Assembly (NCBI RefSeq): GCF_000063445.1
Contig: NC_009464.1
Span: 3,100,001 to 3,164,000, forward strand
Direction: 5' to 3'
From: Methanocella arvoryzae MRE50
GTDB taxonomy: Archaea; Halobacteriota; Methanocellia; Methanocellales; Methanocellaceae
Length of the DNA: 64,000 nt
Each line of letters begins with the position of its first letter. Positions within the stretch are counted from its first letter, which is position 1. Position numbers and translations under genes: made by a program. Of this stretch, positions 1 to 64,000 are shown piece by piece. A model generated the notes under the pieces. That model searched no databases. It had not been told where the DNA came from and was given only the letters and a program-made list of their open reading frames with translations.

Positions 1-39
1 CGATAAGAATTTTATAGGAATACCTCCTACAGATAAGGG

Positions 40-267
40 ATGATTAAGGTCAACAGCCTGGTCGTAAAGATCGTAGGAGTCATTCTGGCTGTCGTCGGCT
101 TACTGCTGCTGTTGTTCGGCCTCGTGACCTGGAACAAGCAGGTGATGGCTACTGGCTTTATCGCATGCCTTATCGCCGTGACTCTTCTCTACTACGGCTG
201 GCGCATGAGGCCGGCGAAAGAAAGCGGCTCAACCGATGCCGTAGCCGGCTCAAAGCAAAAGATTTAA
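40..267 (+). CDS. small two-helix membrane protein
   Basis: Product of 75 residues that I do not recognise. Two hydrophobic segments, at about residues 8-28 and 36-52, are joined by a short loop with WNKQ, and the tail is polar (RMRPAKES). This predicts a small integral membrane protein with both ends on the same side. It lies directly upstream of the ribosomal protein operon but is separated by 140 bases with their own hairpins, so it is probably not co-transcribed. The start ATG follows AAGGG. No function can be assigned. Confidence 0.6.
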   Translation: MIKVNSLVVKIVGVILAVVGLLLLLFGLVTWNKQVMATGFIACLIAVTLLYYGWRMRPAKESGSTDAVAGSKQKI

Positions 268-350
268 AATGTATCCCGATATTATAGGGACACGCTTGAT
301 CGACATTATGTTGTCGACAGGCCTGTTCGTTTAATCTTTACTTTAGGTTA

Positions 351-400
351 AACCTGATGAATGATGAAGAGGCTTCCTGATAGAAGCCTTCGAAGGAGGA
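351..400 (+). promoter_or_regulatory. structured leader of the L7Ae operon, possible kink-turn
   Basis: Box C-like TGATGA occurs at 355-360 and 362-367 and box D-like CTGA at 354-357 and 377-380. A perfect 7-bp hairpin (AGGCTTC, loop CTGATA, GAAGCCT) covers 370-389 and abuts the strong ribosome site GGAGGA at 395-400. L7Ae binds kink-turns built from box C/D-type GA pairs, and autoregulation through its own leader is known in archaea. That this leader does so is an inference. An unrelated 6-bp inverted repeat (TCGACA/TGTCGA, 300-317) lies upstream. Confidence 0.4.
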
Positions 401-407
401 AATTAAC

Positions 408-779
408 ATGGCAAAACCAACTTACGTTAAGATGGACTTCCCGCAGGAATTACAGGACAAGGCTCTCGAGGCACTCGAGCTCGCCAGGGACACCGGCAAG
501 ATCAGGAAAGGCACCAACGAGGTCACCAAGGCCATCGAGAGGGGCGTTGCTCAGCTCGTCATCGTCGGCGAAGATGTCACCCCCGAGGAGATCGTCGCTC
601 ACATCCCGGCACTGTCCGACGAGAAGAAGATCCCGTACGTCTTTGTAAAGAAGCAGCAGGAACTCGGCGCCGCATCCGGCCTCGAAGTAGGCTGTGCGAC
701 CTCCGCCATCGTGGACGCAGGCAAGGCTAAGGCCCTGGTCGACGAGATCACACAGAAGTTCAGCGCTCTGAAGGCATAA
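408..779 (+). CDS. rpl7ae: ribosomal protein L7Ae
   Basis: Full-length archaeal L7Ae of 123 residues. In archaea it is a 50S subunit protein and also the kink-turn binder of box C/D and H/ACA RNPs and RNase P. The RNA-binding core is visible in [14 protein letters not shown] (about residues 33-46), followed by the family signature [18 protein letters not shown]. The start is fixed by GGAGGA seven bases upstream. It heads the operon L7Ae-S28e-L24e-Ndk-aIF5B, with intergenic gaps of 5-16 bases, an order common in euryarchaea. Confidence 0.97.
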
Positions 780-795
780 GCACAGGTGATTCACA

Positions 796-1008
796 ATGGC
801 TGAAGAGACAGGCGTTCCGGCTGAAGTCATCGAGATCATTGGCGTCACCGGCATGCACGGAGAAGCAGTCCAGGTCAAGTGCAAGATCCTGGAAGGCAGC
901 AACAAGGGCAGAATTATCACCCGCAACACCGTGGGCCCGATCAGGCTTGGCGACATCGTCATCCTCATGGAGACCGCGAGAGAAGCCAAGAAGATGTCCT
1001 CGAGGTAA
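796..1008 (+). CDS. rps28e: ribosomal protein S28e
   Basis: Small-subunit protein S28e of 70 residues, an archaeal/eukaryotic protein with an OB-like fold. The family end motif [20 protein letters not shown] is present and the length is normal. GGTGATT sits six bases before the ATG, a good match to an archaeal 16S 3' end. The next gene starts five bases after the stop and its own ribosome site GAGGT overlaps this stop codon, so translation of the two is probably coupled. Confidence 0.96.
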
Positions 1009-1013
1009 CAAAA

Positions 1014-1232
1014 ATGGTAGACAACAAGAAGTGCACGTTCTGTGGAACTCAGATAGAGCCGGGCACCGGCAAGATGCTCGTCAAGAAGGACGGCTCGATC
1101 CACTACTACTGTTCCTCGAAGTGCGAGAACAACGCGAAACTGGGCCGCATCCCCAGGCTCACCGAGTGGGTCAAGGGTCCGGCCAAGGCGCCTTCGAAGA
1201 AGGCGGAACAGAAAACCGCAAAGAAAGAGTGA
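1014..1232 (+). CDS. rpl24e: ribosomal protein L24e
   Basis: Zinc-finger protein of the 50S subunit, 72 residues from the ATG chosen here. The four zinc ligands appear as CTFCG (about residues 7-10) and CSSKC (about 33-37). The reading frame is open further upstream, but that part lies inside S28e in another frame, and GAGGT at 1002-1006 points to the ATG at 1014. The C-terminal tail is rich in lysine and alanine. It is third in the translation operon. Confidence 0.95.
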   Translation: MVDNKKCTFCGTQIEPGTGKMLVKKDGSIHYYCSSKCENNAKLGRIPRLTEWVKGPAKAPSKKAEQKTAKKE

Positions 1233-1238
1233 TCACAT

Positions 1239-1697
1239 ATGGTTGAGCGTGAGCGGACATTCGTCATGGTCAAGCCCGACGGCGTCCAGCGTGGGCTCGT
1301 GGGAGAGATCATCTCCCGGTTCGAGCGCCGCGGCCTGAAGATCGTCGGCATGAAAATGCTCGAAGTCAGCGAAGAGCTGGCTAAGCAGCATTACGCTGAG
1401 CACGCAGCCAAGCCGTTCTTCCCCGGCCTGGTCAGCTTCATCAGGTCCGGCCCGACGGTGGCCATGGTCATCGAAGGCAAGGACGCTGTGAGCATGGTTC
1501 GCTCCATGCTCGGCAAGACCAAGCCTATCGAGTCTGCGCCCGGCACCATCAGGGGCGACTTCGCGCTGGACATGGGGAGAAACGTGATACACGCTTCCGA
1601 TTCGCCGGAATCGGCAAAAAGGGAAATATCCCTGTACTTCAAAACATCGGAAATAGCCACTTACGCCCGCATCGACGAGCAGTGGCTGTACGAATAA
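1239..1697 (+). CDS. ndk: nucleoside diphosphate kinase
   Basis: Transfers the gamma phosphate from NTPs to NDPs through a phosphohistidine. The active-site histidine is H118 in NVIHASDS, and the N-terminal [14 protein letters not shown] and the GTIRGDFA segment are typical. Its 152 residues match the family. It starts six bases after the L24e stop, and GTGATC serves as the ribosome site. In many euryarchaea this gene sits between L24e and aIF5B, as here. Confidence 0.96.
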
Positions 1698-1712
1698 GCG
1701 CAGGGATACGAT

Positions 1713-3497
1713 ATGGCCACCGCCACTGAAATCAGGAAGGACCTCAGGACGCCGATCGTGTGCGTCATGGGACACGTTGACCACGGAAAGACTTCGCTGC
1801 TGGACCGGATCCGGGGCACGGCCGTGGTAGATAAGGAGGCGGGTGCCATCACCCAGCATATTGGTGCGACCGAGGTGCCGCTGCAGACCATACAGACTCT
1901 CTGTAAGGGTATGATCGGCGGCAACATCGTCGTCCCCGGCTTACTTTTCATCGATACCCCCGGGCATCACGCGTTTACTAATCTGCGGAGCAGAGGCGGC
2001 GCACTGGCCGACCTTGCGGTGCTCGTGGTGGACATCAACGAAGGCTTCCAGCCCCAGACTGTAGAAGCCATAAAAATCTTAAAGCAGTTTAAGACTCCGT
2101 TCGTGATCGCCGCCAACAAGATCGACAGGATCCACGGGTGGACTGCGAAGAATAATTCGCCATTCTTGCAGACTTTCAACTCCCAGCCAGACCACGTCAA
2201 GGGTATAATCGAAACCAAGACCTACGAGCTCGTGGGCCGGATGTCCGATCTGGGCTTCAGTTCGGACCGTTATGACCGCATACGGGACTTCACCCGGAAC
2301 ATCGGCATCATCCCCATCAGCGCAAGGACTGGCGAAGGCATCCCCGATCTGCTCATGATCCTGATCGGCCTCGCCCAGCGGTTCCTCGAAGAGTCGCTGA
2401 AGTTCCAGGTTACCGGGCCCGGCGTCGGCACGATCCTGGAGGTCAAAGAAGAGCGCGGACTTGGCTATACTATAGATACGATCATCTATGACGGCGAGAT
2501 CAGAGTCGGCGACACCATCGTTATCGGCGGCAGAGAAAAGCCGTACTCGACCAAGGTAAGGGCTCTTTTGAAGCCCAAGCCCAACCGGGAGATCCGGGTT
2601 GAAGAGCGGTTCGACCGGGTCAATAAGGTGACCGCAGCATCCGGTGTCAAGATCCTGGCCCCGGAACTCGAGAAGGCTATGGCCGGCTCTCAGGTACGCG
2701 TAACGAAAGAGAGCAACGTCGAGGATATAATCAAAGAGATCGAGCAGGAGATGGAGCAGGCAAAGATTGTGACCGACGAAGTCGGCGTCATGGTCAAAGC
2801 TGACACCCTCGGCAGCCTCGAAGCCATCGTTAACGAGCTGCGGGAAGCTAAGATCCCCATCGGCAGAGCTGACGTAGGCGACATCTCCAAGAGAGACATC
2901 ATCAACGCCGAGACGGTCAACGATCCGATGTACCGGGTCATGCTCGGCTTTAACGTGACCATACTCCCGGATGCGAACGACTACCTGCAGACCACAGACA
3001 TCAAGATCTTCAACAGCGACGTTATCTATCATCTTATCGACGACTTCCGCAAGTGGGAGACCGAGCAGCGGGCTCTCGCGGAAAAGAAGAAGTTCGCCGA
3101 GATCGTCAGGCCGGGCAAGGTCAAGTACCTGCCTAACTGCACTTTCAGACAGAGCAAGCCTGCAGTCATCGGCCTCCAGATCATGGGCGGCATGCTCAAG
3201 CCAGGCGTCACACTGATCAAGCCCGACGGCTCCAAGATCGGCGTTGTAAGGCAGATCCAGGAGCGCAACGAGAACATCAGTATCGCCACCGTGGGCAAGG
3301 AAGTCGCAGTATCCATCGACGGCCCGACCGCCGGAAGACAGATCAACGAAGGCGAAATCTACTTCGTCGACGTGCCCGAAGGCCACAGCAAGGTGCTCGA
3401 GTTCCAGCTGAAAGATACGATCAAGCAGGATGAACTTGAGACGCTGATGGAGTTCCTGGCTATAAAACGAAAGGATAACCCGTTCTGGGGTAGATAA
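1713..3497 (+). CDS. infB: translation initiation factor aIF5B (IF2-like GTPase)
   Basis: GTPase that promotes subunit joining and initiator tRNA placement. The 594 residues lack the long N-terminal extension of bacterial IF2, as expected for archaea. The G1 motif GHVDHGKT is at residues 20-27, G3 is DTPGHHAF, G4 is NKID, and the four-domain arrangement continues to the end. It is the last gene of the operon and is followed by a hairpin at 3511-3536. No intein is seen. Confidence 0.96.
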   Translation: MATATEIRKDLRTPIVCVMGHVDHGKTSLLDRIRGTAVVDKEAGAITQHIGATEVPLQTIQTLCKGMIGGNIVVPGLLFIDTPGHHAFTNLRSRGGALADLAVLVVDINEGFQPQTVEAIKILKQFKTPFVIAANKIDRIHGWTAKNNSPFLQTFNSQPDHVKGIIETKTYELVGRMSDLGFSSDRYDRIRDFTRNIGIIPISARTGEGIPDLLMILIGLAQRFLEESLKFQVTGPGVGTILEVKEERGLGYTIDTIIYDGEIRVGDTIVIGGREKPYSTKVRALLKPKPNREIRVEERFDRVNKVTAASGVKILAPELEKAMAGSQVRVTKESNVEDIIKEIEQEMEQAKIVTDEVGVMVKADTLGSLEAIVNELREAKIPIGRADVGDISKRDIINAETVNDPMYRVMLGFNVTILPDANDYLQTTDIKIFNSDVIYHLIDDFRKWETEQRALAEKKKFAEIVRPGKVKYLPNCTFRQSKPAVIGLQIMGGMLKPGVTLIKPDGSKIGVVRQIQERNENISIATVGKEVAVSIDGPTAGRQINEGEIYFVDVPEGHSKVLEFQLKDTIKQDELETLMEFLAIKRKDNPFWGR

Positions 3498-3510
3498 AAA
3501 TAAAGGTCGT

Positions 3511-3536
3511 GGGTCGATAAAGCTAATCATCGACCC
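3511..3536 (+). terminator. hairpin after aIF5B
   Basis: GGGTCGAT and ATCGACCC form a perfect 8-bp stem with a 10-base loop, 14 bases after the stop codon. It sits between the convergent aIF5B and oxidoreductase genes and is a likely 3' end or stability structure. No clear T-run follows it on the plus strand. Confidence 0.5.
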
Positions 3537-3596
3537 GCCAGATAAATCATCGAATCCGGCCTGACAGAGGGTGCTTCTCCGGACAACGATACCTTT

Positions 3597-4325
3597 CTAG
3601 TAGCCAGTAAAGTCTTCTAATCTTATCTGTTCATCGGGCACGGCCAGTTCTCTCAAAGCTTTCGACAGTGCCTCATTCATTGCCGGCGGGCCGCAGATAT
3701 AGAAAGTTCGCCCTGAGTAATCCGGTATTTGTTCTCTGATCATCTTTGCATCCACATGCCCTTTCAGCCCTTTCCAGTCCGGCTCCCGTGTCAGGACGTG
3801 GCTGATCTTGATGTTTGGATGCTCTCTGGCAATCGCGTCCAGCTCGTCCTTAAACACGATGTCTGCAGCCGTCTTGTTGGAATAAAGCATCTTCACGTCG
3901 GTCTTCAGGTTCTTATCTGCTATGTACTTGAGCATGCTGCGCATTGGGGTGATGCCGATGCCTCCTGTCAGGAAGCCCAGCTTCAAGTTTTCTCCCGCAT
4001 AGACGAAATCGCCATATGGGCCGTTAATTTTTATCCATTCCCCGCCTTTCATCTGGTCCAGCGCCTGAGAATAAGGGTGATCTGTGATCTTTTTGGTGAA
4101 CTCGAGATAGTTCTCAGTAGGGCTGGCTGAGATAGTGAAGTGGTGCAGCTTACTGGTACCTTCGATCCTGATGTTCACGTACATCCACTGCCCGGCCTTG
4201 AATTCGAAGCCCTGCGGACGGTCGAAGCGGAAACTTTTAACGTCGGCCGTCCGCTGTATGATTTCCCTGACGCTCGTCTCAAAATTCATGGTGCCTGCTG
4301 CCTGAAACCCCTGTAACGATGACAT
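3597..4325 (-). CDS. FAD/NAD(P)-binding oxidoreductase, ferredoxin reductase type
   Basis: Product of 242 residues with the two-domain ferredoxin-NADP reductase fold. FAD domain: HHFTISASP (about residues 61-69) matches the RxYS/T flavin motif. Nucleotide domain: GFLTGGIGITPMRSML and CGPPAMNEALSK. No ferredoxin domain is fused, so it must reduce or oxidise a separate partner. A TATA-like CTATATAG at about 4361-4368 lies 35-43 bases before this ATG. A second in-frame ATG at 4289 is an alternative start. It reads alone on the minus strand between the translation operon and topo VI. Confidence 0.85.
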   Translation of the reverse strand: MSSLQGFQAAGTMNFETSVREIIQRTADVKSFRFDRPQGFEFKAGQWMYVNIRIEGTSKLHHFTISASPTENYLEFTKKITDHPYSQALDQMKGGEWIKINGPYGDFVYAGENLKLGFLTGGIGITPMRSMLKYIADKNLKTDVKMLYSNKTAADIVFKDELDAIAREHPNIKISHVLTREPDWKGLKGHVDAKMIREQIPDYSGRTFYICGPPAMNEALSKALRELAVPDEQIRLEDFTGY

Positions 4326-4449
4326 AGCTGATTACTCGTTTCGCGCGTACGCTATCCATTACTATATAGGTAACATGAGGAAAGGATGGTTTCTGTGCCA
4401 TGTCGTAAAACCATGGCCCGCGGCGAGGCGTTTCTGCCATCGGTCAGCT

Positions 4450-4457
4450 ATTTATAA
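4450..4457 (+). promoter_or_regulatory. TATA box of the topo VI operon
   Basis: ATTTATAA lies 24-31 bases before the ATG of top6B, with no ribosome site between, which predicts a leaderless mRNA. The same spacing is seen before the genes at 10477, 12150, 21994 and 29144. Confidence 0.55.
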
Positions 4458-4480
4458 CCCGTTGTACCATTCTATAGCAT

Positions 4481-6106
4481 ATGACCGCTGTACCCGGGAA
4501 CGAAAAATCGCCCATCGCCATGGAACTGGCCCGAAAGCAGAAGTCTATCAGCGTAGCGGAGTTCTTCGAGAAGAACCGGCACATGCTGGGTTTCGATTCT
4601 CTGCCGCGGTGCCTGATAACGTGTATCAAGGAAGCTGTGGATAACTCGCTGGACGCCTGCGAAGAAGCTTCTATTCTGCCGGACATCTACATACGGGTAC
4701 GCAAGGTAGATGATCGCCTCGTCTCCATCATCATAGAGGACAATGGTCCGGGCATTCAAAAAGACGTGCTGCCCAGAGTCTTCGGTAAACTCCTGTATGG
4801 CAGTCGCTTTCACGCTATCCGCCAGAGCAGAGGTCAGCAGGGTATCGGTATTTCTGCAGCGGTGCTTTACGGACAGCTTACCAGTGGCAAGCCCGCCCGC
4901 ATTACCTCTAAAATCGACCCAAGGCTGCCTGCCTACATGTATGAGCTCAAGATCGACACGGAGACCAATGAGCCACGCATCATCTCCGAGAGGGTGGACG
5001 AATTTTTCACCTCCCGGGGCACCCGTATCGAGCTTGAGATGGAGGCCGCCTATGTCCGGGGCAAGCAGTCGGTACTGGAGTACCTGCGTAATACTGCCAT
5101 TGTCAACCCTCACGCTAGAATTACTTTTGTCGACCCTTTGGGGGAGAAGACCACTTTCGAGCGGGCTTCCGACGTGCTGCCGAAACAGCCGGTCGAGATC
5201 AAGCCTCACCCGCGTGGTATCGAACTGGGCACCCTGATTAAGATGATGCAGTCGGCGGAGCACGGCAAGCTGTCTACGTTCCTGAATAGCGAATTTGCGA
5301 AGGTCGGCGGCTACACGGCTGAAAATATCTGCAAGGAGGCCAGTATCGACCCGTCCGCCGACCCAGTGGAGCTTGCGAAGGACATCGATGCGGTCAAGCG
5401 GCTGATGGCAGCTTTCCAGAAGATCAAGGTGATGGCTCCGCCCAAAGACTGTCTCTCTCCGATCACTGAAGATCTGCTGAAAAAAGGCGTAGTGCAGAAC
5501 CACCGGGTCGACTTCATAGCCACTTCATCCCGGCCAGTCAACGCGAGCCGGGGTAATCCTTTCCTGGTCGAGGCACTGATCGCCTACGGCGGAGACATCC
5601 AGCCCGAGGGAAGGATCGATATAGTGCGGTTTGCCAACCGGGTGCCGCTGATGTACCAGCAGGGCGCCTGTGCGATCACCCATGCCATTGAAAGGATCAA
5701 CTGGAAACACTACAATCTGGAACAGTCAAAAGGCGCTAAGCTGCCCAGCGGACCAATCATGATAATGGTCCACGTGGCCTCCACAAATGTGCCTTTCACT
5801 TCCGAGTCCAAGGATGCTATCGCCGACGTCCCCGAGCTCATCGACGAAGTGGAACTGGCCGTGAGACAGGCCGCCAGAGAGCTGAGCAGGTTTCTGTCGG
5901 AGCAGAAGAAGGCCGGAGAAGCCCGGAAGAAGATCAAGCTGTTCGAAGCGTACACTAAAGAGGTTGCACAGGCACTGGAAGATCTTACAGGCAAGCCCGC
6001 CTCTGTGGTCGAGGCGAAACTGACCGATGCGCTGAATAAGAAATATGCTAAGTTCATCGAGGACGCGGCCTTGCCCGAAACTCCCGTTAAGGACGGAGGT
6101 GCCTGA
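4481..6106 (+). CDS. top6B: DNA topoisomerase VI subunit B
   Basis: ATPase subunit of the type IIB topoisomerase that relaxes and decatenates DNA in archaea. The GHKL ATP site is visible as [13 protein letters not shown] (N box), IIEDNGPGI and the lid region [18 protein letters not shown] helix-two-turn-helix region and the transducer domain follow, where [10 protein letters not shown] and SESKDAIAD hold the switch lysine. Its 541 residues are close to family length. GGAGGTG at its 3' end serves the following top6A, which starts two bases after this stop. Confidence 0.97.
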
Positions 6107-6108
6107 TC

Positions 6109-7209
6109 ATGTCAAAGCGAAGCCAGGAGATCGTCAACAGGCTCAAAGGCCTGGGCGACAGCATCATCTCGGATATCGACGCCGGGAAAAATCCGTCCCT
6201 CGATATCAGGATGCGAGCGCTCAATAACGTCTATTTCGATGAGCAGTCCGGGATCATTAAGCTCGGCAACGACCAGCAGAAGCGGTTCTACTTCAACCTC
6301 GGGCAGGCGAAAAAGTTCCTGCAGACCTTACTCATCGCCAAGCAGATCAAGATCCTGCTAGAGCAGGATAAGCCAGCGCTATCCATTCGTCAGCTGTTCT
6401 ACACGCTCAAGCACGACATCCCGGGAGCAGGCGAAAACACTTTTGACGTTCAGGACGAGTCCGATCCGCTCATCGAGGACGTAGAGCTGATGGTCGACGC
6501 CCTCCGTGAAGAGCTCAACCTGATTGCCACCCCTAACGGTGTCCTTGCCGGCCCGATGATCGTGGAGGATAAGACCGGCGACGTGCTGGATTTCACTAAG
6601 ATGGGCTCGGCAGGCGGGGCAGTGCCGCCGATCGTCGAGGACGATTTCTTCCACATCAAGGAAATGAACGCCGATTATATTCTGGTCGTGGAAAAGTACG
6701 CCGTCTGGAACCTGCTGAACCAGGAAAAGTTCTGGAAGAAAAATAACTGCATCCTTCTGACCGGCAAAGGCCAGCCTGCAAGAGCAGAGCGCAGGCTTCT
6801 CGCCCGGTTCGGAGAAGAGTACGATATCCCAGTTTACGTGTTTACCGATATGGACCCGTGGGGATACTACATCTACTCGGTTTACAAGTATGGCTCGATC
6901 AACCTGGCGTTCTTCTCCGAAAAGGCAGCATGCCCCAGGGCGAAGTACCTGGGCCTTTCGGTCAAAGACGTGATGAACTTCGATATGCCCCGCAGCTCGT
7001 GGATCAAGCTCAACGACGAGGACCACAAGCGCATCGCCGAGATCTCCGAGTACCCATGGTTCAAGAAAGACTACTGGCAGAAAGAGCTGACTGATCTGAA
7101 GAAGTTCGGGTACAAGATCGAGCAGGATGCACTGGTCTCCAAGTCGATCGAGTTCACGGCGAACAACTACCTGCCGACCAAAATTGAGAATAAGGACTTC
7201 TTTGACTGA
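6109..7209 (+). CDS. top6A: DNA topoisomerase VI subunit A
   Basis: DNA-cleaving subunit, a Spo11 relative. The catalytic tyrosine is Y98 in IRQLFYTLKHD within the winged-helix (CAP-like) domain, and the TOPRIM acidic motif is DMDPWGYYIY. With 366 residues it is complete. It is co-transcribed with top6B (two-base gap), so the two subunits of the A2B2 enzyme are made together. Confidence 0.97.
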   Translation: MSKRSQEIVNRLKGLGDSIISDIDAGKNPSLDIRMRALNNVYFDEQSGIIKLGNDQQKRFYFNLGQAKKFLQTLLIAKQIKILLEQDKPALSIRQLFYTLKHDIPGAGENTFDVQDESDPLIEDVELMVDALREELNLIATPNGVLAGPMIVEDKTGDVLDFTKMGSAGGAVPPIVEDDFFHIKEMNADYILVVEKYAVWNLLNQEKFWKKNNCILLTGKGQPARAERRLLARFGEEYDIPVYVFTDMDPWGYYIYSVYKYGSINLAFFSEKAACPRAKYLGLSVKDVMNFDMPRSSWIKLNDEDHKRIAEISEYPWFKKDYWQKELTDLKKFGYKIEQDALVSKSIEFTANNYLPTKIENKDFFD

Positions 7210-7240
7210 TATTAGGGCTTGCAAGTCATAACGTACAGGC

Positions 7241-9034
7241 TTATCGTGCCGGAAATGTAATGGTAAACATGGTTCCACGGGAACTGTCGAGTACGATCCT
7301 GCCCTCAAGCTGCTCGACCAGCGCTAAGACCAGTTGCATGCCCATGGACTGGGCGTTCGACAGGCTAAAACCATCGGGCATGCCTACCCCGTCATCCTCT
7401 ATCGTGATGATCGTCTTATGATCGCCGCTCGATAGCCGTATTCTTATATTACCATGCCGGGACTCCGGGAACGCATGCTTGAGGCTGTTAGAGATCAGCT
7501 CGTTCATGATCAGGCCACAGGGGACGGCCTGATCTACGCCCAGATAAATGTCATCACCTTCAATAGTCAGCCTCACTCTTCCAGAATTAGCTCTATACGT
7601 GACTAAGAGCTGATTGCCGAGGCTCTTCAGGTATTCGTCGAAATTAATTTTCGAGAGGTCGTCAGACATGTAAATCCGCTCGTGCACCAGGGCTATGGAA
7701 CGAATCCTGCTCTGGCTCTCTGCCAGGATCTGCCTTACCGGCTCCTGATCGATGCCTGACAGCCGCAGATTTAGAAGGCTGGAAATAATCTGCATGTTGT
7801 TTTTTACTCTGTGGTGCACTTCCTTCAGGAGGACTTCTTTCTCCCTGAGCGAATTTTTAATCCGCTCTTCATTGACCTTGCGTTCGGTGATATCCTCTTC
7901 TATGATCACTAAGTTGGCGACTTTTCCATCTGGATCCCTGAGGGGGGATATATGTACCGAGACCCACCTCTCTTCTCCGTCCTTATTCACGTACGGGCGC
8001 TCGCTTTTCCAGTCTTTGCCCGACTTCACCGACTCGATTATCTCGGCGACTCTGGCACGATCAGCCTCAGGTATAAAGTCCAGCTTGTATCTGCCGATCA
8101 CATCCCCTGGTCTGGCTCCCGTCAGCCTGGTGAAGGCCGAGTTAACGTAAGTTATCTTCCCCTCATGGTCAGTGATAGTGGTGCTATTCGGGCTCTGATC
8201 CAGAGCCATGAACAGCTTCCGGAGTTGCTCCTCTGCCAGCTTCCGCTCGGTGACGTCCTCCTCGACATCTATGAAGTGTGTGATCTTCCCGTTCCTGTCC
8301 TTGATCGGAAATATGTGGGCGAATACCCAGTTCGGCTTGCCACTACTGGTCTTATACTCGATCTCCCCCCGCCACTCCTGCCCTGATTTGATCCTGTCCA
8401 TCACTTCGTTGAACTGCTCCGGCCTTGCGTTAGCAAAGGAGAGGCTTGACAGCGGTTTGCCCACAGCATCCTCTGCAGCATAACCTGTGATCCTGGAAAA
8501 ATAGGGGTTGACGTACACGATAGTGCCCTCCATATCGAAGATCATGACGCTGCTGGGGCTTTGCTCGATAGCGGCGGAGAGCCTTCGCATCCTGTCCTCA
8601 GAAATCTTCTGCCCGGTGATGTCGACGATGAAGCCCCGTAATCCTGCCGGCTTTCCGTCTCTGAGGATGACGGAGGAATGGACGATCACAGGGATCCGGC
8701 TGCCGTCTTTTCTCTGGAATGTGTACTCAGCGCCGGATTTTTCGCCGTTCAAAACGCAGCTGATATTCCGCCGTGCCATCTCCCGCTCTTCCGGCACAAT
8801 CATTTGCAATACATTTAGCCCGCGGTGAAAATCCTCTATCGTGTAGCCCATTACTTCGTAGGCGCTACGGTTGACGTAGGTCAGGTTTCCCAGGAGGTCC
8901 ATCTCGAAGACGATCTGCGGCAGCAGGTCAGCCAGTTCTTCGTATCTTTTCTTACTTCTAGCCTCCTCTGCTCTGGTGGACTGAGTCACGTCATCTTCAC
9001 TACAGGATAGTTCGTTTTTATCCATGAGTCGCAT
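7241..9034 (-). CDS. cytoplasmic PAS-domain sensor histidine kinase (HisKA_2)
   Basis: Product of 597 residues with no membrane segment. Three PAS/PAC units run in order: about 25-145 (YVNRSAYEVMGYT), 150-270 (YVNPYFSRITGYA) and 275-395 (YVNSAFTRLTGAR). The HisKA_2 phosphoacceptor region follows with LKEVHHRVKNNMQ, then an HATPase domain with IMNELISNSLKHAFP and IEDDGVGMPDG. The third PAS precedes the LREKEVLLKE coupling helix shared with the kinase at 18435. No response regulator lies beside it, so its output partner is unknown. Confidence 0.92.
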   Translation of the reverse strand: MRLMDKNELSCSEDDVTQSTRAEEARSKKRYEELADLLPQIVFEMDLLGNLTYVNRSAYEVMGYTIEDFHRGLNVLQMIVPEEREMARRNISCVLNGEKSGAEYTFQRKDGSRIPVIVHSSVILRDGKPAGLRGFIVDITGQKISEDRMRRLSAAIEQSPSSVMIFDMEGTIVYVNPYFSRITGYAAEDAVGKPLSSLSFANARPEQFNEVMDRIKSGQEWRGEIEYKTSSGKPNWVFAHIFPIKDRNGKITHFIDVEEDVTERKLAEEQLRKLFMALDQSPNSTTITDHEGKITYVNSAFTRLTGARPGDVIGRYKLDFIPEADRARVAEIIESVKSGKDWKSERPYVNKDGEERWVSVHISPLRDPDGKVANLVIIEEDITERKVNEERIKNSLREKEVLLKEVHHRVKNNMQIISSLLNLRLSGIDQEPVRQILAESQSRIRSIALVHERIYMSDDLSKINFDEYLKSLGNQLLVTYRANSGRVRLTIEGDDIYLGVDQAVPCGLIMNELISNSLKHAFPESRHGNIRIRLSSGDHKTIITIEDDGVGMPDGFSLSNAQSMGMQLVLALVEQLEGRIVLDSSRGTMFTITFPAR

Positions 9035-9160
9035 GCCCCTCGCATCTGCCTGGCTCGCAGGTTATTACAGTAATAATCAGAATAATGATCTCTTTGGTAC
9101 CAGTAGCATATAAACAATCCCTTCACAGGGAATTATAAAAAAGAATTGCAAAAGGTGATC

Positions 9161-10315
9161 TTAAAGCGTAGCCAGATCTGGCCTCGGTATCCTCTCCGGA
9201 CCTCCTAGCTTGTTAGCTAACCATGCGACTGACCGGGGTATCCATATCCCGCATTGCCCAGGTGCACAATGCCCGTCCTCCCGGTATACCCACTCTTCCT
9301 GCTTTACTCCGCCCTCTTCGGCGATCATAAACAGGTCTTCTATTGGAACGTATGGGTCGTCCGAGCCGTTGATGCTCAGTAGCGGGCAGGCTATTCTACG
9401 CAGGTCCTCTCGTTTGAACAAGGGGAACTCCTCGAGTGCATCCAGCGCTTTATTGAACTCCATCAGGTCGATGCCCATCGCCCTGGCCAGGGGTATTTTC
9501 ATATACCCGGGCCATTTTCTAACGTTGTCCCTGGAAAACGCCCTGTGCACCGGGCTGCCGCAGTTCACAGCAGCTTTAATCTCAGGAGATGTCGAAGCTG
9601 CCACCAGCGTCCAGTATCCCCCAAAACCTGTGCCCATCATGCCGACTCTCGACGGATCGCTCTCGCCCCTGCCTGCCAGGTACTTGATTGCTCTGGAGTA
9701 CACCTCGTTGCCGCCCGGCGGCTCAAGCTTCCATGCGTTCTCCCCTGTCCCAGGCATGTCGATGGTCATGCATGTCATCCCTGCACCCACCACCTGCATA
9801 GCTATGTAGTGCAGGTCTTCCTTGGTACAGTCTGCACCTCCCGTCAGCAGCACGCCCTCCGGCCTGACGATCTCTTTCTCCGGGCGGGGCAGATAGTAGT
9901 TGACAGCGATGTCTCTGTCACCGTAGGGTATCTGCTCCCTGCGGAAGTCGAACGGGAAATAGTGGCTTCCTTCCGATAAAGCCGATCTTTGCCTGGAGTA
10001 GGCTTCCTGTTTCAGCGGCGTCTCTGTAGCCGGAAATCTGGCTATACCATAATACAGGGCAGCGTTGTTGTACAGGCGAGCCTTTTCCCCCTCGCTCTTC
10101 GCGGGAGAGCGAGCCTGGTCCCTGCACCGGTCACCCAGCCTCATGCAGATAGTGGCCCAGCCGTTAACCCCATCGGGTTCGTAAAGCGGTCCGCTGCTTC
10201 TGGTCGCCAGATCATTGAGCAGTTTACCATCCGCCCCGGCGTAAATCCATAAGGGGAACTTGTCCCTTTTCAGCCACAGCATTTCCTCGTCCGCCTGCCT
10301 TTCCATCGCCGCCAT
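9161..10315 (-). CDS. alpha/beta-hydrolase, FrsA/dihydropseudooxynicotine-hydrolase-like
   Basis: Product of 384 residues: a helical N-terminal cap (1-135) followed by an alpha/beta-hydrolase core. Core motifs are VLLTGGADCTKEDLHY (oxyanion region), MPGTGEN, the nucleophile elbow GMMGTGFGGYWT, the acid turn NGSDDPYVPIEDL and the histidine in YREDGHCAPG. The elbow lacks the expected serine (GxSxG reads GTGFG). Substrate unknown. It is flanked by divergent Exo5 and the PAS kinase and seems to be a single-gene unit. Confidence 0.75.
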   Translation of the reverse strand: MAAMERQADEEMLWLKRDKFPLWIYAGADGKLLNDLATRSSGPLYEPDGVNGWATICMRLGDRCRDQARSPAKSEGEKARLYNNAALYYGIARFPATETPLKQEAYSRQRSALSEGSHYFPFDFRREQIPYGDRDIAVNYYLPRPEKEIVRPEGVLLTGGADCTKEDLHYIAMQVVGAGMTCMTIDMPGTGENAWKLEPPGGNEVYSRAIKYLAGRGESDPSRVGMMGTGFGGYWTLVAASTSPEIKAAVNCGSPVHRAFSRDNVRKWPGYMKIPLARAMGIDLMEFNKALDALEEFPLFKREDLRRIACPLLSINGSDDPYVPIEDLFMIAEEGGVKQEEWVYREDGHCAPGQCGIWIPRSVAWLANKLGGPERIPRPDLATL

Positions 10316-10476
10316 AATCGATCATAAAAAACTGGACAGGCCCGACTTTATATTTTAATGATGGATGACGCGGGGAAACAGATCGCGAGACTTACCGATC
10401 ACCTTTGCCGGTGTGGCTTAACGTAAGAAATCAGCGGTGCAGCAAGTATTTTTAATCGCGCTACGTTCAGTCTCTC

Positions 10477-11325
10477 ATGACCGGCGCCCTCGATAAATAC
10501 GGCATAAGCAGGCTCAATGTCACCCACCTCTCCCAGCAGTTCTGGTGCGAGCGCCAGGTAGCCCTCTCGCTGGAGCACCCCCGGGAAGAGACAGAAGAGA
10601 TGGCCGCGGGCACCGAAATCCACCGAGAACTTATGCTGGAGATCGTCAAAGAGGTCTCGGCGGAAACCACCACTATCGAGGACGAAATCTACCTGATGAT
10701 GCTGAACCTCAGAACCGGGCTGGAGCAGCTTGTCTCTGAGGGAAAGACCCGGGAACTGAGGGTATTCGGCAGGGCAGGGGAGTTCCCGCTCTCGGGCATC
10801 ATCGACGAGCTCTCCTTGAATGATGGTCAGCTGACTATCCTGGACCACAAAACCCGCACTAAACCCTCTCTGCCGCCGCCTCCGACTTTTGCAACGGCCG
10901 AGATCCAGGTCATGCTCTACCGGAAGCTGCTGGACGACCTCCGCTTCGGGCGTTACACCCCTGACCAGTTTTTTACAGACCGCAGGCTGCCTGACCTCGG
11001 GGATATTTCCCCCGGTATGAAAGACCAGCTGGAAGCACAGGGGCTCTACGAAAAGCTGACCCCGGCAGAGCTGACCGTCGAAGTATTCTCCGCTTTCCGG
11101 AAACTGCCCGCTATCTCAGACTACCTGATCGTCCGCTACCTGCACCGGGACTCGGGCAGCCATATCGGCGACAAGGTGGTTCTCCACGACCCGGCCGCCC
11201 TCGATAAAAAGCTCAGCCACGCCCTCAAGTTCTGGACCGGCGAGCGGGAAGCTACTACAGTAAAAAGCAGAGAGCGGTGGAAGTGCAACTACTGCGAGTA
11301 CCGGGGAGTACACTGCCCGCTCTGA
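10477..11325 (+). CDS. Exo5/Dem1-type 4Fe-4S single-strand exonuclease (PD-(D/E)XK)
   Basis: Product of 282 residues similar to the Exo V (Dem1) family, related to Cas4 and RecB nucleases. The iron-sulphur cysteines appear as FWCERQ near residue 29 and a C-terminal trio in WKCNYCEYRGVHC. The nuclease motifs are GTEIHRE, GIIDELSL and ILDHKTR, then AEIQVMLYRKLL. There are no CRISPR genes near it, so it is more likely a repair nuclease than Cas4. A TATTTTTAA box about 25 bases upstream suggests a leaderless message. Confidence 0.82.
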   Translation: MTGALDKYGISRLNVTHLSQQFWCERQVALSLEHPREETEEMAAGTEIHRELMLEIVKEVSAETTTIEDEIYLMMLNLRTGLEQLVSEGKTRELRVFGRAGEFPLSGIIDELSLNDGQLTILDHKTRTKPSLPPPPTFATAEIQVMLYRKLLDDLRFGRYTPDQFFTDRRLPDLGDISPGMKDQLEAQGLYEKLTPAELTVEVFSAFRKLPAISDYLIVRYLHRDSGSHIGDKVVLHDPAALDKKLSHALKFWTGEREATTVKSRERWKCNYCEYRGVHCPL

Positions 11326-11348
11326 GAATTTTTTGTATACTATCCGAT

Positions 11349-11398
11349 CTATGCATTAGCGACCGCTATGCAATTGCGACCGCTATGCATTAGCTACA
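11349..11398 (+). repeat. three tandem 17-bp repeats
   Basis: Three head-to-tail copies of CTATGCATTAGCGACCG, with small changes in the second and third copies, fill the gap between the convergent Exo5 and thioredoxin genes. Possibly recombination residue or a 3' end structure; no coding frame. Confidence 0.8.
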
Positions 11399-11412
11399 GT
11401 CTCCGGGCAGAC

Positions 11413-11994
11413 TTATAGTCCGCTCCACGCAAACGCTTTCTTCGCCCAGTCGCTCTCCGGGTACTTCCTGCTCAGGTAGATGTGGGCATTCTTGAGCATT
11501 TTAGCGTCATTTGTCTTCTTGTACTGAGCTACGCCTGTATAGTAGGCCGCTTCAGGTGCCGCCTCGGTCTCGGGGTACTTTTTGTCGATCGTCTCGAAGC
11601 AACTGATCGCCTTATCGTAGTCTTCGTTCCGCATCGAGACCTTTCCCTCGCCGAGGATCAGCTGAGCCCTGAAATCCTTCGGCGGCAGGTAGCCTACGAA
11701 CCGGTACGCCTCACTGCCGTCCTTGTCTGCGATGATAAACGTAGGCGTCCATTCTACGTTGTACTTTTTGACCAGGTCCTTGTTTCCCGGCTCCGATATC
11801 TCGAACATGCCCAGCGCAAACCTGTGCCCGGCATGGAGGACCACGTCTCTGGTCGGCAGTGTCTTCTCGATCATCATCTTGCATCCGCTACAGTGGTGGG
11901 AATGGAAGAACAGCAGTATCGGCTTTCCCGTCTTCCTGGCCACGTCCTGCACCTCATCGTATTTCTCCATCCAGTTGAGCTTTTGCTCCATCAT
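11413..11994 (-). CDS. thioredoxin-fold protein with C-terminal TPR-like helices
   Basis: Product of 193 residues from the ATG chosen. The thioredoxin-like domain (about 1-110) has HSHHCSGCKMM as its CxxC and the cis-proline loop VEWTPTFII. The C-terminal 80 residues read as tetratricopeptide-like helices (NEDYDKAISCFETIDKKYP, APEAAYYTGVAQYKK). No signal peptide, so a cytoplasmic disulphide or redox role is likely. GGTGAT five bases before the ATG at 11994 favours this start over the TTG at 12000. Confidence 0.8.
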   Translation of the reverse strand: MMEQKLNWMEKYDEVQDVARKTGKPILLFFHSHHCSGCKMMIEKTLPTRDVVLHAGHRFALGMFEISEPGNKDLVKKYNVEWTPTFIIADKDGSEAYRFVGYLPPKDFRAQLILGEGKVSMRNEDYDKAISCFETIDKKYPETEAAPEAAYYTGVAQYKKTNDAKMLKNAHIYLSRKYPESDWAKKAFAWSGL

Positions 11995-12149
11995 ATCCAA
12001 TCACCGCTTTCAATAACTTCACACCTGAAACGTCCTCCTCTGACAATTTTAAGCTGATATGGGTAAAGAGCATCCGGGGTGGAATAATGCTGTAGCTAAT
12101 GCGGAGTTTTAGCGTGGTTATATAACCGGGCAAGACTATTCTATCGTCT

Positions 12150-12869
12150 ATGAGTGCCAGCTCAAGGATAGACTCCGATTTGTCTGCAATCATCGATCGC
12201 TTCAAAGCTCTCGAAAGCCCCAAAGATCGGGAAGGCATGGCCCGGTTCGGTATCCGGACCGACAGGGCCTTCGGCATCTCCGTCTATGTCCTGCGGGACA
12301 TGGCGAAGGAGATCGGCACCAGCCATGAGCTGGCACTGGCGCTGTGGGATACGGGCTACCACGAAGCGAGAATCCTGGCCGGCATCATCGATGACCCGAA
12401 GCAAGTCACCTCAGACCAGATGGACGCGTGGGTCGCCGAATTCGACTCCTGGGACGTCTGCGACCAGTGCTGCTCCAACCTGTTCGACCAGACTCCGTTT
12501 GCCTACGAAAAGGCCTTCCAGTGGGCCGACGACGACCGGGAGTTCGTCCGCAGGTCAGGCTTCGTCATGATGGCTGCTCTGGCTGTCCATGACAAAAAAG
12601 CGGGCGATGAGAGCTTCGAGCAGTTCTTCCCGGTCATGAAAAAGTACGCCACCGACGACCGCAACTTCGTCCGCAAGGCCGTCAACTGGGCTTTGAGAAA
12701 CGTCGGCAAGCGCAACTTGACTTTGAATGCCTGCGCCATCGAAGTTGCCGAAGAGATCAAGGCCATCAACACCAAAAGCGCCCGGTGGATCGCCAGCGAT
12801 GCGCTGCGAGAGCTGAAAAGCGAGAAAGTGCAGGCCAGACTTGCTGCGAAGGCTAAAAAGGCAAAATAG
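12150..12869 (+). CDS. DNA alkylation repair protein, AlkD-like
   Basis: Product of 239 residues with HEAT-like helical repeats of the AlkD family, which removes bulky alkylated bases without base flipping. The family core is seen in RAFGISVYVLRDMAKEIG, LALWDTGYHEARILAG and the aromatic-acidic FDSWDVCDQCC. Later repeats carry RRSGFVMMAALAVHDK and FVRKAVNWALRNVGK. The tail is lysine/alanine-rich. TTATATAA ends about 25 bases before the ATG, so the mRNA is probably leaderless. Confidence 0.88.
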   Translation: MSASSRIDSDLSAIIDRFKALESPKDREGMARFGIRTDRAFGISVYVLRDMAKEIGTSHELALALWDTGYHEARILAGIIDDPKQVTSDQMDAWVAEFDSWDVCDQCCSNLFDQTPFAYEKAFQWADDDREFVRRSGFVMMAALAVHDKKAGDESFEQFFPVMKKYATDDRNFVRKAVNWALRNVGKRNLTLNACAIEVAEEIKAINTKSARWIASDALRELKSEKVQARLAAKAKKAK

Positions 12870-12893
12870 CTTACAACAGCGGCATGGTAGTTT

Positions 12894-13062
12894 TTCACCA
12901 CAGAGACGCACAGAGCGACTGGTTCACCACAGAGGCACAGAGAACACAGAGATTTTTCTAAAGACAATTGCATATTGACCGTATGTTAAAAAGTCTCTGT
13001 GAATCTCTGTTCGCCTCTGTGCCTCTGTGGTAAAATAGTAACTCTGTGAGTCTCTGTGGTTA
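12894..13062. repeat. CACAGAG-family repeats, inverted pair
   Basis: Left arm (12894-12952) has about six degenerate copies of CACAGAG(G/A) on the plus strand. Right arm (12991-13062) has the complementary CTCTGTG units. A unique AT-rich core of about 38 bases separates them. The transcript could fold as a long imperfect hairpin. The same family recurs at 40254-40592. No protein is encoded. Confidence 0.85.
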
Positions 13063-13143
13063 TAAGTACTCTGTTGTCTCTTCCAGCATCCAGAAGGCTT
13101 ATCTATTCCTTAAGTCTCTAATACACCATTCGCTGGGATACTA

Positions 13144-14043
13144 TTGCCAGGCAATACGATCACTCCTAACCCTGATACGCTTAAGAAATACAATGCTGAC
13201 GTCTACGACGATGCTTCTGACATTTACGACACGTACGAGGGCCTGTTTTTCCCGTACCTGTTCGGGCGTATCCGGGAGCTTGTGGCGGATCGGTTTATCC
13301 CCTCGCTGCCCAATGATGCAGTGGTGCTGGACGTGGGCTGCGGTACCGGCCAGCAGACGCTGTTGTTCAGGGAGAAGGGCATCGCCGTCGTCGGCGTCGA
13401 CATCAGTGCCGGGCTGGTGCGGGTTGCCAATGAAAAGATCGGCGAGAATATCTGCATGGTGTCTGACGCATGCCGGTTGCCATTTGTGGACGGGGTTTTC
13501 GACGCTGTCTCCTGCGCCGGCAGCACGCTAAACCATATTCCTGACTACGGCTGCTTTTTCGATGAGGTTGCCCGGGTGCTTAAGCCGGGCGGATATATCT
13601 TTCTGGAATCGGACAACAAGTGGCGCCCTGACATGTTCTGGTGTCTCTTAAGCTGTATGGCCGGCGACCCACTGCAGTACCACGAAAAGCTCGGCCACGT
13701 GATCGGGTACTTCAAACGCCCCCTGTCAGAAGGCTATCCGTACGTGTTTCCGCTCTCTTTCGGGGAAGGCAAAGTGAGGGAGCTGAACCTGCGCACCTTC
13801 ACCTGCAAAGAACTCTATAAAGAACTGGGCGCCCGGGGATGTAAAGTTGAAAAAGTCTACGGCATCCACGCCATAACAAACGTCCTGCCCAGCCCCCTGA
13901 TGATCCAGGATCATCCGGGCAAGATTACAACTGCCGTATTCAAGTTCCTCGCCTTCTTCGAAAACCGGCTCTACGGCCTCTGGCCGATCAACCGGGTGGG
14001 GATGAGCGTCATCGTCTTCGCGAGAAAAAATGCGCCGAAGTAG
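13144..14043 (+). CDS. SAM-dependent methyltransferase
   Basis: Class I methyltransferase of 299 residues. Motif I is VVLDVGCGTGQQTLLF (about 60-75), with the motif II acid in VVGVDISAGL and post-motif FDAVSCAGSTLNHI and LKPGGYIFLESDN. The C-terminal half (about 180-299) is larger than in a minimal enzyme and may form the acceptor site. The start used is TTG; no in-frame ATG is seen ahead of the conserved core. Substrate unknown. The stop codon is embedded in the hairpin at 14040-14071. Confidence 0.83.
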   Translation: MPGNTITPNPDTLKKYNADVYDDASDIYDTYEGLFFPYLFGRIRELVADRFIPSLPNDAVVLDVGCGTGQQTLLFREKGIAVVGVDISAGLVRVANEKIGENICMVSDACRLPFVDGVFDAVSCAGSTLNHIPDYGCFFDEVARVLKPGGYIFLESDNKWRPDMFWCLLSCMAGDPLQYHEKLGHVIGYFKRPLSEGYPYVFPLSFGEGKVRELNLRTFTCKELYKELGARGCKVEKVYGIHAITNVLPSPLMIQDHPGKITTAVFKFLAFFENRLYGLWPINRVGMSVIVFARKNAPK

Positions 14044-14071
14044 CGTTACACTGTAAAAAATGTAACGCTAC
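14040..14071. terminator. bidirectional hairpin spanning two stop codons
   Basis: GTAGCGTTACA and TGTAACGCTAC form a perfect 11-bp stem around a 10-base loop (CTGTAAAAAA). The left arm contains the methyltransferase TAG and the right arm the complement of the TAG of the convergent surface-protein gene. It likely ends or stabilises both messages. Confidence 0.65.
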
Positions 14072-15540
14072 TGGCCTTCTCTTTTTCTACCCAGGAATCC
14101 TGCCGTAATCCCGGCCGTCACGAGCAGACAGCCAAGTACTGCCAGTGCGCTAAAGTCAAAACCGGTCGCAGGTACTGGTGATACGTCAGGTAATGGTACC
14201 GGGGTCGGAGATGCCGTCGTTACAATGGCAGGAGTGGGAGTTCCTGTAGAATCTGCTTCTTGCACCGGGCCTGTAGTATTGTCGGGTACTGGAGTCGGTG
14301 TCGAGGATACTGAGACAGAACTTGCATCACCGGGCAAATCGACGTAGAGATCGGTCACCTGTACAGCATAGGGTTTACCTCCGTACTGTGATATTTCTCC
14401 ATTACCCAGTTCGCCGAAACAATTTGAACCCCATGCCCATACTGTGCCATCATTTTTAACGGCCAGCAAATGCATGTCGCCAGTGCTAATAGCTACGATG
14501 TCCGAAAAGCCTGATAGCTGCACAGGCGTATTGCTGTCGAGCGAAGCTTGCCCGTCATAGCAATTCGGATTGCTACCCCACGCCCATATTGTTCCATCCT
14601 TCTTCAAAGCCACATAATAGCCTACTCCACTATCAATTTCCCTGACATCACTCATTCCCGGCACAGGATGTGGGGATGGGACGACGTATCCCAGAGGATC
14701 CCCATCATCGTTCGTACCATCGTACGTCGGAAATTTCGAGTCTCCGGAAACCCAGAAGTTATTCTTGCCCCAGCCATACACCTGGCCAGTACCGTCGAGG
14801 GCCAGCACGCTGGAATCAGACATATAATAATCATTGATACCAAAACATATCGACTGGGGACAGACCAGCTTAACGTTGTCAAGCTGCATCTGTACAGGCA
14901 ATTCCCTGCTGACGTTGGTACCGTCGTTCAGCTGGTAATCCCTGTTTTCCCCCCAGCTCCACCAGGAACCATCATCTTTCTGCACGTAAACAAAGCTTAT
15001 CGTCGGTACCACTCTGCTGACATTACCGATCGACAGCTGTACAGGCTCGAGAGTATATTCGGAATGCCTGATGTCGTCAAAGCTTAGACATAGCTCTCTC
15101 CCGCACATCCAGAGGCTGCCATCAGTTTTCACCATATAAACCGTGTTTCCTGTGCTGGCGATAGATTTTACATCAGCGATATTGATCTGGACAGGCGTAG
15201 TGCTATTTTCCCCGGGATAAGAACCAGCCTGGCTGGCAGGCATCATTCCCCATGCCCATACTGTACCATCGTCTTTCAATACTACCGCGCCCCCTACTCC
15301 AGAAGCAACCATCTTCACGTGATCGATTAAAGGTACTTTAGTCGGGTGCACGTACTTCTCCCCGAGGAAATATCCCCACACCCAGAGATCACCGTCAGCG
15401 CCGATTGCATAACCTGACGAGTCCAGTGCGCAGACTTCCGTTACCGTGATCGCACTGGCCGTCGTTGACAGAGCCACGATCAAGCTTGCTAATAGGAGCA
15501 ATATAATAGAGGATTTAACCAGAATTTTACTTGAAATCAT
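14068..15540 (-). CDS. surface-exposed RCC1-repeat protein with C-terminal anchor
   Basis: Product of 490 residues. A signal peptide spans about 1-29 (LLLLASLIVALSTTASA). Then come RCC1-type beta-propeller blades, each with a copy of DGTVWAWG or a variant (DGDLWVWG, DGSLWMCG, DGTIWAWG). A Thr/Pro/Ser linker follows (TPTPVPDNTTGPV), and then PATGFDFSALAVLGCLLVTAGITAG and basic residues, a PGF-CTERM-like sorting tail. It starts within the ATGA overlap of the preceding permease gene, so it is probably exported or handled together with that transporter. Confidence 0.82.
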   Translation of the reverse strand: MISSKILVKSSIILLLLASLIVALSTTASAITVTEVCALDSSGYAIGADGDLWVWGYFLGEKYVHPTKVPLIDHVKMVASGVGGAVVLKDDGTVWAWGMMPASQAGSYPGENSTTPVQINIADVKSIASTGNTVYMVKTDGSLWMCGRELCLSFDDIRHSEYTLEPVQLSIGNVSRVVPTISFVYVQKDDGSWWSWGENRDYQLNDGTNVSRELPVQMQLDNVKLVCPQSICFGINDYYMSDSSVLALDGTGQVYGWGKNNFWVSGDSKFPTYDGTNDDGDPLGYVVPSPHPVPGMSDVREIDSGVGYYVALKKDGTIWAWGSNPNCYDGQASLDSNTPVQLSGFSDIVAISTGDMHLLAVKNDGTVWAWGSNCFGELGNGEISQYGGKPYAVQVTDLYVDLPGDASSVSVSSTPTPVPDNTTGPVQEADSTGTPTPAIVTTASPTPVPLPDVSPVPATGFDFSALAVLGCLLVTAGITAGFLGRKREGQ

Positions 15541-16343
15541 ACAATATCACCTTTCGTATAGATTGCCATTGTAGCCAGGCAGGCGAGAACGATCGCTGCC
15601 ACAAAGAAAAACAGGTTGACCAGATTAGCGTCGAACCACTCGCCCATGGTCAAAGAGACGCTCTGCAGGCTGGCTGCCTTACTGATATACAGGCTGCACA
15701 TCGCAGATTTTGGGCTGAAGTTGCTCAGCCAGGGAAGCAGCCATGTCCATCCGACGTAGCCGTCGATGAAAATGTACGCCACCGCCAGGGACGTCGAGAT
15801 CAGCAGGTCTTTGATGACCGCGCCGATGAACATGGCGATTGTCAAACTCAAAGATGCGTAGACCATGGCAATCAGCGCATATATGGCGATCCTCGAGAGA
15901 AAGTCCGCCGGGTCTGCGGGCATCTTGTAAAGAAGGGAGAGAGCCACCGCTGCAAGAAGCAGGCTGTATACGATAACGAACAGCATATACACGTTCAAGC
16001 CCAGGAGCTTTCCGACGATCAAATCCTGCCTGTATAGCGGCTTAGACAGGAGGACGTTCAGGGAATGGTTTCTCCGCTCCTCAGCGATAGAAATGACACC
16101 GACGAAGACTGCTACCACGGAACAGTACACGGCCGTGAACATGAACGTCTGGCCGAGGCAATAATACAGCCCCTTCTCCGTATGGCCGCCACCGATCGTT
16201 GCAGCCGTCCCTCCGGCGCCGTTGAGTATCGCCAGGAAAGTCAACAGGAGTATAATTACCGGGGTAAGCGGGTGATAATATACTCGCGCAAACTCATTTT
16301 TTGCTACGTAGCATGTAGCGGATAGCCGGGAGGGAGCGGTCAT
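15537..16343 (-). CDS. ABC-2 type transporter permease
   Basis: Product of 268 residues from the ATG at 16343, with six predicted membrane helices and the ABC-2 permease pattern ISIAEERRNHSLNVLLSKPLYRQDLIVGKLLG. The frame is open 31 codons further upstream, but that part overlaps the previous gene. The chosen ATG forms an ATGA overlap with the upstream permease stop, and this gene ends in an ATGA overlap with the RCC1 protein gene. No ATP-binding subunit is encoded beside it. Confidence 0.85.
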   Translation of the reverse strand: MTAPSRLSATCYVAKNEFARVYYHPLTPVIILLLTFLAILNGAGGTAATIGGGHTEKGLYYCLGQTFMFTAVYCSVVAVFVGVISIAEERRNHSLNVLLSKPLYRQDLIVGKLLGLNVYMLFVIVYSLLLAAVALSLLYKMPADPADFLSRIAIYALIAMVYASLSLTIAMFIGAVIKDLLISTSLAVAYIFIDGYVGWTWLLPWLSNFSPKSAMCSLYISKAASLQSVSLTMGEWFDANLVNLFFFVAAIVLACLATMAIYTKGDIV

Positions 16344-17221
16344 GTCACATCCCTCCGTAAAAACGCAATATAGCTCACGACTATTACAACGAGGACATAC
16401 GTGGCAAGTTTTACAATATTCGGCAGCGCCGCGCACAGCGTTGAAAGTAGGTCAGAGGCGGGATTAAGAATACTGTCGGCCTGAACCGGGCCTTTGAAGA
16501 TGCTGCTCATGATGCCGTCCGGTATGTACTCGAGGAACGGCGGGTTCACCACGCTCCAGCCTAACAAGCCCGATAGCTTACCGGAGATCTCGCCTGACAG
16601 CGAGTCGATCATGAAAAATTTGAAGATCGTGCTGAGTATCAGGGCAAAGGCAAGGTCCGTGAACAGCAGAGAGATCAGCAATGCTGCCGAGAAGAACATG
16701 AGTACGTAGATCAGAGAAATTAATGCCACTATGGGAAGCCTGATTAAGTATTCCCCGGCCAGCGGCGAAAAGGCTTCCCCCCATGCTATTGTTATGTAAC
16801 CAGTATATGCCAGTATAGTAACCACGAAGACCGATAGAATAAACATCGAGCACCCAAGCAGCTTTCCATTGATGATCGTATCCCTGTATAATGGCTTGAC
16901 GACCAGGGTATTCAGCGTATTGCCGTACCTCTCGATCGCCACCGTACAAACGCCGAGAATGATTCCTAAGAATGACCCGTAAAACGTGAGCACGTGCATG
17001 ATGTTTACAAGCATGATACCTGTGTAGTAATCCGAATCCTTGCCGCCCAGCATATGGTAGTAAAATAGCGTTTGGGTGTAGGCTTCGTCTCCGGGCGGGC
17101 GCAGTTCTATCAGGCATTTAGCGAATAACAGAAAGTATATCGCACCTGTTATTAGCATCAGCTTGCTCCTCGCCAGGTTACCAAACTCGTTTCCGGCGAT
17201 GACAAAGACATTTCTCACCAT
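16340..17221 (-). CDS. ABC-2 type transporter permease
   Basis: Product of 293 residues, paralogous to the next gene. It has about six membrane helices and the matching motif TVAIERYGNTLNTLVVKPLYRDTIINGKLLGC. The two permeases probably form a heterodimer. This is the first gene of a minus-strand unit of three ATGA-linked genes. The ATPase that must drive the pair is absent here and would have to be supplied from elsewhere. Confidence 0.85.
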   Translation of the reverse strand: MVRNVFVIAGNEFGNLARSKLMLITGAIYFLLFAKCLIELRPPGDEAYTQTLFYYHMLGGKDSDYYTGIMLVNIMHVLTFYGSFLGIILGVCTVAIERYGNTLNTLVVKPLYRDTIINGKLLGCSMFILSVFVVTILAYTGYITIAWGEAFSPLAGEYLIRLPIVALISLIYVLMFFSAALLISLLFTDLAFALILSTIFKFFMIDSLSGEISGKLSGLLGWSVVNPPFLEYIPDGIMSSIFKGPVQADSILNPASDLLSTLCAALPNIVKLATYVLVVIVVSYIAFLRRDVT

Positions 17222-17509
17222 TTACACGACCTTTAACGTAATGATCAGACTGCCTTTACGGGCTGTCATATACCTGAGCAGGGGTATAACAATCGCTTCG
17301 ATACAGGCGTGACAGTCATTTTTCTCCATCTGCCGGCGATTGTATACATATTCTTAACAAAATGAGTCTTGATCGGACTATTTATCCGTTCTCTCACCAA
17401 GTGTTGATCGTATGATCGGCCGTACGTCCGTAAGAGATGATGAGGCTAATGCTCATTTTTTCGGAACCAGCATATTTATATTCTGACCTGCCTTGATCAA
17501 AGATGTGAT

Positions 17510-18073
17510 ATGATGAATGGCCACTTGATCAGAGCCATGGTGCTCATGGTATCTTTAACCCTCATCCTGCTGACTTCCGGCTGTACTCAGCCTGCGAGCC
17601 CATCTCCCTCTCCGTCTTACCATCCGACTCTGCCAGCAACGTCTTCAGCGCAGGTTGCGTCCCCCACCCCGGTTCCGGGAAGCGACGAAGCGAACATTAA
17701 TTTTACCTATATCATGAAGACCTACCCGAAGCAGTACGAAGGCTTGACACCTAATCCCGGCGAGCTTATCTACGTCTTTGACGTAAAAGTAGACTCTGAT
17801 AAGCCTGTGCAGACAGACGATTCCTGGTTCGGGATCGAGTACAGGAAGAACGCCACGCAGCCTATACAGGATCTGGAGCCAAACACTGTCTTCCGGTATC
17901 CCTCGAAGACTATCGGCGACGGCTCGGGACCTGCTGAAGGCAGGCTGATCATCGCCCTGCCGGCGCCGGAGAGCGGCTCCCTAATACGCCCCTATTACTA
18001 CAAGCCAGTCAATCAGCAGCACGGGGAATACCTGGTGAAGACGAAAGTCTATGGTATCCTGAGGACCTCTTAA
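17510..18073 (+). CDS. exported lipoprotein, DUF4352-like
   Basis: Product of 187 residues. The N-terminus is a lipoprotein signal with lipobox LLTSGC at about residues 20-25, then a Ser/Pro/Thr linker (PASPSPSPSYHPTLP). The folded part, beginning NFTYIMKTYPKQYEG, reads as an immunoglobulin-like beta domain of the DUF4352 type, judged from GELIYVFDVKVDSDKP and FGIEYRKNATQ. Probably anchored on the outer face of the membrane. CATATTTATATT near 17466-17477 is a likely promoter. Confidence 0.75.
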   Translation: MMNGHLIRAMVLMVSLTLILLTSGCTQPASPSPSPSYHPTLPATSSAQVASPTPVPGSDEANINFTYIMKTYPKQYEGLTPNPGELIYVFDVKVDSDKPVQTDDSWFGIEYRKNATQPIQDLEPNTVFRYPSKTIGDGSGPAEGRLIIALPAPESGSLIRPYYYKPVNQQHGEYLVKTKVYGILRTS

Positions 18074-18136
18074 TGATTTATGGCTGCCGTTTTTAGGCAG
18101 CACATTTTATATTGCATGAAGTGTATTGGTGTTACC

Positions 18137-18367
18137 ATGAGCGATTTCGCAGAAGAGATCTATAACCTGCTCGGAAATCCCAACGACAGCCTACGCCTGT
18201 CCTCACTGGTTGAGTCTTTCCAGCTAAAAGAGGGCAGCGATAAGGATGGAGAACTCCCTGAGGTCGTGGTGAAAGTGAGCAAGGCCACGCCCCCCTCGGA
18301 CGTCCGCTGGATCAAGGACACACTCTCCGAGTACGACATGTTTTACCGGTTCACTGTCATACAATAA
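18137..18367 (+). CDS. small acidic hypothetical protein
   Basis: Product of 76 residues that I do not recognise. It begins MSDFAEEIYNLLG and ends DMFYRFTVIQ, with no membrane segment. The frame stays open 19 codons upstream, but the ATG at 18137 is chosen because the predicted protein is clean from there. It follows the lipoprotein gene by 63 bases. A T-rich stretch (ATTCTTTTTTAG) after the stop may be its terminator. Confidence 0.6.
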   Translation: MSDFAEEIYNLLGNPNDSLRLSSLVESFQLKEGSDKDGELPEVVVKVSKATPPSDVRWIKDTLSEYDMFYRFTVIQ

Positions 18368-18434
18368 TAATACCAAAATTCTTTTTTAGCTCTTATCCAG
18401 TATACTGCCACGGAAACCTGGAGAAGAGCACTTT

Positions 18435-20603
18435 TTATTGCCCCTGCCTTCCTTTGCTCTTTGCATCCTGGAACGTGATGATAAATTCTGTGCCATTGCC
18501 ATTTTTGACTTCTATGTGGCCTTTGATCTGGTCCGTCAGTGTAGTCACAATTTGCAAACCGAGGCTGGTGGTCTTACGGATATCGAAGCCCTCTGGCAGG
18601 CCGACTCCATTATCTGCAATCACAAGCCGGTAGTGGCCGTTGTCGTTATCGTCGATCTCCACCTGTGTAAGCTCGATTCTGATCTCGCCGACACGGTTGT
18701 CCGGGAATGCGTATTTCAGCGCGTTCGTGACTATCTCATTGATAATGAGGCCGCAGGGGATGGCGGTATCTATGCCCAGCGAGACTGAGTCCGCATTGAT
18801 CTTCAGCCTTACCGGGGCGCCGGTGCCATATGATCGTATGAGGTTGCCGGTCAGGTTCTTGATGTACTCGGCGAAATCTATCCTGGCGATATCCTTGGAC
18901 TGGTACAGCTTTTCGTGGATTAAAGCCATGGACCGGACGCGGTTCTGGCTCTCCTTGAACATGCCCAGCGACTGTTTATCTTTAATATAGCCGGACTGGA
19001 GGTTGAGGAGGCTGGAGATGATCTGCAGGTTGTTCTTGACCCGGTGGTGGATCTCCTTCAGGAGGACTTCTTTCTCCCTAAGAGACGCCTTGATCTTTTC
19101 ATCTGCTTCGCGCTCTTTCGTTATGTCATGGAGTAGTATAATAGTGCCTATATCGTTCCCGTTGGCATCTTTGATCGGAGAACTGCTGCCCCGGACAATC
19201 GCCTTGCCGCCAGTCCTCTGTCTCAGGATCATCTCGAACCCCCGGACGACGTCTTTCTTCCGGATGATATCCCTCAGGTGAATTTCTCTGTCAGAGTAGA
19301 GCACGTTGAACAGGCTTTGCCCGATCGCCTCCTGCTGGGTGAAACCGGTGAGACTGGATGCAGGCTCGTTGAAGAAGGTGATCCTGTCCTCGTTATCGAC
19401 GACCAGCATCGGGTCAGATATGCCCTTCAGGATCGATTCATTATAGTTGATGCGCTCTTTGATGTTGGTCACCATGTAGCTGACCATCTGCTTGATGGCG
19501 ACCGAGAGCTCGCCGATCTCGCCTCCGCTGGCGCCTGTCTCTACCGGCGTCTCGAGGTTGCCTGCGGCAATGCTGTTGGCGATCGTCACAATGCGCTTGA
19601 TGGGCCGGGTGATAGTCCGGACCATGATGTAGCCGATGGAAATGAAAATGATGGAGGCTGCCAGGGCCGTGATAATCGCCTGTTCCTGCATGTGGTACAG
19701 CCTTTGCAGCCCGGGCTCCACGTTGTAGCCTACGAAGAGCATGCCTACGGTTACGTTATCTGCGTTCCGCAGCGGCTCGTAGTGAGTGTACAAAGTCAGG
19801 TTGTTGATAGGGTATATGCCCTCGACGGTCTTTCCATTGTACAGGACCTCGTGTGAGATTTCGGGGAGCACTCTGGTGCCGATGATCTTGTTGTTGTTGC
19901 TGTCCATCAGCGTAGTGGCAATCCTGGTGTCATTCTGGAAGATCGAGCAGTACGCGTTGGTTTCCTCTGTGATATAGTCCACTATTTCGTTATTATTGTT
20001 CAGGACTTCAGAGATGCTGACAGCGCCGATGATCTCTCCGTCCGCGTTCTTGATCGGCTCAGTGTTGATAATGGCGAGGCCGTCGCTCATCTGGGTGGCA
20101 TTGACCTGAGCGGAGAGATTGTTTGACTCGATCACCTGGCTGTCCAGCACGTCCGTGATCGACGTCCCTCTGCCTTTCAGCGCATCATAGATGAGCCGGT
20201 TAGTAGTTCTGTCGCCAGACTGATTATTCGCGGATCTGGCGATAACGATGCCCTGCTCATCAACTACGGTTATTATGTAATTTGTCTGGCCTTTCCTGGA
20301 ATATTCATCGACTATTTGTTTGACTCTGCTATTGTTGCCCTCTATTATGGCGGGCAGCATACGGGGGTCCTGGCTTAGCTTGATAGCCTCCATCTGATCG
20401 GCGGCCATCTTGGAATTGTACACCTGTTCGACCAGCGCCGATACGTCGTGGATCTTATCCTTCAGCTGGTCGTCTTTGTCTGATGTGAGAACTTTGTCGT
20501 TATTATATGTTAAAAAAGCAATCGGGACGATTGTAATGACTAAAACCAATAGCAGTAACCTGATAGATATGCTTTTAAAATCTATCTTAAGCTTCAACAC
20601 CAA
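18435..20603 (-). CDS. membrane sensor histidine kinase, Cache-HAMP-PAS-HisKA_2
   Basis: Product of 722 residues. A membrane helix lies at about 10-32, then a single-Cache type sensor domain (about 35-310, with YIITVVDEQGIVIARS and VSISEVLN), a second helix (AIITALAASIIFISIGYIMV), and HAMP (RPIKRIVTIANSIAAGNLETPV). A PAS unit follows (SDPMLVVDNEDRITFFNEP), then HisKA_2 with LKEIHHRVKNNLQ and HATPase with IADNGVGLPEGF. It should sense an extracellular small ligand. Its kinase half is closely similar to that at 7241; no response regulator is adjacent. Confidence 0.93.
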   Translation of the reverse strand: MVLKLKIDFKSISIRLLLLVLVITIVPIAFLTYNNDKVLTSDKDDQLKDKIHDVSALVEQVYNSKMAADQMEAIKLSQDPRMLPAIIEGNNSRVKQIVDEYSRKGQTNYIITVVDEQGIVIARSANNQSGDRTTNRLIYDALKGRGTSITDVLDSQVIESNNLSAQVNATQMSDGLAIINTEPIKNADGEIIGAVSISEVLNNNNEIVDYITEETNAYCSIFQNDTRIATTLMDSNNNKIIGTRVLPEISHEVLYNGKTVEGIYPINNLTLYTHYEPLRNADNVTVGMLFVGYNVEPGLQRLYHMQEQAIITALAASIIFISIGYIMVRTITRPIKRIVTIANSIAAGNLETPVETGASGGEIGELSVAIKQMVSYMVTNIKERINYNESILKGISDPMLVVDNEDRITFFNEPASSLTGFTQQEAIGQSLFNVLYSDREIHLRDIIRKKDVVRGFEMILRQRTGGKAIVRGSSSPIKDANGNDIGTIILLHDITKEREADEKIKASLREKEVLLKEIHHRVKNNLQIISSLLNLQSGYIKDKQSLGMFKESQNRVRSMALIHEKLYQSKDIARIDFAEYIKNLTGNLIRSYGTGAPVRLKINADSVSLGIDTAIPCGLIINEIVTNALKYAFPDNRVGEIRIELTQVEIDDNDNGHYRLVIADNGVGLPEGFDIRKTTSLGLQIVTTLTDQIKGHIEVKNGNGTEFIITFQDAKSKGRQGQ

Positions 20604-20764
20604 TTTCTCCGTCTGTCTGGCAATTAACCCGTTAAGTTATGTTGTCCCCCCAATGGTTAAAAAATTTGCGTTTACTATTTTGAAACATAATATTTTTTCG
20701 TAATTATCGCTTTATAATTGCTTAAAACGCGAATTTAAAACTGATTTATAGAAAAATAGCATGG

Positions 20765-20786
20765 TGCCGGGCCAGCAAGCCCGGCA
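20765..20786 (-). terminator. GC-rich hairpin with U-rich tail
   Basis: TGCCGGGC and GCCCGGCA form an 8-bp stem with a 6-base loop, about 27 bases past the stop of the secreted gene at 20814. On the minus strand it is followed by TATTTTTC, which fits a transcription terminator. Confidence 0.55.
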
Positions 20787-20813
20787 ATTGTTCTTCTATA
20801 TCTCTTGCAGCTT

Positions 20814-21254
20814 TTAGCAGTATACTAAACCAGCGGGCCCTGCGACAGGAATGCCAAAGACCAGTCCGGGCGTAGGCCCGATACCGAAGGCAGTCGTGTG
20901 TGTGCCTGTGGCTGTGGCAGACTCCTGGGCTCCCAGGTTACCGCCCAGCCCCGACTGCGCCAGACCTCCGCATCCCAGTCCTGCTCCAAAGCCACACGGG
21001 CCGAAGGGGCTGAAGAACGATCCGCCGAACGGACTGATCACGTTACTGGCGAAACTGTCCGAGACCTGAGACGCTCCTGTGCCATACGTCCAGCTGTCCG
21101 TCTCAAAGATCCCCGATCCCACCGTACCATACGGGGTGATTGCCGCCAGTGGCAGGGACCCGGCAATATACTCCGGTCCTACCCACGCACCGGCGGGCAG
21201 AACGGAGATCATAGTCAGCGCTACAAATATCACTAAAAGCTTAACCTTAATCAT
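20814..21254 (-). CDS. secreted Gly/Phe-rich protein of unknown role
   Basis: Product of 146 residues with a signal peptide (MIKVKLLVIFVALTMISVLPAGAW). The mature part is low in charge and rich in Gly, Ser, Phe and Pro, with GGSFFSPFGPCGFGAGLGC and a Cys at the C-terminus. It resembles small cell-envelope or fibre-like proteins more than enzymes. A GTG five codons upstream is an alternative start. I recognise no family. It is transcribed alone. Confidence 0.6.
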   Translation of the reverse strand: MIKVKLLVIFVALTMISVLPAGAWVGPEYIAGSLPLAAITPYGTVGSGIFETDSWTYGTGASQVSDSFASNVISPFGGSFFSPFGPCGFGAGLGCGGLAQSGLGGNLGAQESATATGTHTTAFGIGPTPGLVFGIPVAGPAGLVYC

Positions 21255-21459
21255 AACATCCCCCCACACTATTAAACTTAGTTATATATAATTAATAATA
21301 AAAACCTTACCCGCTTAATCTTCAGTATTTATCGACCGTCCGCCATGAATAAACGCATGACCTGGATAATGTGATGGCCAGCATGCAAGGAAATAGTTAC
21401 ATAATAAAAGAGTCCGGGTATTATCAGGTGCCCGTCACACCCGTCTGTCATCCGTAGAC

Positions 21460-21789
21460 TTATGTCCTGAAAAGTTGATCTACATAGAGAATCTCTGTGC
21501 CATCGGAACTCATGGTCAGGTCCCATGGCAGCGATTTTCCCACACGCACTTTCCAGGCGTTAGCGTCCTTGTATGTCACCGGTTCGATGCTCACGATGTC
21601 TTCAGATGTGATCGTGTAGTTCATGGGCTTTCCTGCGATGCTGTAGTAGGTCAGGTTATGCCCTACGAGTGTCTTGTTGATGGCATCTTTCGCGTCTTCG
21701 CTTGCAGCCGCCGAAGCGCAGCCAGATACTGATAGCATGGCAACCACGATCAGCAGGACTCCTGCAGAATAGATCCCTTTTTGCGTCAT
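21460..21789 (-). CDS. small lipoprotein
   Basis: Product of 109 residues from the ATG at 21789. The lipobox LSVSGC is at about residues 20-25, after a hydrophobic stretch (AGVLLIVVAMLSV). The mature domain is short and beta-rich, ending WDLTMSSDGTEILYVDQLFRT, in the manner of PepSY-like or DUF-type lipoproteins, but no family is certain. An earlier in-frame ATG (21822) would put charged residues before the signal and is less likely. Confidence 0.6.
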   Translation of the reverse strand: MTQKGIYSAGVLLIVVAMLSVSGCASAAASEDAKDAINKTLVGHNLTYYSIAGKPMNYTITSEDIVSIEPVTYKDANAWKVRVGKSLPWDLTMSSDGTEILYVDQLFRT

Positions 21790-21993
21790 CCGGTGTACCT
21801 TCTGCCGGCGGAACCCTGGCAACTTCTGCCTTTCGTGCCGGCATGTTGTTAAAATACCTGTACGTATATATTACTTTTTTAAGCTACGGATAGAATCGTA
21901 GCATGGGATTGCAGAGTCTATACTGCCTCGCCATTATATTCCGATTCAAACAAAAAAATTATTACTTATAAGATTGTAATTACTATTTTAGCT

Positions 21994-23208
21994 ATGGGAA
22001 TTCTGGCAGTTGACAGGCAGGGCAGGCAGGAGGCCGCGATGGCTCATTTCGAGAAGGGCCTTAAGCTTTATCACGACGGCAAAGTAGACGAAGCCATAGT
22101 CGAGCTCAGGCAGGCCGTCAGGCTTGACGGCCGGAATGCCAGAGCCCAGTTTACCCTGGCCGAATGCCTGGACCGGAAAAACCTCGCCGACGAGGCAATT
22201 CTGCATTACCGGGAAGGCCTGAAGACAGACGGCAATAATGCTACAGCCCACTTCGAGTTCGGCAACCTGCTTTTCAGGAGCGGCAGGGTCAACGATGCCA
22301 TCAGGCAGTTCATGATCACCCTCATCGTCAATCCCCAGTACGTTTCCGCCCGGTACATGCTCGCCTGCTGCCTGGAAAAGAAAGGGCTTATCGCAGAGGC
22401 GTTACAGGAGTACCGCTACATTCTCAAGACCAGCCCTAATCTCACCGAGCCTCGCATCTCCTCCGCCCAGTGTATGGAACGGCTGGGCCGGAACCTCGAA
22501 GCCATCGGGGAGTACCGGGCGGCGCTCGAATCCGATCCCGGGCGGGTGGATGTGCGGGCCACTCTGGCGAGGCTGCTGGAGCGGGAAGGCCTGATCGGAG
22601 ACGCTATCGAGGAGTACCGGTTCATCACTGGCCAGGACCCGGAGAACATAGACTTCCGCCTTCGCCTCGCCGGGTGTCTGGACCGTAAAGGCCTGATCGC
22701 CGAGGCTATAAGGGAATATTCTGCCATACTACGCATGAGCCCGGAAAACCGGGCTGCAGCTTCCCGGCTAGAGAAAATCCGTCAGGATCACGCCCGCCTC
22801 TCTGCAGTCGCAGACCGTTACTTCGCCATAGTAGCTGAGTGCAGCCCTGAAGAAGATGCGCTCTTTAAACGTGGTGTCAGCCTGTACGTCGAGGGCGGGT
22901 ATGACGATGCCATCGCCTGCTTCGGCTACATCGCCGATGCAGCCGGACCTTCCGAGGCCCGGGCCCATTTTGCCGGCAGCCTGGCCCTGATCCGAAAAGG
23001 GGTCCTGGATGCGGCCGAGTCCGGGCTTAAAAAAGCGGCATGGGCCCGGGACGACTTCGCCGAAGCCCACTTTTTACTTGGCCTGCTCCACGAGCGACAG
23101 GGCCTCCTCTACGAAGCCTTCCAGGCCTACGGCGAAGCCCTCAAACACCAGCCCGACCTGCACGAGGCTAAAGTCAGGCTCAGAGCTGTGGTTGGAGACC
23201 AGGGTTAA
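21994..23208 (+). CDS. tetratricopeptide repeat protein
   Basis: Product of 404 residues made almost wholly of about ten 34-residue TPR units, such as GLKLYHDGKVDEAIVELRQA, EYRAALESDP and AIREYSAILRMSPENRAA. No signal or membrane segment. It probably acts as a protein-binding scaffold. The ATG lies about 25 bases from ACTTATAAG, suggesting a leaderless message. Neighbours on both sides are unrelated, so the partner is unknown. Confidence 0.85.
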   Translation: MGILAVDRQGRQEAAMAHFEKGLKLYHDGKVDEAIVELRQAVRLDGRNARAQFTLAECLDRKNLADEAILHYREGLKTDGNNATAHFEFGNLLFRSGRVNDAIRQFMITLIVNPQYVSARYMLACCLEKKGLIAEALQEYRYILKTSPNLTEPRISSAQCMERLGRNLEAIGEYRAALESDPGRVDVRATLARLLEREGLIGDAIEEYRFITGQDPENIDFRLRLAGCLDRKGLIAEAIREYSAILRMSPENRAAASRLEKIRQDHARLSAVADRYFAIVAECSPEEDALFKRGVSLYVEGGYDDAIACFGYIADAAGPSEARAHFAGSLALIRKGVLDAAESGLKKAAWARDDFAEAHFLLGLLHERQGLLYEAFQAYGEALKHQPDLHEAKVRLRAVVGDQG

Positions 23209-23362
23209 TTGAGCCACGATGTCGGGCTTTTAATCTATTATAAACAAGCTATTTATTCTATCACGCACCCTGAGTTGCAATGCAGCTAGATTTTAAATAT
23301 CTTAAGCGCCGTGATACGAAATAATACCCGCCCTGGAGAGGGGTGGCAAGAGGTACAGGGAT

Positions 23363-26344
23363 ATGCCGTTCAGGATTGAGATCGCCCTTGGGCCCGGTTA
23401 CCGGGATGCTGCGGGGGAAAGCGTGAAAAACGCCATCAAGAGTAACTTAGACATCGCCGTGGATGATATTCGCACCATCAAGGTCTTCACCATCAATGCA
23501 AACCTGACTGATGCGGAGAAAGAAGCGGTTGCCTCAGGCCCGTTCTCCGATGCAGTGGCCCAGCGATACTCTGTCGATCGCCCGCTGGCGAGCGACTTCG
23601 ACTGGCTGGTCGAGGTCGGCTATCTGCCCGGTGTCACGGATAACGAGGGCAAGACCGGCAGGGAAGCCATCGAAGACCGGCTCGGCCGGAAGCTCGGCGC
23701 AGACGAATCGGTTCACACTTCCACACAGTACCTGATCAACGGCAACCTCACCCGCGCCCAGGTGGAGACTATCTGCAGGCAACTGCTGGGTAACGAGCTG
23801 ATCGAGCGCTTCGACGTGATCGACGGGCGCTCCTGGGATGCGCAGAAAGGCATTCCCGCGAGGGTCCCTCTTGTCAAGGACACTCACCAGCCTCGCGTGG
23901 CGGAGATCGATCTCGATGTCTCCGACGATGAGCTCATAGCTATCAGCCGGAAAGGGACGCTCGCCCTGACTCTGGAAGAGATGAAAGCGATCCGGGACTA
24001 CTTCAAGCAGCCGGAAGTACTCGCCGAGCGCAGGAACCTCGGGCTGGGCCCGAGGCCGACCGACGTCGAGCTCGAGACGCTGGCCCAGACCTGGAGCGAG
24101 CACTGCAAGCACAAGATCTTCAACGCGACCATCGACTACGTGGAGAACGGCAAGCATACGGAGATCAAGAGCCTTTTCAAGTCCTGCATCCGTAAGTCCA
24201 CCGAAGAGATCTCAAAAGAAAAGGGCTGGCTCGTATCAGTATTTAAAGATAATGCGGGCATCATCAAATTCACGGACGACTATAATGTCGCTTTCAAGGT
24301 AGAGACCCATAACAGCCCCTCTGCGCTGGACCCTTACGGCGGTGCTATCACCGGCATCGTGGGCTGCGACAGGGACTCGGCAGGCACCGGCAAGGGCGCC
24401 AAACTCATCGCTCACACCGACGTGCTGTGCTTCGCCTCTCCCTACTACAAAGGCCGCCTCCCGCCCAGGATTTTCCATCCCAGGAGGATTATGGAAGGTG
24501 TGGTCAGAGGCATCAAGGACGGGGGCAACAAGTGCGGCGTCCCCACCATTAACGGCGCCATCCTGTTCGACGACCGGTATGGCGGCAAGCCGCTGGTATA
24601 CTGCGGTTCCCTCGGCCTTATGCCGGCCACCATCAACGGCGAGCCGTCTGAAGACAAGTACGTCAAGCCCGGCACTTTTATCGTCATGGCCGGCGGGCGG
24701 ATAGGTAAGGATGGCATCCACGGCGCCACCTTCTCTTCCGAAGAGCTACACGAAGGCTCCCCGGCGACCGCAGTCCAGATCGGCGATCCCATCACCCAGA
24801 AGAAGATGCTGGACATGCTGCTCGAAGCCCGGGATCAGGGCCTGTACACCTGCATCACCGACAACGGCGCAGGCGGGCTGTCCTCCTCGGTCGGAGAGAC
24901 AGCCCAGTTCTCCGGCGGGTGCGAGATCTACCTGGAGAAGGCGCCGCTCAAATACCACGGCTTAGACCCATGGGAGATTCTGCTCTCCGAAGCCCAGGAG
25001 CGCATGACGCTCGCAGTGCCACCCGAGAAGCTCGACGCTTTCATGTCCCTGGCGAAGCGCAGGGGTGTCGAGGCTACCGTGGTCGGCAAGTACACTGACA
25101 CTGGCAAGTTCCATGTGTTCTACGATGGCAGGACTGTCGCGTCTATCGACATGGATTTCCTGCATGACGGCCTGCCCGAAATGAGGCTGCAGGCAGAGTG
25201 GAAGCCTGTCCAGCGCACCGAGCCGGAGTTGCCGACAGAGGGCCTGACCATGTACCTTCAGGACCTGATGTCCGATCTGAACATCGCCAGCAAGGAATGG
25301 GTCATCCGACAGTACGACCACGAAGTGCAGGGAGGCTCAGTCATCAAGCCGCTCACCGGCAAGGATAACGATGGCCCGGGAGACGCCGGCGTCATCCGTC
25401 CCCTCTTAGACCGCATGGCCGGCATCGCCGTGTCCAACGGCATCAACCCGTACTACGGCGACATCGATACCTATCACATGACTGCCTGCGCCATCGACGA
25501 GGCGATCAGGAACATCATCGCCGTCGGCGGCAGCCTCAGACAGATCGCCCTGCTGGATAACTTCTGCTGGTGCGATCCGATCTACGACCCGGAGAAGACG
25601 CCGGATGGCAAGTATAAGCTGGCTCAGCTTGTGAGGGCAAATCAGGCGCTGTACGACTACACTACGGCATTTGGCACTCCATGTATCTCGGGTAAGGACT
25701 CCATGAAGAACGACTACAAGTTGAAAGGCGAAGACGGGAAAGAATACAAGATATCTATCCCGCCGACAGTGCTCTTCTCTGCAGTGGGAGTCGTGCCTGA
25801 CGTGAGAAAGTGCGTCACGATGGACGCCAAGATGGCGGGAGATCTGGTCTACGCCGTGGGCATGACGAAGGACGAGCTCGGCGGGTCACGGTTCTACAAT
25901 TTGCTCGGGCATACAGGGAACAACGTGCCTAAAGTGGATGCTGCAATGGCGAAGAAGATTTACGACGCCATGTCGGGAGCTATCGATGCCGGCCTTGTAG
26001 CATCATGCCACGACTGCTCCGATGGCGGCCTGGCAGTCGCTCTGGCAGAAACAGCCTTCTCCGGCGGCTTCGGCATGGAGATCGACCTGAACCGGGTGCC
26101 GGCAGAGCGGCTCTTCCGGGATGCCCAGGTGCTCTTCTCCGAGTCGGCGAGCAGGTTCGTGGTCACGGTCGCCCCGGACAAAGCGAAGGCGTTCGAGCAG
26201 GCCATGGAAGGCGTGCCCTGTGCCCTCATCGGCAGTGTAAGGGAAGACGACAGGTTCCTGGTGAACGGCCTGAACGGCACAAGGGTGATCGACACCGTGA
26301 TCGGAGCACTCAAAGAGTCGTGGCAGTACCCGCTGAGGTGGTAA
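23363..26344 (+). CDS. purL: phosphoribosylformylglycinamidine synthase, long PurL with PurS-like N-terminus
   Basis: ATP-dependent amidation of FGAR to FGAM in purine synthesis. The product has 993 residues: an N-terminal PurS-like part, about 1-190, with two repeats (IEIALGPGYRDAAG, VEVGYLPGVTDNEG), then the linker and the two AIRS-like halves. Family motifs include TWSEHCKHKIFNATIDY, KVETHNSPSALDPYGGA and CHDCSDGGLAVALAE. The glutaminase is not fused but is encoded by the next gene two bases later. Most archaea have separate PurS and a PurL of roughly 720 residues, so this form is unusual. Confidence 0.93.
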   Translation: MPFRIEIALGPGYRDAAGESVKNAIKSNLDIAVDDIRTIKVFTINANLTDAEKEAVASGPFSDAVAQRYSVDRPLASDFDWLVEVGYLPGVTDNEGKTGREAIEDRLGRKLGADESVHTSTQYLINGNLTRAQVETICRQLLGNELIERFDVIDGRSWDAQKGIPARVPLVKDTHQPRVAEIDLDVSDDELIAISRKGTLALTLEEMKAIRDYFKQPEVLAERRNLGLGPRPTDVELETLAQTWSEHCKHKIFNATIDYVENGKHTEIKSLFKSCIRKSTEEISKEKGWLVSVFKDNAGIIKFTDDYNVAFKVETHNSPSALDPYGGAITGIVGCDRDSAGTGKGAKLIAHTDVLCFASPYYKGRLPPRIFHPRRIMEGVVRGIKDGGNKCGVPTINGAILFDDRYGGKPLVYCGSLGLMPATINGEPSEDKYVKPGTFIVMAGGRIGKDGIHGATFSSEELHEGSPATAVQIGDPITQKKMLDMLLEARDQGLYTCITDNGAGGLSSSVGETAQFSGGCEIYLEKAPLKYHGLDPWEILLSEAQERMTLAVPPEKLDAFMSLAKRRGVEATVVGKYTDTGKFHVFYDGRTVASIDMDFLHDGLPEMRLQAEWKPVQRTEPELPTEGLTMYLQDLMSDLNIASKEWVIRQYDHEVQGGSVIKPLTGKDNDGPGDAGVIRPLLDRMAGIAVSNGINPYYGDIDTYHMTACAIDEAIRNIIAVGGSLRQIALLDNFCWCDPIYDPEKTPDGKYKLAQLVRANQALYDYTTAFGTPCISGKDSMKNDYKLKGEDGKEYKISIPPTVLFSAVGVVPDVRKCVTMDAKMAGDLVYAVGMTKDELGGSRFYNLLGHTGNNVPKVDAAMAKKIYDAMSGAIDAGLVASCHDCSDGGLAVALAETAFSGGFGMEIDLNRVPAERLFRDAQVLFSESASRFVVTVAPDKAKAFEQAMEGVPCALIGSVREDDRFLVNGLNGTRVIDTVIGALKESWQYPLRW

Positions 26345-26346
26345 CA

Positions 26347-27186
26347 ATGGCAGGAAAGGTAAAATCGCTGGTTCTCACTGGCTACGGTATCAACAGCGAG
26401 GTAGAGACGGCATACGCTAACACCCTTGCAGGAGCAGACGCTAAGATCGTCCACATCAACGACGTCATCGACGGGCTGGTGAAGGTAGACGACTACCACC
26501 TGCTCAACTTCCCGGGAGGCTTCTCCTATGGCGATGACCTCGGCAGCGGAAAAGCGTTCGCGAACAAAGTACTGTACGCGAAGACCCCGACAGGGCCGAT
26601 GATCGATCACATTCAAAAGTTCATCGACGACGGCAAGCTGATCATCGGCATCTGCAACGGCTTCCAGATCCTGGTGAAGATGGGCCTGCTGCCCGCTTTC
26701 GATAAGAATTACACCGGGCAGACCGCAACAGTCTTCTACAACGACAAAGGCTTCAGAGACCAGTGGGTCCGCCTGAAGGTGAACACCGAGTCGCAGTGCG
26801 TCTTTACTCGTGGTATCAGCCGCATCGACATGCCCGTGAGGCACGGCGAGGGCAAGTTCATCCCCGGCAGCCAGGAGGTGCTGGCCCGCCTGTGGAAGAA
26901 CGGCCACGTGGCTCTACAGTATGCCGACTCTGCTTATCAGCCCACCCAGCAGTTCCCCGATAACCCGAACGGCTCGGTCGACGCCATCGCGGGAATCTGT
27001 GACGAGACCGGCAGGGTCTTCGGCCTGATGCCTCACCCCGAAGCGTTCAATCACATTACTAATCACCCGCAGTATACCCGTCTCCGGGAACAGGCTTCCC
27101 GTAAAGGCATAGCGCTGAAAGAAGAAGGCGACGGTATCAAGGTGTGGCGGAACGCGGTCGAGTACATCGAAGCGAACCTGCTCTAA
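26347..27186 (+). CDS. purQ: FGAM synthase glutaminase subunit PurQ
   Basis: Class I glutamine amidotransferase of 279 residues that supplies ammonia to PurL. The nucleophile cysteine is in GICNGFQILVKMG, the oxyanion-side motif is FPGGFSYGDDLGSGKAF, and the catalytic His/Glu pair is in GLMPHPEAFNH. The start ATG lies two bases past the purL stop; the frame extends upstream only as overlap. The stop overlaps by three bases that of the convergent kinase gene. Confidence 0.95.
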   Translation: MAGKVKSLVLTGYGINSEVETAYANTLAGADAKIVHINDVIDGLVKVDDYHLLNFPGGFSYGDDLGSGKAFANKVLYAKTPTGPMIDHIQKFIDDGKLIIGICNGFQILVKMGLLPAFDKNYTGQTATVFYNDKGFRDQWVRLKVNTESQCVFTRGISRIDMPVRHGEGKFIPGSQEVLARLWKNGHVALQYADSAYQPTQQFPDNPNGSVDAIAGICDETGRVFGLMPHPEAFNHITNHPQYTRLREQASRKGIALKEEGDGIKVWRNAVEYIEANLL

Positions 27187-29057
27187 GGCTGCTGGCGCGG
27201 GCCAGGCGGACTCCCGTCTGACCGGCCAGCCGCCGCCTTTTCCGCTGCCGGCATCCATATTAAGATCTTTGTTCCCTTCGTGTGGTCTCCCGGTACCCGG
27301 TTCGTGATCTCGACTTTTCCGCCGAACCGCTCGACGAGCATTTTTACGATGTAGAGGCCCAGGCCTTTGCCGTGCCCTGTTTTGGTGCCCCGTTCCAGCC
27401 TGCGGAAGAGCCTGGGCTTCAATTCGTCAGGAATACCCTGGCCGTTATCTGCTATAGCTACTTCATAGCTTATTTTCCCGTCATCCATAATCTCCCGGAC
27501 ATCGATGTCAATCGTGACTTCTGTCCCCGAGTACTTGATCGAGTTGCCAATGATATTACTGAAGACTTCCTTCAGCAGCGGAGTACCTCTGGTGATCATC
27601 CCCGGCTTCGGGCGATAGTTGATGATCACGGTCTTGCCCTGCGGCCGGGGAGATTCCGCGATGGATCGCCTGATCATGTCGTCGATGTCTACGTTATCCA
27701 GATGCAGTTCTCCCGATGTGAATTCCTGGATCTTCCTCACGTTTTCTATGATACCTGCGCTCCCTTTGATCGAGGCGATCGCTCTCCTGATCAGGGTTTG
27801 ATCATCCGGGGAGAGTCTATTATTTAGCTCAACCAGCTCGAGACTGGTCAGCGCTGTCTGGTTGAGGTTATTGATGTCGTGCCCGAGAATGTCGACGTAC
27901 AGCTCTGCCCTGTTCTTTTCTTCCTCCGCCTGGTCTCTGGCAGATACAATCTTTTGCTGGCTTTCCCGGATATCGCCTGCCATCTGGTCGAAGGACCGTG
28001 CCAGATCGCCTACCTCATCCTGCCTGTCCAGGGGCAGGTCCTTCCGGTAGTCGCCATACGGCATATTGCGGGTGGCACGAGTCATGTGCAGCAAGGGATT
28101 AACGATGTTGGCGCTACTCACCCAGGCTATGGCAATCACGATGAGTACCATGATCGAGGTGAAGACCGCAAACCACCTGGTAGCCTGGTTAATCGGCTCG
28201 TAGGCTATGTCCGAGGGCAACGACACGATCACTCCCCATCCATATCTGGGAATCGGTGAATACGAGGCAAGCTTGTGGATGTTTTCCTCGTAGCTGAACT
28301 GCTCGACGCTCCCCTCTTTATTCATTAAAACCTGCGGAACTCCTGCATAGCCGGACATGTTCTGCATGACGTCCATATACGACCGGTTGGTGTGGATCAT
28401 CACGTTGCCTGTCCGGTTTACCAGGTAAATGTACCGGCTGCCCGTGATGTTGGGGTTGAGGATATAGTTGGAGTAATAATAAAGGTCAAGCGATCCGACC
28501 ATCACTCCGATACTGGTCTCATTTCGCATGATCGGGGCGCTTACAAAAACCGTGGGCTGCCCTCCGATCGGACTGACAACTGCATCGCTGACGTATCCGC
28601 TTTTATTCGCCAGGACCGAGCTTACCCACGGCTTATCCGAGTCGTCTCTCCCGGCGACGTCGTAGGGGTACGATATGATCACAGTGCCTGAGGCGTCGGT
28701 CACGTAAACGTTATAGAATATGCCTGCGTCCTGGACTTGCCGGACTTCGTCAGTCAAGAAGGCTCTGTCACCGGTCTCGACAGCTTCGGAAATCGACGAC
28801 CTGGAAGCATGGCTTTCGATGAAGAGCAAAGCAGAGTCCACGAAGTGGCCGGAAAACGAAGCTACGGTCTTCGCCTGATCCAGGGTATCTTCCCAGATAT
28901 TTTGCCGTATTATGTCCCTGTAATAAATCGTGCTGATGGTGCCTACCAGGATGATTGGTACTACCATTATAACGATCATTATGATGATGGCCTGAGTCCT
29001 GATAGACCTGTAACCCATGATCAACGTTTTAGCCGCGAGCCTGATATTCGTTGACAC
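27183..29057 (-). CDS. membrane sensor histidine kinase, double-Cache type
   Basis: Product of 624 residues. An N-terminal helix (IIIMIVIMVVPIILVGTIS) is followed by a dCache extracellular domain (about 40-285, with YVTDASGTVIISYP and GWGVIVSLPSDIAYE), a second helix, and a HAMP domain (NPLLHMTRATRNMPYGDYR). The dimerisation helix carries the likely phosphoacceptor in DILGHDINNLNQ. The HATPase domain has SNIIGNSIKYSG and IADNGQGIPDE, with GKGLGLYIVK. The phosphoacceptor region differs from the HisKA_2 pair in this window and fits a methanogen subfamily. No regulator gene adjoins. Confidence 0.9.
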   Translation of the reverse strand: MSTNIRLAAKTLIMGYRSIRTQAIIIMIVIMVVPIILVGTISTIYYRDIIRQNIWEDTLDQAKTVASFSGHFVDSALLFIESHASRSSISEAVETGDRAFLTDEVRQVQDAGIFYNVYVTDASGTVIISYPYDVAGRDDSDKPWVSSVLANKSGYVSDAVVSPIGGQPTVFVSAPIMRNETSIGVMVGSLDLYYYSNYILNPNITGSRYIYLVNRTGNVMIHTNRSYMDVMQNMSGYAGVPQVLMNKEGSVEQFSYEENIHKLASYSPIPRYGWGVIVSLPSDIAYEPINQATRWFAVFTSIMVLIVIAIAWVSSANIVNPLLHMTRATRNMPYGDYRKDLPLDRQDEVGDLARSFDQMAGDIRESQQKIVSARDQAEEEKNRAELYVDILGHDINNLNQTALTSLELVELNNRLSPDDQTLIRRAIASIKGSAGIIENVRKIQEFTSGELHLDNVDIDDMIRRSIAESPRPQGKTVIINYRPKPGMITRGTPLLKEVFSNIIGNSIKYSGTEVTIDIDVREIMDDGKISYEVAIADNGQGIPDELKPRLFRRLERGTKTGHGKGLGLYIVKMLVERFGGKVEITNRVPGDHTKGTKILIWMPAAEKAAAGRSDGSPPGPRQQP

Positions 29058-29143
29058 CGGTTATTGCAACTCATGAACGATGCTGTCTTAATAGCTATTG
29101 AGTAGTTTTATAGTGTTAGAGTGTAATCCCTATACGATTTACT

Positions 29144-29506
29144 ATGGTAGAGGATATCATAATCGTCAGCACTCCCTACGTGCCCGGCTATAAGATCACG
29201 AAAACTTATGGCTTCACCTGGGGACTGATTGTCAGAAGCAGAGGCATCGGCGGCAACATTATCGCAAGTCTCAGAACGATTTTCGGCGGGGAGATCCACG
29301 AATACACCGAACTGCTTAACCAGTCCAGGCAGTACGCGCTGGACCGCATGAAACAGCACGCCCGGGAGATGGGCGCAAACGCAGTCGTCAGCGTCGGCTT
29401 CGACTCATCCGATATCGGCCAGAACATGTCTGAAGTCCTGGCCTTCGGAACTGCGGTCACGGTAGAGCCGGAAACTGCTGCCTCAAGCCCGGTAAGGCTT
29501 GGATAA
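29144..29506 (+). CDS. YbjQ/UPF0145 family protein
   Basis: Product of 120 residues of the YbjQ family (heavy-metal-binding-like domain, pentameric in solved members). Family hallmarks are GLIVRSRGIGGNI, the segment EYTELLNQSRQYALDRM, and GANAVVSVGFDSSDIG. Biochemical role unknown. TTTTATAG about 30 bases before the ATG suggests a near-leaderless transcript. A pyrimidine-rich run (TTCTTTCTTTTCTTATTC, 29557-29574) after the gene may be the terminator. Confidence 0.85.
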   Translation: MVEDIIIVSTPYVPGYKITKTYGFTWGLIVRSRGIGGNIIASLRTIFGGEIHEYTELLNQSRQYALDRMKQHAREMGANAVVSVGFDSSDIGQNMSEVLAFGTAVTVEPETAASSPVRLG

Positions 29507-29573
29507 CCAGCCCCGGAGCGCATGATCGGCCCGGCAGACAGTATTCTGGCCAGGCCTTCTTTCTTTTCTTATT

Positions 29574-30845
29574 CTACATGAACAGGCCCGGGAAAATGCT
29601 CGTCGCAATCATGGCCAGCGTCAGCAGGGTCATGGCTATAGTAAGTCCCCAGGAAATATAGTTGTAGATTTTGCCATTGGTGTAGCTGCCCATCAGCTTC
29701 TTATTGTTGATCAGGAGCAGCATGAACACCAGGATCACGGGGAGCAGGATGCCGTTGAGCACCTGGGACATCACCATGATCTCGATGAGGGGGATGCCCG
29801 GTATGAGAATGATCGCCGCCCCGATGACGATGAGCATCGTATACAATGTGTAGAACTGCGGGGCATCCTTGAACTTCTTATCGATGCCAGAGTCCCAGCC
29901 CATGCCTTCGCAGATCGTGTACGCTGTGGCGAGAGGCAGGATGGAGGCGGCGAGGATCGACGCGTTGAAGAGGCCGAAGGCAAACAGCCAGCTGCTGTAC
30001 TGCCCGGCCAGCGGTACCAGGGCCAGCGCGGCTTCCGCAGCGGATTCGACGGATATGCCGCTGGGGTATATTGTCGCTGCACAGGTGACGATGATGAAGA
30101 ACGCGACGATGTCGGTGACCAGGCAGCCGATGATGACGTCCAGCTTCGTGTACCTGTACTCCGATATCTTGATGCCTTTATCCACTATGGAAGACTGGAT
30201 GTAAAACTGCATCCAGGGGGCGATCGTAGCGCCTACCAGACCGATTACCATAGCGAGATACCCGGGGTTGAAGCTTACTGTGGGCACTACCGTGCTCGCA
30301 GCCACGTACCCCCAGTCCGGGTTGGCCAGCAGGCCGGAAATGGCATAGGTGAGGTAGAACGCGCTGGCTATGAGGAAGATCTTTTCTACCATACTATATG
30401 TGCCCTTGACCACCAGTATCCAGACCAGCGCTGCAGCAATGGGTACTGAGATGTACTTGGTGACGTGGAAGACCTCCATGCTTGCTGCCACACCTGCAAA
30501 CTCGGCCATGGTGTTGCCCAGGTTGGCCACGAGCAGCACCAGTGTCAGCAGTACCGTCAGTTTCAGGCCGAAGTTCTCCCGTATCAGGTCGGAGAGCCCT
30601 TTACCGGTGACTACTCCCATACGGGCCGACATCTCCTGTACGATGACCAGCACTATGGCGATAGGTATGAGCGTCCAGAGCAGACTGTAGCCGAAGTGGG
30701 CGCCCGCCAGCGTATACGTGGTGATCCCGCCCGCATCGTTGTCCACGCTGGCGGTGATGATGCCCGGCCCGATCACCGCGAGAAACAGCGCTATCTGCTT
30801 GAAGTTGATCCCGGAGAACAGGGCCGTCTTCCTTTCCACGCTCAT
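29574..30845 (-). CDS. Nramp-family divalent metal transporter with altered metal site
   Basis: Product of 423 residues with 11 predicted membrane helices and the Nramp fold. The first-helix motif DPGN reads D-A-G-G (D37 in SVDNDAGGI), and the sixth-helix MPHN region reads APWMQFYIQSS, so the usual metal-ligand methionine is alanine (A209). In characterised Nramps that methionine disfavours Mg2+ and Ca2+, so this carrier may move Mg2+ as well as or instead of Mn2+. It is the last gene of the Lrp-MgtE_N/CBS-Nramp operon, joined by an ATGA overlap. Confidence 0.9.
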   Translation of the reverse strand: MSVERKTALFSGINFKQIALFLAVIGPGIITASVDNDAGGITTYTLAGAHFGYSLLWTLIPIAIVLVIVQEMSARMGVVTGKGLSDLIRENFGLKLTVLLTLVLLVANLGNTMAEFAGVAASMEVFHVTKYISVPIAAALVWILVVKGTYSMVEKIFLIASAFYLTYAISGLLANPDWGYVAASTVVPTVSFNPGYLAMVIGLVGATIAPWMQFYIQSSIVDKGIKISEYRYTKLDVIIGCLVTDIVAFFIIVTCAATIYPSGISVESAAEAALALVPLAGQYSSWLFAFGLFNASILAASILPLATAYTICEGMGWDSGIDKKFKDAPQFYTLYTMLIVIGAAIILIPGIPLIEIMVMSQVLNGILLPVILVFMLLLINNKKLMGSYTNGKIYNYISWGLTIAMTLLTLAMIATSIFPGLFM

Positions 30846-32209
30846 GGTCCATGGCCCCTGTGCACCTTGCGAATCATCCGGTAGTTCTGCGGCAGCTGCT
30901 TTCTCAGATCCTCGGGCAGCACGTCCTCGAGGGCGTCATCGAAGGTCACGACGCCCAGCATAACACCCTCATTATCCGTGACCGGGATGGCCAGCAGATC
31001 GTACTTGGAAAGCAGGTTGGCGACCTCATCTCCCGTGGTATCCGGCAGCACTCGCAGGATCTCCGACTTCATGACTTCCGAGACACACTGCTCGGGCTTC
31101 GACAGCAGCAGATCTCTCAGAGAGAGGACTCCGGTCAGGCGCTCTTTGTCGTCTAGCACGTAGACGTAGTAGATCATGTCAACTTCGCTGCCCAGTTCCC
31201 GCAGCCTGTCGAAAGCGTCAGCCACCCTGCTCTTGATCGGGATGCTGATGAACTCGTTGGTCATCAGGCCACCTGCAGATCGGTGGCTGTACCGCAGCAG
31301 TTCCTTGACATCGCTGGCTTCTTCCTCATCCATCAGCTTGAGCACTTCGCAGGCCTTTTCCCGGGGCATCATGTGAATGACATCCGCGGCGTCGTCTGGG
31401 TTCATGTTCTCCAGAATGTCCGCCACGTCATCGCTGTCCATGTGCTTGACGATCTTGGCCTGGACGTCGGGCTCGACTTCTTCCAGCGTCTCCGCTGCCT
31501 TCTCGTCTCCCAGCGACTCGAGGATGAGCAACTGCTCTTTCCGGTCCAGCTCTTCGATAATGTCGGCAATGTCTGCGGGGTGCAGATCGCCGATCTTCTT
31601 CCGTGGGATCTTCAGGTGGATGCGCCGCAGCCCGGGGTCGAGCGGATCGATGTACGACCAGGCGATGAGGTTGTCCGGCATCCCTGTCAGCAGCCTCCCG
31701 GAAACCCAGCCTAAGCCAAGCCGGCGCAGGATGCCTTTGAAGCCGACGTCCACCCCGACCACGCAGAGCTTATCCTTGACTCTGGTCAGGAGCACGTCGT
31801 TTACCCTCACCACTTTCAGCCCGTCGATATCCACGATCTGCTTGTCGAGGATCGTTTCCACTATCAGCATCTCGTGCTCCGACAGCTTTCCCGGCGGTAT
31901 TTCTTCCCGGGGGATTTTGAGCCTGAAGGAGCCGTCGAAGGAGGCCACAGAAGCCATAGGTACCGTTATACTGTCTCTCAGGATGTTCGACATATAGACG
32001 ATACGCGATACTTCCAGCAGCGACTCGCCGGGGGTGATGGCAAAGTCCTTGATCCGGCCAAGTACCCGGCCTTCGCTATCTATCACCTTCTGCCCCTGGA
32101 ACGTGCTAAAATACGCTACGTTCTCGATGCTCTGCCCTTCCGGGCCCCTGAAGGCCGCTGAGGCGGGCAGGCTGCTGATAATGCTGGAAACGCTCTTCGA
32201 CAGGCTCAT
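30842..32209 (-). CDS. cytosolic PRC-barrel/MgtE_N/CBS protein, no membrane domain
   Basis: Product of 455 residues. Order: two PRC-barrel-like segments (about 37-100, QGQKVIDSEGRVLGRIKDF; about 117-170, LDKQIVDIDGLKVV), MgtE_N helical repeats (about 215-315, HPADIADIIEELDR, NPDDAADVIHMMP), and a CBS pair (about 320-440, MTNEFISIPIKSRVADAF). In MgtE channels the N and CBS domains sense Mg2+ and gate the pore; here the pore is absent. The start at 32209 is chosen because the frame upstream overlaps the regulator gene. Likely sensor or regulator of the downstream Nramp. Confidence 0.87.
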   Translation of the reverse strand: MSLSKSVSSIISSLPASAAFRGPEGQSIENVAYFSTFQGQKVIDSEGRVLGRIKDFAITPGESLLEVSRIVYMSNILRDSITVPMASVASFDGSFRLKIPREEIPPGKLSEHEMLIVETILDKQIVDIDGLKVVRVNDVLLTRVKDKLCVVGVDVGFKGILRRLGLGWVSGRLLTGMPDNLIAWSYIDPLDPGLRRIHLKIPRKKIGDLHPADIADIIEELDRKEQLLILESLGDEKAAETLEEVEPDVQAKIVKHMDSDDVADILENMNPDDAADVIHMMPREKACEVLKLMDEEEASDVKELLRYSHRSAGGLMTNEFISIPIKSRVADAFDRLRELGSEVDMIYYVYVLDDKERLTGVLSLRDLLLSKPEQCVSEVMKSEILRVLPDTTGDEVANLLSKYDLLAIPVTDNEGVMLGVVTFDDALEDVLPEDLRKQLPQNYRMIRKVHRGHGP

Positions 32210-32238
32210 CTTAACCGCTCCTGTAGTTGTGGGACCTC

Positions 32239-32697
32239 CTAAATCGGAGGCGCATCTTCCTTGACCCGCTCGACGACGACGATCTCCATCAGGTCTTCGA
32301 TGCCGCTGATGGCCCTGATCTGGTCGTTTATGAACCGGTTCAGCTCCTCGAGGCTTTTCGCCCACACCTTTATGTACAGGTCGTACTCCCCCAGCACGCT
32401 GTAGACCTCCGACACTTCCGGCAGCGCGGACAGCGCCGTCTTAGCCTCGTCGTGCATCTCGGTGGCTGTCTGCACCAGTATGATCGCTGTGACCGTGTAG
32501 CCGGTCGCGGCGGGATTGGCGAGGACAGTAAACCTGTCGATTACGCCCCGCTCCCTCATCCGCTTCAGCCTGTGCTGGATAGTAGCGTCAGAGATGCCGG
32601 TTTTCCGGGACATCTCCAGGTAGCTCATGCGGGCGTTTTCCCGCAGAAGCCGGAGTATGGTGGAGTCGACCTCATCTATCTCTGGACTATCGTTCAT
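32239..32697 (-). CDS. Lrp/AsnC family transcriptional regulator
   Basis: Product of 152 residues from the ATG at 32697. The N-terminal HTH (DEVDSTILRLLRENARMSYLEMSRKTGISDATIQHRL) is followed by an AsnC ligand-binding domain (EVSEVYSVLGEYDLYIKVWAK). It starts the metal operon, with 29 bases to the MgtE_N gene. The frame is open 26 codons upstream, but that part covers the promoter and palindrome. It may regulate its own operon. Confidence 0.9.
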   Translation of the reverse strand: MNDSPEIDEVDSTILRLLRENARMSYLEMSRKTGISDATIQHRLKRMRERGVIDRFTVLANPAATGYTVTAIILVQTATEMHDEAKTALSALPEVSEVYSVLGEYDLYIKVWAKSLEELNRFINDQIRAISGIEDLMEIVVVERVKEDAPPI

Positions 32698-32726
32698 GAG
32701 TAGTGTAGTACTCCTATGACTCAATG

Positions 32727-32756
32727 TTGGTAAATTACCAATAAAAGTATAAAAAA
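32727..32756 (-). promoter_or_regulatory. operator palindrome and TATA region of the metal operon
   Basis: TTGGTAAATTACCAA (32727-32741) is an inverted repeat with 7-bp arms and one central base. Immediately next to it, on the minus strand, is the AT-rich CAAATTTTTTATACTTTTAT, which includes a TATA-like box. The palindrome falls downstream of the TATA box, across the expected transcript start and before the ATG at 32697. This placement fits a repressor site. Confidence 0.6.
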
Positions 32757-32826
32757 TTTGTGTTTTTACCATCATTTCGTAGTAATAACAAGAAATATAC
32801 CATAACTGGATAAGTATCCTCCAGGT

Positions 32827-35457
32827 CTACCGGCCTCGGAGATTAACGTGTCTCGTAACCCATTTCCTGATCTCTAAAACTACAACTGCTATCGGCGCTA
32901 TGAGGAGCACGACCGCCCAGTCTCCTGTCGAGAGGGGGACTGTGTAGAAGATCGCCTGCAGGGGTGGCAGGTATATCATCGCCAGGAGCAGCAGGATGGA
33001 TATTCCTACCGCTGCCAGAAGATGCCTGTTCGAGAACAGTCCTCTGATAACCGATCTGGTCTCTGACCTGCAGTTGAACGCATTGCAGATATGCAGGGCG
33101 ACCAGCGTTGTGAAAGCCATGGTGCGGGCGTATTCGATACCCTGGCCGAGGGCTGTGTAGAACACGCTTAGCGAGCAGATGCTCATGATCAGCCCGATCA
33201 AGGCCATGTCGAAGATTGTAATCCTGTTGATAATTGGCTCTCCGGTCCTTCTCGGGGGTCTGCGCATGATGTCGCGCTCCGGGGCGTCTACACTCAGAGC
33301 GAGTGCCGGCAGTCCGTCGGTGATCAGGTTGAGCCAGAGGATCTGGGTGGCCAGCAGAGGAAGGGGCAGGCCCAGCAACAGCCCGAACATGATGGTCGCT
33401 ACCTCGCCCACGTTGCTGGTGAACAGGTACTTGACAAATTTGCGGATGTTATCGTAGATCACCCGTCCGCCATAGATCGCTTCTACAATCGTGGAAAAGT
33501 TATCGTCCTGCAGGACGATGTCGGAAGCTTCCTTGGCCACTTCCGTGCCTGTGGCGCCCATCGCTATGCCCACGTCTGCCAGTTTCAGCGCCGGGGAGTC
33601 GTTCACGCCGTCGCCGGTTACCGCCACGACCTTGCCATTCGACTGCAGTGCTCTTACTACCCGGATCTTCTGTTCCGGCACCACTCTTGCGTAGACAGCT
33701 ACCCGGTCCGCCTTCGCCTTCAGGACATCCTCGGGAGTCAGATCCAGCTCGGCACCCGTCATCACCTCATCGCCCGGGTGAAAAAGGTCCAGCTCTTTAG
33801 CGACTGCGACTGCCGTAAGCTCCTGATCGCCCGTTATCATCACGATGTCTATGCCGGCATCCTTGCACGTCTGGATAGCTTCTCTGACGTTGTCCCGGAT
33901 CGGGTCTTCGAATCCTGTCAGGCCAGCGAACGTCAGATCGTGAGTCAGCGACCACACATCGCTAATATCCTCCTGCGACAGGTCTCGGTAAGCGAAGGCG
34001 AGCACCCTCATGCCACGTGATGATAGGCGATCGTTCGCATATCTCACTCTCTCCCGGTCTTCCTCTCTCAAGGTGCTCTCCCTGCCCGAGGAGAGCTTTT
34101 TTGTGCACTTCTCCAGCACCGCCAGCGGCGCTCCCTTCACGTACAGCCTCGGGGCCTCATGGCTTCCGGCTACGACTATCATCATCTTGATCGACGGCCG
34201 GAAGGGTATGCCTGAAAGACGGGGATATGCCCGATCGTAGCCGGCCTTGTCGAAGCCGAGCCGGTTCAGGAAATCGTACAGGGCTATGTCTAACTGGTTG
34301 CCATGATAGCGGGTAACCTGGTTCCATTTTTCTTCTATAGCATCGTTGCATACGCCGGCCACTTCAAACATCATACGAAGGTCCGGGTCATCCGTATGCT
34401 CTATGGAATACGCCTCACGGTCTCTGTCGAAAGTGTATACTGTCCTCACCCGTGACTCGTTCTTCGTCAGGGTGCCCGTTTTATCCGTGCAGATGACATC
34501 CGTGCTGCCCAGCGCTTCCACGATGGGCAGCGATCGTACGATAGCTTTATGGTTGGCCATGCGGCGTGCCCCCGTGGCGAGAGCGATGGTTATTGTGGCT
34601 GCCAGGCCTTCGGGAACTGTCGCAACTGCCAGGCTGACTGCAGCGAGGAGCATTTCGAGAGGCGGCTGTGCCCTGATGATTCCGGTGAGGAAGACAAAGG
34701 CAGAAACAATGACGACACTGATGCCGAATATTCTTCCCAGCCGGTCCAGCGCTCTCTCGAGAGGCATTTTGGGCTTCTTCGCCCCTCCCGCCATCGCCGA
34801 GATCCTGCCTATCTCCGTCTGCGCTCCGGTGGCTACCACTACAGCGGCACACTCCCCGTCCAGCACATTCGTGCCCATGTAGAGCATGTTAGCCCGGTCT
34901 GTCACCGGGGTGTTCTCCGGCAGGACCATCTCCTGTTTACTGCGGGGCACCGATTCCCCGGTCAGCATCGACTCATCGACCGACAGGCCGTCGGATGCGA
35001 TGATCCGGGCATCTGCCGGCAGCCGATCACCTGCCTTGATCATGATCACGTCGCCGGGCACGAGGTCAGCGGTGTCCACGTCACCGACTTTACCATCCCG
35101 CATTGCGTGCGCTTCCGACCTGTACAGCCGCTTCAGCGCATTGATCGATCGCCGGGCTTGTAGCGCCTGAAAAACTCCTATCGTAGTATTTAAGAGGACG
35201 ATAATGACAATGACGACGGCATCGTGGAAATTACCGACGGCCAGCGCTATGATGCTGGCGATCACCGGGATAATGACAATGTAGTTACTGAACTGGGCGG
35301 CTATAATGGCTGGCAGCCCGGGGCCGGAATCGACTGATATCTCGTTCTTACCGTAGCGCAGCAGTCTCTCTGCAGCTTCCCGGGAAGTCAGCCCTGTCTG
35401 CGAAGTGTTCATGCTGGTAAGCACTTCGTCTAACGGACGATCATGCCACCCGCTCAC
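32827..35457 (-). CDS. P2-type cation-transporting ATPase (Ca2+ ATPase-like)
   Basis: Complete P-type ATPase of 876 residues. The actuator motif is MLTGESVPRSK, M4 has VATVPEGLAATITIAL, the phosphorylation site is ICTDKTGTLTKNES, and the hinge is VTGDGVNDSPALKLADVGIAMG. The C-terminal six helices include NLITDGLPALALSVDAPERDIM. The PEGL sequence and the M6 NxxTD element place it among P2A/P2-like pumps for Ca2+ or Mn2+, though specificity is inferred. The start is GTG, ten bases after the SWIM gene stop, so the two are co-transcribed. Confidence 0.92.
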   Translation of the reverse strand: MSGWHDRPLDEVLTSMNTSQTGLTSREAAERLLRYGKNEISVDSGPGLPAIIAAQFSNYIVIIPVIASIIALAVGNFHDAVVIVIIVLLNTTIGVFQALQARRSINALKRLYRSEAHAMRDGKVGDVDTADLVPGDVIMIKAGDRLPADARIIASDGLSVDESMLTGESVPRSKQEMVLPENTPVTDRANMLYMGTNVLDGECAAVVVATGAQTEIGRISAMAGGAKKPKMPLERALDRLGRIFGISVVIVSAFVFLTGIIRAQPPLEMLLAAVSLAVATVPEGLAATITIALATGARRMANHKAIVRSLPIVEALGSTDVICTDKTGTLTKNESRVRTVYTFDRDREAYSIEHTDDPDLRMMFEVAGVCNDAIEEKWNQVTRYHGNQLDIALYDFLNRLGFDKAGYDRAYPRLSGIPFRPSIKMMIVVAGSHEAPRLYVKGAPLAVLEKCTKKLSSGRESTLREEDRERVRYANDRLSSRGMRVLAFAYRDLSQEDISDVWSLTHDLTFAGLTGFEDPIRDNVREAIQTCKDAGIDIVMITGDQELTAVAVAKELDLFHPGDEVMTGAELDLTPEDVLKAKADRVAVYARVVPEQKIRVVRALQSNGKVVAVTGDGVNDSPALKLADVGIAMGATGTEVAKEASDIVLQDDNFSTIVEAIYGGRVIYDNIRKFVKYLFTSNVGEVATIMFGLLLGLPLPLLATQILWLNLITDGLPALALSVDAPERDIMRRPPRRTGEPIINRITIFDMALIGLIMSICSLSVFYTALGQGIEYARTMAFTTLVALHICNAFNCRSETRSVIRGLFSNRHLLAAVGISILLLLAMIYLPPLQAIFYTVPLSTGDWAVVLLIAPIAVVVLEIRKWVTRHVNLRGR

Positions 35458-35467
35458 AGGTGATCCC

Positions 35468-36475
35468 TCAGCGGAAAGCGTTTCTGCGAAGCTCGGACCT
35501 CAGGATGTTCAGCCTTCCAATGCGCTCGTCGATGTACTCGTGCTCCTCCGAGTACTTCGGGCTGGTGGATATGAAGCTGCGCTTAAAATCAGAGATCTTC
35601 AGCTCAACTGCGTCGATCATATACTTGTTCTGGCCCAGCCGCACCGGGTAATCAGCCAAAAACTTCAGAACGTCGCTTTCCAGCCCCCACTCTGCGTCCA
35701 TATACCAGTCCAGGGCTCTGGTCAGGTGAATCCGCAACTTCCCCTCGTCTTTAATCACGGAGAGCAGGCTGCCATACATGTCCATGGCCGCCCCGAAAAA
35801 GTTGGCCATCAGTGCGTCAGCATCGTCCAGGCGGGTATAGTTAGCGACGATCGCATCGATGACCGGCTCTATCAATGCAAGGGCTGTATCAGTTTTCTTC
35901 TCCCTCGCGAGGTCCGAGGCGTATTCCCGGAAAATGTCCAGCTTCTTCACGATCTCCCGGACGTTGAGGTAGTCTACGTACTCCTCGGAAAAGATGGCGG
36001 CGACTTCCCGGCGGGTGAAGTCCGTAAGTTCTCCGGCAGACGTCAGGCGAAGGTTGATCACGTACATGACGTCGGGATCATAACGGATCATGTCCATGAC
36101 GATCTCGACGATCTGGCTCTTGTCCAGCCGGCTCAGAATCTCCTCGCTCTCCCCGAGGTCCGCGAAGGCCGAAGGCCGCTTCACCCAGGCGTACAGCACT
36201 GCCGCAATGTGCTTACAGTACCCAAAAGCATATGGACAGGTACACGACGCCACGATATTATCGTCTCTGACGTCGATACTGGTGTGGTAATTCTCAGGCT
36301 GGGTGCCATGGCACTCTGCCATAATACTGCTTCTGTATACAAAAGGCCGCTGCAGGCGACCCTCCTCGAAATATTCGATGCCCCGCTCCAGTATTTTGGG
36401 GCTGAAGAGCTTACTAATGTCCTGCTCCGTCAGCTTTCGAAGATCTGTCGAGCCTGTGGCTCCGGCCTGCTGCAT
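35468..36475 (-). CDS. SWIM zinc-finger protein
   Basis: Product of 335 residues. The SWIM finger lies at about 80-110 as CTCPYAFGYCKHIAAVLYAW (CxC...CxH). Ahead of it, FSPKILERGIEYFEEGRL is the usual N-terminal strand region of SWIM proteins. The C-terminal two thirds are helical with no known domain. SWIM fingers bind DNA or protein. It precedes the P-type ATPase by ten bases in an apparent operon, whose logic is not clear. A related but longer protein is at 60348. Confidence 0.82.
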   Translation of the reverse strand: MQQAGATGSTDLRKLTEQDISKLFSPKILERGIEYFEEGRLQRPFVYRSSIMAECHGTQPENYHTSIDVRDDNIVASCTCPYAFGYCKHIAAVLYAWVKRPSAFADLGESEEILSRLDKSQIVEIVMDMIRYDPDVMYVINLRLTSAGELTDFTRREVAAIFSEEYVDYLNVREIVKKLDIFREYASDLAREKKTDTALALIEPVIDAIVANYTRLDDADALMANFFGAAMDMYGSLLSVIKDEGKLRIHLTRALDWYMDAEWGLESDVLKFLADYPVRLGQNKYMIDAVELKISDFKRSFISTSPKYSEEHEYIDERIGRLNILRSELRRNAFR

Positions 36476-36544
36476 GTATAATAATTTATTACCGCATAAA
36501 TATATTATTAAGCCCGGATAAGCGGCATTTGCGGTCGCCGGGGC

Positions 36545-36760
36545 TTACTTTGCCTTTCCATTAATGCAGTAATACATGTCCCTCAGCTTGTGCTGGGCAT
36601 AGACCGGACAGCCTGCAGGACATATGCAGCCTTCCATTACAATCTTCTTATCGCTCTTGCCTCTGGCACAGTACAGCTTTTTATCGTTGCCCGGAAAGCT
36701 GGGGCACCCGTTGCAGATACAGGCATTATAATTTTCGTCATTTTCTTGTGGCGTGGCCAT
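36545..36760 (-). CDS. Cys-rich DUF2769-type protein
   Basis: Product of 71 residues with eight or more cysteines, ordered as CICNGCPSFP, LYCARGKS, GCICPAGCPVY and MYYCINGK. This matches the DUF2769 pattern seen in methanogens, presumed to bind zinc or an iron-sulphur cluster. Role unknown. It lies between the SWIM gene and the radical SAM gene on the same strand, with gaps of about 55-70 bases. Confidence 0.8.
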   Translation of the reverse strand: MATPQENDENYNACICNGCPSFPGNDKKLYCARGKSDKKIVMEGCICPAGCPVYAQHKLRDMYYCINGKAK

Positions 36761-36814
36761 AAACAGTTATCTGGCTTACTTGTTTAAATAGAAGACCGCA
36801 AATAATAGCAAGCG

Positions 36815-37813
36815 CTATACCAGGTTGGTCAGCCCCGCCGCCTTTACTATTTCCGTCGCCCGGCGAATTTCCGACATGTTCAGCGGCCGGTTTATCTCCG
36901 GGTGGACAGCAGCCCTGTGCTCTGGATGGTACTGAAACATCAGGTTGAACCGCACGTCTTTGCCCAGATTCTCCGCGCACCACTCAACTATCGGCTTCGT
37001 GCAGCACTCGACGTGCCCGGGCAGCACCAGCTGCCTCACCAGCACCCGGGCCTGGCGCTTCGCCTCAAGGAAATTTCTGGTAGTGACCTTCCAGTAGTCC
37101 CTGATGCCAGAATACCGGTATGCGTGCTCATCGTTGCCGTACCGGAAGTCGGCCAGGTACAGATCCACCACGCCGTCCAGCAGCTTCATGGCTTCAGGGG
37201 TCATGTACATGTTAGAGTTCCAGATCACCGGCAGCTCCTCTGGCATGCACCTGACGATCTTCAGGACTGTGTGCAGGTGTGGTATGGGATCTCCGCCGAC
37301 GAAATTGACGTTAGCGCTGCCCTGTCCTCTGCGGGCTTCGATGACCCTGCACATCCGCAAAACGTCAAGAGGAGGACTTCTGGCCCGGGTGGCGATAGCC
37401 CAGTTCTGGCAGTAGGCACAGGTAAAGTTGCAGCCCTCGAAAAAGATGGTGTGCGAGGGTATCAGCTCGGGCTCTTCTCCCCTGTGCAGGAACTCGGATG
37501 AAATCCTGGATACAGCATCGGCTCCGCAGGCTCCGGCTTTCCGGAACCTGTCGCACCCGCACCGGCGCTCGCAGAAACAGCATGCCTTCAGCAGGCGTTC
37601 TGCCAGCTCGATCTTGACGTCGAGCAGCGAGGTATCCAGCCTGTCGCCTGCCGGTATCTTACCTTCCGCTCTGGACTGCCTGTACTCGGCCATAAGTTCG
37701 TCGTGCAACTTCCACAGGCCAGAGTCCGGGAGCAACAGGTAATCTGCATTTACTCTGATTAATTTTAGAAGGCTATGATTAGTTTGCCTCGAGCTACTTT
37801 TCAGATCTATCAT
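36815..37813 (-). CDS. radical SAM protein, PflA-like/PflX type
   Basis: Product of 332 residues. The N-terminal cysteine-rich segment (CCFCERRCGCDRF at about 81-93) is followed by the radical SAM motif CNFTCAYCQNW (Cx3Cx2C). The GGDPIPHLHTVLKI segment and ADFRYGNDEHAY follow. The layout matches archaeal proteins annotated as putative pyruvate formate-lyase activating enzymes, but there is no glycyl radical enzyme in this window. Substrate unknown. Confidence 0.85.
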   Translation of the reverse strand: MIDLKSSSRQTNHSLLKLIRVNADYLLLPDSGLWKLHDELMAEYRQSRAEGKIPAGDRLDTSLLDVKIELAERLLKACCFCERRCGCDRFRKAGACGADAVSRISSEFLHRGEEPELIPSHTIFFEGCNFTCAYCQNWAIATRARSPPLDVLRMCRVIEARRGQGSANVNFVGGDPIPHLHTVLKIVRCMPEELPVIWNSNMYMTPEAMKLLDGVVDLYLADFRYGNDEHAYRYSGIRDYWKVTTRNFLEAKRQARVLVRQLVLPGHVECCTKPIVEWCAENLGKDVRFNLMFQYHPEHRAAVHPEINRPLNMSEIRRATEIVKAAGLTNLV

Positions 37814-38026
37814 TCTATAACCAAATCTATCCAGTTGTTTTCATAAAAACTCTGTGGCCTGTGTTGCCCGGATTATTAGTCAGCGGAAAAATTTTCCTCA
37901 CACGAGCTTGTACTCCATATGGTCTTGTATCGTCACTCTTAATACCAAAGAGCAACTAACGGACTATATTAATGGCCGCTCGCGAGGTGGGTCAGGCTAT
38001 AATTGCAGACTGTGACTGGTGTAAAA

Positions 38027-39250
38027 ATGAGCGTAAAGGCAAGACTATCGATTATATTCCTGGCCGTCCTCCTGATATTGGCTCTTGCAGGTGTGTCACT
38101 GGCGACCGCTGACACAGGGTCCGGCTATGTCGACTTACTTTATGCGGCTGACTATAATCACGATTTGGTGCACGTGTATGATGTCTCGGCCTCTTCGTTT
38201 GCCAAAGTAGCTACGATTTCCATCGAAAAGCCCTCGGTCGTAGTGGCGAGCAATGATGGCAAGCGTGTGTACGTGGCCAGTTCCGGAAGTCTTACCTCGG
38301 GCTTCTACGTAATCAGCACAGCTAACCAGACTGTCATTGCCCGGTACTCGCTGCCAGACGATGGTGCGGGCGACATCGGCATCAGCCCGGACGACCGGTA
38401 CGTTTACGTCGTCACGGCTACCCGTTTCATCATCCTCGATACGGCTACCGGTAAAACATCTGAAAAAACCATCGATACAGACAGGTATACAACCCTGACA
38501 ACAGCCAGGGACATGGACGTAAACAAGGCCTACTTTGCAGCGCCCGGCTCCAGCGAGCTGTTCGTGTACGATAGCTATGATGACGCTATATACTCGTATC
38601 ACCTCAACTGCGAGATCGGCTATCTGAGCGCTCTTAGCGGCACACGGCTGCTGGGCACGGATAAGCTCGGGGAAATCAACATCTTGAATTATAACTATTA
38701 TACAGGGGTAGAGGGGTGGTCTTACACGCCTCGCCCGGTGGGAATCTCATCATCCTTCTTCGTCCCCTACCTGACAGTCAGCAATGACCAGAAAACCGCT
38801 TACTTCACCGACCGGGAGAACAACAGGGTATATGAGGTGAACCTCGAGGACTTTACTTCCCGGCGGCTGGTCAACGTCAGCGACTGGGAGTCTCCCACCC
38901 GGGGAGTCTTCAGCAGTGACGACAGCAAAGTCTTCATCTGCGACGACACCGGGGTACTGGGCCTGTATACAGTCAATAATACCCAGTACGCGTACTTTTA
39001 CGGGTACAAAGCGACAGATGTGGACATAGCCACCGTTCAGGCCGCCGAAAGCATTTCGGGCGCTACTACGACGCCGAAGCCGGAAGTTGTAAGCCCGTCG
39101 CCAGAGCCTACCGATATACCTGCTTCATGGGTATCTCCTACTGTCACTCCTACGGCCACTCCTGCTACGACCCCGACACTTGCAGTGCTGCCAGTGATTG
39201 CTTTGATACTGTCAATCTACGGTATGTCAAGGATTTACCGCAAGTACTAG
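38027..39250 (+). CDS. surface beta-propeller (YncE-like) protein with C-terminal anchor
   Basis: Product of 407 residues. A signal peptide (SIIFLAVLLILALAGVSLATA) leads into a seven-bladed propeller of the YVTN/YncE type (VVVASNDGKRVYVASSG, ISPDDRYVYVVTAT). Then comes a Pro/Thr linker (TPKPEVVSPSPEPTDIP) and a C-terminal hydrophobic anchor (AVLPVIALILSIYGMSRI). It is expected on the cell surface. The ATG at 38027 is preferred over the in-frame codon at 38003 because it starts directly before the signal. Confidence 0.82.
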   Translation: MSVKARLSIIFLAVLLILALAGVSLATADTGSGYVDLLYAADYNHDLVHVYDVSASSFAKVATISIEKPSVVVASNDGKRVYVASSGSLTSGFYVISTANQTVIARYSLPDDGAGDIGISPDDRYVYVVTATRFIILDTATGKTSEKTIDTDRYTTLTTARDMDVNKAYFAAPGSSELFVYDSYDDAIYSYHLNCEIGYLSALSGTRLLGTDKLGEINILNYNYYTGVEGWSYTPRPVGISSSFFVPYLTVSNDQKTAYFTDRENNRVYEVNLEDFTSRRLVNVSDWESPTRGVFSSDDSKVFICDDTGVLGLYTVNNTQYAYFYGYKATDVDIATVQAAESISGATTTPKPEVVSPSPEPTDIPASWVSPTVTPTATPATTPTLAVLPVIALILSIYGMSRIYRKY

Positions 39251-39344
39251 TCACGTAATCAGGACGGCCTCAACTAAATTTTTTCTTTCCGTCAACAAAG
39301 CTATAAGCTTACAAGGCGTACAATTTTTTAAAGAGGCAATCATA

Positions 39345-39770
39345 ATGGCAGAGTCCCGCCGCTACCCGCTTAAAACCGACCCTCAGGGCATGGTCGGACG
39401 CGAATGTCCGAACCCCTCGTGTATGACGTATTTCAAGGTCGAGGCCAGTCAGGTCGACTGCGATGAGCTGATATGCCCGGTGTGCGGCCGGACAGACGAC
39501 TGTAAAAAGTATACGACCGTGCCCCAGATCGACTACATCAACTCGCTGATCTTCCACAAGGACTCATGCCCCATCACCCACACCGGTTATTCGAAGACTC
39601 CGCCATGCAGGGATTATGTCGAACTGCCTGCAAAATGCGTGTACTCCTGCGACTCCTGCAATAAAAAGTTCGGGATCGACTGCAAGAAGCCGGAGAACTG
39701 CCCCTACTGTAATGCGACCAGAGAACACCTGCACGAAGAGAACAAGTGCGATCTTAACTGCAGTGAATAA
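39345..39770 (+). CDS. Cys-rich zinc-ribbon protein of unknown role
   Basis: Product of 141 residues with about 16 cysteines in pairs: CPNPSC, CPVCGRTDDC, CVYSCDSCNKKFGIDC, CPYC and CDLNC. They suggest two or three zinc ribbons or an iron-sulphur scaffold. There is no enzymatic domain. I do not recognise a family. The gene precedes the NifX-like gene by 90 bases in the same direction; a joint role is possible but untested. Confidence 0.7.
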   Translation: MAESRRYPLKTDPQGMVGRECPNPSCMTYFKVEASQVDCDELICPVCGRTDDCKKYTTVPQIDYINSLIFHKDSCPITHTGYSKTPPCRDYVELPAKCVYSCDSCNKKFGIDCKKPENCPYCNATREHLHEENKCDLNCSE

Positions 39771-39860
39771 TGGCCGTCGGATGAAGGCCACAGGGCCAAT
39801 AGACAGGGTGAGAGACATCCTTAACAACTTTTATACTATTGCCAGGTTAAAATATCAAGT

Positions 39861-40220
39861 ATGACCCGATGCGCGCTACCTGTGGACGATTACGCAGGCC
39901 TCACATCCATGGTATTCGAACACTTCGGCCGGACCGGAACTTTTGCCATCGTCGACGCGGACGAAGGCCGGATCAATAGTGTAAGCGTGATCACTAATGA
40001 GCAGACATACGGCAGTACTGACAAAAACCTCCCCGACTTCCTCGCCGACCATGGCGTCGAAATCGTGCTGGCGGGAATGATGGGCACCTGCATGAGCACG
40101 CCATTGATAGACCGGGGTATTAGAGTTTTTACAGGTGCCGAAGGCACGGTGCGGGAAGCTTACGAAAAATATATGGCCGGAGAGCTGGCTGAAGTCCAGA
40201 AAAGCAGATATAGTTTCTGA
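39861..40220 (+). CDS. NifX/NafY-like dinitrogenase cofactor-binding family protein
   Basis: Product of 119 residues of the dinitrogenase iron-molybdenum cofactor biosynthesis family, which shares the NifB C-terminal and NifX fold. Visible hallmarks are VFEHFGRTGTFAIVD, the strand VEIVLAGMMGTCMSTPLIDRG and the C-terminal TVREAYEKYMAGEL. Stand-alone members are common in methanogens and are not proof of nitrogen fixation. No nif genes are in the window. Confidence 0.85.
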   Translation: MTRCALPVDDYAGLTSMVFEHFGRTGTFAIVDADEGRINSVSVITNEQTYGSTDKNLPDFLADHGVEIVLAGMMGTCMSTPLIDRGIRVFTGAEGTVREAYEKYMAGELAEVQKSRYSF

Positions 40221-40253
40221 ACTTTATTCCGCAATACTGGCATCGTAAATTAT

Positions 40254-40592
40254 TCACCACAGAGGCACAGAGGTTCACGGAGGTTCACGAAGTACGGCTT
40301 ACCACAGAGGCACAGAGACGCACAGAGATACACAGAGAATATACAGGATAAAATTGCTATCCGGCCCCATAATATAGTATTGTGGCAACTTTACTGTAAA
40401 TACGAACCTTAAATCAGACGCTCTGGGGGATAATCTGATTATTACAGCAAGTATAGGACAAATCCAGTAATTTTAGAAATCTCTGTGCGTCTCTGTGTTT
40501 CTCTGTGCCTCTGTGGTGAACCGTTTCTCTGTGAGCCTCTGTGCCTCTGTGGTAAACAGTCAATCTGTGAGCCTCTGTGTTCTCTATGGTTA
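40254..40592. repeat. CACAGAG-family repeats, inverted pair
   Basis: Left arm (40254-40340) carries CCACAGAGGCACAGAG units with an insert of TTCACGGAGGTTCACGAAG. Right arm (40475-40592) carries the complementary CTCTGTGCCTCTGTGGT units in three groups. A unique core of about 135 bases lies between. The layout is the same as at 12894-13062. The 476-base gap between genes here is filled by this element; no coding frame is convincing. Confidence 0.85.
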
Positions 40593-40696
40593 TCGATATC
40601 TCCATGACGCATGTTCGCGGGTCGTTCTTCAGATAGCGAAACTTTATTGTTCTCGAGTGCCATACGCTTCCTTATTATTCAAGAGGTCGTTTCAGG

Positions 40697-41848
40697 ATGC
40701 CGTTCCACGTGATGATCATTCCGACGCTGGGCTGTCCGTCCAAGTGTCACTACTGCTGGAGCTCGGATGTTAACTCCCCCGTCATGAGCCTCGACACGGT
40801 CAAGGATATCGTGGCATGGCTGAAGGAGTTCAGGGATGACAACGTCACGTTTACCTTCCACGGGGGAGAGCCGCTGCTGGCCGGGGCGGACTTCTATAAG
40901 AAAGCGCTGCCGCTGTTGCAGAAAGGCCTGAAAGACCGGCACGTCGCCTTTGCGATGCAGACCAACCTCTGGCTGATGACGCCGGAGATTGCCAGAGTGC
41001 TGGCTAAGTATAACATCCCCATAGGCTCCAGCCTGGACGGGCCGGAGGATGTCAACGACTTCCAGCGGGGCAAAGGCTACTATCAAAAGACGATGAAGGG
41101 CTACACGATCGCCAGAGAGAACGGCCTGGACGTGAAGTTCATCTGTACCTTCACCTCGCACTCCATAAAGCACAAGGACGAGATCATCCAGTTCTTCATG
41201 GACAACGGCTGGAACCTCAAGCTGCACCCTGCGCTGCCTTCCATCAAGGGCGACGACCCCGGCAAGTGGGCGCTGGACGCCGGGGAGTACGGGGAACTGC
41301 TGGTCTACCTTTTAGATACATATTTAGAGAACTGGGGCCGGTTCGAGGTCATGAACATCGACCACCTGTGCAAGTGCGTCTTCAAGCGGCACGGTGTAGT
41401 ATGCACCTTCGTGGACTGCATGGGAGACACCTTCGCCGTCGGGCCGGATGGTAGCATATATCCCTGCTACCGGTTTATCGGCATGCCCAAATTCGTCATG
41501 GGCAACGTGAAGGATAAGCCGACAATGGAAGACCTGATGAGCTCAAAAGCGGGCAAGCTCATGGAGAAGTTTAAGAAGTTCGTGGATAAGAACTGCAAGG
41601 AGTGCGCACACATCCGGTACTGCAGAGGCGGGTGTCCCTATAATGCGATCGTGCCGACTGATGGTAAGATCAAGGCCGTGGACCCGCACTGTGTGGCTTA
41701 CAAGAGGATTTTCGACGAGATCAAGGAGCGGCAGAATAGGGATCTGCTTGCCGGCACATCGGGGCTCGAGGGGGCCATCATGGGGTTCGACCCGATGAGG
41801 ATGGCGGCGAAGCCGGGTGTTATGGCTATAATGCTAAAAAGGATCTAA
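40697..41848 (+). CDS. SPASM-domain radical SAM enzyme, peptide-modifying type
   Basis: Product of 383 residues. The radical SAM motif is CPSKCHYCWSS (Cx3Cx2C) at about residues 14-24, followed by FHGGEPLL and SSLDGPEDVNDFQRG. The C-terminal SPASM region holds cysteines in CTFVDCMGDTFAVGPDGSIYPCYR and CKECAHIRYCRGGCPYN. This arrangement is that of sulfatase-maturase-like and RiPP-modifying enzymes. I see no precursor peptide in the neighbouring gaps. It may belong to the methanogen Mhun_1560-like group, which I cannot confirm. Its stop overlaps the convergent HEPN stop. Confidence 0.87.
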   Translation: MPFHVMIIPTLGCPSKCHYCWSSDVNSPVMSLDTVKDIVAWLKEFRDDNVTFTFHGGEPLLAGADFYKKALPLLQKGLKDRHVAFAMQTNLWLMTPEIARVLAKYNIPIGSSLDGPEDVNDFQRGKGYYQKTMKGYTIARENGLDVKFICTFTSHSIKHKDEIIQFFMDNGWNLKLHPALPSIKGDDPGKWALDAGEYGELLVYLLDTYLENWGRFEVMNIDHLCKCVFKRHGVVCTFVDCMGDTFAVGPDGSIYPCYRFIGMPKFVMGNVKDKPTMEDLMSSKAGKLMEKFKKFVDKNCKECAHIRYCRGGCPYNAIVPTDGKIKAVDPHCVAYKRIFDEIKERQNRDLLAGTSGLEGAIMGFDPMRMAAKPGVMAIMLKRI

Positions 41849-42282
41849 GTTTGTGAAGTCGGCGGCGTAACCAGTGATTTTATCTTGTCCAGGAAATCAC
41901 GGGCATTAACCATCGATTTCTCTGCATTTTCTGCAGAATAGGAAGAGTCATAGTCTGCCCTCTCCCTCAGGTCTCTAGCGGCTTCAAAGTAGTCCCTGTA
42001 CCGTTGATCCAGCTTCCCTTCATTGACCAGCTTGCCAAGGAATAATTCGATGCATATGTGGCTCTTTTCCCTGTAGCCATTCTGATAAAGCAGGGCCCGG
42101 GCAGCGTGGAACATCGAATAATATGCCTGTACGGTCGCCCACTTATAATCTCCTGCGGAAGCGCTAACATTTGCCCTTTGTAGATCGAACTCTGACTGAG
42201 CAAGCTCGTTCTCGATGCTCTGTCGATCGTAAGGGTGGGGCTTTATCAAGTCTTTTTTCAAGCATTCCTCAAACGTAGTCAT
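41845..42282 (-). CDS. HEPN-domain protein (toxin-like) of a HEPN/MNT pair
   Basis: Product of 145 residues, all helical, of the HEPN family paired with minimal nucleotidyltransferases. Signature segments are AYYSMFHAARALLYQNGYREKSHICIELF, with the R-x3-H feature, and RDLRERADYDSSYS. In characterised pairs the HEPN protein is an RNase or toxin that is neutralised by AMPylation from its MNT partner. It is translated from an ATGA overlap with the MNT gene, a sign of a working two-gene unit. Confidence 0.86.
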   Translation of the reverse strand: MTTFEECLKKDLIKPHPYDRQSIENELAQSEFDLQRANVSASAGDYKWATVQAYYSMFHAARALLYQNGYREKSHICIELFLGKLVNEGKLDQRYRDYFEAARDLRERADYDSSYSAENAEKSMVNARDFLDKIKSLVTPPTSQT

Positions 42283-42821
42283 ATAATCCTTATCCTATCG
42301 CGAATGATGCTTTCGTAAAATGCCGTGTTGGTCCTTGAAAGATCAGCGAACTCTATGGGGGTTTTAACCATCGGATTAACCCGGCGGTTCATATCTCTCG
42401 CAATTCCGTCGGAGATTTCCACAAGTGCACGATTGTCAATCTTTCCGATGATAATAATATCTATGTCGCTGTCTTCCGTATCCTCGCCTCTCGCGGCAGA
42501 GCCGTAGAGGTATAACTCAAAGCCCTGGCCTGAGAAATGTTTTACTGCTTCGTAAACAGCAGCTACATTGAAAAATTTTTTCAGATGTTTAACGACCGGG
42601 CTGTCACTTTTCAGTTTATATATCTTAAGCCCGCCTTTCCAGCTCTCGTGGAGGAAATCACCAAGGACAAGCGTATTCAGGCATCTGGTTGCTGTGACGT
42701 AAGAAAGCCCTGAATCTTTAACAACTTCAGCCTGATACTTCTCGATATCCGGCCTATAAAGGAACTGCCTGATGATATGCATGCAGTTTTTCGAGCTGAT
42801 AATCTCTTCGATTGCGAACAT
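42279..42821 (-). CDS. MNT nucleotidyltransferase with N-terminal HTH
   Basis: Product of 180 residues. A winged-helix-like N-terminus (about 1-80, KDSGLSYVTATRCLNTLVLGDFL) precedes the minimal nucleotidyltransferase motif LYLYGSAARGEDTEDSDIDI (GSx10DxD) at about 101-120. It is the probable antitoxin of the HEPN partner, and the HTH suggests it also controls its own promoter. The upstream 84 bases are very AT-rich. Confidence 0.87.
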   Translation of the reverse strand: MFAIEEIISSKNCMHIIRQFLYRPDIEKYQAEVVKDSGLSYVTATRCLNTLVLGDFLHESWKGGLKIYKLKSDSPVVKHLKKFFNVAAVYEAVKHFSGQGFELYLYGSAARGEDTEDSDIDIIIIGKIDNRALVEISDGIARDMNRRVNPMVKTPIEFADLSRTNTAFYESIIRDRIRII

Positions 42822-42904
42822 TCTACAATTTTTTAAATAACGTACTTTAACTATTTATTGTTTACTTTAATTTTTTAAAGTGATTTGTTTAAAAATTTAA
42901 ATGA

Positions 42905-43765
42905 TCATCTTGCGTTTATTCTTGTGTCCGCAAATAACGAGCCTGCAATCGTGAGTTTGATCCGCAACTCTTTCTTATAGCGTTCGGTTTCGATAAGGTT
43001 TAACTCTACAAGATTATCAAGATAATACTTTACGTTAGACCGGGGCACTTCAGTTTTAAGGTCTCTGTCGAGAAGCTCTTTCATCTCTTTGATCGAGTTT
43101 ACATACCTGTCCTCGTCGGCCTGAACTTTCTTCTTCTGGAAAACAAGCTCTTTCTCTCTCAAAATCTTAAGCATCTCCAGTTCCGTATCTGTCAGTTTTG
43201 CCAGCGGGAACGGGGGGAACCTGTGTATTCTTGCCTCTCCTGCCGCCAGCCCATGCTCGTGTATTTCCGCAGCGAGTTCCTTGATCTCCCTGATTACGTC
43301 AGCTTCGGAAACGCCCGATTTTAAAAGTTTCTGGGTGGCGCTTATCAAGGCGCCCTCATAATACTTCTCTGGCTCGACATAGTAAAGTTCTACGCTGCCC
43401 TTGGAATTATTTAGAAAACTGGCGAGCGTGAGGGCGACCTGCATGATTTTGGGTGCAGAAGAAAGGTTGACGTAGACTTTATTGTTCGCCTGGACTTCCC
43501 GGTGGATCAAATCATATGATGTTTTAAAAATGTCGTTGAAATCGTATAAGTTCACGTGAACTTCTTCCCAGTCTATGGGGACTTTTTTAATTTTTTCAAT
43601 AAAAGTATTGACTACTTTCGTCTGCTTCTTATATTCCTCTTTTTCCTTTTTCGGGTCCTGGACCAGGAGATACGCTTTCTTTACTGTAAAATCCTTGAAC
43701 AGCGGCTTAATAATCCTATCGTATTCCAGGCCGGCAGGGATGATATGAATGCCAGCTTCTGCCAT
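42905..43765 (-). CDS. CARF-like/HTH regulator, DUF6293 (HFX_2341) type
   Basis: Product of 286 residues. The first 150 residues form a Rossmann-like CARF-type domain (IHIIPAGLEYDRIIKPL, VYVNLSSAPKIMQVALTLASFL, with the S/A-P-K loop typical for nucleotide sensing). A linker and a winged HTH follow (LTDTELEMLKIL, VPRSNVKYYLDNLVELNLIE). Similar proteins occur in archaea with and without CRISPR. There is no CRISPR locus here. The role as a nucleotide-responsive regulator is inferred from the fold. It sits between the HEPN/MNT pair and a beta-CASP nuclease, all on the minus strand. Confidence 0.78.
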   Translation of the reverse strand: MAEAGIHIIPAGLEYDRIIKPLFKDFTVKKAYLLVQDPKKEKEEYKKQTKVVNTFIEKIKKVPIDWEEVHVNLYDFNDIFKTSYDLIHREVQANNKVYVNLSSAPKIMQVALTLASFLNNSKGSVELYYVEPEKYYEGALISATQKLLKSGVSEADVIREIKELAAEIHEHGLAAGEARIHRFPPFPLAKLTDTELEMLKILREKELVFQKKKVQADEDRYVNSIKEMKELLDRDLKTEVPRSNVKYYLDNLVELNLIETERYKKELRIKLTIAGSLFADTRINAR

Positions 43766-43849
43766 AAAATTCTAGAAAGATATTGTCATTAAAAGTACTT
43801 AACTTTTTTCATTGTCACATAACAATAAAAAATGTTTATCATCTTCTTC

Positions 43850-45409
43850 TTAATTCAGGCTGAAACTTTCCCCGTCTTTCAGGCACCTGACTTTTTCGTG
43901 GAACCGGCTTGTAAACCACGAATGAGCGGTGGTGTGAACAGGTATAATGATGTCCGGTGAAATTCTGTCAATGAACTTTTCCAGCTCATCTCCGGCAATG
44001 TGACCTGATGCGTGATAGCCGGGCTCTGTCGTTATTTCGGGCCGGCCATTCTCGGTAGCCAGCCTGATGCCCCGGGTCTCGATGTTGAAATGCCGGAGCC
44101 ACCTGAATAGCTTCAGGTGATCGATCTCCTGCTCCTCCGAGAACGCCTCGCTCGACGAATAGATGTACAATCCGTCGTTCGGCTTGATGTCCAGCAGGTG
44201 CTTCATATCATAGAAAGAGAAGCACAGAATGTAGTTCCCCGGATTTCTTGATATTTCCATGGGGCTCAGCAATCGATCTGCATACTCTCGCTCCACCAGC
44301 CGCTGATCGCAGCCCGATTTACTGTCGCTGATCGCGTCGTAGACCAGTAAGTTACTCATCCTGCACCTGCCGTCTGCGCACTCAAGTGCAGCAAGCAGGT
44401 AGACGTCCCTGGTCGTGATCACCAGCTCTCTGCCAGTTTCTCTGGCAATCCTGGCAAACATCTCCAGCCGCTCGAAGTTCCTGGCAGAAAAATCAGCGAT
44501 CACCAGCTTATCCGTACTGTCGACGGCAGCCTTGCAATGCTCGTAAACATCACTCTCCGTCGTAGGGTGATCACCTTCCCGGCCTGTCCTGGTGCCTTCG
44601 ACGATCAGCACATTAGCTTCCCTGGCACCGGCGACGAGGCGATCCATGTTCTGGCTGCCGTTTTCGCCGTGGAATCGGAAGTCGCCTGTGTAGAATATGG
44701 TGCCGTCTGGTGATTTGAGCCGGTAGGCGACGGCGCCGCAGATCGAGTGGTCCATGGGATAGGCGTCCACTTCAAAGGGCAGATCCAGCTCGGAGAGGTG
44801 GCCGATGTGGCCTGGCCGGTAAGGCTTTGACTTGAGAGGATTGGCTGCCATCAGGTCGTGCAATCTGGCCGCCGGCTCTGTCAGCCCATAGAGGTCTCTT
44901 CCGACTGATGGCGTTTTCGTCCCGGCCGAGCCGCAGACCAGCGGGTTATCGCCAGGCACACGGGGCTTGACGTAGGCTGCCTCTGCGCTGGTGCCGGCGT
45001 TTCTCGAGACGTCCTGTTGTGCCTTCAGGATCGCCAGGCTCAGGCTCGACGCCACGAATGGTATAGCATGATCCAGCAGCCCCATGTTGCCGGTATGATC
45101 CATATGGGCATGGCTCAGCAGCACCGCTTTCACATCCGGCCGGGCATACGACCTCACGCAGCCGCAAGTGTCACTCGTCAGGAGATCGTCACGGTATATG
45201 TTCAGCTTAGGTATCAGGTTCAGCTGGAGCAGATCGTGAATGCCCCTCGTATCCCTGTCGCAGAGATATTCGTTGAAGTATTCATTGTAGCGCGAGTAGT
45301 TCATGCCGAAGTCCAGAAAGACTCCGCTGCCGCCGTTTTCCACGTAGATTTTATTACCGCCGATCGTCTCCGCACCATCGTATACTGTTACCGATACCAC
45401 AGCAGGCAC
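43850..45409 (-). CDS. metallo-beta-lactamase/beta-CASP protein, RNase J-like
   Basis: Product of about 519 residues. The MBL core has LLSHAHMDHTGNMGLL (HxHxDH) and FYTGDFRFHG. The beta-CASP part has IVEGTRTGREGD, GYHASGHIAGDE and PVHTTAHSW. Proteins of this type cut or trim RNA. The frame opens at a TTG (45430), but the TATATAAG box at 45435-45442 on the minus strand predicts a transcript start near 45410, so the GTG at 45409 (or 45400) is the better start. Substrate unknown. Confidence 0.83.
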   Translation of the reverse strand: MPAVVSVTVYDGAETIGGNKIYVENGGSGVFLDFGMNYSRYNEYFNEYLCDRDTRGIHDLLQLNLIPKLNIYRDDLLTSDTCGCVRSYARPDVKAVLLSHAHMDHTGNMGLLDHAIPFVASSLSLAILKAQQDVSRNAGTSAEAAYVKPRVPGDNPLVCGSAGTKTPSVGRDLYGLTEPAARLHDLMAANPLKSKPYRPGHIGHLSELDLPFEVDAYPMDHSICGAVAYRLKSPDGTIFYTGDFRFHGENGSQNMDRLVAGAREANVLIVEGTRTGREGDHPTTESDVYEHCKAAVDSTDKLVIADFSARNFERLEMFARIARETGRELVITTRDVYLLAALECADGRCRMSNLLVYDAISDSKSGCDQRLVEREYADRLLSPMEISRNPGNYILCFSFYDMKHLLDIKPNDGLYIYSSSEAFSEEQEIDHLKLFRWLRHFNIETRGIRLATENGRPEITTEPGYHASGHIAGDELEKFIDRISPDIIIPVHTTAHSWFTSRFHEKVRCLKDGESFSLN

Positions 45410-45546
45410 CTGGTAGTGATATGGTAACAATCCGTATATAAGTTATTTGCTGTTATCCAAATATGTAGTGAAATATAACGACTCATAACAACATATATTA
45501 ACATGTAATACTATAGTACTATTGCACAATCAGTAGGTGATCGAAC

Positions 45547-46122
45547 GTGGAATTCTTGACCGTTGTTGACTTAGAAATGACCGGCCTCGGAAAGTTCGAT
45601 AAAGCAAACCCTGTCGATGACGACTATCCCGTCAGCATCGGCATCATCCTTGCCGGCGTGGATGAGGAGGGCAAAGCCATCCGGTGCCTCGACAGCTTTC
45701 ACACGCTGATCCGGATCCCGAACCCCTCGAAAGTAGAGGAGACCTCGATCTTCCACCACATCTATCCGGAGGACCTGGAGGCTGCTCCGAAGCCGAAAGA
45801 GGTGTGCGGGCAGATCCGGAAATTCTACGAGAAGCACGGCGAAATACCGGCCGCCGCATGGAACCACAGGGTAGACCGCCACTTCGTCGACATCCTGTTC
45901 AAAATGGGCAAAATGGAGTCGCCCATACGCAAGTGGGTAGAACTGCAGCCTGAGAAGATGGCAAGCCTCGAAAAGTACGTGGATAAGTATGTGCAGGACC
46001 CGGCAATCCTCGGGCTCGATGCTCATGATGCCTTGAACGACTGCATCAGGACTGTCGGGGTCATGGCTGCGCTGAAAAACTATGACCTTGACATATCCGG
46101 GCTTGAGATGGTAAACAGTTAA
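45547..46122 (+). CDS. DEDDh-type 3'-5' exonuclease family protein
   Basis: Product of 191 residues similar to the exonuclease domain of the DnaQ/oligoribonuclease superfamily. Motif ExoI is VVDLEMTGL (D8, E10) and motif Exo III is LDAHDALNDC (HD...D). The middle acidic residue may lie in NHRVDRHFVDILF. The start is GTG, six bases after AGGTGAT. It is divergent from the beta-CASP nuclease with 137 bases between, so two nuclease-like genes share a promoter region. Confidence 0.75.
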   Translation: MEFLTVVDLEMTGLGKFDKANPVDDDYPVSIGIILAGVDEEGKAIRCLDSFHTLIRIPNPSKVEETSIFHHIYPEDLEAAPKPKEVCGQIRKFYEKHGEIPAAAWNHRVDRHFVDILFKMGKMESPIRKWVELQPEKMASLEKYVDKYVQDPAILGLDAHDALNDCIRTVGVMAALKNYDLDISGLEMVNS

Positions 46123-46267
46123 CGATTATCCTAAATGTCGTCCGGGGATAAATTCCATAGTGTTAAACCTCTAAAATGTCCACCTCAAAACGGATCCCCG
46201 GGCTACTATTCATGCATTATCTTCATCCTAAATTTTTACAGTTCCTATACCAGGATGTTCGCCTGTT

Positions 46268-46291
46268 GAACGCCTGCGAATGCAGGCGTTC
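46268..46291. repeat. perfect 10-bp hairpin
   Basis: GAACGCCTGC and GCAGGCGTTC flank a GAAT loop. It stands between the exonuclease gene and the GAGGTCAG repeat element and could be a stable RNA 3' structure or a protein-binding site. Confidence 0.7.
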
Positions 46292-46320
46292 TCAAGGCGA
46301 TTCCCGACAGCTGATTTTTC

Positions 46321-46567
46321 CTCTCCAATCCTCCGGCCACTCACCTTCCTCCTCTCAGACCTCCTGACCTCTCTGACCTCCCCTTGAAAAAAGTCTCCCT
46401 GATCTCCTGGCACTCCCCAACCTCCGGTTTTGCCGGATACGTGTGCGCAAGCTGGACAACAAGGAGGTTTCGGAGGCACCGGAGATCAGAGAGAACGATC
46501 TCAGGGAGAGGTCAGAGAGGTCAGGAGATCAGAGGGGAGGAATGTGAGGGGCCAGAGGTTCCGGAGG
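46321..46567. repeat. GAGGTCAG-family element, inverted pair
   Basis: Pyrimidine-rich arm at 46321-46427 (CTCAGACCTCCTGACCTC) and purine-rich arm at 46461-46567 (GGGAGAGGTCAGAGAGGTC). Over about 50 bases the arms are near-perfect complements. The purine arm contains a 22-base core, starting GAGATCAGAG and ending GATCTCA at 46482-46503, that recurs exactly in reverse at 49954-49975. This element takes up most of the 510-base gap; no gene is seen in it. Confidence 0.8.
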
Positions 46568-46632
46568 ATATGAATGACGAATATCTAAAAAAGTTTCAAG
46601 ATATCTATCATTACTCCTGGATATCAATATAA

Positions 46633-47073
46633 TTATCCGGTAAATTTTTCCACGTGCTCAAACTTGGTCTTGCACACTTTTAGCCCCACCATTTTCTGCA
46701 TCGCCTCTTCTCTCAGCGCTTTCCACATGGCCAGAAAATCCTTATCTGCATTGCTCAGGTCGAGGAAACCTGTTCCTGCGACCTGCGCTTCAAGCTCCTG
46801 CCTCACCTTTTCCAGAGACTCGCAAGCATTGAAGTGTGCGGGGTAGAATAGGATGCAGGCATCCACCAGCGAAGCAGCCATGCCCGGCTTCTCCGGTACG
46901 AATCGCGTGATATGTTCCAGGGGGCATAGTCCCATGGCCGTATAATGCACTTCCATCCATTCCTGGCTTCCCGAGCCCACCCAGATCTCGAACAGGGGCT
47001 TATCCAGCCCTTCGTTGATCCAGGGTCCATCGGTTGCCCGAAATACGTAGTAAATGGAATCTAAACATGCCAA
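46633..47073 (-). CDS. hypothetical protein, third gene of a three-gene operon
   Basis: Product of 146 residues that I do not recognise. It starts MACLDSIYYVFRATDG and ends KFEHVEKFTG, is mixed alpha/beta and acidic, and has no membrane segment. The start is TTG, fixed by the strong site GGAGGGG five bases upstream. It lies 31 bases after the HEAT-like gene. Confidence 0.65.
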   Translation of the reverse strand: MACLDSIYYVFRATDGPWINEGLDKPLFEIWVGSGSQEWMEVHYTAMGLCPLEHITRFVPEKPGMAASLVDACILFYPAHFNACESLEKVRQELEAQVAGTGFLDLSNADKDFLAMWKALREEAMQKMVGLKVCKTKFEHVEKFTG

Positions 47074-47104
47074 TTCAACCCCTCCTGTAATAATCTTAAT
47101 CGGC

Positions 47105-47581
47105 TTATCCCGGCCCTTTCAGGCTCTGGCGCACCAGTTCTCCGTCTATGATCCAGGTTTTGTCTCCCCCTACACTGGCGGAACTTTTATCCGCTCCATT
47201 GCTGCGCCTTCTCTTACGAGACGGCCAACGTTTGCCGGGTACGCAAAAATTTTCATATCGCTTCAGGATCTTGCTTAAAGCGATCTCTGCTTCGCTCCTG
47301 ACGGCCGGGTCCCAGTCTGATGCTATTATCCTCTCCAGGGTCCTGACTATCGACATGTCCGCGGAAGATACTTTTGCGATCATGCCCAGCGCCGCTATGG
47401 CCGATCTGCGCATCGCCGGAGATCGGTCGAGCTTGATTAACTCGACGAAGGTCACTGCCAGATCGCTGTTGCCTGTTTCTGCCAGCTTGATCGACGCCTG
47501 GATCCGTTCGGCTTCCGGCAGCGTGAAGTCCCATAGAATGCTGAGCTGTTCCTTATTTGCTCTGGACAGGGACTTAGCCAT
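47105..47581 (-). CDS. HEAT-repeat-like protein with basic tail
   Basis: Product of 158 residues. About three HEAT-like units are visible (ERIQASIKLAETGNSDLAVTF, AMRRSAIAALGMIAKVS, AVRSEAEIALSKILKRY). The last 45 residues are basic (RWPSRKRRRSNGADKSS) and may bind nucleic acid. The start overlaps the end of the upstream small gene by eight bases, so translation is coupled. No family is certain. Confidence 0.7.
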   Translation of the reverse strand: MAKSLSRANKEQLSILWDFTLPEAERIQASIKLAETGNSDLAVTFVELIKLDRSPAMRRSAIAALGMIAKVSSADMSIVRTLERIIASDWDPAVRSEAEIALSKILKRYENFCVPGKRWPSRKRRRSNGADKSSASVGGDKTWIIDGELVRQSLKGPG

Positions 47582-47735
47582 GGTAGCTCCTACTCTTCCG
47601 CTTTTCCTCGGCCAGTTTTATTATGTATTCCTGGCACAGGTTCTGGTCGAGGTGCTGACGGATCTGGTGAGTGAGAACTTCGTCGAACTGGATCTCACAG
47701 CTACACTGCGAGTTTCTGATGATCTGATCGGACAA
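47574..47735 (-). CDS. small protein, first gene of the HEAT operon
   Basis: Product of 53 residues starting MSDQIIRNSQCSCEIQ and ending EEKRKSRSYHG. The start TTG at 47735 is chosen because GGAGGT lies seven bases upstream. The frame is open to a GTG at 47783, which has no such site. It carries one CxC pair and a helical second half. Unknown function. It overlaps the HEAT gene by eight bases. Confidence 0.6.
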   Translation of the reverse strand: MSDQIIRNSQCSCEIQFDEVLTHQIRQHLDQNLCQEYIIKLAEEKRKSRSYHG

Positions 47736-48114
47736 TGCAAATACCTCCCATGATGTCTGTGCCTGGGCTTTAGGTGCAGGCACTTAATTACGTAATGTAT
47801 TGTATAAATGACATATAACATATTTATATGTTACTACTCAAGAATTATTGATAATTGCGATCTGTGAAACTATAAATGTTGAGGCAAATAATGTACCGGC
47901 GATTTAGGGAAAGTCAGGAAGATTCATGGTGCTCCTGGAAATATTATAAAAGAGAGATAGGGTACAGTTAGGAACATATCTGCATACAGGTAGTTGATTT
48001 CCTGAAGTATCTAATTCTTCTGATTTTAGGATAATTGATCGAAGTATATAAGCAATATTTTCTGTCTATCTCGTTATGAACTCAGAATAACTCGATTTAA
48101 AGTACTTTAAAAGT
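47736..48114. other. AT-rich gap with promoter-like palindrome
   Basis: No gene is supported in these 379 bases. AACATATTTATATGTT (47817-47832) is a near-palindrome with 6-bp arms that overlaps TATA-like sequence for the minus-strand operon starting at 47735. The rest is AT-rich. Confidence 0.5.
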
Positions 48115-48354
48115 TCATCTTTCGCTCTTGGTAATTGCTTCGACATAGTAGCTAAAACCATGCTCTTTCGTGATTAAAATGCTCAATATCGCCAGGCAGG
48201 CTTTCGTTGATTTCTCGCATAGTTGCTCCATATGGAACAACGCTAAAGAGGGGATATTTTCTTTAATAGCAGCGTCTATTAAGGACTTATCATATGATGC
48301 ATCGAGTAAATATCTTACAGCTCGGGCTTCTGCTAAACTAGACATAATACCCAA
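48115..48354 (-). pseudogene. truncated HEPN-domain protein
   Basis: Product of 79 residues equal to the N-terminal half of a HEPN protein (SSLAEARAVRYLLDASYDKSLIDAA, HMEQLCEKSTKACLAIL). Usual HEPN partners are about 120-140 residues, and no continuation is seen in other frames. It overlaps the end of the MNT remnant by 17 bases. It is probably inactive, the second gene of a decaying HEPN/MNT pair. Confidence 0.65.
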
Positions 48355-48745
48355 CTTTTACCCCATTCAAAACCAGGGGCTTCATCTTGCTGATGGCGTC
48401 TCTGCACCGAACTATACTATTTTTACCATGGAGCAGCTTATTGTTGTGGTAAACCTCATACAGGAAAGGAGATGGATAGTTCAGATCATTAACATCCAGC
48501 ATGAAAATTTCAAGGGGTCTTTTTATCTTTCCCAGAAGGTTGTATCTGATTCTCGATATGATTTTCAATTTATCCGCAGGGTATTTTTTTACAAATACCA
48601 AAATATCGTAGTCACTCTTTTCATTTTGAGTTTCCTTTGCTACGCTTCCGAACAGGTAGATCGCTTCTACGTCGCTAAGCTCCTCTAAGATAACCTCCCG
48701 TATAGTTTTCAGGTCTTCTTGAGTTGCAGCGTCGATATGTACTCC
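48338..48745 (-). pseudogene. MNT nucleotidyltransferase without a normal start
   Basis: The open frame of 135 codons encodes a clear nucleotidyltransferase with AIYLFGSVAKETQNEKSDYDI and a full C-terminal region to KVGYYV. No ATG, GTG or TTG occurs in this frame before the catalytic motif. A neighbouring frame starts TTG at 48753 and reads LIREYIS, which would join naturally to the rest if one base had been lost near 48735. Best seen as a frameshifted antitoxin gene; a non-standard start (CTG) is the alternative. Confidence 0.65.
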
Positions 48746-48904
48746 CTAATCAATTCCTATTATGCAATCTGCGAATATAAAAGAATGGTGGATATGTATC
48801 TATTAGCTGCATAGCCGACTAATCATTGCTAATTATCAATGATAATTTTAAGATGTATCAATAATCGTTGATAATCTCCTTTGATGTTTTCCGTGACTAA
48901 TAAC

Positions 48905-48937
48905 TTAGGAACGTAATCCTAAGGATTACGTTCCTAA
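48905..48937. repeat. 33-base perfect palindrome
   Basis: TTAGGAACGTAATCCT and its exact complement AGGATTACGTTCCTAA flank a single A. It lies two bases after the stop of the gene fragment at 48940. It may act as a terminator or mark an old insertion. Two smaller palindromes, at 48831-48847 (AATTATCA/TGATAATT) and about 48857-48876, lie nearby. Confidence 0.8.
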
Positions 48938-48939
48938 TA

Positions 48940-49285
48940 TTACTTCGTCCACTGTAGATCATCGAGATCGTAGGCGATGAACCCGTCTTCGCGCAAACTA
49001 TCCTTTCTATAAATTTTCCTGGCGAATATGCCATACACCTCTTTGCGGCTATGGTTTTGCCACTCGACGTATGCGGCCTTCTGCTTTAGATCATCCAGGA
49101 TTGTCCAGGCTTCTGCTTGACTCAGCTCTTTCCACTTGCACTCGAAGAAACCCGCTTCGCCGGTCTCTCTGTTGAGCCCGACGGCGTCGATCTCGATCTC
49201 CTTTCTCAGACCTGCCTCCCGGTGGTAGCCCCACCACCGGCCGATATCAGTAAATCTGCCCCTCTCAAGCTTTCTCAATTGTTCC
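48940..49285 (-). pseudogene. C-terminal fragment of a DUF234-type archaeal ATPase
   Basis: The fragment encodes about 115 residues of the nuclease-like C-terminal domain that ends archaeal DUF234 ATPases: FTDIGRWWGYHREAG, then EIDAVGLNRETG and FFECKWKELS, a PD-(D/E)XK pattern. The P-loop ATPase part, about 300 residues, is missing. The frame can be read up to a TTG at 49326, but that part belongs to another overlapping remnant. So the gene is a 3' scrap. Confidence 0.65.
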
Positions 49286-49557
49286 CTCCGACGATTTTCT
49301 CGAAAGTATGGTGGCAAAAGCGTCAAAATCTATGTCCAGCAGGCACTCGACGACTATGGTATCGCCAATCTCCGTGGTCGTGTAGTTTAGATCGATCCGT
49401 GGCAATAATTCTATGTGGGCTGCCGGGCCGCCAGTCTCACACTTTACCTTGATGAGTGGTCCGATCGGGGGAAAATGGATTACTTGTCCGGGGAGTTTCG
49501 GGAGTTCCCTGAGGTGGGGGTCAGAGGAGTGTCCGGAGATCAGGAAGACAATTTCTC
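49265..49557 (-). pseudogene. fragment of unknown protein, no start codon
   Basis: An open frame of about 97 codons reads through LPGQVIHFPPIGPLIKVK, then HIELLPRIDLNYTTTEIGD and VVECLLDIDFDAFATIL, and stops at 49265. The last strand vaguely recalls the DTGF/x-GFLTLP region of clan AA aspartic peptidases, with the motif damaged. This is uncertain. Its upstream part is formed by repeat sequence and has no start codon. Likely a remnant. Confidence 0.3.
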
Positions 49558-50027
49558 AGGGAGAGGTCAGAGTGGTCAGGGAGATCAGAGGGGAGGAAGG
49601 TGAGGGACTGGAGGTCTGGGAGAATAATATTGATTATTGTCATTCTTGATACTTTTAGGGGAGTCAGGTACCGTTTACACGAAGTACGCAAGGTACGCGA
49701 AGTACGCGAAGTTTTACGATATGATCATGTTCCAGCATGCCGTTTTACCGTACTTTGAGTACTTCGCGTACTTCGTGTAAACGGTACGGGCACTCGTACA
49801 TAACATTCCAGTAGTGACTTTCGAAATTCGGCAGATCATTTGCCATGAAAGCACTTGTAATAGTGATAAAATTTCTTATGTTTTCGCCTCTCTGATCCTC
49901 CGGGTACTCACTATACTCCTCTCTGATCTCCCAGACCTCCCTGATCCTCCCATTGAGATCGTTCTCTCTGATCTCACGGGCACTCCCCTGCCTCCCGGCC
50001 TCCAGGTACTCGTAAGCCTCCAGGAGT
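49491..50027. repeat. GAGGTCAG-family element, second inverted pair
   Basis: Purine-rich arm at about 49491-49624 (GGGAGAGGTCAGAGTGGTC, GGGGAGGAAGGTGAGGG) and pyrimidine-rich arm at about 49886-50027 (CTCTGATCTCCCAGACCTC). Between them lies the unrelated GAAGTACGC inverted repeat. The pyrimidine arm carries the reverse of the 22-base core found at 46482-46503. The 761 bases from 49558 to 50318 hold no other gene. Confidence 0.78.
49668..49787. repeat. GAAGTACGC inverted repeat with perfect 22-bp arms
   Basis: The outer arms 49668-49689 (GTACCGTTTACACGAAG, then TACGC) and 49766-49787 are exact reverse complements. Inside, the GAAGTACGC unit is repeated about three times on the left and, in complement, two times on the right. 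The core of about 45 bases is unique. It can fold into a long hairpin. Confidence 0.85.
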
Positions 50028-50318
50028 GTTCGGTGGTATTAAAACCTGCTATCTTATTTGGGTATTTTTAACCCGCCACAAATGAGGAATTTTAAACCGC
50101 CACTTACCAAACCCTGATTACGGGCTGAAAAACCTGTGTTAAAAGTTACTGGTCAGATAAGGCATTCGTGGCAGTATTTACGACCCATGCAGGGTCGGCA
50201 GCCAATTTTCCGTGGCCTATCTCTCATCCGACAATCCGAGAAGAGCTATTATTAATGAGTAAAATATTGTTCATGTGTTTCCCTGAACATCGAGGGCTTA
50301 ATCACTTCATAGTCGTTA

Positions 50319-50651
50319 TCATGTCGCCTGCAGAACCTTAGAAATCCCCTCCATCGCCAGCCCCGGCACTTTTACTTTCGGGGATTGCGCCCTGCCTACC
50401 GGGTCTCTGCCTTTATAGCCCTTGGCAATCATCACTTGTTTCGCTATGAACTCGACGCTATCGCCGGGCTGCAATTGCAGTGCCTCGATGTAACCGTTCG
50501 AGCGGAACCAGTGGTGATCTCTTATGAGGTTGCCGTTCGAGTCTTTGATGTCGATCAGCAGGATCGTTTTATCGTAGCCGCAGCCGAACTGGTTTCTGGC
50601 CAGGCTCCATTGTCGATATATTGCCTGATGTGTCTGTCTCTCGATGCACGA
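50319..50651 (-). pseudogene. decayed gene, about 110 codons, no start
   Basis: A protein-like open frame reads HQAIYRQWSLARNQFGCG, KTILLIDIKDSNGNLIRD, GYIEALQLQPGDSVEF and KVKVPGLAMEGISKV before TGA at 50319. It resembles small plasmid or phage proteins with an OB-like strand pattern, but I cannot name a family. There is no ATG, GTG or TTG near its start; a GTG at 50648 lies in another frame. It is best read as a frameshifted or 5'-truncated gene directly after the gene at 50676. Confidence 0.55.
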
Positions 50652-50675
50652 TTATTCGATGTTATCTGTTCATAA

Positions 50676-51512
50676 CTATCTTTTAAAGTACTTCCACCCG
50701 GATTTTGCGAGCTTCATCCTTTCAGCTCTATCTTTGTCTATCCAGGCGATCACCTCGTTGAAATTCTTGCCTATACTCTTCGTCTGTTTGGGATCGTAGT
50801 AAGACTCATAACCGAGCCCTTTGACGTACTCGAAAAACCTCTTCTCCAGCTCATCTTGCAACAACCCGGTGATCTCCTTTTTCTCGACACTGTAGCCTCT
50901 GTACTTAATAGCCGTATAGCTCTTCGAGTTAATGTAGCCGGGGCATATTTCCACCCGTGAATTATCCTTCGTAGCACCCAGCTTATTTATCAGCTCGACA
51001 GTAATATGGGCCGCTTCATCGAGATACTCTTTAGACTCGAACAATCCTTCCTGGAAATACTTGAGCTCAATAATTCCCGTCTCGACCCGGCTGCCATCTG
51101 TCGCGCCTATCATGACTCCCCCAAGGGGAAAGCCCCAGCCCGAGTCATCAACTTTTATCACTAATTGGGCTTCGGGCTGCTTACAGTCTTCCATGCCGAA
51201 ATCAGTTAAGGCTGTACTGGCAGTATGCTTTGGCAGCGGCGGAGTTACTATGGGCGTCGCCCGAGGAGCATCTTCTTTCTTAGCCACTCCTGGTCCGCCC
51301 TTCAATAGCCTGTTTAAGATCGCTTCGTCGGTGGTGACAAGTTTCAGTTCATTTTTACTGTTCCTGAAAATCTTGGCGTTCCAGCCCTTCGGCGCCCGGA
51401 TGCCATCACCGTGCACGTGGAGTACAAGGTATATGTTATTTTCCTTCTTTTCGGGCAGGCCAAGGGCTTTCAGTGTATCTATAAAAGGACGGCTTACGGG
51501 GGTTGTGAACAT
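50676..51512 (-). CDS. hypothetical protein with RNase H-like hints
   Basis: Product of 278 residues. An N-terminal segment (1-70, with YLVLHVHGDGIRAPKGW) is followed by a Pro/Thr linker (APRATPIVTPPLPKHTAS). The main domain begins LVIKVDDSGWGFPLGGVMIGA and continues with IIELKYFQEGLFESKEYL and VEICPGYINSKSYTAIKYRGY. The DDSG...GG pattern recalls RNase H-like folds, but this is weak. It is flanked by an IS630 element and a decayed gene, a sign of an accessory role. I do not recognise a family. Confidence 0.55.
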   Translation of the reverse strand: MFTTPVSRPFIDTLKALGLPEKKENNIYLVLHVHGDGIRAPKGWNAKIFRNSKNELKLVTTDEAILNRLLKGGPGVAKKEDAPRATPIVTPPLPKHTASTALTDFGMEDCKQPEAQLVIKVDDSGWGFPLGGVMIGATDGSRVETGIIELKYFQEGLFESKEYLDEAAHITVELINKLGATKDNSRVEICPGYINSKSYTAIKYRGYSVEKKEITGLLQDELEKRFFEYVKGLGYESYYDPKQTKSIGKNFNEVIAWIDKDRAERMKLAKSGWKYFKR

Positions 51513-51595
51513 GATATCAATTAATTGTTTTTTTACGTAGTCTTATTATAGTATCATGAGAAAGTTTTAGTATTTGGGATTCTCAGCTTATTCTG

Positions 51596-52617
51596 ATGGT
51601 TGAAAAACGGTTTGCGCTGGTCAGGCATTTGAGGCGGGATGAGTTGGATAGTCTTTTGAAGGATTGTTCTGATCCGAAATTGAGTCAGAGGCTCTTGTTC
51701 ATTTCTCATTTGTATGATGGTGATTCGGTGGCGGTGGCCGGTGCTAAAGTGCGGATGGTGAAGAATTCAGCGTATATCTGGGCTCGCCGGTGGAATGCGG
51801 AGGGTGTCGGGGGATTGTTGACTCGGCCTCGTAGTGGCCGTCCATCAAAGCTGACGGGGGAGCAGAAGGAAGAGTTGAAGGAACTCTTGATGTTACGGGA
51901 TGATTGGACTACCAGAGAGGTTAAGGAGTTGATAAGTGAGGATTTTGATGTGGAGATCACTGAAAATGGCGTGTACCGCATGCTCCGCTCCTGGAAGATG
52001 AAATTGGGCAAACCCTATGAAGAGGATTACCGCAGACCGGACAATGCTGAAGAGCTTTTAAAAAAACGGTTGAAGAAGCCTTCCGGGAGCAGGAAGAGGA
52101 TGGGGTCCCACCTGATCAGTTGATCATTGGTTTTCTTGATGAAGCCTCTTCCCAAACTAAGACGAATCCTCGGGTATGGTCTTTCCATAAGCCCACCCTG
52201 ATCAGGAATACGAGTGGTCCCAGGATCAACGTATACGGTTTTTACACGCTAAACGGTCACAGTGTCGTCGATTTTAAAGAAGACGGCAAAACCCCTTGTT
52301 TCCTGTCTTTCATGGAGACGATCCGGGAAGCGAATCCGTATAGAAGGATACTGGTTATTCTGGACAATTACAAGCCCCATAAGACGGACGAGGCCATGGC
52401 AAAAGCAAAGGAGTTAGGCATAATCCTGCTCCATATTCCTCCTTACAGCCCTCATCTTAACCCGATCGAGCAGATCTGGCGAGCGTTAAAACGCCGCCTA
52501 CCATTACTGTTCAGGCTGACCACCGAAGAGCTAAAAAGCGCAATACGACAAATCTACCGTATGCTAAGCGCCAGGAAAAGTTTCGGTGAGAACTGGATAA
52601 GCACCTATGCAAATTAG
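51596..52617 (+). CDS. IS630-type transposase, made by -1 frameshift
   Basis: The first frame (51596-52123) encodes the HTH part (RPSKLTGEQKEELKELL, ITENGVYRMLRSW). The second frame (through 52617) carries the DDE catalytic domain: D in IIGFLDEASS, D in ILVILDNYKPHK and E in HLNPIEQIWRALKRR. The frames overlap across A_AAA_AAA at 52060-52066, a classical -1 slippery site. Slippage there gives a fused protein of about 340 residues, which is the expected length. The element is therefore probably intact, not broken. Confidence 0.8.
52060..52066 (+). promoter_or_regulatory. A7 slippery frameshift site
   Basis: The zero frame reads CTT TTA AAA AAA CGG, and slippage by one base gives AAA AAA ACG GTT GAA, which continues in the DDE frame. 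The downstream bases are purine-rich; no strong pseudoknot is obvious by eye. Confidence 0.65.
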
Positions 52618-52767
52618 TACAAATACTTTTTCAATTGACTATAATTCTGCGATAGTTTGGGTGTTACAGCGATCCTCCGAGAGCCAGGCACTCGATAGGC
52701 GAGAAATTGTGGCTTTCATGTAGGGGTATGAAAAATTGAAAGTTGGCCCTGTGCGAGTCGAAAATAC

Positions 52768-52828
52768 CGCCAAGCCCGCCAAGAAGCCAAGCACGCCAAG
52801 AGCTAATTTTTATGGAACGCCAAGAGAT
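52768..52828 (+). repeat. CGCCAAG-family degenerate repeat
   Basis: Four to five copies of CGCCAAG or GCCAAG (CGCCAAGCCCGCCAAG, GCACGCCAAGAG, ACGCCAAGAG) occur between the IS element and the next gene. Only one orientation is present here, unlike the other repeat families. The 302-base gap 52646-52947 holds nothing else. Confidence 0.7.
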
Positions 52829-52947
52829 CAATTTTACTTGTGATGATCTTCCTTCTAAATATAACAATAAAATATGTTACTTATTATGTATACGTGTTGT
52901 ACGTTAACTATATATGGTAACACCGCTTGATATACAAGCGTGATATA

Positions 52948-53250
52948 ATGGCAGTATCTCACTCAAAACGGGGAATAAACTACGAGAAAGCAAAGTCCAG
53001 GCAGCACGGCGCAAAACATGTCGGTGGTCCAGGAAAACACGATTACGAACGAGGTCGGGTTAAAGGCGAAGTCAAGTGTAGAAGCTCAAAGGTTACCAAG
53101 CCTGAACTGATACGATCAATAAAAGAGAAAGGTATCAGGGAATTCGATAGCAAGGCGGGTTTTACTCAGCCGGCTATTGATCATGCCAACAAATATTACC
53201 CCGACGTTAAGCTCATCTCAAGAGGCGCAGTAATAAAAAGAAGAAAATAA
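52948..53250 (+). CDS. compact Mrr-like PD-(D/E)XK protein
   Basis: Product of 100 residues from the ATG at 52948. It shows a restriction-endonuclease-like order: GGPGKHDYERG (acidic residue), GEVKCRSSKVTKPEL (ExK), then GFTQPAIDHANKYYPDVKLISRG, which resembles the Mrr catalytic domain end (T-x-A...A...LI). The N-terminus is basic (HSKRGINYEKAKSRQHG). Activity is not proven. It lies 98 bases upstream of the type III-like methylase in the same direction and may belong to that system. Confidence 0.6.
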   Translation: MAVSHSKRGINYEKAKSRQHGAKHVGGPGKHDYERGRVKGEVKCRSSKVTKPELIRSIKEKGIREFDSKAGFTQPAIDHANKYYPDVKLISRGAVIKRRK

Positions 53251-53348
53251 TTTGATATAATAATTGTCTTGTACTCGCCAAAAGAAATATCTTAGATAAG
53301 CAGAATAATCAATCGTTTAAAATATTAACACCAGCGGGATGAGGTCAA

Positions 53349-55853
53349 ATGCCAGCAGTACCTTCGGAAAAGAAAGATATTGAACAGTATCAGCACAAGG
53401 GAAAATCACGTTGTAACAACCCTCCGGTCGGGCTCGTTGACCCTGAAACAGATCCGGATGCAGGTGTAAAAACCTATCAGTACGACCCTCACCTCGATCC
53501 GCAGCTGGTCTGGGCTGGCAAGGCCGAGCACACGTCTTTCCATGTGCCGACCGTCTCTTTACACGTCCACGAGCGCATCGACCCTCGGACGATCATCGAC
53601 GCTGTCAGGAAAAAATCGACCTCCCTCAAACAGGTATCCCTCTTTGACTTCGAGCGGGACGAGCCTATACGAGAGGCTATAGAGTTCTACAAGCACAGGC
53701 ATAATTGGTCAAACCGCCTTATAGCAGGAGATTCTTTACTGGTGATGAATTCTTTACTTGAGAAAGAGGGCATGGCTGGCAAGGTGCAGATGATCTATTT
53801 TGATCCGCCCTATGGTATCAAGTATGGCTCTAATTTCCAGCCCTTTGTGAATAAGCGTGATGTTAAGGATGGAAAGGATGAAGATCTGACATCGGAGCCG
53901 GAGATGGTGAAGGCTTTCAGGGATACATGGGAACTGGGGATTCACTCTTACTTGACATATTTGAGGGATCGTCTATTACTTGCTAAAGAACTATTGAGCG
54001 ATAGTGGAAGTATTTTTGTTCAAATTAGTGATGAGAATTTACATCATGTACGAGAAATACTTGATGAAATATTTGGTTATAATAATTTTATAAATATCAT
54101 AACATTCCAAAAAACCGGTGGAATATCAAGTAATCTACTTGGATGCACTATAGATTTTATCTTGTGGTATGCTAAGGATATCAAAAATGTAAAATTTAGG
54201 AGACTATACCTCGAACGCAGTATTGGTGATACATCTTTAGATCGTTATGATAAAGTCATGTTAAAAGATGGTACATATAGAGGACTTACTCCTGAAGAAC
54301 TATTAACTGGTAAAATTCCTGCTGGGGCAAGACGATATCAGCTAGCACCATTATATTCAGAGGGTTCTACAAAAAAGGAAAATAATGAGTTTGAATTTAA
54401 AGGTATTATATATAAGCCACGGAAAGACACCCATTGGAAGACAACAATTGAAGGACTTAAAAATCTTGGACTTAAAAATCGGATCGAGGTAATGGGCAGT
54501 GTTATAAGGTATCGCAGATTTTTAGATGATTTCCCAGTAATACCATTAACTGATAGGTGGGAAAGTACTCAAATTGGTACATTAAGGCTGTATGTTGTAC
54601 AGACGTCACATAAAGTAATCGAGCGATGTTTATTGATGGCAACTGATCCCGGCGACATCGTCCTCGATCCCACCTGTGGCTCAGGCACCACTGCTTACGT
54701 AGCCGAACAGTGGGGCCGTCGCTGGATTACCTGCGATACTTCCAGAGTAGCCATCACACTCGCAAAACAGCGCTTGATGACCGCAATCTTCGACTACTAT
54801 GAGCTTGCTTACCCAGAAGAAGGCGTAGGCAGCGGGTTCAGGTATAAGACTGTTCCGCATATTACTTTAAAATCTATAGCAAACAACGAGCCACCTGCAC
54901 AGGAAACTCTCTATGATCAGCCTCTGGTAGACAAATCCAAGCTTCGTGTCACCGGTCCATTCACTGTCGAAGCCGTCCCGGCCCCGACAGTCCAGCCAGT
55001 CTCCGAATTTGAACAGCCCTCTGCTTCAGACGACTCTATCGCCCGTAGCGGTGAATCTCTCAGGCAGGGCGAGTGGAGATCAGAGCTTTTAAAGACCGGC
55101 ATCCGTGGTCGTGCTGGCCAGAAGATCGAGTTCTCCAGAGTCGAGCCTTTAGCCGGTACGAGGTGGCTGCATGCTGACGCCGAGACTAAGGAATCCAGCC
55201 CACAGCGTGTGGTTGTATCCTTTGGCCCGGAGCATGCGCCGCTGGAGCAGAGGCAGGTTTCGCTGGCTATCGAGGAAGCACAGAAGCTGGTGCCGAAGCC
55301 GAGGATCGTGGTATTCGCAGCGTTCCAGTTCGACCCCGAAGCATCTAAGGACATCGATGAAACCAAATGGCCTGGCGTAACTCTCCTCAAAGCTCAGATG
55401 AACGCCGATTTACTTACCAGTGATCTCAAGAAGAAGAAAGCCACTAACGAAAGTTTCTGGATGGTCGGCCAGCCTGACGTTACGATCGAGCGGATCATGG
55501 ACGGCGAAGACAAGGGCAAGTACGTGATTGAGGTCCATGGTTTCGACTACTACGATACCAGGACTCAGCTCGTCGAGTCTGGTGGCGTGGAAAAGATCGC
55601 TATGTGGATGCTGGATACTGACTACGATGGTCGCAGCATTATGCCTCGGCAGGTGTTCTTCCCGATGGCCGGGGAGAAAGATGGCTGGGCGAAGCTGGCA
55701 AGGAACCTCAAAGCGGAGATCGACGAAGATCGGATAGAGGCCTTCCGTGGCACGAAATCGCTGCCCTTCGCCAAGGGCGCCAATGGGCGTATCGCAGTAA
55801 AAATTATAGATGACCGGGGCATTGAGAGCCTGAGGATTATCAACGTCGAGTGA
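53349..55853 (+). CDS. type III-like adenine DNA methyltransferase (Mod)
   Basis: Product of 834 residues. Motif IV is YFDPPYGIKYGS (about 152-163) and motif I is VLDPTCGSGTTAYVA (about 437-451), the circularly permuted order of beta-class m6A enzymes. The target-recognition segment between them is visibly AT-rich (about 53985-54640), unlike the GC-richer flanks. The last 320 residues are a large extension with no clear motif, longer than in classical Mod proteins. It is followed at once by its helicase-nuclease partner. Confidence 0.9.
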   Translation: MPAVPSEKKDIEQYQHKGKSRCNNPPVGLVDPETDPDAGVKTYQYDPHLDPQLVWAGKAEHTSFHVPTVSLHVHERIDPRTIIDAVRKKSTSLKQVSLFDFERDEPIREAIEFYKHRHNWSNRLIAGDSLLVMNSLLEKEGMAGKVQMIYFDPPYGIKYGSNFQPFVNKRDVKDGKDEDLTSEPEMVKAFRDTWELGIHSYLTYLRDRLLLAKELLSDSGSIFVQISDENLHHVREILDEIFGYNNFINIITFQKTGGISSNLLGCTIDFILWYAKDIKNVKFRRLYLERSIGDTSLDRYDKVMLKDGTYRGLTPEELLTGKIPAGARRYQLAPLYSEGSTKKENNEFEFKGIIYKPRKDTHWKTTIEGLKNLGLKNRIEVMGSVIRYRRFLDDFPVIPLTDRWESTQIGTLRLYVVQTSHKVIERCLLMATDPGDIVLDPTCGSGTTAYVAEQWGRRWITCDTSRVAITLAKQRLMTAIFDYYELAYPEEGVGSGFRYKTVPHITLKSIANNEPPAQETLYDQPLVDKSKLRVTGPFTVEAVPAPTVQPVSEFEQPSASDDSIARSGESLRQGEWRSELLKTGIRGRAGQKIEFSRVEPLAGTRWLHADAETKESSPQRVVVSFGPEHAPLEQRQVSLAIEEAQKLVPKPRIVVFAAFQFDPEASKDIDETKWPGVTLLKAQMNADLLTSDLKKKKATNESFWMVGQPDVTIERIMDGEDKGKYVIEVHGFDYYDTRTQLVESGGVEKIAMWMLDTDYDGRSIMPRQVFFPMAGEKDGWAKLARNLKAEIDEDRIEAFRGTKSLPFAKGANGRIAVKIIDDRGIESLRIINVE

Positions 55854-55867
55854 GGGGTGACGATAGC

Positions 55868-58657
55868 ATGGGAAAGTTCGTCATCGATAAGCTCATCATC
55901 AACTCGCCGTACGAGGAGCCGAAGGAGTACTGGTCGTACAATCCAGGCGTCAAGCTGTTCGAGCGGATTAAAGGCCGTCGGCCTGCCGGATATCTGATCG
56001 CTTCCGAGCGGTCAAGAACCTATGACGACCCTGGTGAATTCCGTTCCATCAAGCTTGTCAACGATATTAGGCCGCGCATCAAGCAGTGGCGGGAAGCCGG
56101 CTATCCGGGGGCAACTGGTGTTACCCGGCGATTGCTGGAGCACTGGCATAATATCGAGGAGCGGGACCGCAGATTCTTCTTCTGCCAGCTTGAGGCTATC
56201 GAAACGCTGATCTGGCTTACTGAAGCTCCCGATGCGGATAAAGTGGGGATCATCGACCAGATTCAGGGCGACGGTGGGCCTTTCAGGCGACTATGCTCTA
56301 AGATGGCCACCGGCAGCGGCAAGACGATCGTTATGGCCATGCTTATTGCATGGCAGGTCCTGAATAAGGTAACATATCCACAGGACAGCCGTTATTCGAA
56401 AAACATTTTCGTTGTAGCTCCCGGGTTGACAGTAAAGAGCCGGCTCGGTGTACTTATTCCTTCATCGGAAGGCAACTACTACGATGAGTTCAATATCGTT
56501 CCGATCGCTGACAGGGAAAAGCTCCGTCAGGGCAAAGTTATGATCAGGAACTGGCAGGCGCTGGCGTGGGAGTCTGCGGAGCGTCTCCAGAAGAAGAAGA
56601 GCGTAGATAAGCGCGGGCCCAAGAGCGACGAGGCTTATGTGCGTGAAGTACTGGAGGACATGGCCGGAGCAAGCAACATCGTGGTTATCAACGATGAGGC
56701 TCACCATGCCTGGCGTATTGTCCCCGGGGAGAAGCTGGCCGGGCTCAGCAAGGAAGAAAAGGAAGAGGCTACCGTCTGGATCAGTGGCCTCGACCGTATC
56801 CATAAAGCTCGCAACATCCTGACCTGCTACGATTTCTCGGCTACACCATTTGTGCCTTCCGGCAAGAAGAGCACCGAAGAGGCACTGTTCGGCTGGATCG
56901 TCAGCGACTTCGGGCTCAACGATGCTATCGAATCCGGGCTGGTCAAGACGCCGAGAATTGTCGTCAGAGATGATGCGCTGCCCGATGCTAAGAGCTACAT
57001 GTCGAAACTTTATCACGTGTACGAGCACGTGAAAGAAGACCTTGCCAGAAAAGCAGAGGAGACCGAGCCGCTTCCTGATCTGGTGATCAATGCCTATGAT
57101 CTCCTCGGAGCTGACTGGCTTGAAACTAAAAAGTCCTGGGAAGAGCGAGGCTATCCGGTACCACCGGTGATGATCTCAGTGGTCAATATTACCAATACTG
57201 CGGCGAGAGTGGAGTATGCCTTTACCCATAAAAAGGTGCATGTCGACGAGCTATGCGATCCTAAAAAGCTGCTGCACATAGATAGTAAAGTTCTCGATAT
57301 GGCAGAATCTGAGGTATCTACTACCATTGAACCAGTGGCTGCAGACGGTTCAGATTCAGAAGATGGTGAGCAGAAGCTTTCAAAGAAAGAACTGGCTGAG
57401 TTGTTGCGTAGAAAAGTCGATACCGTCGGACAGGTTGGTAAGCCTGGAGAGCAGATACAGAACGTTATCTCAGTCGGCATGCTATCGGAAGGCTGGGATG
57501 CTAAGACTGTGACCCATATCATGGGTTTGAGAGCTTTTACCAGCCAGCTACTGTGCGAGCAGGTTGTTGGGCGTGGGCTTCGAAGAACTTCCTATGATAT
57601 TAATCCAGAAACAGGCCTGTTCGACGCTGAGTACGTAAACATCTTTGGAGTGCCCTTCACATTCCTGCCTCACGAGGCATCGGAAGGCACCGGCCCGGTA
57701 CCGCCACAGCCAAAGTGGAGAGTAGAGCCCCTGCCGCAGAAGAGCCAGTACGAAATAAGATGGCCGAACATCCTGCGGGTCGACTATACCTATAAAACCG
57801 TTATGAGCCTTGATATGGATAAAGTGAAGCCGCTTGTGATAGATGCGAAAGATACCGTAATCAGTGCAGAACTGGCCGCAGTCATCGAAGGCAAGCCCAA
57901 TTTCGAGAGCCTGACGGAGATCGACCTGGAAAAGCTCGGCAAAATGTACCGCATGCAGCGCATTATATTCGAGTCTGCACGGGATATCTTTGAGATGATG
58001 AGGGGCAAATGGAAGGGCGATGAGAGGTTCCTGATGGCTCAGCTGGTCAGGATTGTCCAGGACTTCCTCAAGTCTGACAAGCTCAAGATTTCCCAGACTC
58101 TTTATGCGCAGGATGACCTCAGGAGACGGATTTTGATCATGCTGAACATGACCAAGGTCGTCCAGCACGTGGCCAATGAGATCAAGCTGTCTAATTCCGA
58201 GGCAATAGTGCCTGTTTTCGACCCTGAACGTCCGTCGAGGACGACAGGGGATATGCAGGCATGGTATACCAGTAAGCCCAATCATTTGACCCAGAAGTCG
58301 CATATCAACCTTGTTGTTTACGACAGCGCGTGGGAGGCCACTGAAGCGTACCGGCTCGATCACAGCAGCGATGTTGAAGCATGGGTAAAGAACGACCACC
58401 TCGGCTTTGAGATCGTCTATATGTTCAACGGTGTCGTGCGAAAGTACCGTCCTGACTTCATCGTCCGGCTCAAAGGTGGTAAGCATCTTGTGCTGGAAGT
58501 GAAAGGGCAGGAGACTTTCCAGGATCAGGTCAAGCGTGCTGCGCTTGAAGAGTGGATAAAGGCCGTCAACCAGCATGGCGGGTTTGGGGTGTGGAGTTCG
58601 GCGGTGTCGAGAGATCCGGCTGATGTTGAGGAGATTATTAGAAAAGAATGTCAATAA
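55868..58657 (+). CDS. type III-like restriction subunit, DEAD helicase and PD-(D/E)XK nuclease
   Basis: Product of 929 residues. The helicase core has Walker A MATGSGKTIVMAM, motif II VVINDEAHHAWR, motif III YDFSATPF and motif VI EQVVGRGLRR. The C-terminal nuclease is YRPDFIVRL then HLVLEVKGQE (PD...ExK), near residue 890. It resembles the BPTD_3080-type restriction enzymes. The GTG at 55850 overlaps the Mod stop, but the ATG at 55868 with GAGGGG upstream is preferred. It is translated together with Mod. Confidence 0.9.
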   Translation: MGKFVIDKLIINSPYEEPKEYWSYNPGVKLFERIKGRRPAGYLIASERSRTYDDPGEFRSIKLVNDIRPRIKQWREAGYPGATGVTRRLLEHWHNIEERDRRFFFCQLEAIETLIWLTEAPDADKVGIIDQIQGDGGPFRRLCSKMATGSGKTIVMAMLIAWQVLNKVTYPQDSRYSKNIFVVAPGLTVKSRLGVLIPSSEGNYYDEFNIVPIADREKLRQGKVMIRNWQALAWESAERLQKKKSVDKRGPKSDEAYVREVLEDMAGASNIVVINDEAHHAWRIVPGEKLAGLSKEEKEEATVWISGLDRIHKARNILTCYDFSATPFVPSGKKSTEEALFGWIVSDFGLNDAIESGLVKTPRIVVRDDALPDAKSYMSKLYHVYEHVKEDLARKAEETEPLPDLVINAYDLLGADWLETKKSWEERGYPVPPVMISVVNITNTAARVEYAFTHKKVHVDELCDPKKLLHIDSKVLDMAESEVSTTIEPVAADGSDSEDGEQKLSKKELAELLRRKVDTVGQVGKPGEQIQNVISVGMLSEGWDAKTVTHIMGLRAFTSQLLCEQVVGRGLRRTSYDINPETGLFDAEYVNIFGVPFTFLPHEASEGTGPVPPQPKWRVEPLPQKSQYEIRWPNILRVDYTYKTVMSLDMDKVKPLVIDAKDTVISAELAAVIEGKPNFESLTEIDLEKLGKMYRMQRIIFESARDIFEMMRGKWKGDERFLMAQLVRIVQDFLKSDKLKISQTLYAQDDLRRRILIMLNMTKVVQHVANEIKLSNSEAIVPVFDPERPSRTTGDMQAWYTSKPNHLTQKSHINLVVYDSAWEATEAYRLDHSSDVEAWVKNDHLGFEIVYMFNGVVRKYRPDFIVRLKGGKHLVLEVKGQETFQDQVKRAALEEWIKAVNQHGGFGVWSSAVSRDPADVEEIIRKECQ

Positions 58658-58742
58658 TCTCTTTAATATCTCTACTTCAGTATATTGAAAAGGGATTGTA
58701 GCTGATTAATGATTTGATCTGATTATGGTATTATAAAGAATA

Positions 58743-58898
58743 CTATTTAAGGGGATTGATTTCAATCCTATATTTTTTCATTAATTCTCTATTTTCTTGG
58801 AGTTTTTCTCTAACCTGTTCGGGATCTGCCAGGTTGATCTCCAACTCTTTTACCCTTATTATCCCGATATCTCTGTTTTTTGGCTTAATGTATGTCAC
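58743..58898 (-). CDS. small charged protein of 51 residues
   Basis: Start GTG at 58898 with AGGTGGT five bases upstream, and 51 codons to TAG. The sequence begins MTYIKPKNRDIGIIRV and ends KKYRIEINPLK, with a helical charged middle (PEQVREKLQENRELM). It is convergent to the restriction gene, and 105 bases downstream of the membrane protein gene at 59004, on the same strand. It could be an antitoxin-like or adaptor peptide; no family is recognised. Confidence 0.6.
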   Translation of the reverse strand: MTYIKPKNRDIGIIRVKELEINLADPEQVREKLQENRELMKKYRIEINPLK

Positions 58899-59003
58899 TT
58901 ATACCACCTGGTTATATCAGAGATAGCTGATAACTAATATTTATTTATATGTCTCATCGACTTTATAAACGTTATTATTGTAGTCTTGAGTTTATGCATT
59001 CAA

Positions 59004-60056
59004 TCAATTGTTAATAAATGCGATAATAAGTAATAGCATTGCTACTTCGATTGTGATCAAAGCTGCAATCCACTTATATGTGGAATCATGGATTGTGATT
59101 AAATCGCTTTTATAATCTTTATCTACAAGCCAGCCTTTTATCATGATCATTGCGGAAATTGCGAATGCTCCCCATGCTACTATTACTCCTAAATAGGTTG
59201 ACGTGAATCCCTCTTCATAATGATTATGTCCAAGCGCATATTTGAGTATCGAGAGCAGCAGTATTCCAAGCAATGAGAATATACCAATACATCCTCCTAG
59301 ATAACTCCAGCCCAGCATATGCCTTGGAATCGAATATCTTATCGTAACGAATAATAGACCTTCTTCCGGGTCTGCACCATATCTAATATGGGTGTAACGT
59401 TCTCCATCTTCTTTCTTTACTTTTTTAGTTTTTTCTTGATCACCTTTGAATTTACTATCGGTAACAAGGTAGAATAAATCTTTTTTATATTTATCACAGT
59501 GTTCAATGAAGACGTATGTTTTTGCCCCAGATCGTAATTTGAATGCTAATTCTATTTCTTTTACTTTTACGTCTTCTGGAAATAATAGTGGTTTGAGATA
59601 GTCTTTGTATTCCAGTTCCTCATCGTGTACGATAGTCTGCTTAGTTTTTGTATGATCTACTTCAATAATGTATTCGAGGCGTACAGTAGTAAATTTGTCA
59701 TGAGATAGCTTGCTGTCTTTTGGGAGATCAATATATAAAAAATCTATATTATCTTCAAGGGTCCAAAATTCAAGCGATTCTCCGCGCGTGTCGTATACGT
59801 GTAAATATGGTTTAAATCGATCCCGTTTATTTTTATCTTCGTTGAAAGGGTTAATAAATTCCTCAAACGGTATTCGAATAGTTTCTTGATCTGTATTCGC
59901 AGGATTGTATACAGTAATTTCTTCAGTGATCTTTATGGTTGTTACATCAATGAATTTGTAAAAATACCGCCACCTGCTGACTACTACGTCTTGGGTTACT
60001 ATTTTTTCTTCAGAAGTTACAGGCTGATTAGGCATTTTTTCACTAAATGTTAGCAC
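59004..60056 (-). CDS. membrane protein with large soluble N-terminus
   Basis: Product of 350 residues. About 1-250 is a soluble, beta-rich domain (TTIKITEEITVYNPANTD, FTTVRLEYIIEVDHTKT, YVFIEHCDKYKKDLF). Four membrane helices follow from about 255 (GGCIGIFSLLGILLLSILKY, AWGAFAISAMIMIKGWL, AALITIEVAMLLLIIAFI). AT-rich codon use contrasts with core genes. Start may be GTG at 60056 or ATG at 60035. Function unknown; with the 51-residue gene behind it, it could form a two-gene unit. Confidence 0.65.
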   Translation of the reverse strand: MLTFSEKMPNQPVTSEEKIVTQDVVVSRWRYFYKFIDVTTIKITEEITVYNPANTDQETIRIPFEEFINPFNEDKNKRDRFKPYLHVYDTRGESLEFWTLEDNIDFLYIDLPKDSKLSHDKFTTVRLEYIIEVDHTKTKQTIVHDEELEYKDYLKPLLFPEDVKVKEIELAFKLRSGAKTYVFIEHCDKYKKDLFYLVTDSKFKGDQEKTKKVKKEDGERYTHIRYGADPEEGLLFVTIRYSIPRHMLGWSYLGGCIGIFSLLGILLLSILKYALGHNHYEEGFTSTYLGVIVAWGAFAISAMIMIKGWLVDKDYKSDLITIHDSTYKWIAALITIEVAMLLLIIAFINN

Positions 60057-60236
60057 TTATTTGCACCAATTAGATATAAAGCTATTGCCTACTATTTTAT
60101 CTTTCAACGTTTCAATAGTTTTCAGTAACTTATCCTCAGTCTCCAGTACAATGACGATGGTGTGATTATACATGACTTCGATACAGGGTTCTTGTAGTTC
60201 TGGAAGGCGTTATTCACGTATGGGTATGGGAGTAGG

Positions 60237-60340
60237 GTGCAGTATGATAAGTTCTATCAGTGTAGGCACTGCGGAAAAGGCACCGACTACAATATAGGCC
60301 GGCCGCTCTGCCCTTTGTGTTTCCAAACCTGGAGAATAAC
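60237..60340 (+). pseudogene. zinc-ribbon remnant
   Basis: From a GTG at 60237 the frame reads YDKFYQCRHCGKGTDYN, then RPLCPLCFQTW, a four-cysteine zinc ribbon of about 34 residues. The frame then runs on antisense to the SWIM gene at 60348 and is no longer protein-like. It appears to be the front end of a lost gene. The first residues could also be chance. Confidence 0.35.
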
Positions 60341-60347
60341 CTTCCTC

Positions 60348-62279
60348 TCATATACCTCCGAACTCCCTCTCGATCATGCCGATGAGCTTCTTTTTCCCCT
60401 TGTTTTTCGAAGCGAACTCCCGGATGATACTCGCCCATTTCTGCTCCATACTGCCCTGCACGCATATGTCCCTGACCGCCTTCAGCAGCAGCATGGCATC
60501 ATCGTAGTAGCTGTGAGATTTCAGGCAATCCCGCATGATCTTCCTCATGCAGATGTCAATCATTTGCTCCGGCATCCCTCCCCCGATCAGGCGGGCTGCA
60601 TTGGCTATCACCTGCACAGCCATACGGTCGTAAAATGCTTTCAGGAGCGAAGCAGCCAGTTCCGGATATCTCCTCGCCAGCCCCGGCAGCATTTTCTCTG
60701 CAATGTCAACTGTCTTGTTACTGATAATCTGATCGCAGATTGCTCTCAACGTTCTCATGTCCGAGCGGCTGATCATCAGCTCGATCAGCTCGTCCGATGG
60801 AAGCTGCCGATCCCAGAGATGCCTTTTTCTTACGGCAAACGATCGGATGATCCCTGCCGCCTCGTCTTCCATGCCGCGATTTTTCGCCGCTTTCGCGATC
60901 TCGAATTGTACGTTCGGGTGGAGATCAGGCTTATCGGTTGCCAGCTTGATCGCTGCGTTGACATTGCCGTCGTAGATCAGCGCCTGAGCAACAGTGTCCT
61001 TGTTCTTGATGCATTTGATCATAGTCTCATGCAGCTCGTCAAGCTTGCCGATTTTACTGAACAGGCCCGAGACGCCTGCATATCTTTTTGCGTCGAACCA
61101 TCCCGAGAGGATGTTGAGCGCCGGGATCAGCGATGTCCTGTGATCTATCAGCTCTGGCTTATTATCGACCAGGCGGAGCGCCAGATCGAAGTATAGATCA
61201 TCCAGCAGAACCGACCTGCCTTCTTTTTCAGACAGCCCGCGCATAACGACTACGAACGCCCCTACTTCGTCCCCGGACTCCAGTTTGGCAGTAGCAAGCC
61301 TGGCATAGTCATCTTTATCTGCCAGGCACTCCTCTGCCAAGCGGACTTTCTCGTCCGGCTTACCATAGCTCTTGTAAATGTCGCCGAGGAGTTTGATGAT
61401 GTCGCCTTTTCTATTGTGGCTGATATCATGGTTCGCCTCAATATTCTTCAAGAAGTGCTGACGGACTGTATCGATGTTTTTTCTGGTGATAAGGGCAGAT
61501 AGCATGTCCTCCAGGCCATATGACCAGTCGTCCTTCCAGATCGAGGTCAGCACGGGGTCGATCAGTTCTTCCTTAGCCTCCTCTTCAAGTGTATCAACGT
61601 TTTCGGAGAATGCTTCGGAGCACTCGACAATCAAGTCGCCAATTTCATCAGCCTCATCGTCGATTCCGTCTTGCAGCACGTCGAGGCAGGAATCGATCAG
61701 CTTCAGGAAAACAATAGCCGCATCCTTGCGCCGGCCTTCACTGGATAGAGCGTAGGTCTCTTCCATAATGGGCTCGAGCTTATTGACGAGCATACTTCCG
61801 TCGTAATACTCCCGCCCAGGATTTATTGCACGCCCGATCCTCTTGACGATGACAGAGATGTCCGCATTCTTAACGGCTGCCTTGCTGACGCCGATCTCCT
61901 TGATCAGGCCTCGATGGCGGTACAGGAGCTTCTTCAATGTCTCCAGCAGCTCTTCCCTGCTTCGGCTTTCCAGCGATTTGATCACTCTGTCTCCATCCAT
62001 GAACGACGATGGCTCATGCATCCATGCCAGCATAACTGCGACTCCATGCTTGCACATGTCCCCGAACGGGCAGGAGCAGTCAGAAAAAATGTTTCCACCC
62101 TCGTCGATGGTCACGCTTGTCTGGTACGGCTCGTCTGCACTGCCCCAGACCTCGGCATAGAGAACGCCGTTTATCTTCAGCGGATCCGTCACGTTACCGC
62201 TTTGGTAATAATCCAGGCCGCGCCCGTAGGTACGATCGCCGAAGATATCGATCAGGTCGTCGTCGGTGAAATCGGGCAT
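60348..62279 (-). CDS. SWIM zinc-finger protein with long helical repeat tail
   Basis: Product of 643 residues. The N-terminus FTDDDLIDIFGDRTYGRGLDYYQSG is typical of SWIM proteins. The finger is CSCPFGDMCKHGVAVMLAW at about 68-86. The rest is a helical solenoid, TPR-like in places (IVFLKLIDSCLDVLQDG, KLLGDIYKSYGKPDEKVRLAEECLA). Such proteins occur near helicases and may act as adaptor or DNA-binding subunits. It is one of three SWIM genes in the window. Confidence 0.83.
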   Translation of the reverse strand: MPDFTDDDLIDIFGDRTYGRGLDYYQSGNVTDPLKINGVLYAEVWGSADEPYQTSVTIDEGGNIFSDCSCPFGDMCKHGVAVMLAWMHEPSSFMDGDRVIKSLESRSREELLETLKKLLYRHRGLIKEIGVSKAAVKNADISVIVKRIGRAINPGREYYDGSMLVNKLEPIMEETYALSSEGRRKDAAIVFLKLIDSCLDVLQDGIDDEADEIGDLIVECSEAFSENVDTLEEEAKEELIDPVLTSIWKDDWSYGLEDMLSALITRKNIDTVRQHFLKNIEANHDISHNRKGDIIKLLGDIYKSYGKPDEKVRLAEECLADKDDYARLATAKLESGDEVGAFVVVMRGLSEKEGRSVLLDDLYFDLALRLVDNKPELIDHRTSLIPALNILSGWFDAKRYAGVSGLFSKIGKLDELHETMIKCIKNKDTVAQALIYDGNVNAAIKLATDKPDLHPNVQFEIAKAAKNRGMEDEAAGIIRSFAVRKRHLWDRQLPSDELIELMISRSDMRTLRAICDQIISNKTVDIAEKMLPGLARRYPELAASLLKAFYDRMAVQVIANAARLIGGGMPEQMIDICMRKIMRDCLKSHSYYDDAMLLLKAVRDICVQGSMEQKWASIIREFASKNKGKKKLIGMIEREFGGI

Positions 62280-62394
62280 GATCTATGATTAAAATATTAG
62301 ATGATATCTTTTTACCTGCTCTGCCAGATCGGGGTTGGCCGAGTGTCACAGAGCGCGGCCAGATATTCGAACCAGAGGGTTGATCTACGCATAT

Positions 62395-62515
62395 CTATTC
62401 TTGATCTGCCGACGCATCTTCATTATCCCTAAATGCCACCTCCGTTGCCCTTCTACTGATCTCTGCATACACTTTACTCCAGGCTCACGAAGTCTTCATC
62501 CGAAAATTTTCTCCA
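62395..62515 (-). pseudogene. scrap of a SWIM-protein gene
   Basis: The 3' end duplicates that of the gene at 63228. It reads SDEDFVSLE, then after a one-base shift SKVYAEISRRATEVAFRDNED and a stop at 62395. The intact paralogue has SNEDFGKLMSKVYAEISRRAADV. The DNA match runs over about 115 bases. The 5' part is gone. Confidence 0.72.
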
Positions 62516-62597
62516 TCCGGTTCGGCAGCTCAATTTATATGATCAGTTTACAATATCAGAATACTTATTTACAATAAAATGTAATCAATAAAGTGCA

Positions 62598-63005
62598 ATG
62601 CCCGGCTTTATCTTTACTCATGTTGATCAACTGATCGACATTCAGATAATTGCCATAAGTCGTAACCATAGTGAAGCTGATGATGGTTTCGAAGGCATTG
62701 TCCGTGATGGTGCATTTGGAATACTGGATTATGTCATTGAACAGCCGGACTGGGTTCCTGAATTATCCGTTGACGTGATAAAATATTCAGCTTTCGTACT
62801 CCATACCATTGCATCACAGCACCCATTTGCACAGGCCAATAAAAGGACTGGCTTCATCGCCGCTGAGAACTGTCTTTTACTATGTGGGCTTCGTTTAGAC
62901 GTCGGGCACATAGAGCTGGATGATTTTATGCTTAATGTGGCCAATGGGACATTTACAATAGATCAGGTAGAAGACTGGCTGACCAGACATGTCCAGGCGC
63001 GATAA
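62598..63005 (+). CDS. Doc-like Fic-fold protein with altered motif
   Basis: Product of 135 residues of the Doc (death on curing) type. The Fic motif reads HPFAQANKR (H75, N81, R83): the catalytic histidine, asparagine and arginine are kept, but the acidic Mg2+-binding residue before them is glutamine (Q79). Doc toxins phosphorylate EF-Tu-like proteins. No Phd-type antitoxin lies directly upstream; a 44-residue gene converges from downstream. Confidence 0.8.
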   Translation: MPGFIFTHVDQLIDIQIIAISRNHSEADDGFEGIVRDGAFGILDYVIEQPDWVPELSVDVIKYSAFVLHTIASQHPFAQANKRTGFIAAENCLLLCGLRLDVGHIELDDFMLNVANGTFTIDQVEDWLTRHVQAR

Positions 63006-63008
63006 AAA

Positions 63009-63143
63009 TTAGTGTTTGCTCATTAGATCGAGAGCCTGTTTATGCCTTCGAAGTGTATCTTCAAGCAGCATTCTCCTTGTGTCCGAAAGACCGTTTTCTC
63101 CTTTCTTTTTCATGATCTCTCGTTGTGAATTCTCATGTTCCAT
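63009..63143 (-). CDS. small protein of 44 residues, convergent to Doc
   Basis: ATG at 63143 to TAA at 63009. The sequence begins MEHENSQREIMKKKGENG and ends KQALDLMSKH; charged and mostly helical. It stops three bases past the end of the doc-like gene on the opposite strand. A ribosome site is weak. It could be an antitoxin in unusual orientation or an unrelated small protein. Confidence 0.5.
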   Translation of the reverse strand: MEHENSQREIMKKKGENGLSDTRRMLLEDTLRRHKQALDLMSKH

Positions 63144-63227
63144 AAATTCACGCTCTTATATGTTAGTTCTTGAGAATAATCTGTATAAATAAGTTTTGTA
63201 ACGTATATTGTTCGTGATCTCTCGCAT

Positions 63228-64000
63228 CTACCCTTGATCTGTCAATCTATCCTCATTATCCCTGTATGCCACATCCGCCGCCCTTCTACTGATCTCTGCA
63301 TACACTTTACTCATCAACTTCCCAAAATCTTCATTCGAAACCCAGAACGTCGGCGTCCCCAGCCTTTTCATAATCGCTGCATTGACTTCCGGGGGAGCGA
63401 TATCAAAAGAAACATGGCTGTCACCCTCTCCGGCCCAGAAACTAGCTAAGGTAATCTCCTCGTCCCCGGGCTTTTCATCATCCTCTGGCCTGACATCAGA
63501 TAAGCCACCCCCAGTCTCCTCTTCCACAGTTGCCCTCTTCTTTCTCAGGGCCTCTAAAAGCCGCTCTTTCTCCATCCCTCTGAACCTGAAGATCATAAAC
63601 GGGTCTTTGTCGAACTCTTCGGCTAGTATGTAGTAGACTGCTGCGATGTGCTTGCAGGGATTGGCGTAGTCGGGGCAGGAGCAGTCTGTGGTCAGTTCCT
63701 TCGGGCTTGTCGGGAACAGGGACTTTCCGGCTTCGCTAAACGCATCTTCTATGTTTTCGGGCATCTCCCCGGCCAGCAGCTTTGCGGAGAAGATCGCTTT
63801 CGCAGACATGCTGTCGATGATCCGGTCCCACTCTTCAGGGCTGAAAGGCGCGAGCATAATCTCAACGTCATACGGCTTAGATCTAGATCCCTGAACATCT
63901 GCCACAGCCTTTCCCTGTGCGATCTTAATGTCCAGAACCTGCCCGGCTCTTGCATATCTCCGGCCCCGTTCGAGGCGGTTGGTCCACCCGAAGCTGTCGA
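63228..64000 (-). CDS. SWIM zinc-finger protein, start beyond the window
   Basis: The frame is open to the right edge, so the N-terminus lies outside. The visible part starts DSFGWTNRLERGRRYAR, then GQVLDIKIAQGKAVADVQG, the usual N-terminal region of SWIM proteins. The finger is CSCPDYANPCKHIAAVYYIL. A Glu-rich linker and a C-terminal region (FWVSNEDFGKLMSKVYAE) follow. Proteins of this kind are often encoded next to SNF2-type helicases; the neighbour is not visible here. Confidence 0.85.
   Translation of the reverse strand, partial: DSFGWTNRLERGRRYARAGQVLDIKIAQGKAVADVQGSRSKPYDVEIMLAPFSPEEWDRIIDSMSAKAIFSAKLLAGEMPENIEDAFSEAGKSLFPTSPKELTTDCSCPDYANPCKHIAAVYYILAEEFDKDPFMIFRFRGMEKERLLEALRKKRATVEEETGGGLSDVRPEDDEKPGDEEITLASFWAGEGDSHVSFDIAPPEVNAAIMKRLGTPTFWVSNEDFGKLMSKVYAEISRRAADVAYRDNEDRLTDQG

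Follow-up and report, generated by a model that had tools for sequence, protein, structure and literature searches.

What does the cytosolic half of a Mg2+ channel do when it is encoded without a pore and beside a carrier of another family, and which metal does that carrier move? The question is raised by three genes of Methanocella arvoryzae MRE50 that lie in a stretch of 64,000 nucleotides of its genome (contig NC_009464.1, positions 3,100,001 to 3,164,000), hereafter the window. Drawing on sequence similarity, predicted structures and analogy with a characterised relative, we suggest with moderate confidence that an import carrier of the NRMT type is feedback-gated here by a separate cytosolic Mg2+ sensor, and that its cargo has possibly shifted to Mn2+.

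Organisation of the locus

An earlier note on this DNA had described, under an Lrp regulator, a pair of genes, the first of them encoding PRC-barrel, MgtE_N and CBS domains without an MgtE pore and overlapping an Nramp gene by ATGA. These descriptions hold: the Pfam searches returned the domains of the regulator and of the middle gene and matched no pore family in the latter, and the overlap reads as described (Table 1). The regulator gene, separated from the sensor start by 29 bp, is the first gene of what is likely a single operon of regulator, sensor and carrier. For the sensor we chose an ATG at 32209 as the start; the longest frame opens with a GTG at 32365. All three genes are kept in relatives, which rules out chance frames. 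Searches of the host genome (one contig of 3,179,916 bases) returned one Nramp match, a second MgtE_N gene with ~5 predicted membrane spans (crude hydropathy count), two CorA-family genes and one gene for a ZnuA-type binding protein.

Table 1. Genes and sequence motifs of the sensor-carrier locus (positions within the window)
Feature	Position	Strand	Remarks
AsnC/Lrp-family transcription regulator	32239..32775	-	178 aa; Pfam HTH_AsnC-type and AsnC_trans_reg
Pore-less sensor	30842..32209	-	455 aa; PRC 30-102, MgtE_N 209-308, CBS pair to about 430, C-terminal tail
ATGA overlap of carrier start (ATG) and sensor stop (TGA)	30842..30845	-	read from the sequence
Nramp-related carrier, NRMT-like, pocket DxxG-AxxA	29574..30845	-	423 aa; PF01566
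Carrier TM1 motif D35-N-D37-A-G-G40	30726..30743	-	D37 = EleNRMT Asp55, G40 = Gly58; coordinates from codon positions
Carrier TM6 motif G205-A206-T-I-A209-P-W-M212	30210..30233	-	A206 = EleNRMT Thr224, A209 = Ala227 (canonical Met)

The carrier

The carrier has both the domain and the predicted fold of the Nramp/SLC11 family. It matches PF01566 with an E-value of 1.8e-104 (350.1 bits, cut-off 29.8), and its best solved relative is the Nramp-related Mg2+ transporter EleNRMT (7qia; E 1.3e-120 over 401 residues ungapped), the next solved Nramp following at E 4.6e-26. The predicted model (pLDDT 89.4, pTM 0.88) superimposes on EleNRMT 7qji with Z 50.1 (rmsd 2.4, 387 residues aligned) and on the best other Nramp, DraNramp, with Z 46.5. 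The LeuT-type fold is shared with canonical Nramp/MntH proteins, but the motifs that define these, DPGN in TM1 and MPH in TM6 (PMC10185341), are absent from the carrier, which has DAGG and APW instead.

Because the numbering offset to EleNRMT is 18, carrier residues D37, G40, E115, A206, A209 and Q361 correspond to EleNRMT Asp55, Gly58, Glu133, Thr224, Ala227 and Gln379. The carrier shares with the NRMT/NrmT proteins (EleNRMT, Ca_c0685) the DxxG of TM1, the Ala for Met with APW in TM6 and the Gln of TM10. NRMTs are defined by the motif pair DxxG-TxxA/T (PMC8806188), of which the first part is present in TM1 as D37-A-G-G40; in TM6 the carrier reads A206-T-I-A209, with Ala in place of the defining Thr. 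Its pocket is thus DxxG-AxxA, which makes it NRMT-like by similarity and fold, with one defining residue failing. Taken with the predicted structure, the sequence points to an NRMT-type carrier that likely moves metal inward; import and the lack of proton coupling would follow by analogy with EleNRMT.

The pore-less sensor

In common with the MgtE channel of Thermus thermophilus (TtMgtE), the sensor has an N domain and a CBS pair, found both by Pfam and by fold match. Unlike the channel, it has no pore that we could detect: no pore family was matched in Pfam, and a crude hydropathy count gave no hydrophobic span. Sensor residues 198-433 align to TtMgtE with E 6.6e-41. The best fold matches of the predicted sensor model (pLDDT 84.6) are MgtE cytosolic domains, among them the Mg2+-bound form with Z 26.5 (rmsd 2.5, 238 residues aligned), and the pTM of 0.56 leaves the domain arrangement of the model uncertain.

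All six TtMgtE residues compared (E59, D91, D95, D226, D247 and D250) are acidic in the window sensor. Site Mg4 (D91, D247) corresponds to sensor D272 and D425, Mg5 (D226, D250) to D404 and D429, Mg6 (D95) to D276 and Mg7 (E59) to E240; the TtMgtE numbering presumes a 23-residue tag on the crystal chain, with which the six named residues fit by letter. Mutants of sites Mg4-Mg7 are reported to upset Mg2+-dependent closing or domain changes in TtMgtE (PMC5882242). Over 87 sensors, the window's own included and the bacterial part drawn from the best 80 of 577 relatives, the fraction of acidic residues reaches 0.99 at D276, 0.87 at E240, 0.76 at D425 and 0.71 at D272, and at the two Mg5 residues it is 0.21 (D404) and 0.11 (D429), against a background median of 0.66 across the 55 columns that are acidic in the window sensor. 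Across sensors, conservation is good at Mg6 and Mg7 and slightly exceeds background at Mg4, and Mg5 has mostly disappeared. D276 and G419 are the most conserved columns of sensor 200-433.

The plug-helix sites Mg2 and Mg3 of TtMgtE (E258, D259) fall outside the alignment, and the sensor tail is poorly conserved in relatives. Among the ATP contacts of MgtE, Tyr170, Arg187 and Asp188 are kept, whereas Asn203 and Phe227 are replaced by Lys381 and Leu405. In the published account of the roles of these ATP-site residues (PMC5529423), F227A abolishes ATP binding by MgtE, and since Phe227 is replaced in the sensor, tuning by ATP is doubtful.

Pairing of sensor and carrier

The survey of the host's phylum covered 294 genomes, 28 of which matched Nramp at an E-value of at most 1e-20; 30 Nramp loci were read, 3 of 33 carrier places having been dropped as they had no locus, and neighbours were looked for within about 1500 bases. 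We took as an NRMT-type pocket DNDAGG or DDDAAG in TM1 together with G[T/A]TI[A/S]PWM in TM6. A sensor adjoins the carrier at all 18 loci read that have such a pocket, the window's own included, and within about 1500 bases at none of the other 12 Nramp loci read. Counted from the other side, the same 18 loci make up the pore-less MgtE_N set, so that 18 of 18 such loci (the window's included) lie beside an Nramp, compared with 0 of the 13 pore-bearing MgtE loci read. In this count, 2 of 34 MgtE_N places were not read, L142 was left out (below the cut-off, an unrelated protein), L032 was kept as pore-less although its sensor frame has only 249 aa, and membrane spans come from a crude hydropathy count. 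The order of the genes is reversed in 7 of the 18 archaeal loci, with the sensor downstream of the carrier, and adjacency is kept. A match to the PRC half of the window sensor occurs at 15 of the 18 archaeal pore-less loci and at 0 of 13 among those MgtE loci that bear a pore. Because independence cannot be assumed for related loci, L009 and L010 being near-copies, we attach no probability to the association; four genomes of the collection belong to the host's order.

Among bacteria, a sensor lies nearby in 69 of 80 loci (the best 80 of 577 relatives): in 64 it precedes the carrier on the same strand, in 2 it lies downstream and in 3 it lies downstream on the opposite strand. The 11 sensor-less loci of this set include 4 with <1500 bases upstream and 2 more with <600 bases downstream; with the former four set aside, the sensor was not found in 7 of 76 loci (from the best 80 of 577). 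The earlier note's picture of the pore-less half of a Mg2+ sensor beside an Nramp-related carrier is thus conserved far beyond the host genome, with the residues of the cytosolic Mg2+ sites present.

The distances among sensors and among carriers are correlated (r 0.70 over 83 pairs; maximum of 500 permutations 0.18), also when the bacterial pairs are taken alone (r 0.83 over 66 pairs, from the best 80 of 577), a correlation that shared organism history alone could produce. These observations bear on a quite unlikely alternative, in which the sensor does not touch the carrier and is a co-expressed soluble metal chaperone, buffer or signalling protein. No natural sensor-carrier fusion occurs in the 87 loci with a sensor match (bacterial part from the best 80 of 577), and Shin 2014 (PMC4072509), who suggested for the MgtE-like neighbour a feedback or, alternatively, a chaperone role, report that co-expression of the A. 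capsulatum sensor added nothing to rescue of Mg2+ transport by its carrier. However, the two-way pairing in the phylum sample, the overlap or close spacing and the correlated divergence suit a physical partner better, and in MgtE the same domain belongs to a gate.

Residue 206 and the transported metal

The earlier note had pointed, in a carrier with D-A-G-G and A-P-W-M motifs, to loss of the methionine that selects against alkaline earth ions, and had inferred a Mg2+- or Mn2+-gated transporter complex. The replacement itself stands, A209 being the equivalent of EleNRMT Ala227. Its bearing on the metal has to be corrected: methionine replacement alone gave EcoDMT no Mg2+ transport (PMC8806188), and a second pocket change, A206 at the position of Thr224, had been overlooked. 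Ala at this position is rare. Of 98 carriers of the NRMT type (18 from archaea, including that of the window, and 80 bacterial, the best 80 of 577 relatives), 96 have Thr there and 2 have Ala, namely the window carrier and L007 from the same family; the patterns used to collect the bacterial carriers permitted both T and A. A codon scan for G-[T/A]-T-I-[A/S]-P-W-M in 392 genomes of the host's phylum found 23 sites in 22 genomes, with the Ala variant at 2 of the 23, again in the window genome and that of L007; the backward-read control gave none among the matches listed. The position is Thr in L005 (same genus) and L006 (same family), and the window and L005 carriers, differing here by Ala versus Thr, are 80% identical.

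Of 13 residues common to the window and L007 carriers, 6 fall in a cluster at 206-245 (scan P 0.0275, uncorrected, one of six pairs tested), to which we attach no weight. Gene conversion is not supported as their source, DNA identity not being raised there, and Asp245 was rejected as a companion change to Ala206, being present in 29 of the 98 carriers (bacterial part the best 80 of 577).

In EleNRMT, T224A left Mg2+ transport and inhibition by Mg2+ undetectable and retained Mn2+ transport with an at least two-fold higher Km for Mn2+ (PMC8806188). Since Thr224 is needed for Mg2+ transport by EleNRMT and is Ala in the window carrier, Mn2+ would be favoured over Mg2+, and by analogy with this mutant the cargo is possibly Mn2+ rather than Mg2+. 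The Thr224 residue alone is not decisive, as the A. capsulatum carrier behaves as a Mn2+ transporter, with full Mn2+ rescue and Mg2+ rescue only with low millimolar Mg2+ (Shin 2014, PMC4072509), though Thr occupies the position in L103, L106 and L110, the Acidobacteriaceae relatives read (the A. capsulatum and C. acetobutylicum carriers themselves lie outside our set).

A competing explanation, less probable in our judgement but one to be taken seriously, is that the same sensor-gated carrier still imports Mg2+, other pocket changes compensating for the missing Thr224, with simple end-product feedback through the Mg2+ sensor. The sensor has kept six of six tested Mg-site acids, the same-genus relative has Thr, and the rest of the pocket (D37, G40, A209, Q361) is as in EleNRMT. 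Of the 80 bacterial loci (best 80 of 577), whose carriers are of the Thr type, 13 have an M-box Mg2+ riboswitch upstream, and 11 of these 13 have a sensor; no Mn2+ riboswitch family reached threshold at the bacterial loci (best 80 of 577). In the archaea, no riboswitch was found in window region 26000-37000 and no M-box at the 13 archaeal loci scanned. Against Mg2+ import stand the undetectable Mg2+ transport of EleNRMT T224A (PMC8806188) and the presence in the host genome of other genes for Mg2+, one encoding an MgtE with predicted membrane spans and two of the CorA family.

If the cargo is indeed Mn2+, sensed and transported metal may differ. We put forward, as a rather doubtful conjecture, that the Thr-to-Ala pocket change switched the cargo of a sensor-gated carrier from Mg2+ to Mn2+ with no loss of its Mg2+ sensor, whereby cytosolic Mg2+ would set Mn2+ import (cross-metal control). 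A simpler match between the two metals, gating of the sensor by Mn2+ rather than Mg2+ as end-product feedback on a Mn2+ carrier, appears unlikely. All-oxygen sites can hold Mn2+, and the carrier has Ala at the Thr224 position; yet free cytosolic Mg2+ is far above Mn2+, and the six tested acidic residues of the window sensor are unchanged from MgtE. In favour of Mn2+ gating, Shin 2014 (PMC4072509) raise the possibility that the fragment from A. capsulatum responds to Mn2+.

A gene with a BLAST match to the Lrp-type gene was found at 9 of the 17 pore-less archaeal loci read (the window's and 8 others) and at 0 of the 80 bacterial loci (best 80 of 577, some loci being short). Judged by its position, the Lrp-type gene probably adds a layer of transcriptional control.

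Relation to known systems and a model of gating

The pairing itself is not new. Shin 2014 (PMC4072509) already reported that most NrmT genes adjoin a homologue of the MgtE cytoplasmic domain, an arrangement also seen here, and proposed feedback, so that the locus is not a new kind of system; in the same study, C. acetobutylicum carriers function without a sensor. The window carrier differs from the NRMT/NrmT proteins, of which EleNRMT is its most similar solved relative, in the Ala at the Thr224 position, the archaeal host, the lack of a detected M-box and the Lrp-type gene in front. The sensor resembles fragment ACP2976 of Shin 2014, which likewise is homologous to the cytoplasmic domain of MgtE, lacks a pore and is encoded immediately upstream of its carrier; the sensor differs in being archaeal, in the PRC barrel noted and in the six of six tested Mg-site acids, the accessible part of Shin 2014 describing only MgtE homology. 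Searches for an Nramp-CBS or Nramp-MgtE_N link (titles and abstract openings, subscription literature thinly covered) gave nothing we recognised beyond Shin 2014 among the matches listed, nor did we recognise among them later work that settles what the MgtE-like fragment next to NRMT carriers does, a question left open in 2014. Our additions are the archaeal branch, a pairing that is exclusive in both directions in the phylum sample, a PRC module carried by the pore-less form, the conservation of the Mg2+ sites and a natural T224A-type pocket, each of which may have been in print before.

In the feedback-gating model that we prefer, carrier activity would be set by a separate cytosolic Mg2+ sensor, a putative MgtE cytosolic domain without pore and with a PRC barrel. 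At high cytosolic Mg2+, the ion would be bound between the N and CBS domains and the sensor would close, as in MgtE, keeping the carrier shut from the cytosolic side; falling Mg2+ would release the carrier. The acids at Mg4-Mg7 and the bacterial M-boxes speak for Mg2+ sensing. Counting against the model are the A. capsulatum co-expression result, the C. acetobutylicum carriers that function without a sensor, the bacterial loci at which no sensor was found (7 of 76, from the best 80 of 577), the frequent loss of the Mg5 acids in other sensors, the two replaced ATP contacts and the lack of fusions among the 87 loci. Docking is likely the task of the PRC barrel, which is present in most pore-less sensors and went undetected at those MgtE loci read that bear a pore. 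With Ala in place of Thr224 in the pocket, the published mutant suggests a cargo more likely to be Mn2+ than Mg2+, and the Lrp-type gene, from its position, probably superimposes control of transcription.

The natural Thr/Ala difference between two 80%-identical carriers of one genus offers a ready-made test of a residue for Mg2+ versus Mn2+ selectivity. Together, the two-way pairing, the retained Mg2+ sites and the PRC module lead to a specific, testable model, in which the sensor of a channel would now act, in trans, on a carrier with a different fold.

Carrier residues and neighbouring genes

Thirteen residues are common only to the window's NRMT-like carrier and the archaeal relative L007 when four relatives are compared, and 6 of them lie within 40 positions (residues 206-245; scan P 0.0275, uncorrected). 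DNA identity between the window and L007 is not raised across this segment.

The Lrp gene is closely preceded by a P-type ATPase gene in the same orientation, which possibly forms one divalent-cation neighbourhood with the sensor/carrier operon. Elsewhere in the window's genome, a ZnuA-type binding-protein gene lies a few hundred bases at most from the second MgtE_N gene; genome G019 likewise has an MgtE_N match and a ZnuA match, with ~2 kb between them.

Location of the two additional genes
Feature	Position	Strand	Remark
Second MgtE_N gene, window's genome	G000:C1:1877000-1878357 (loci L003, L148)		
P-type ATPase	window 32827-35457	(-)	closest to Ca2+ types

Bacterial loci

Four bacterial loci (L036, L038, L075, and L095) carry PyrR-binding-site matches near 2440-2580 (-), immediately ahead of the sensor gene and on the opposite strand to it. 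The operon is also present in L105, a record titled as a Bifidobacterium breve MAG, and is seen elsewhere in very different phyla; this title looks doubtful.

In two further loci, L039 and L043 (at 3.5-4 kb), the Mg2+ riboswitch M-box precedes NRMT genes, and no sensor was found up to 4 kb away on each side of the NRMT gene. Here, protein feedback may be replaced by the riboswitch.
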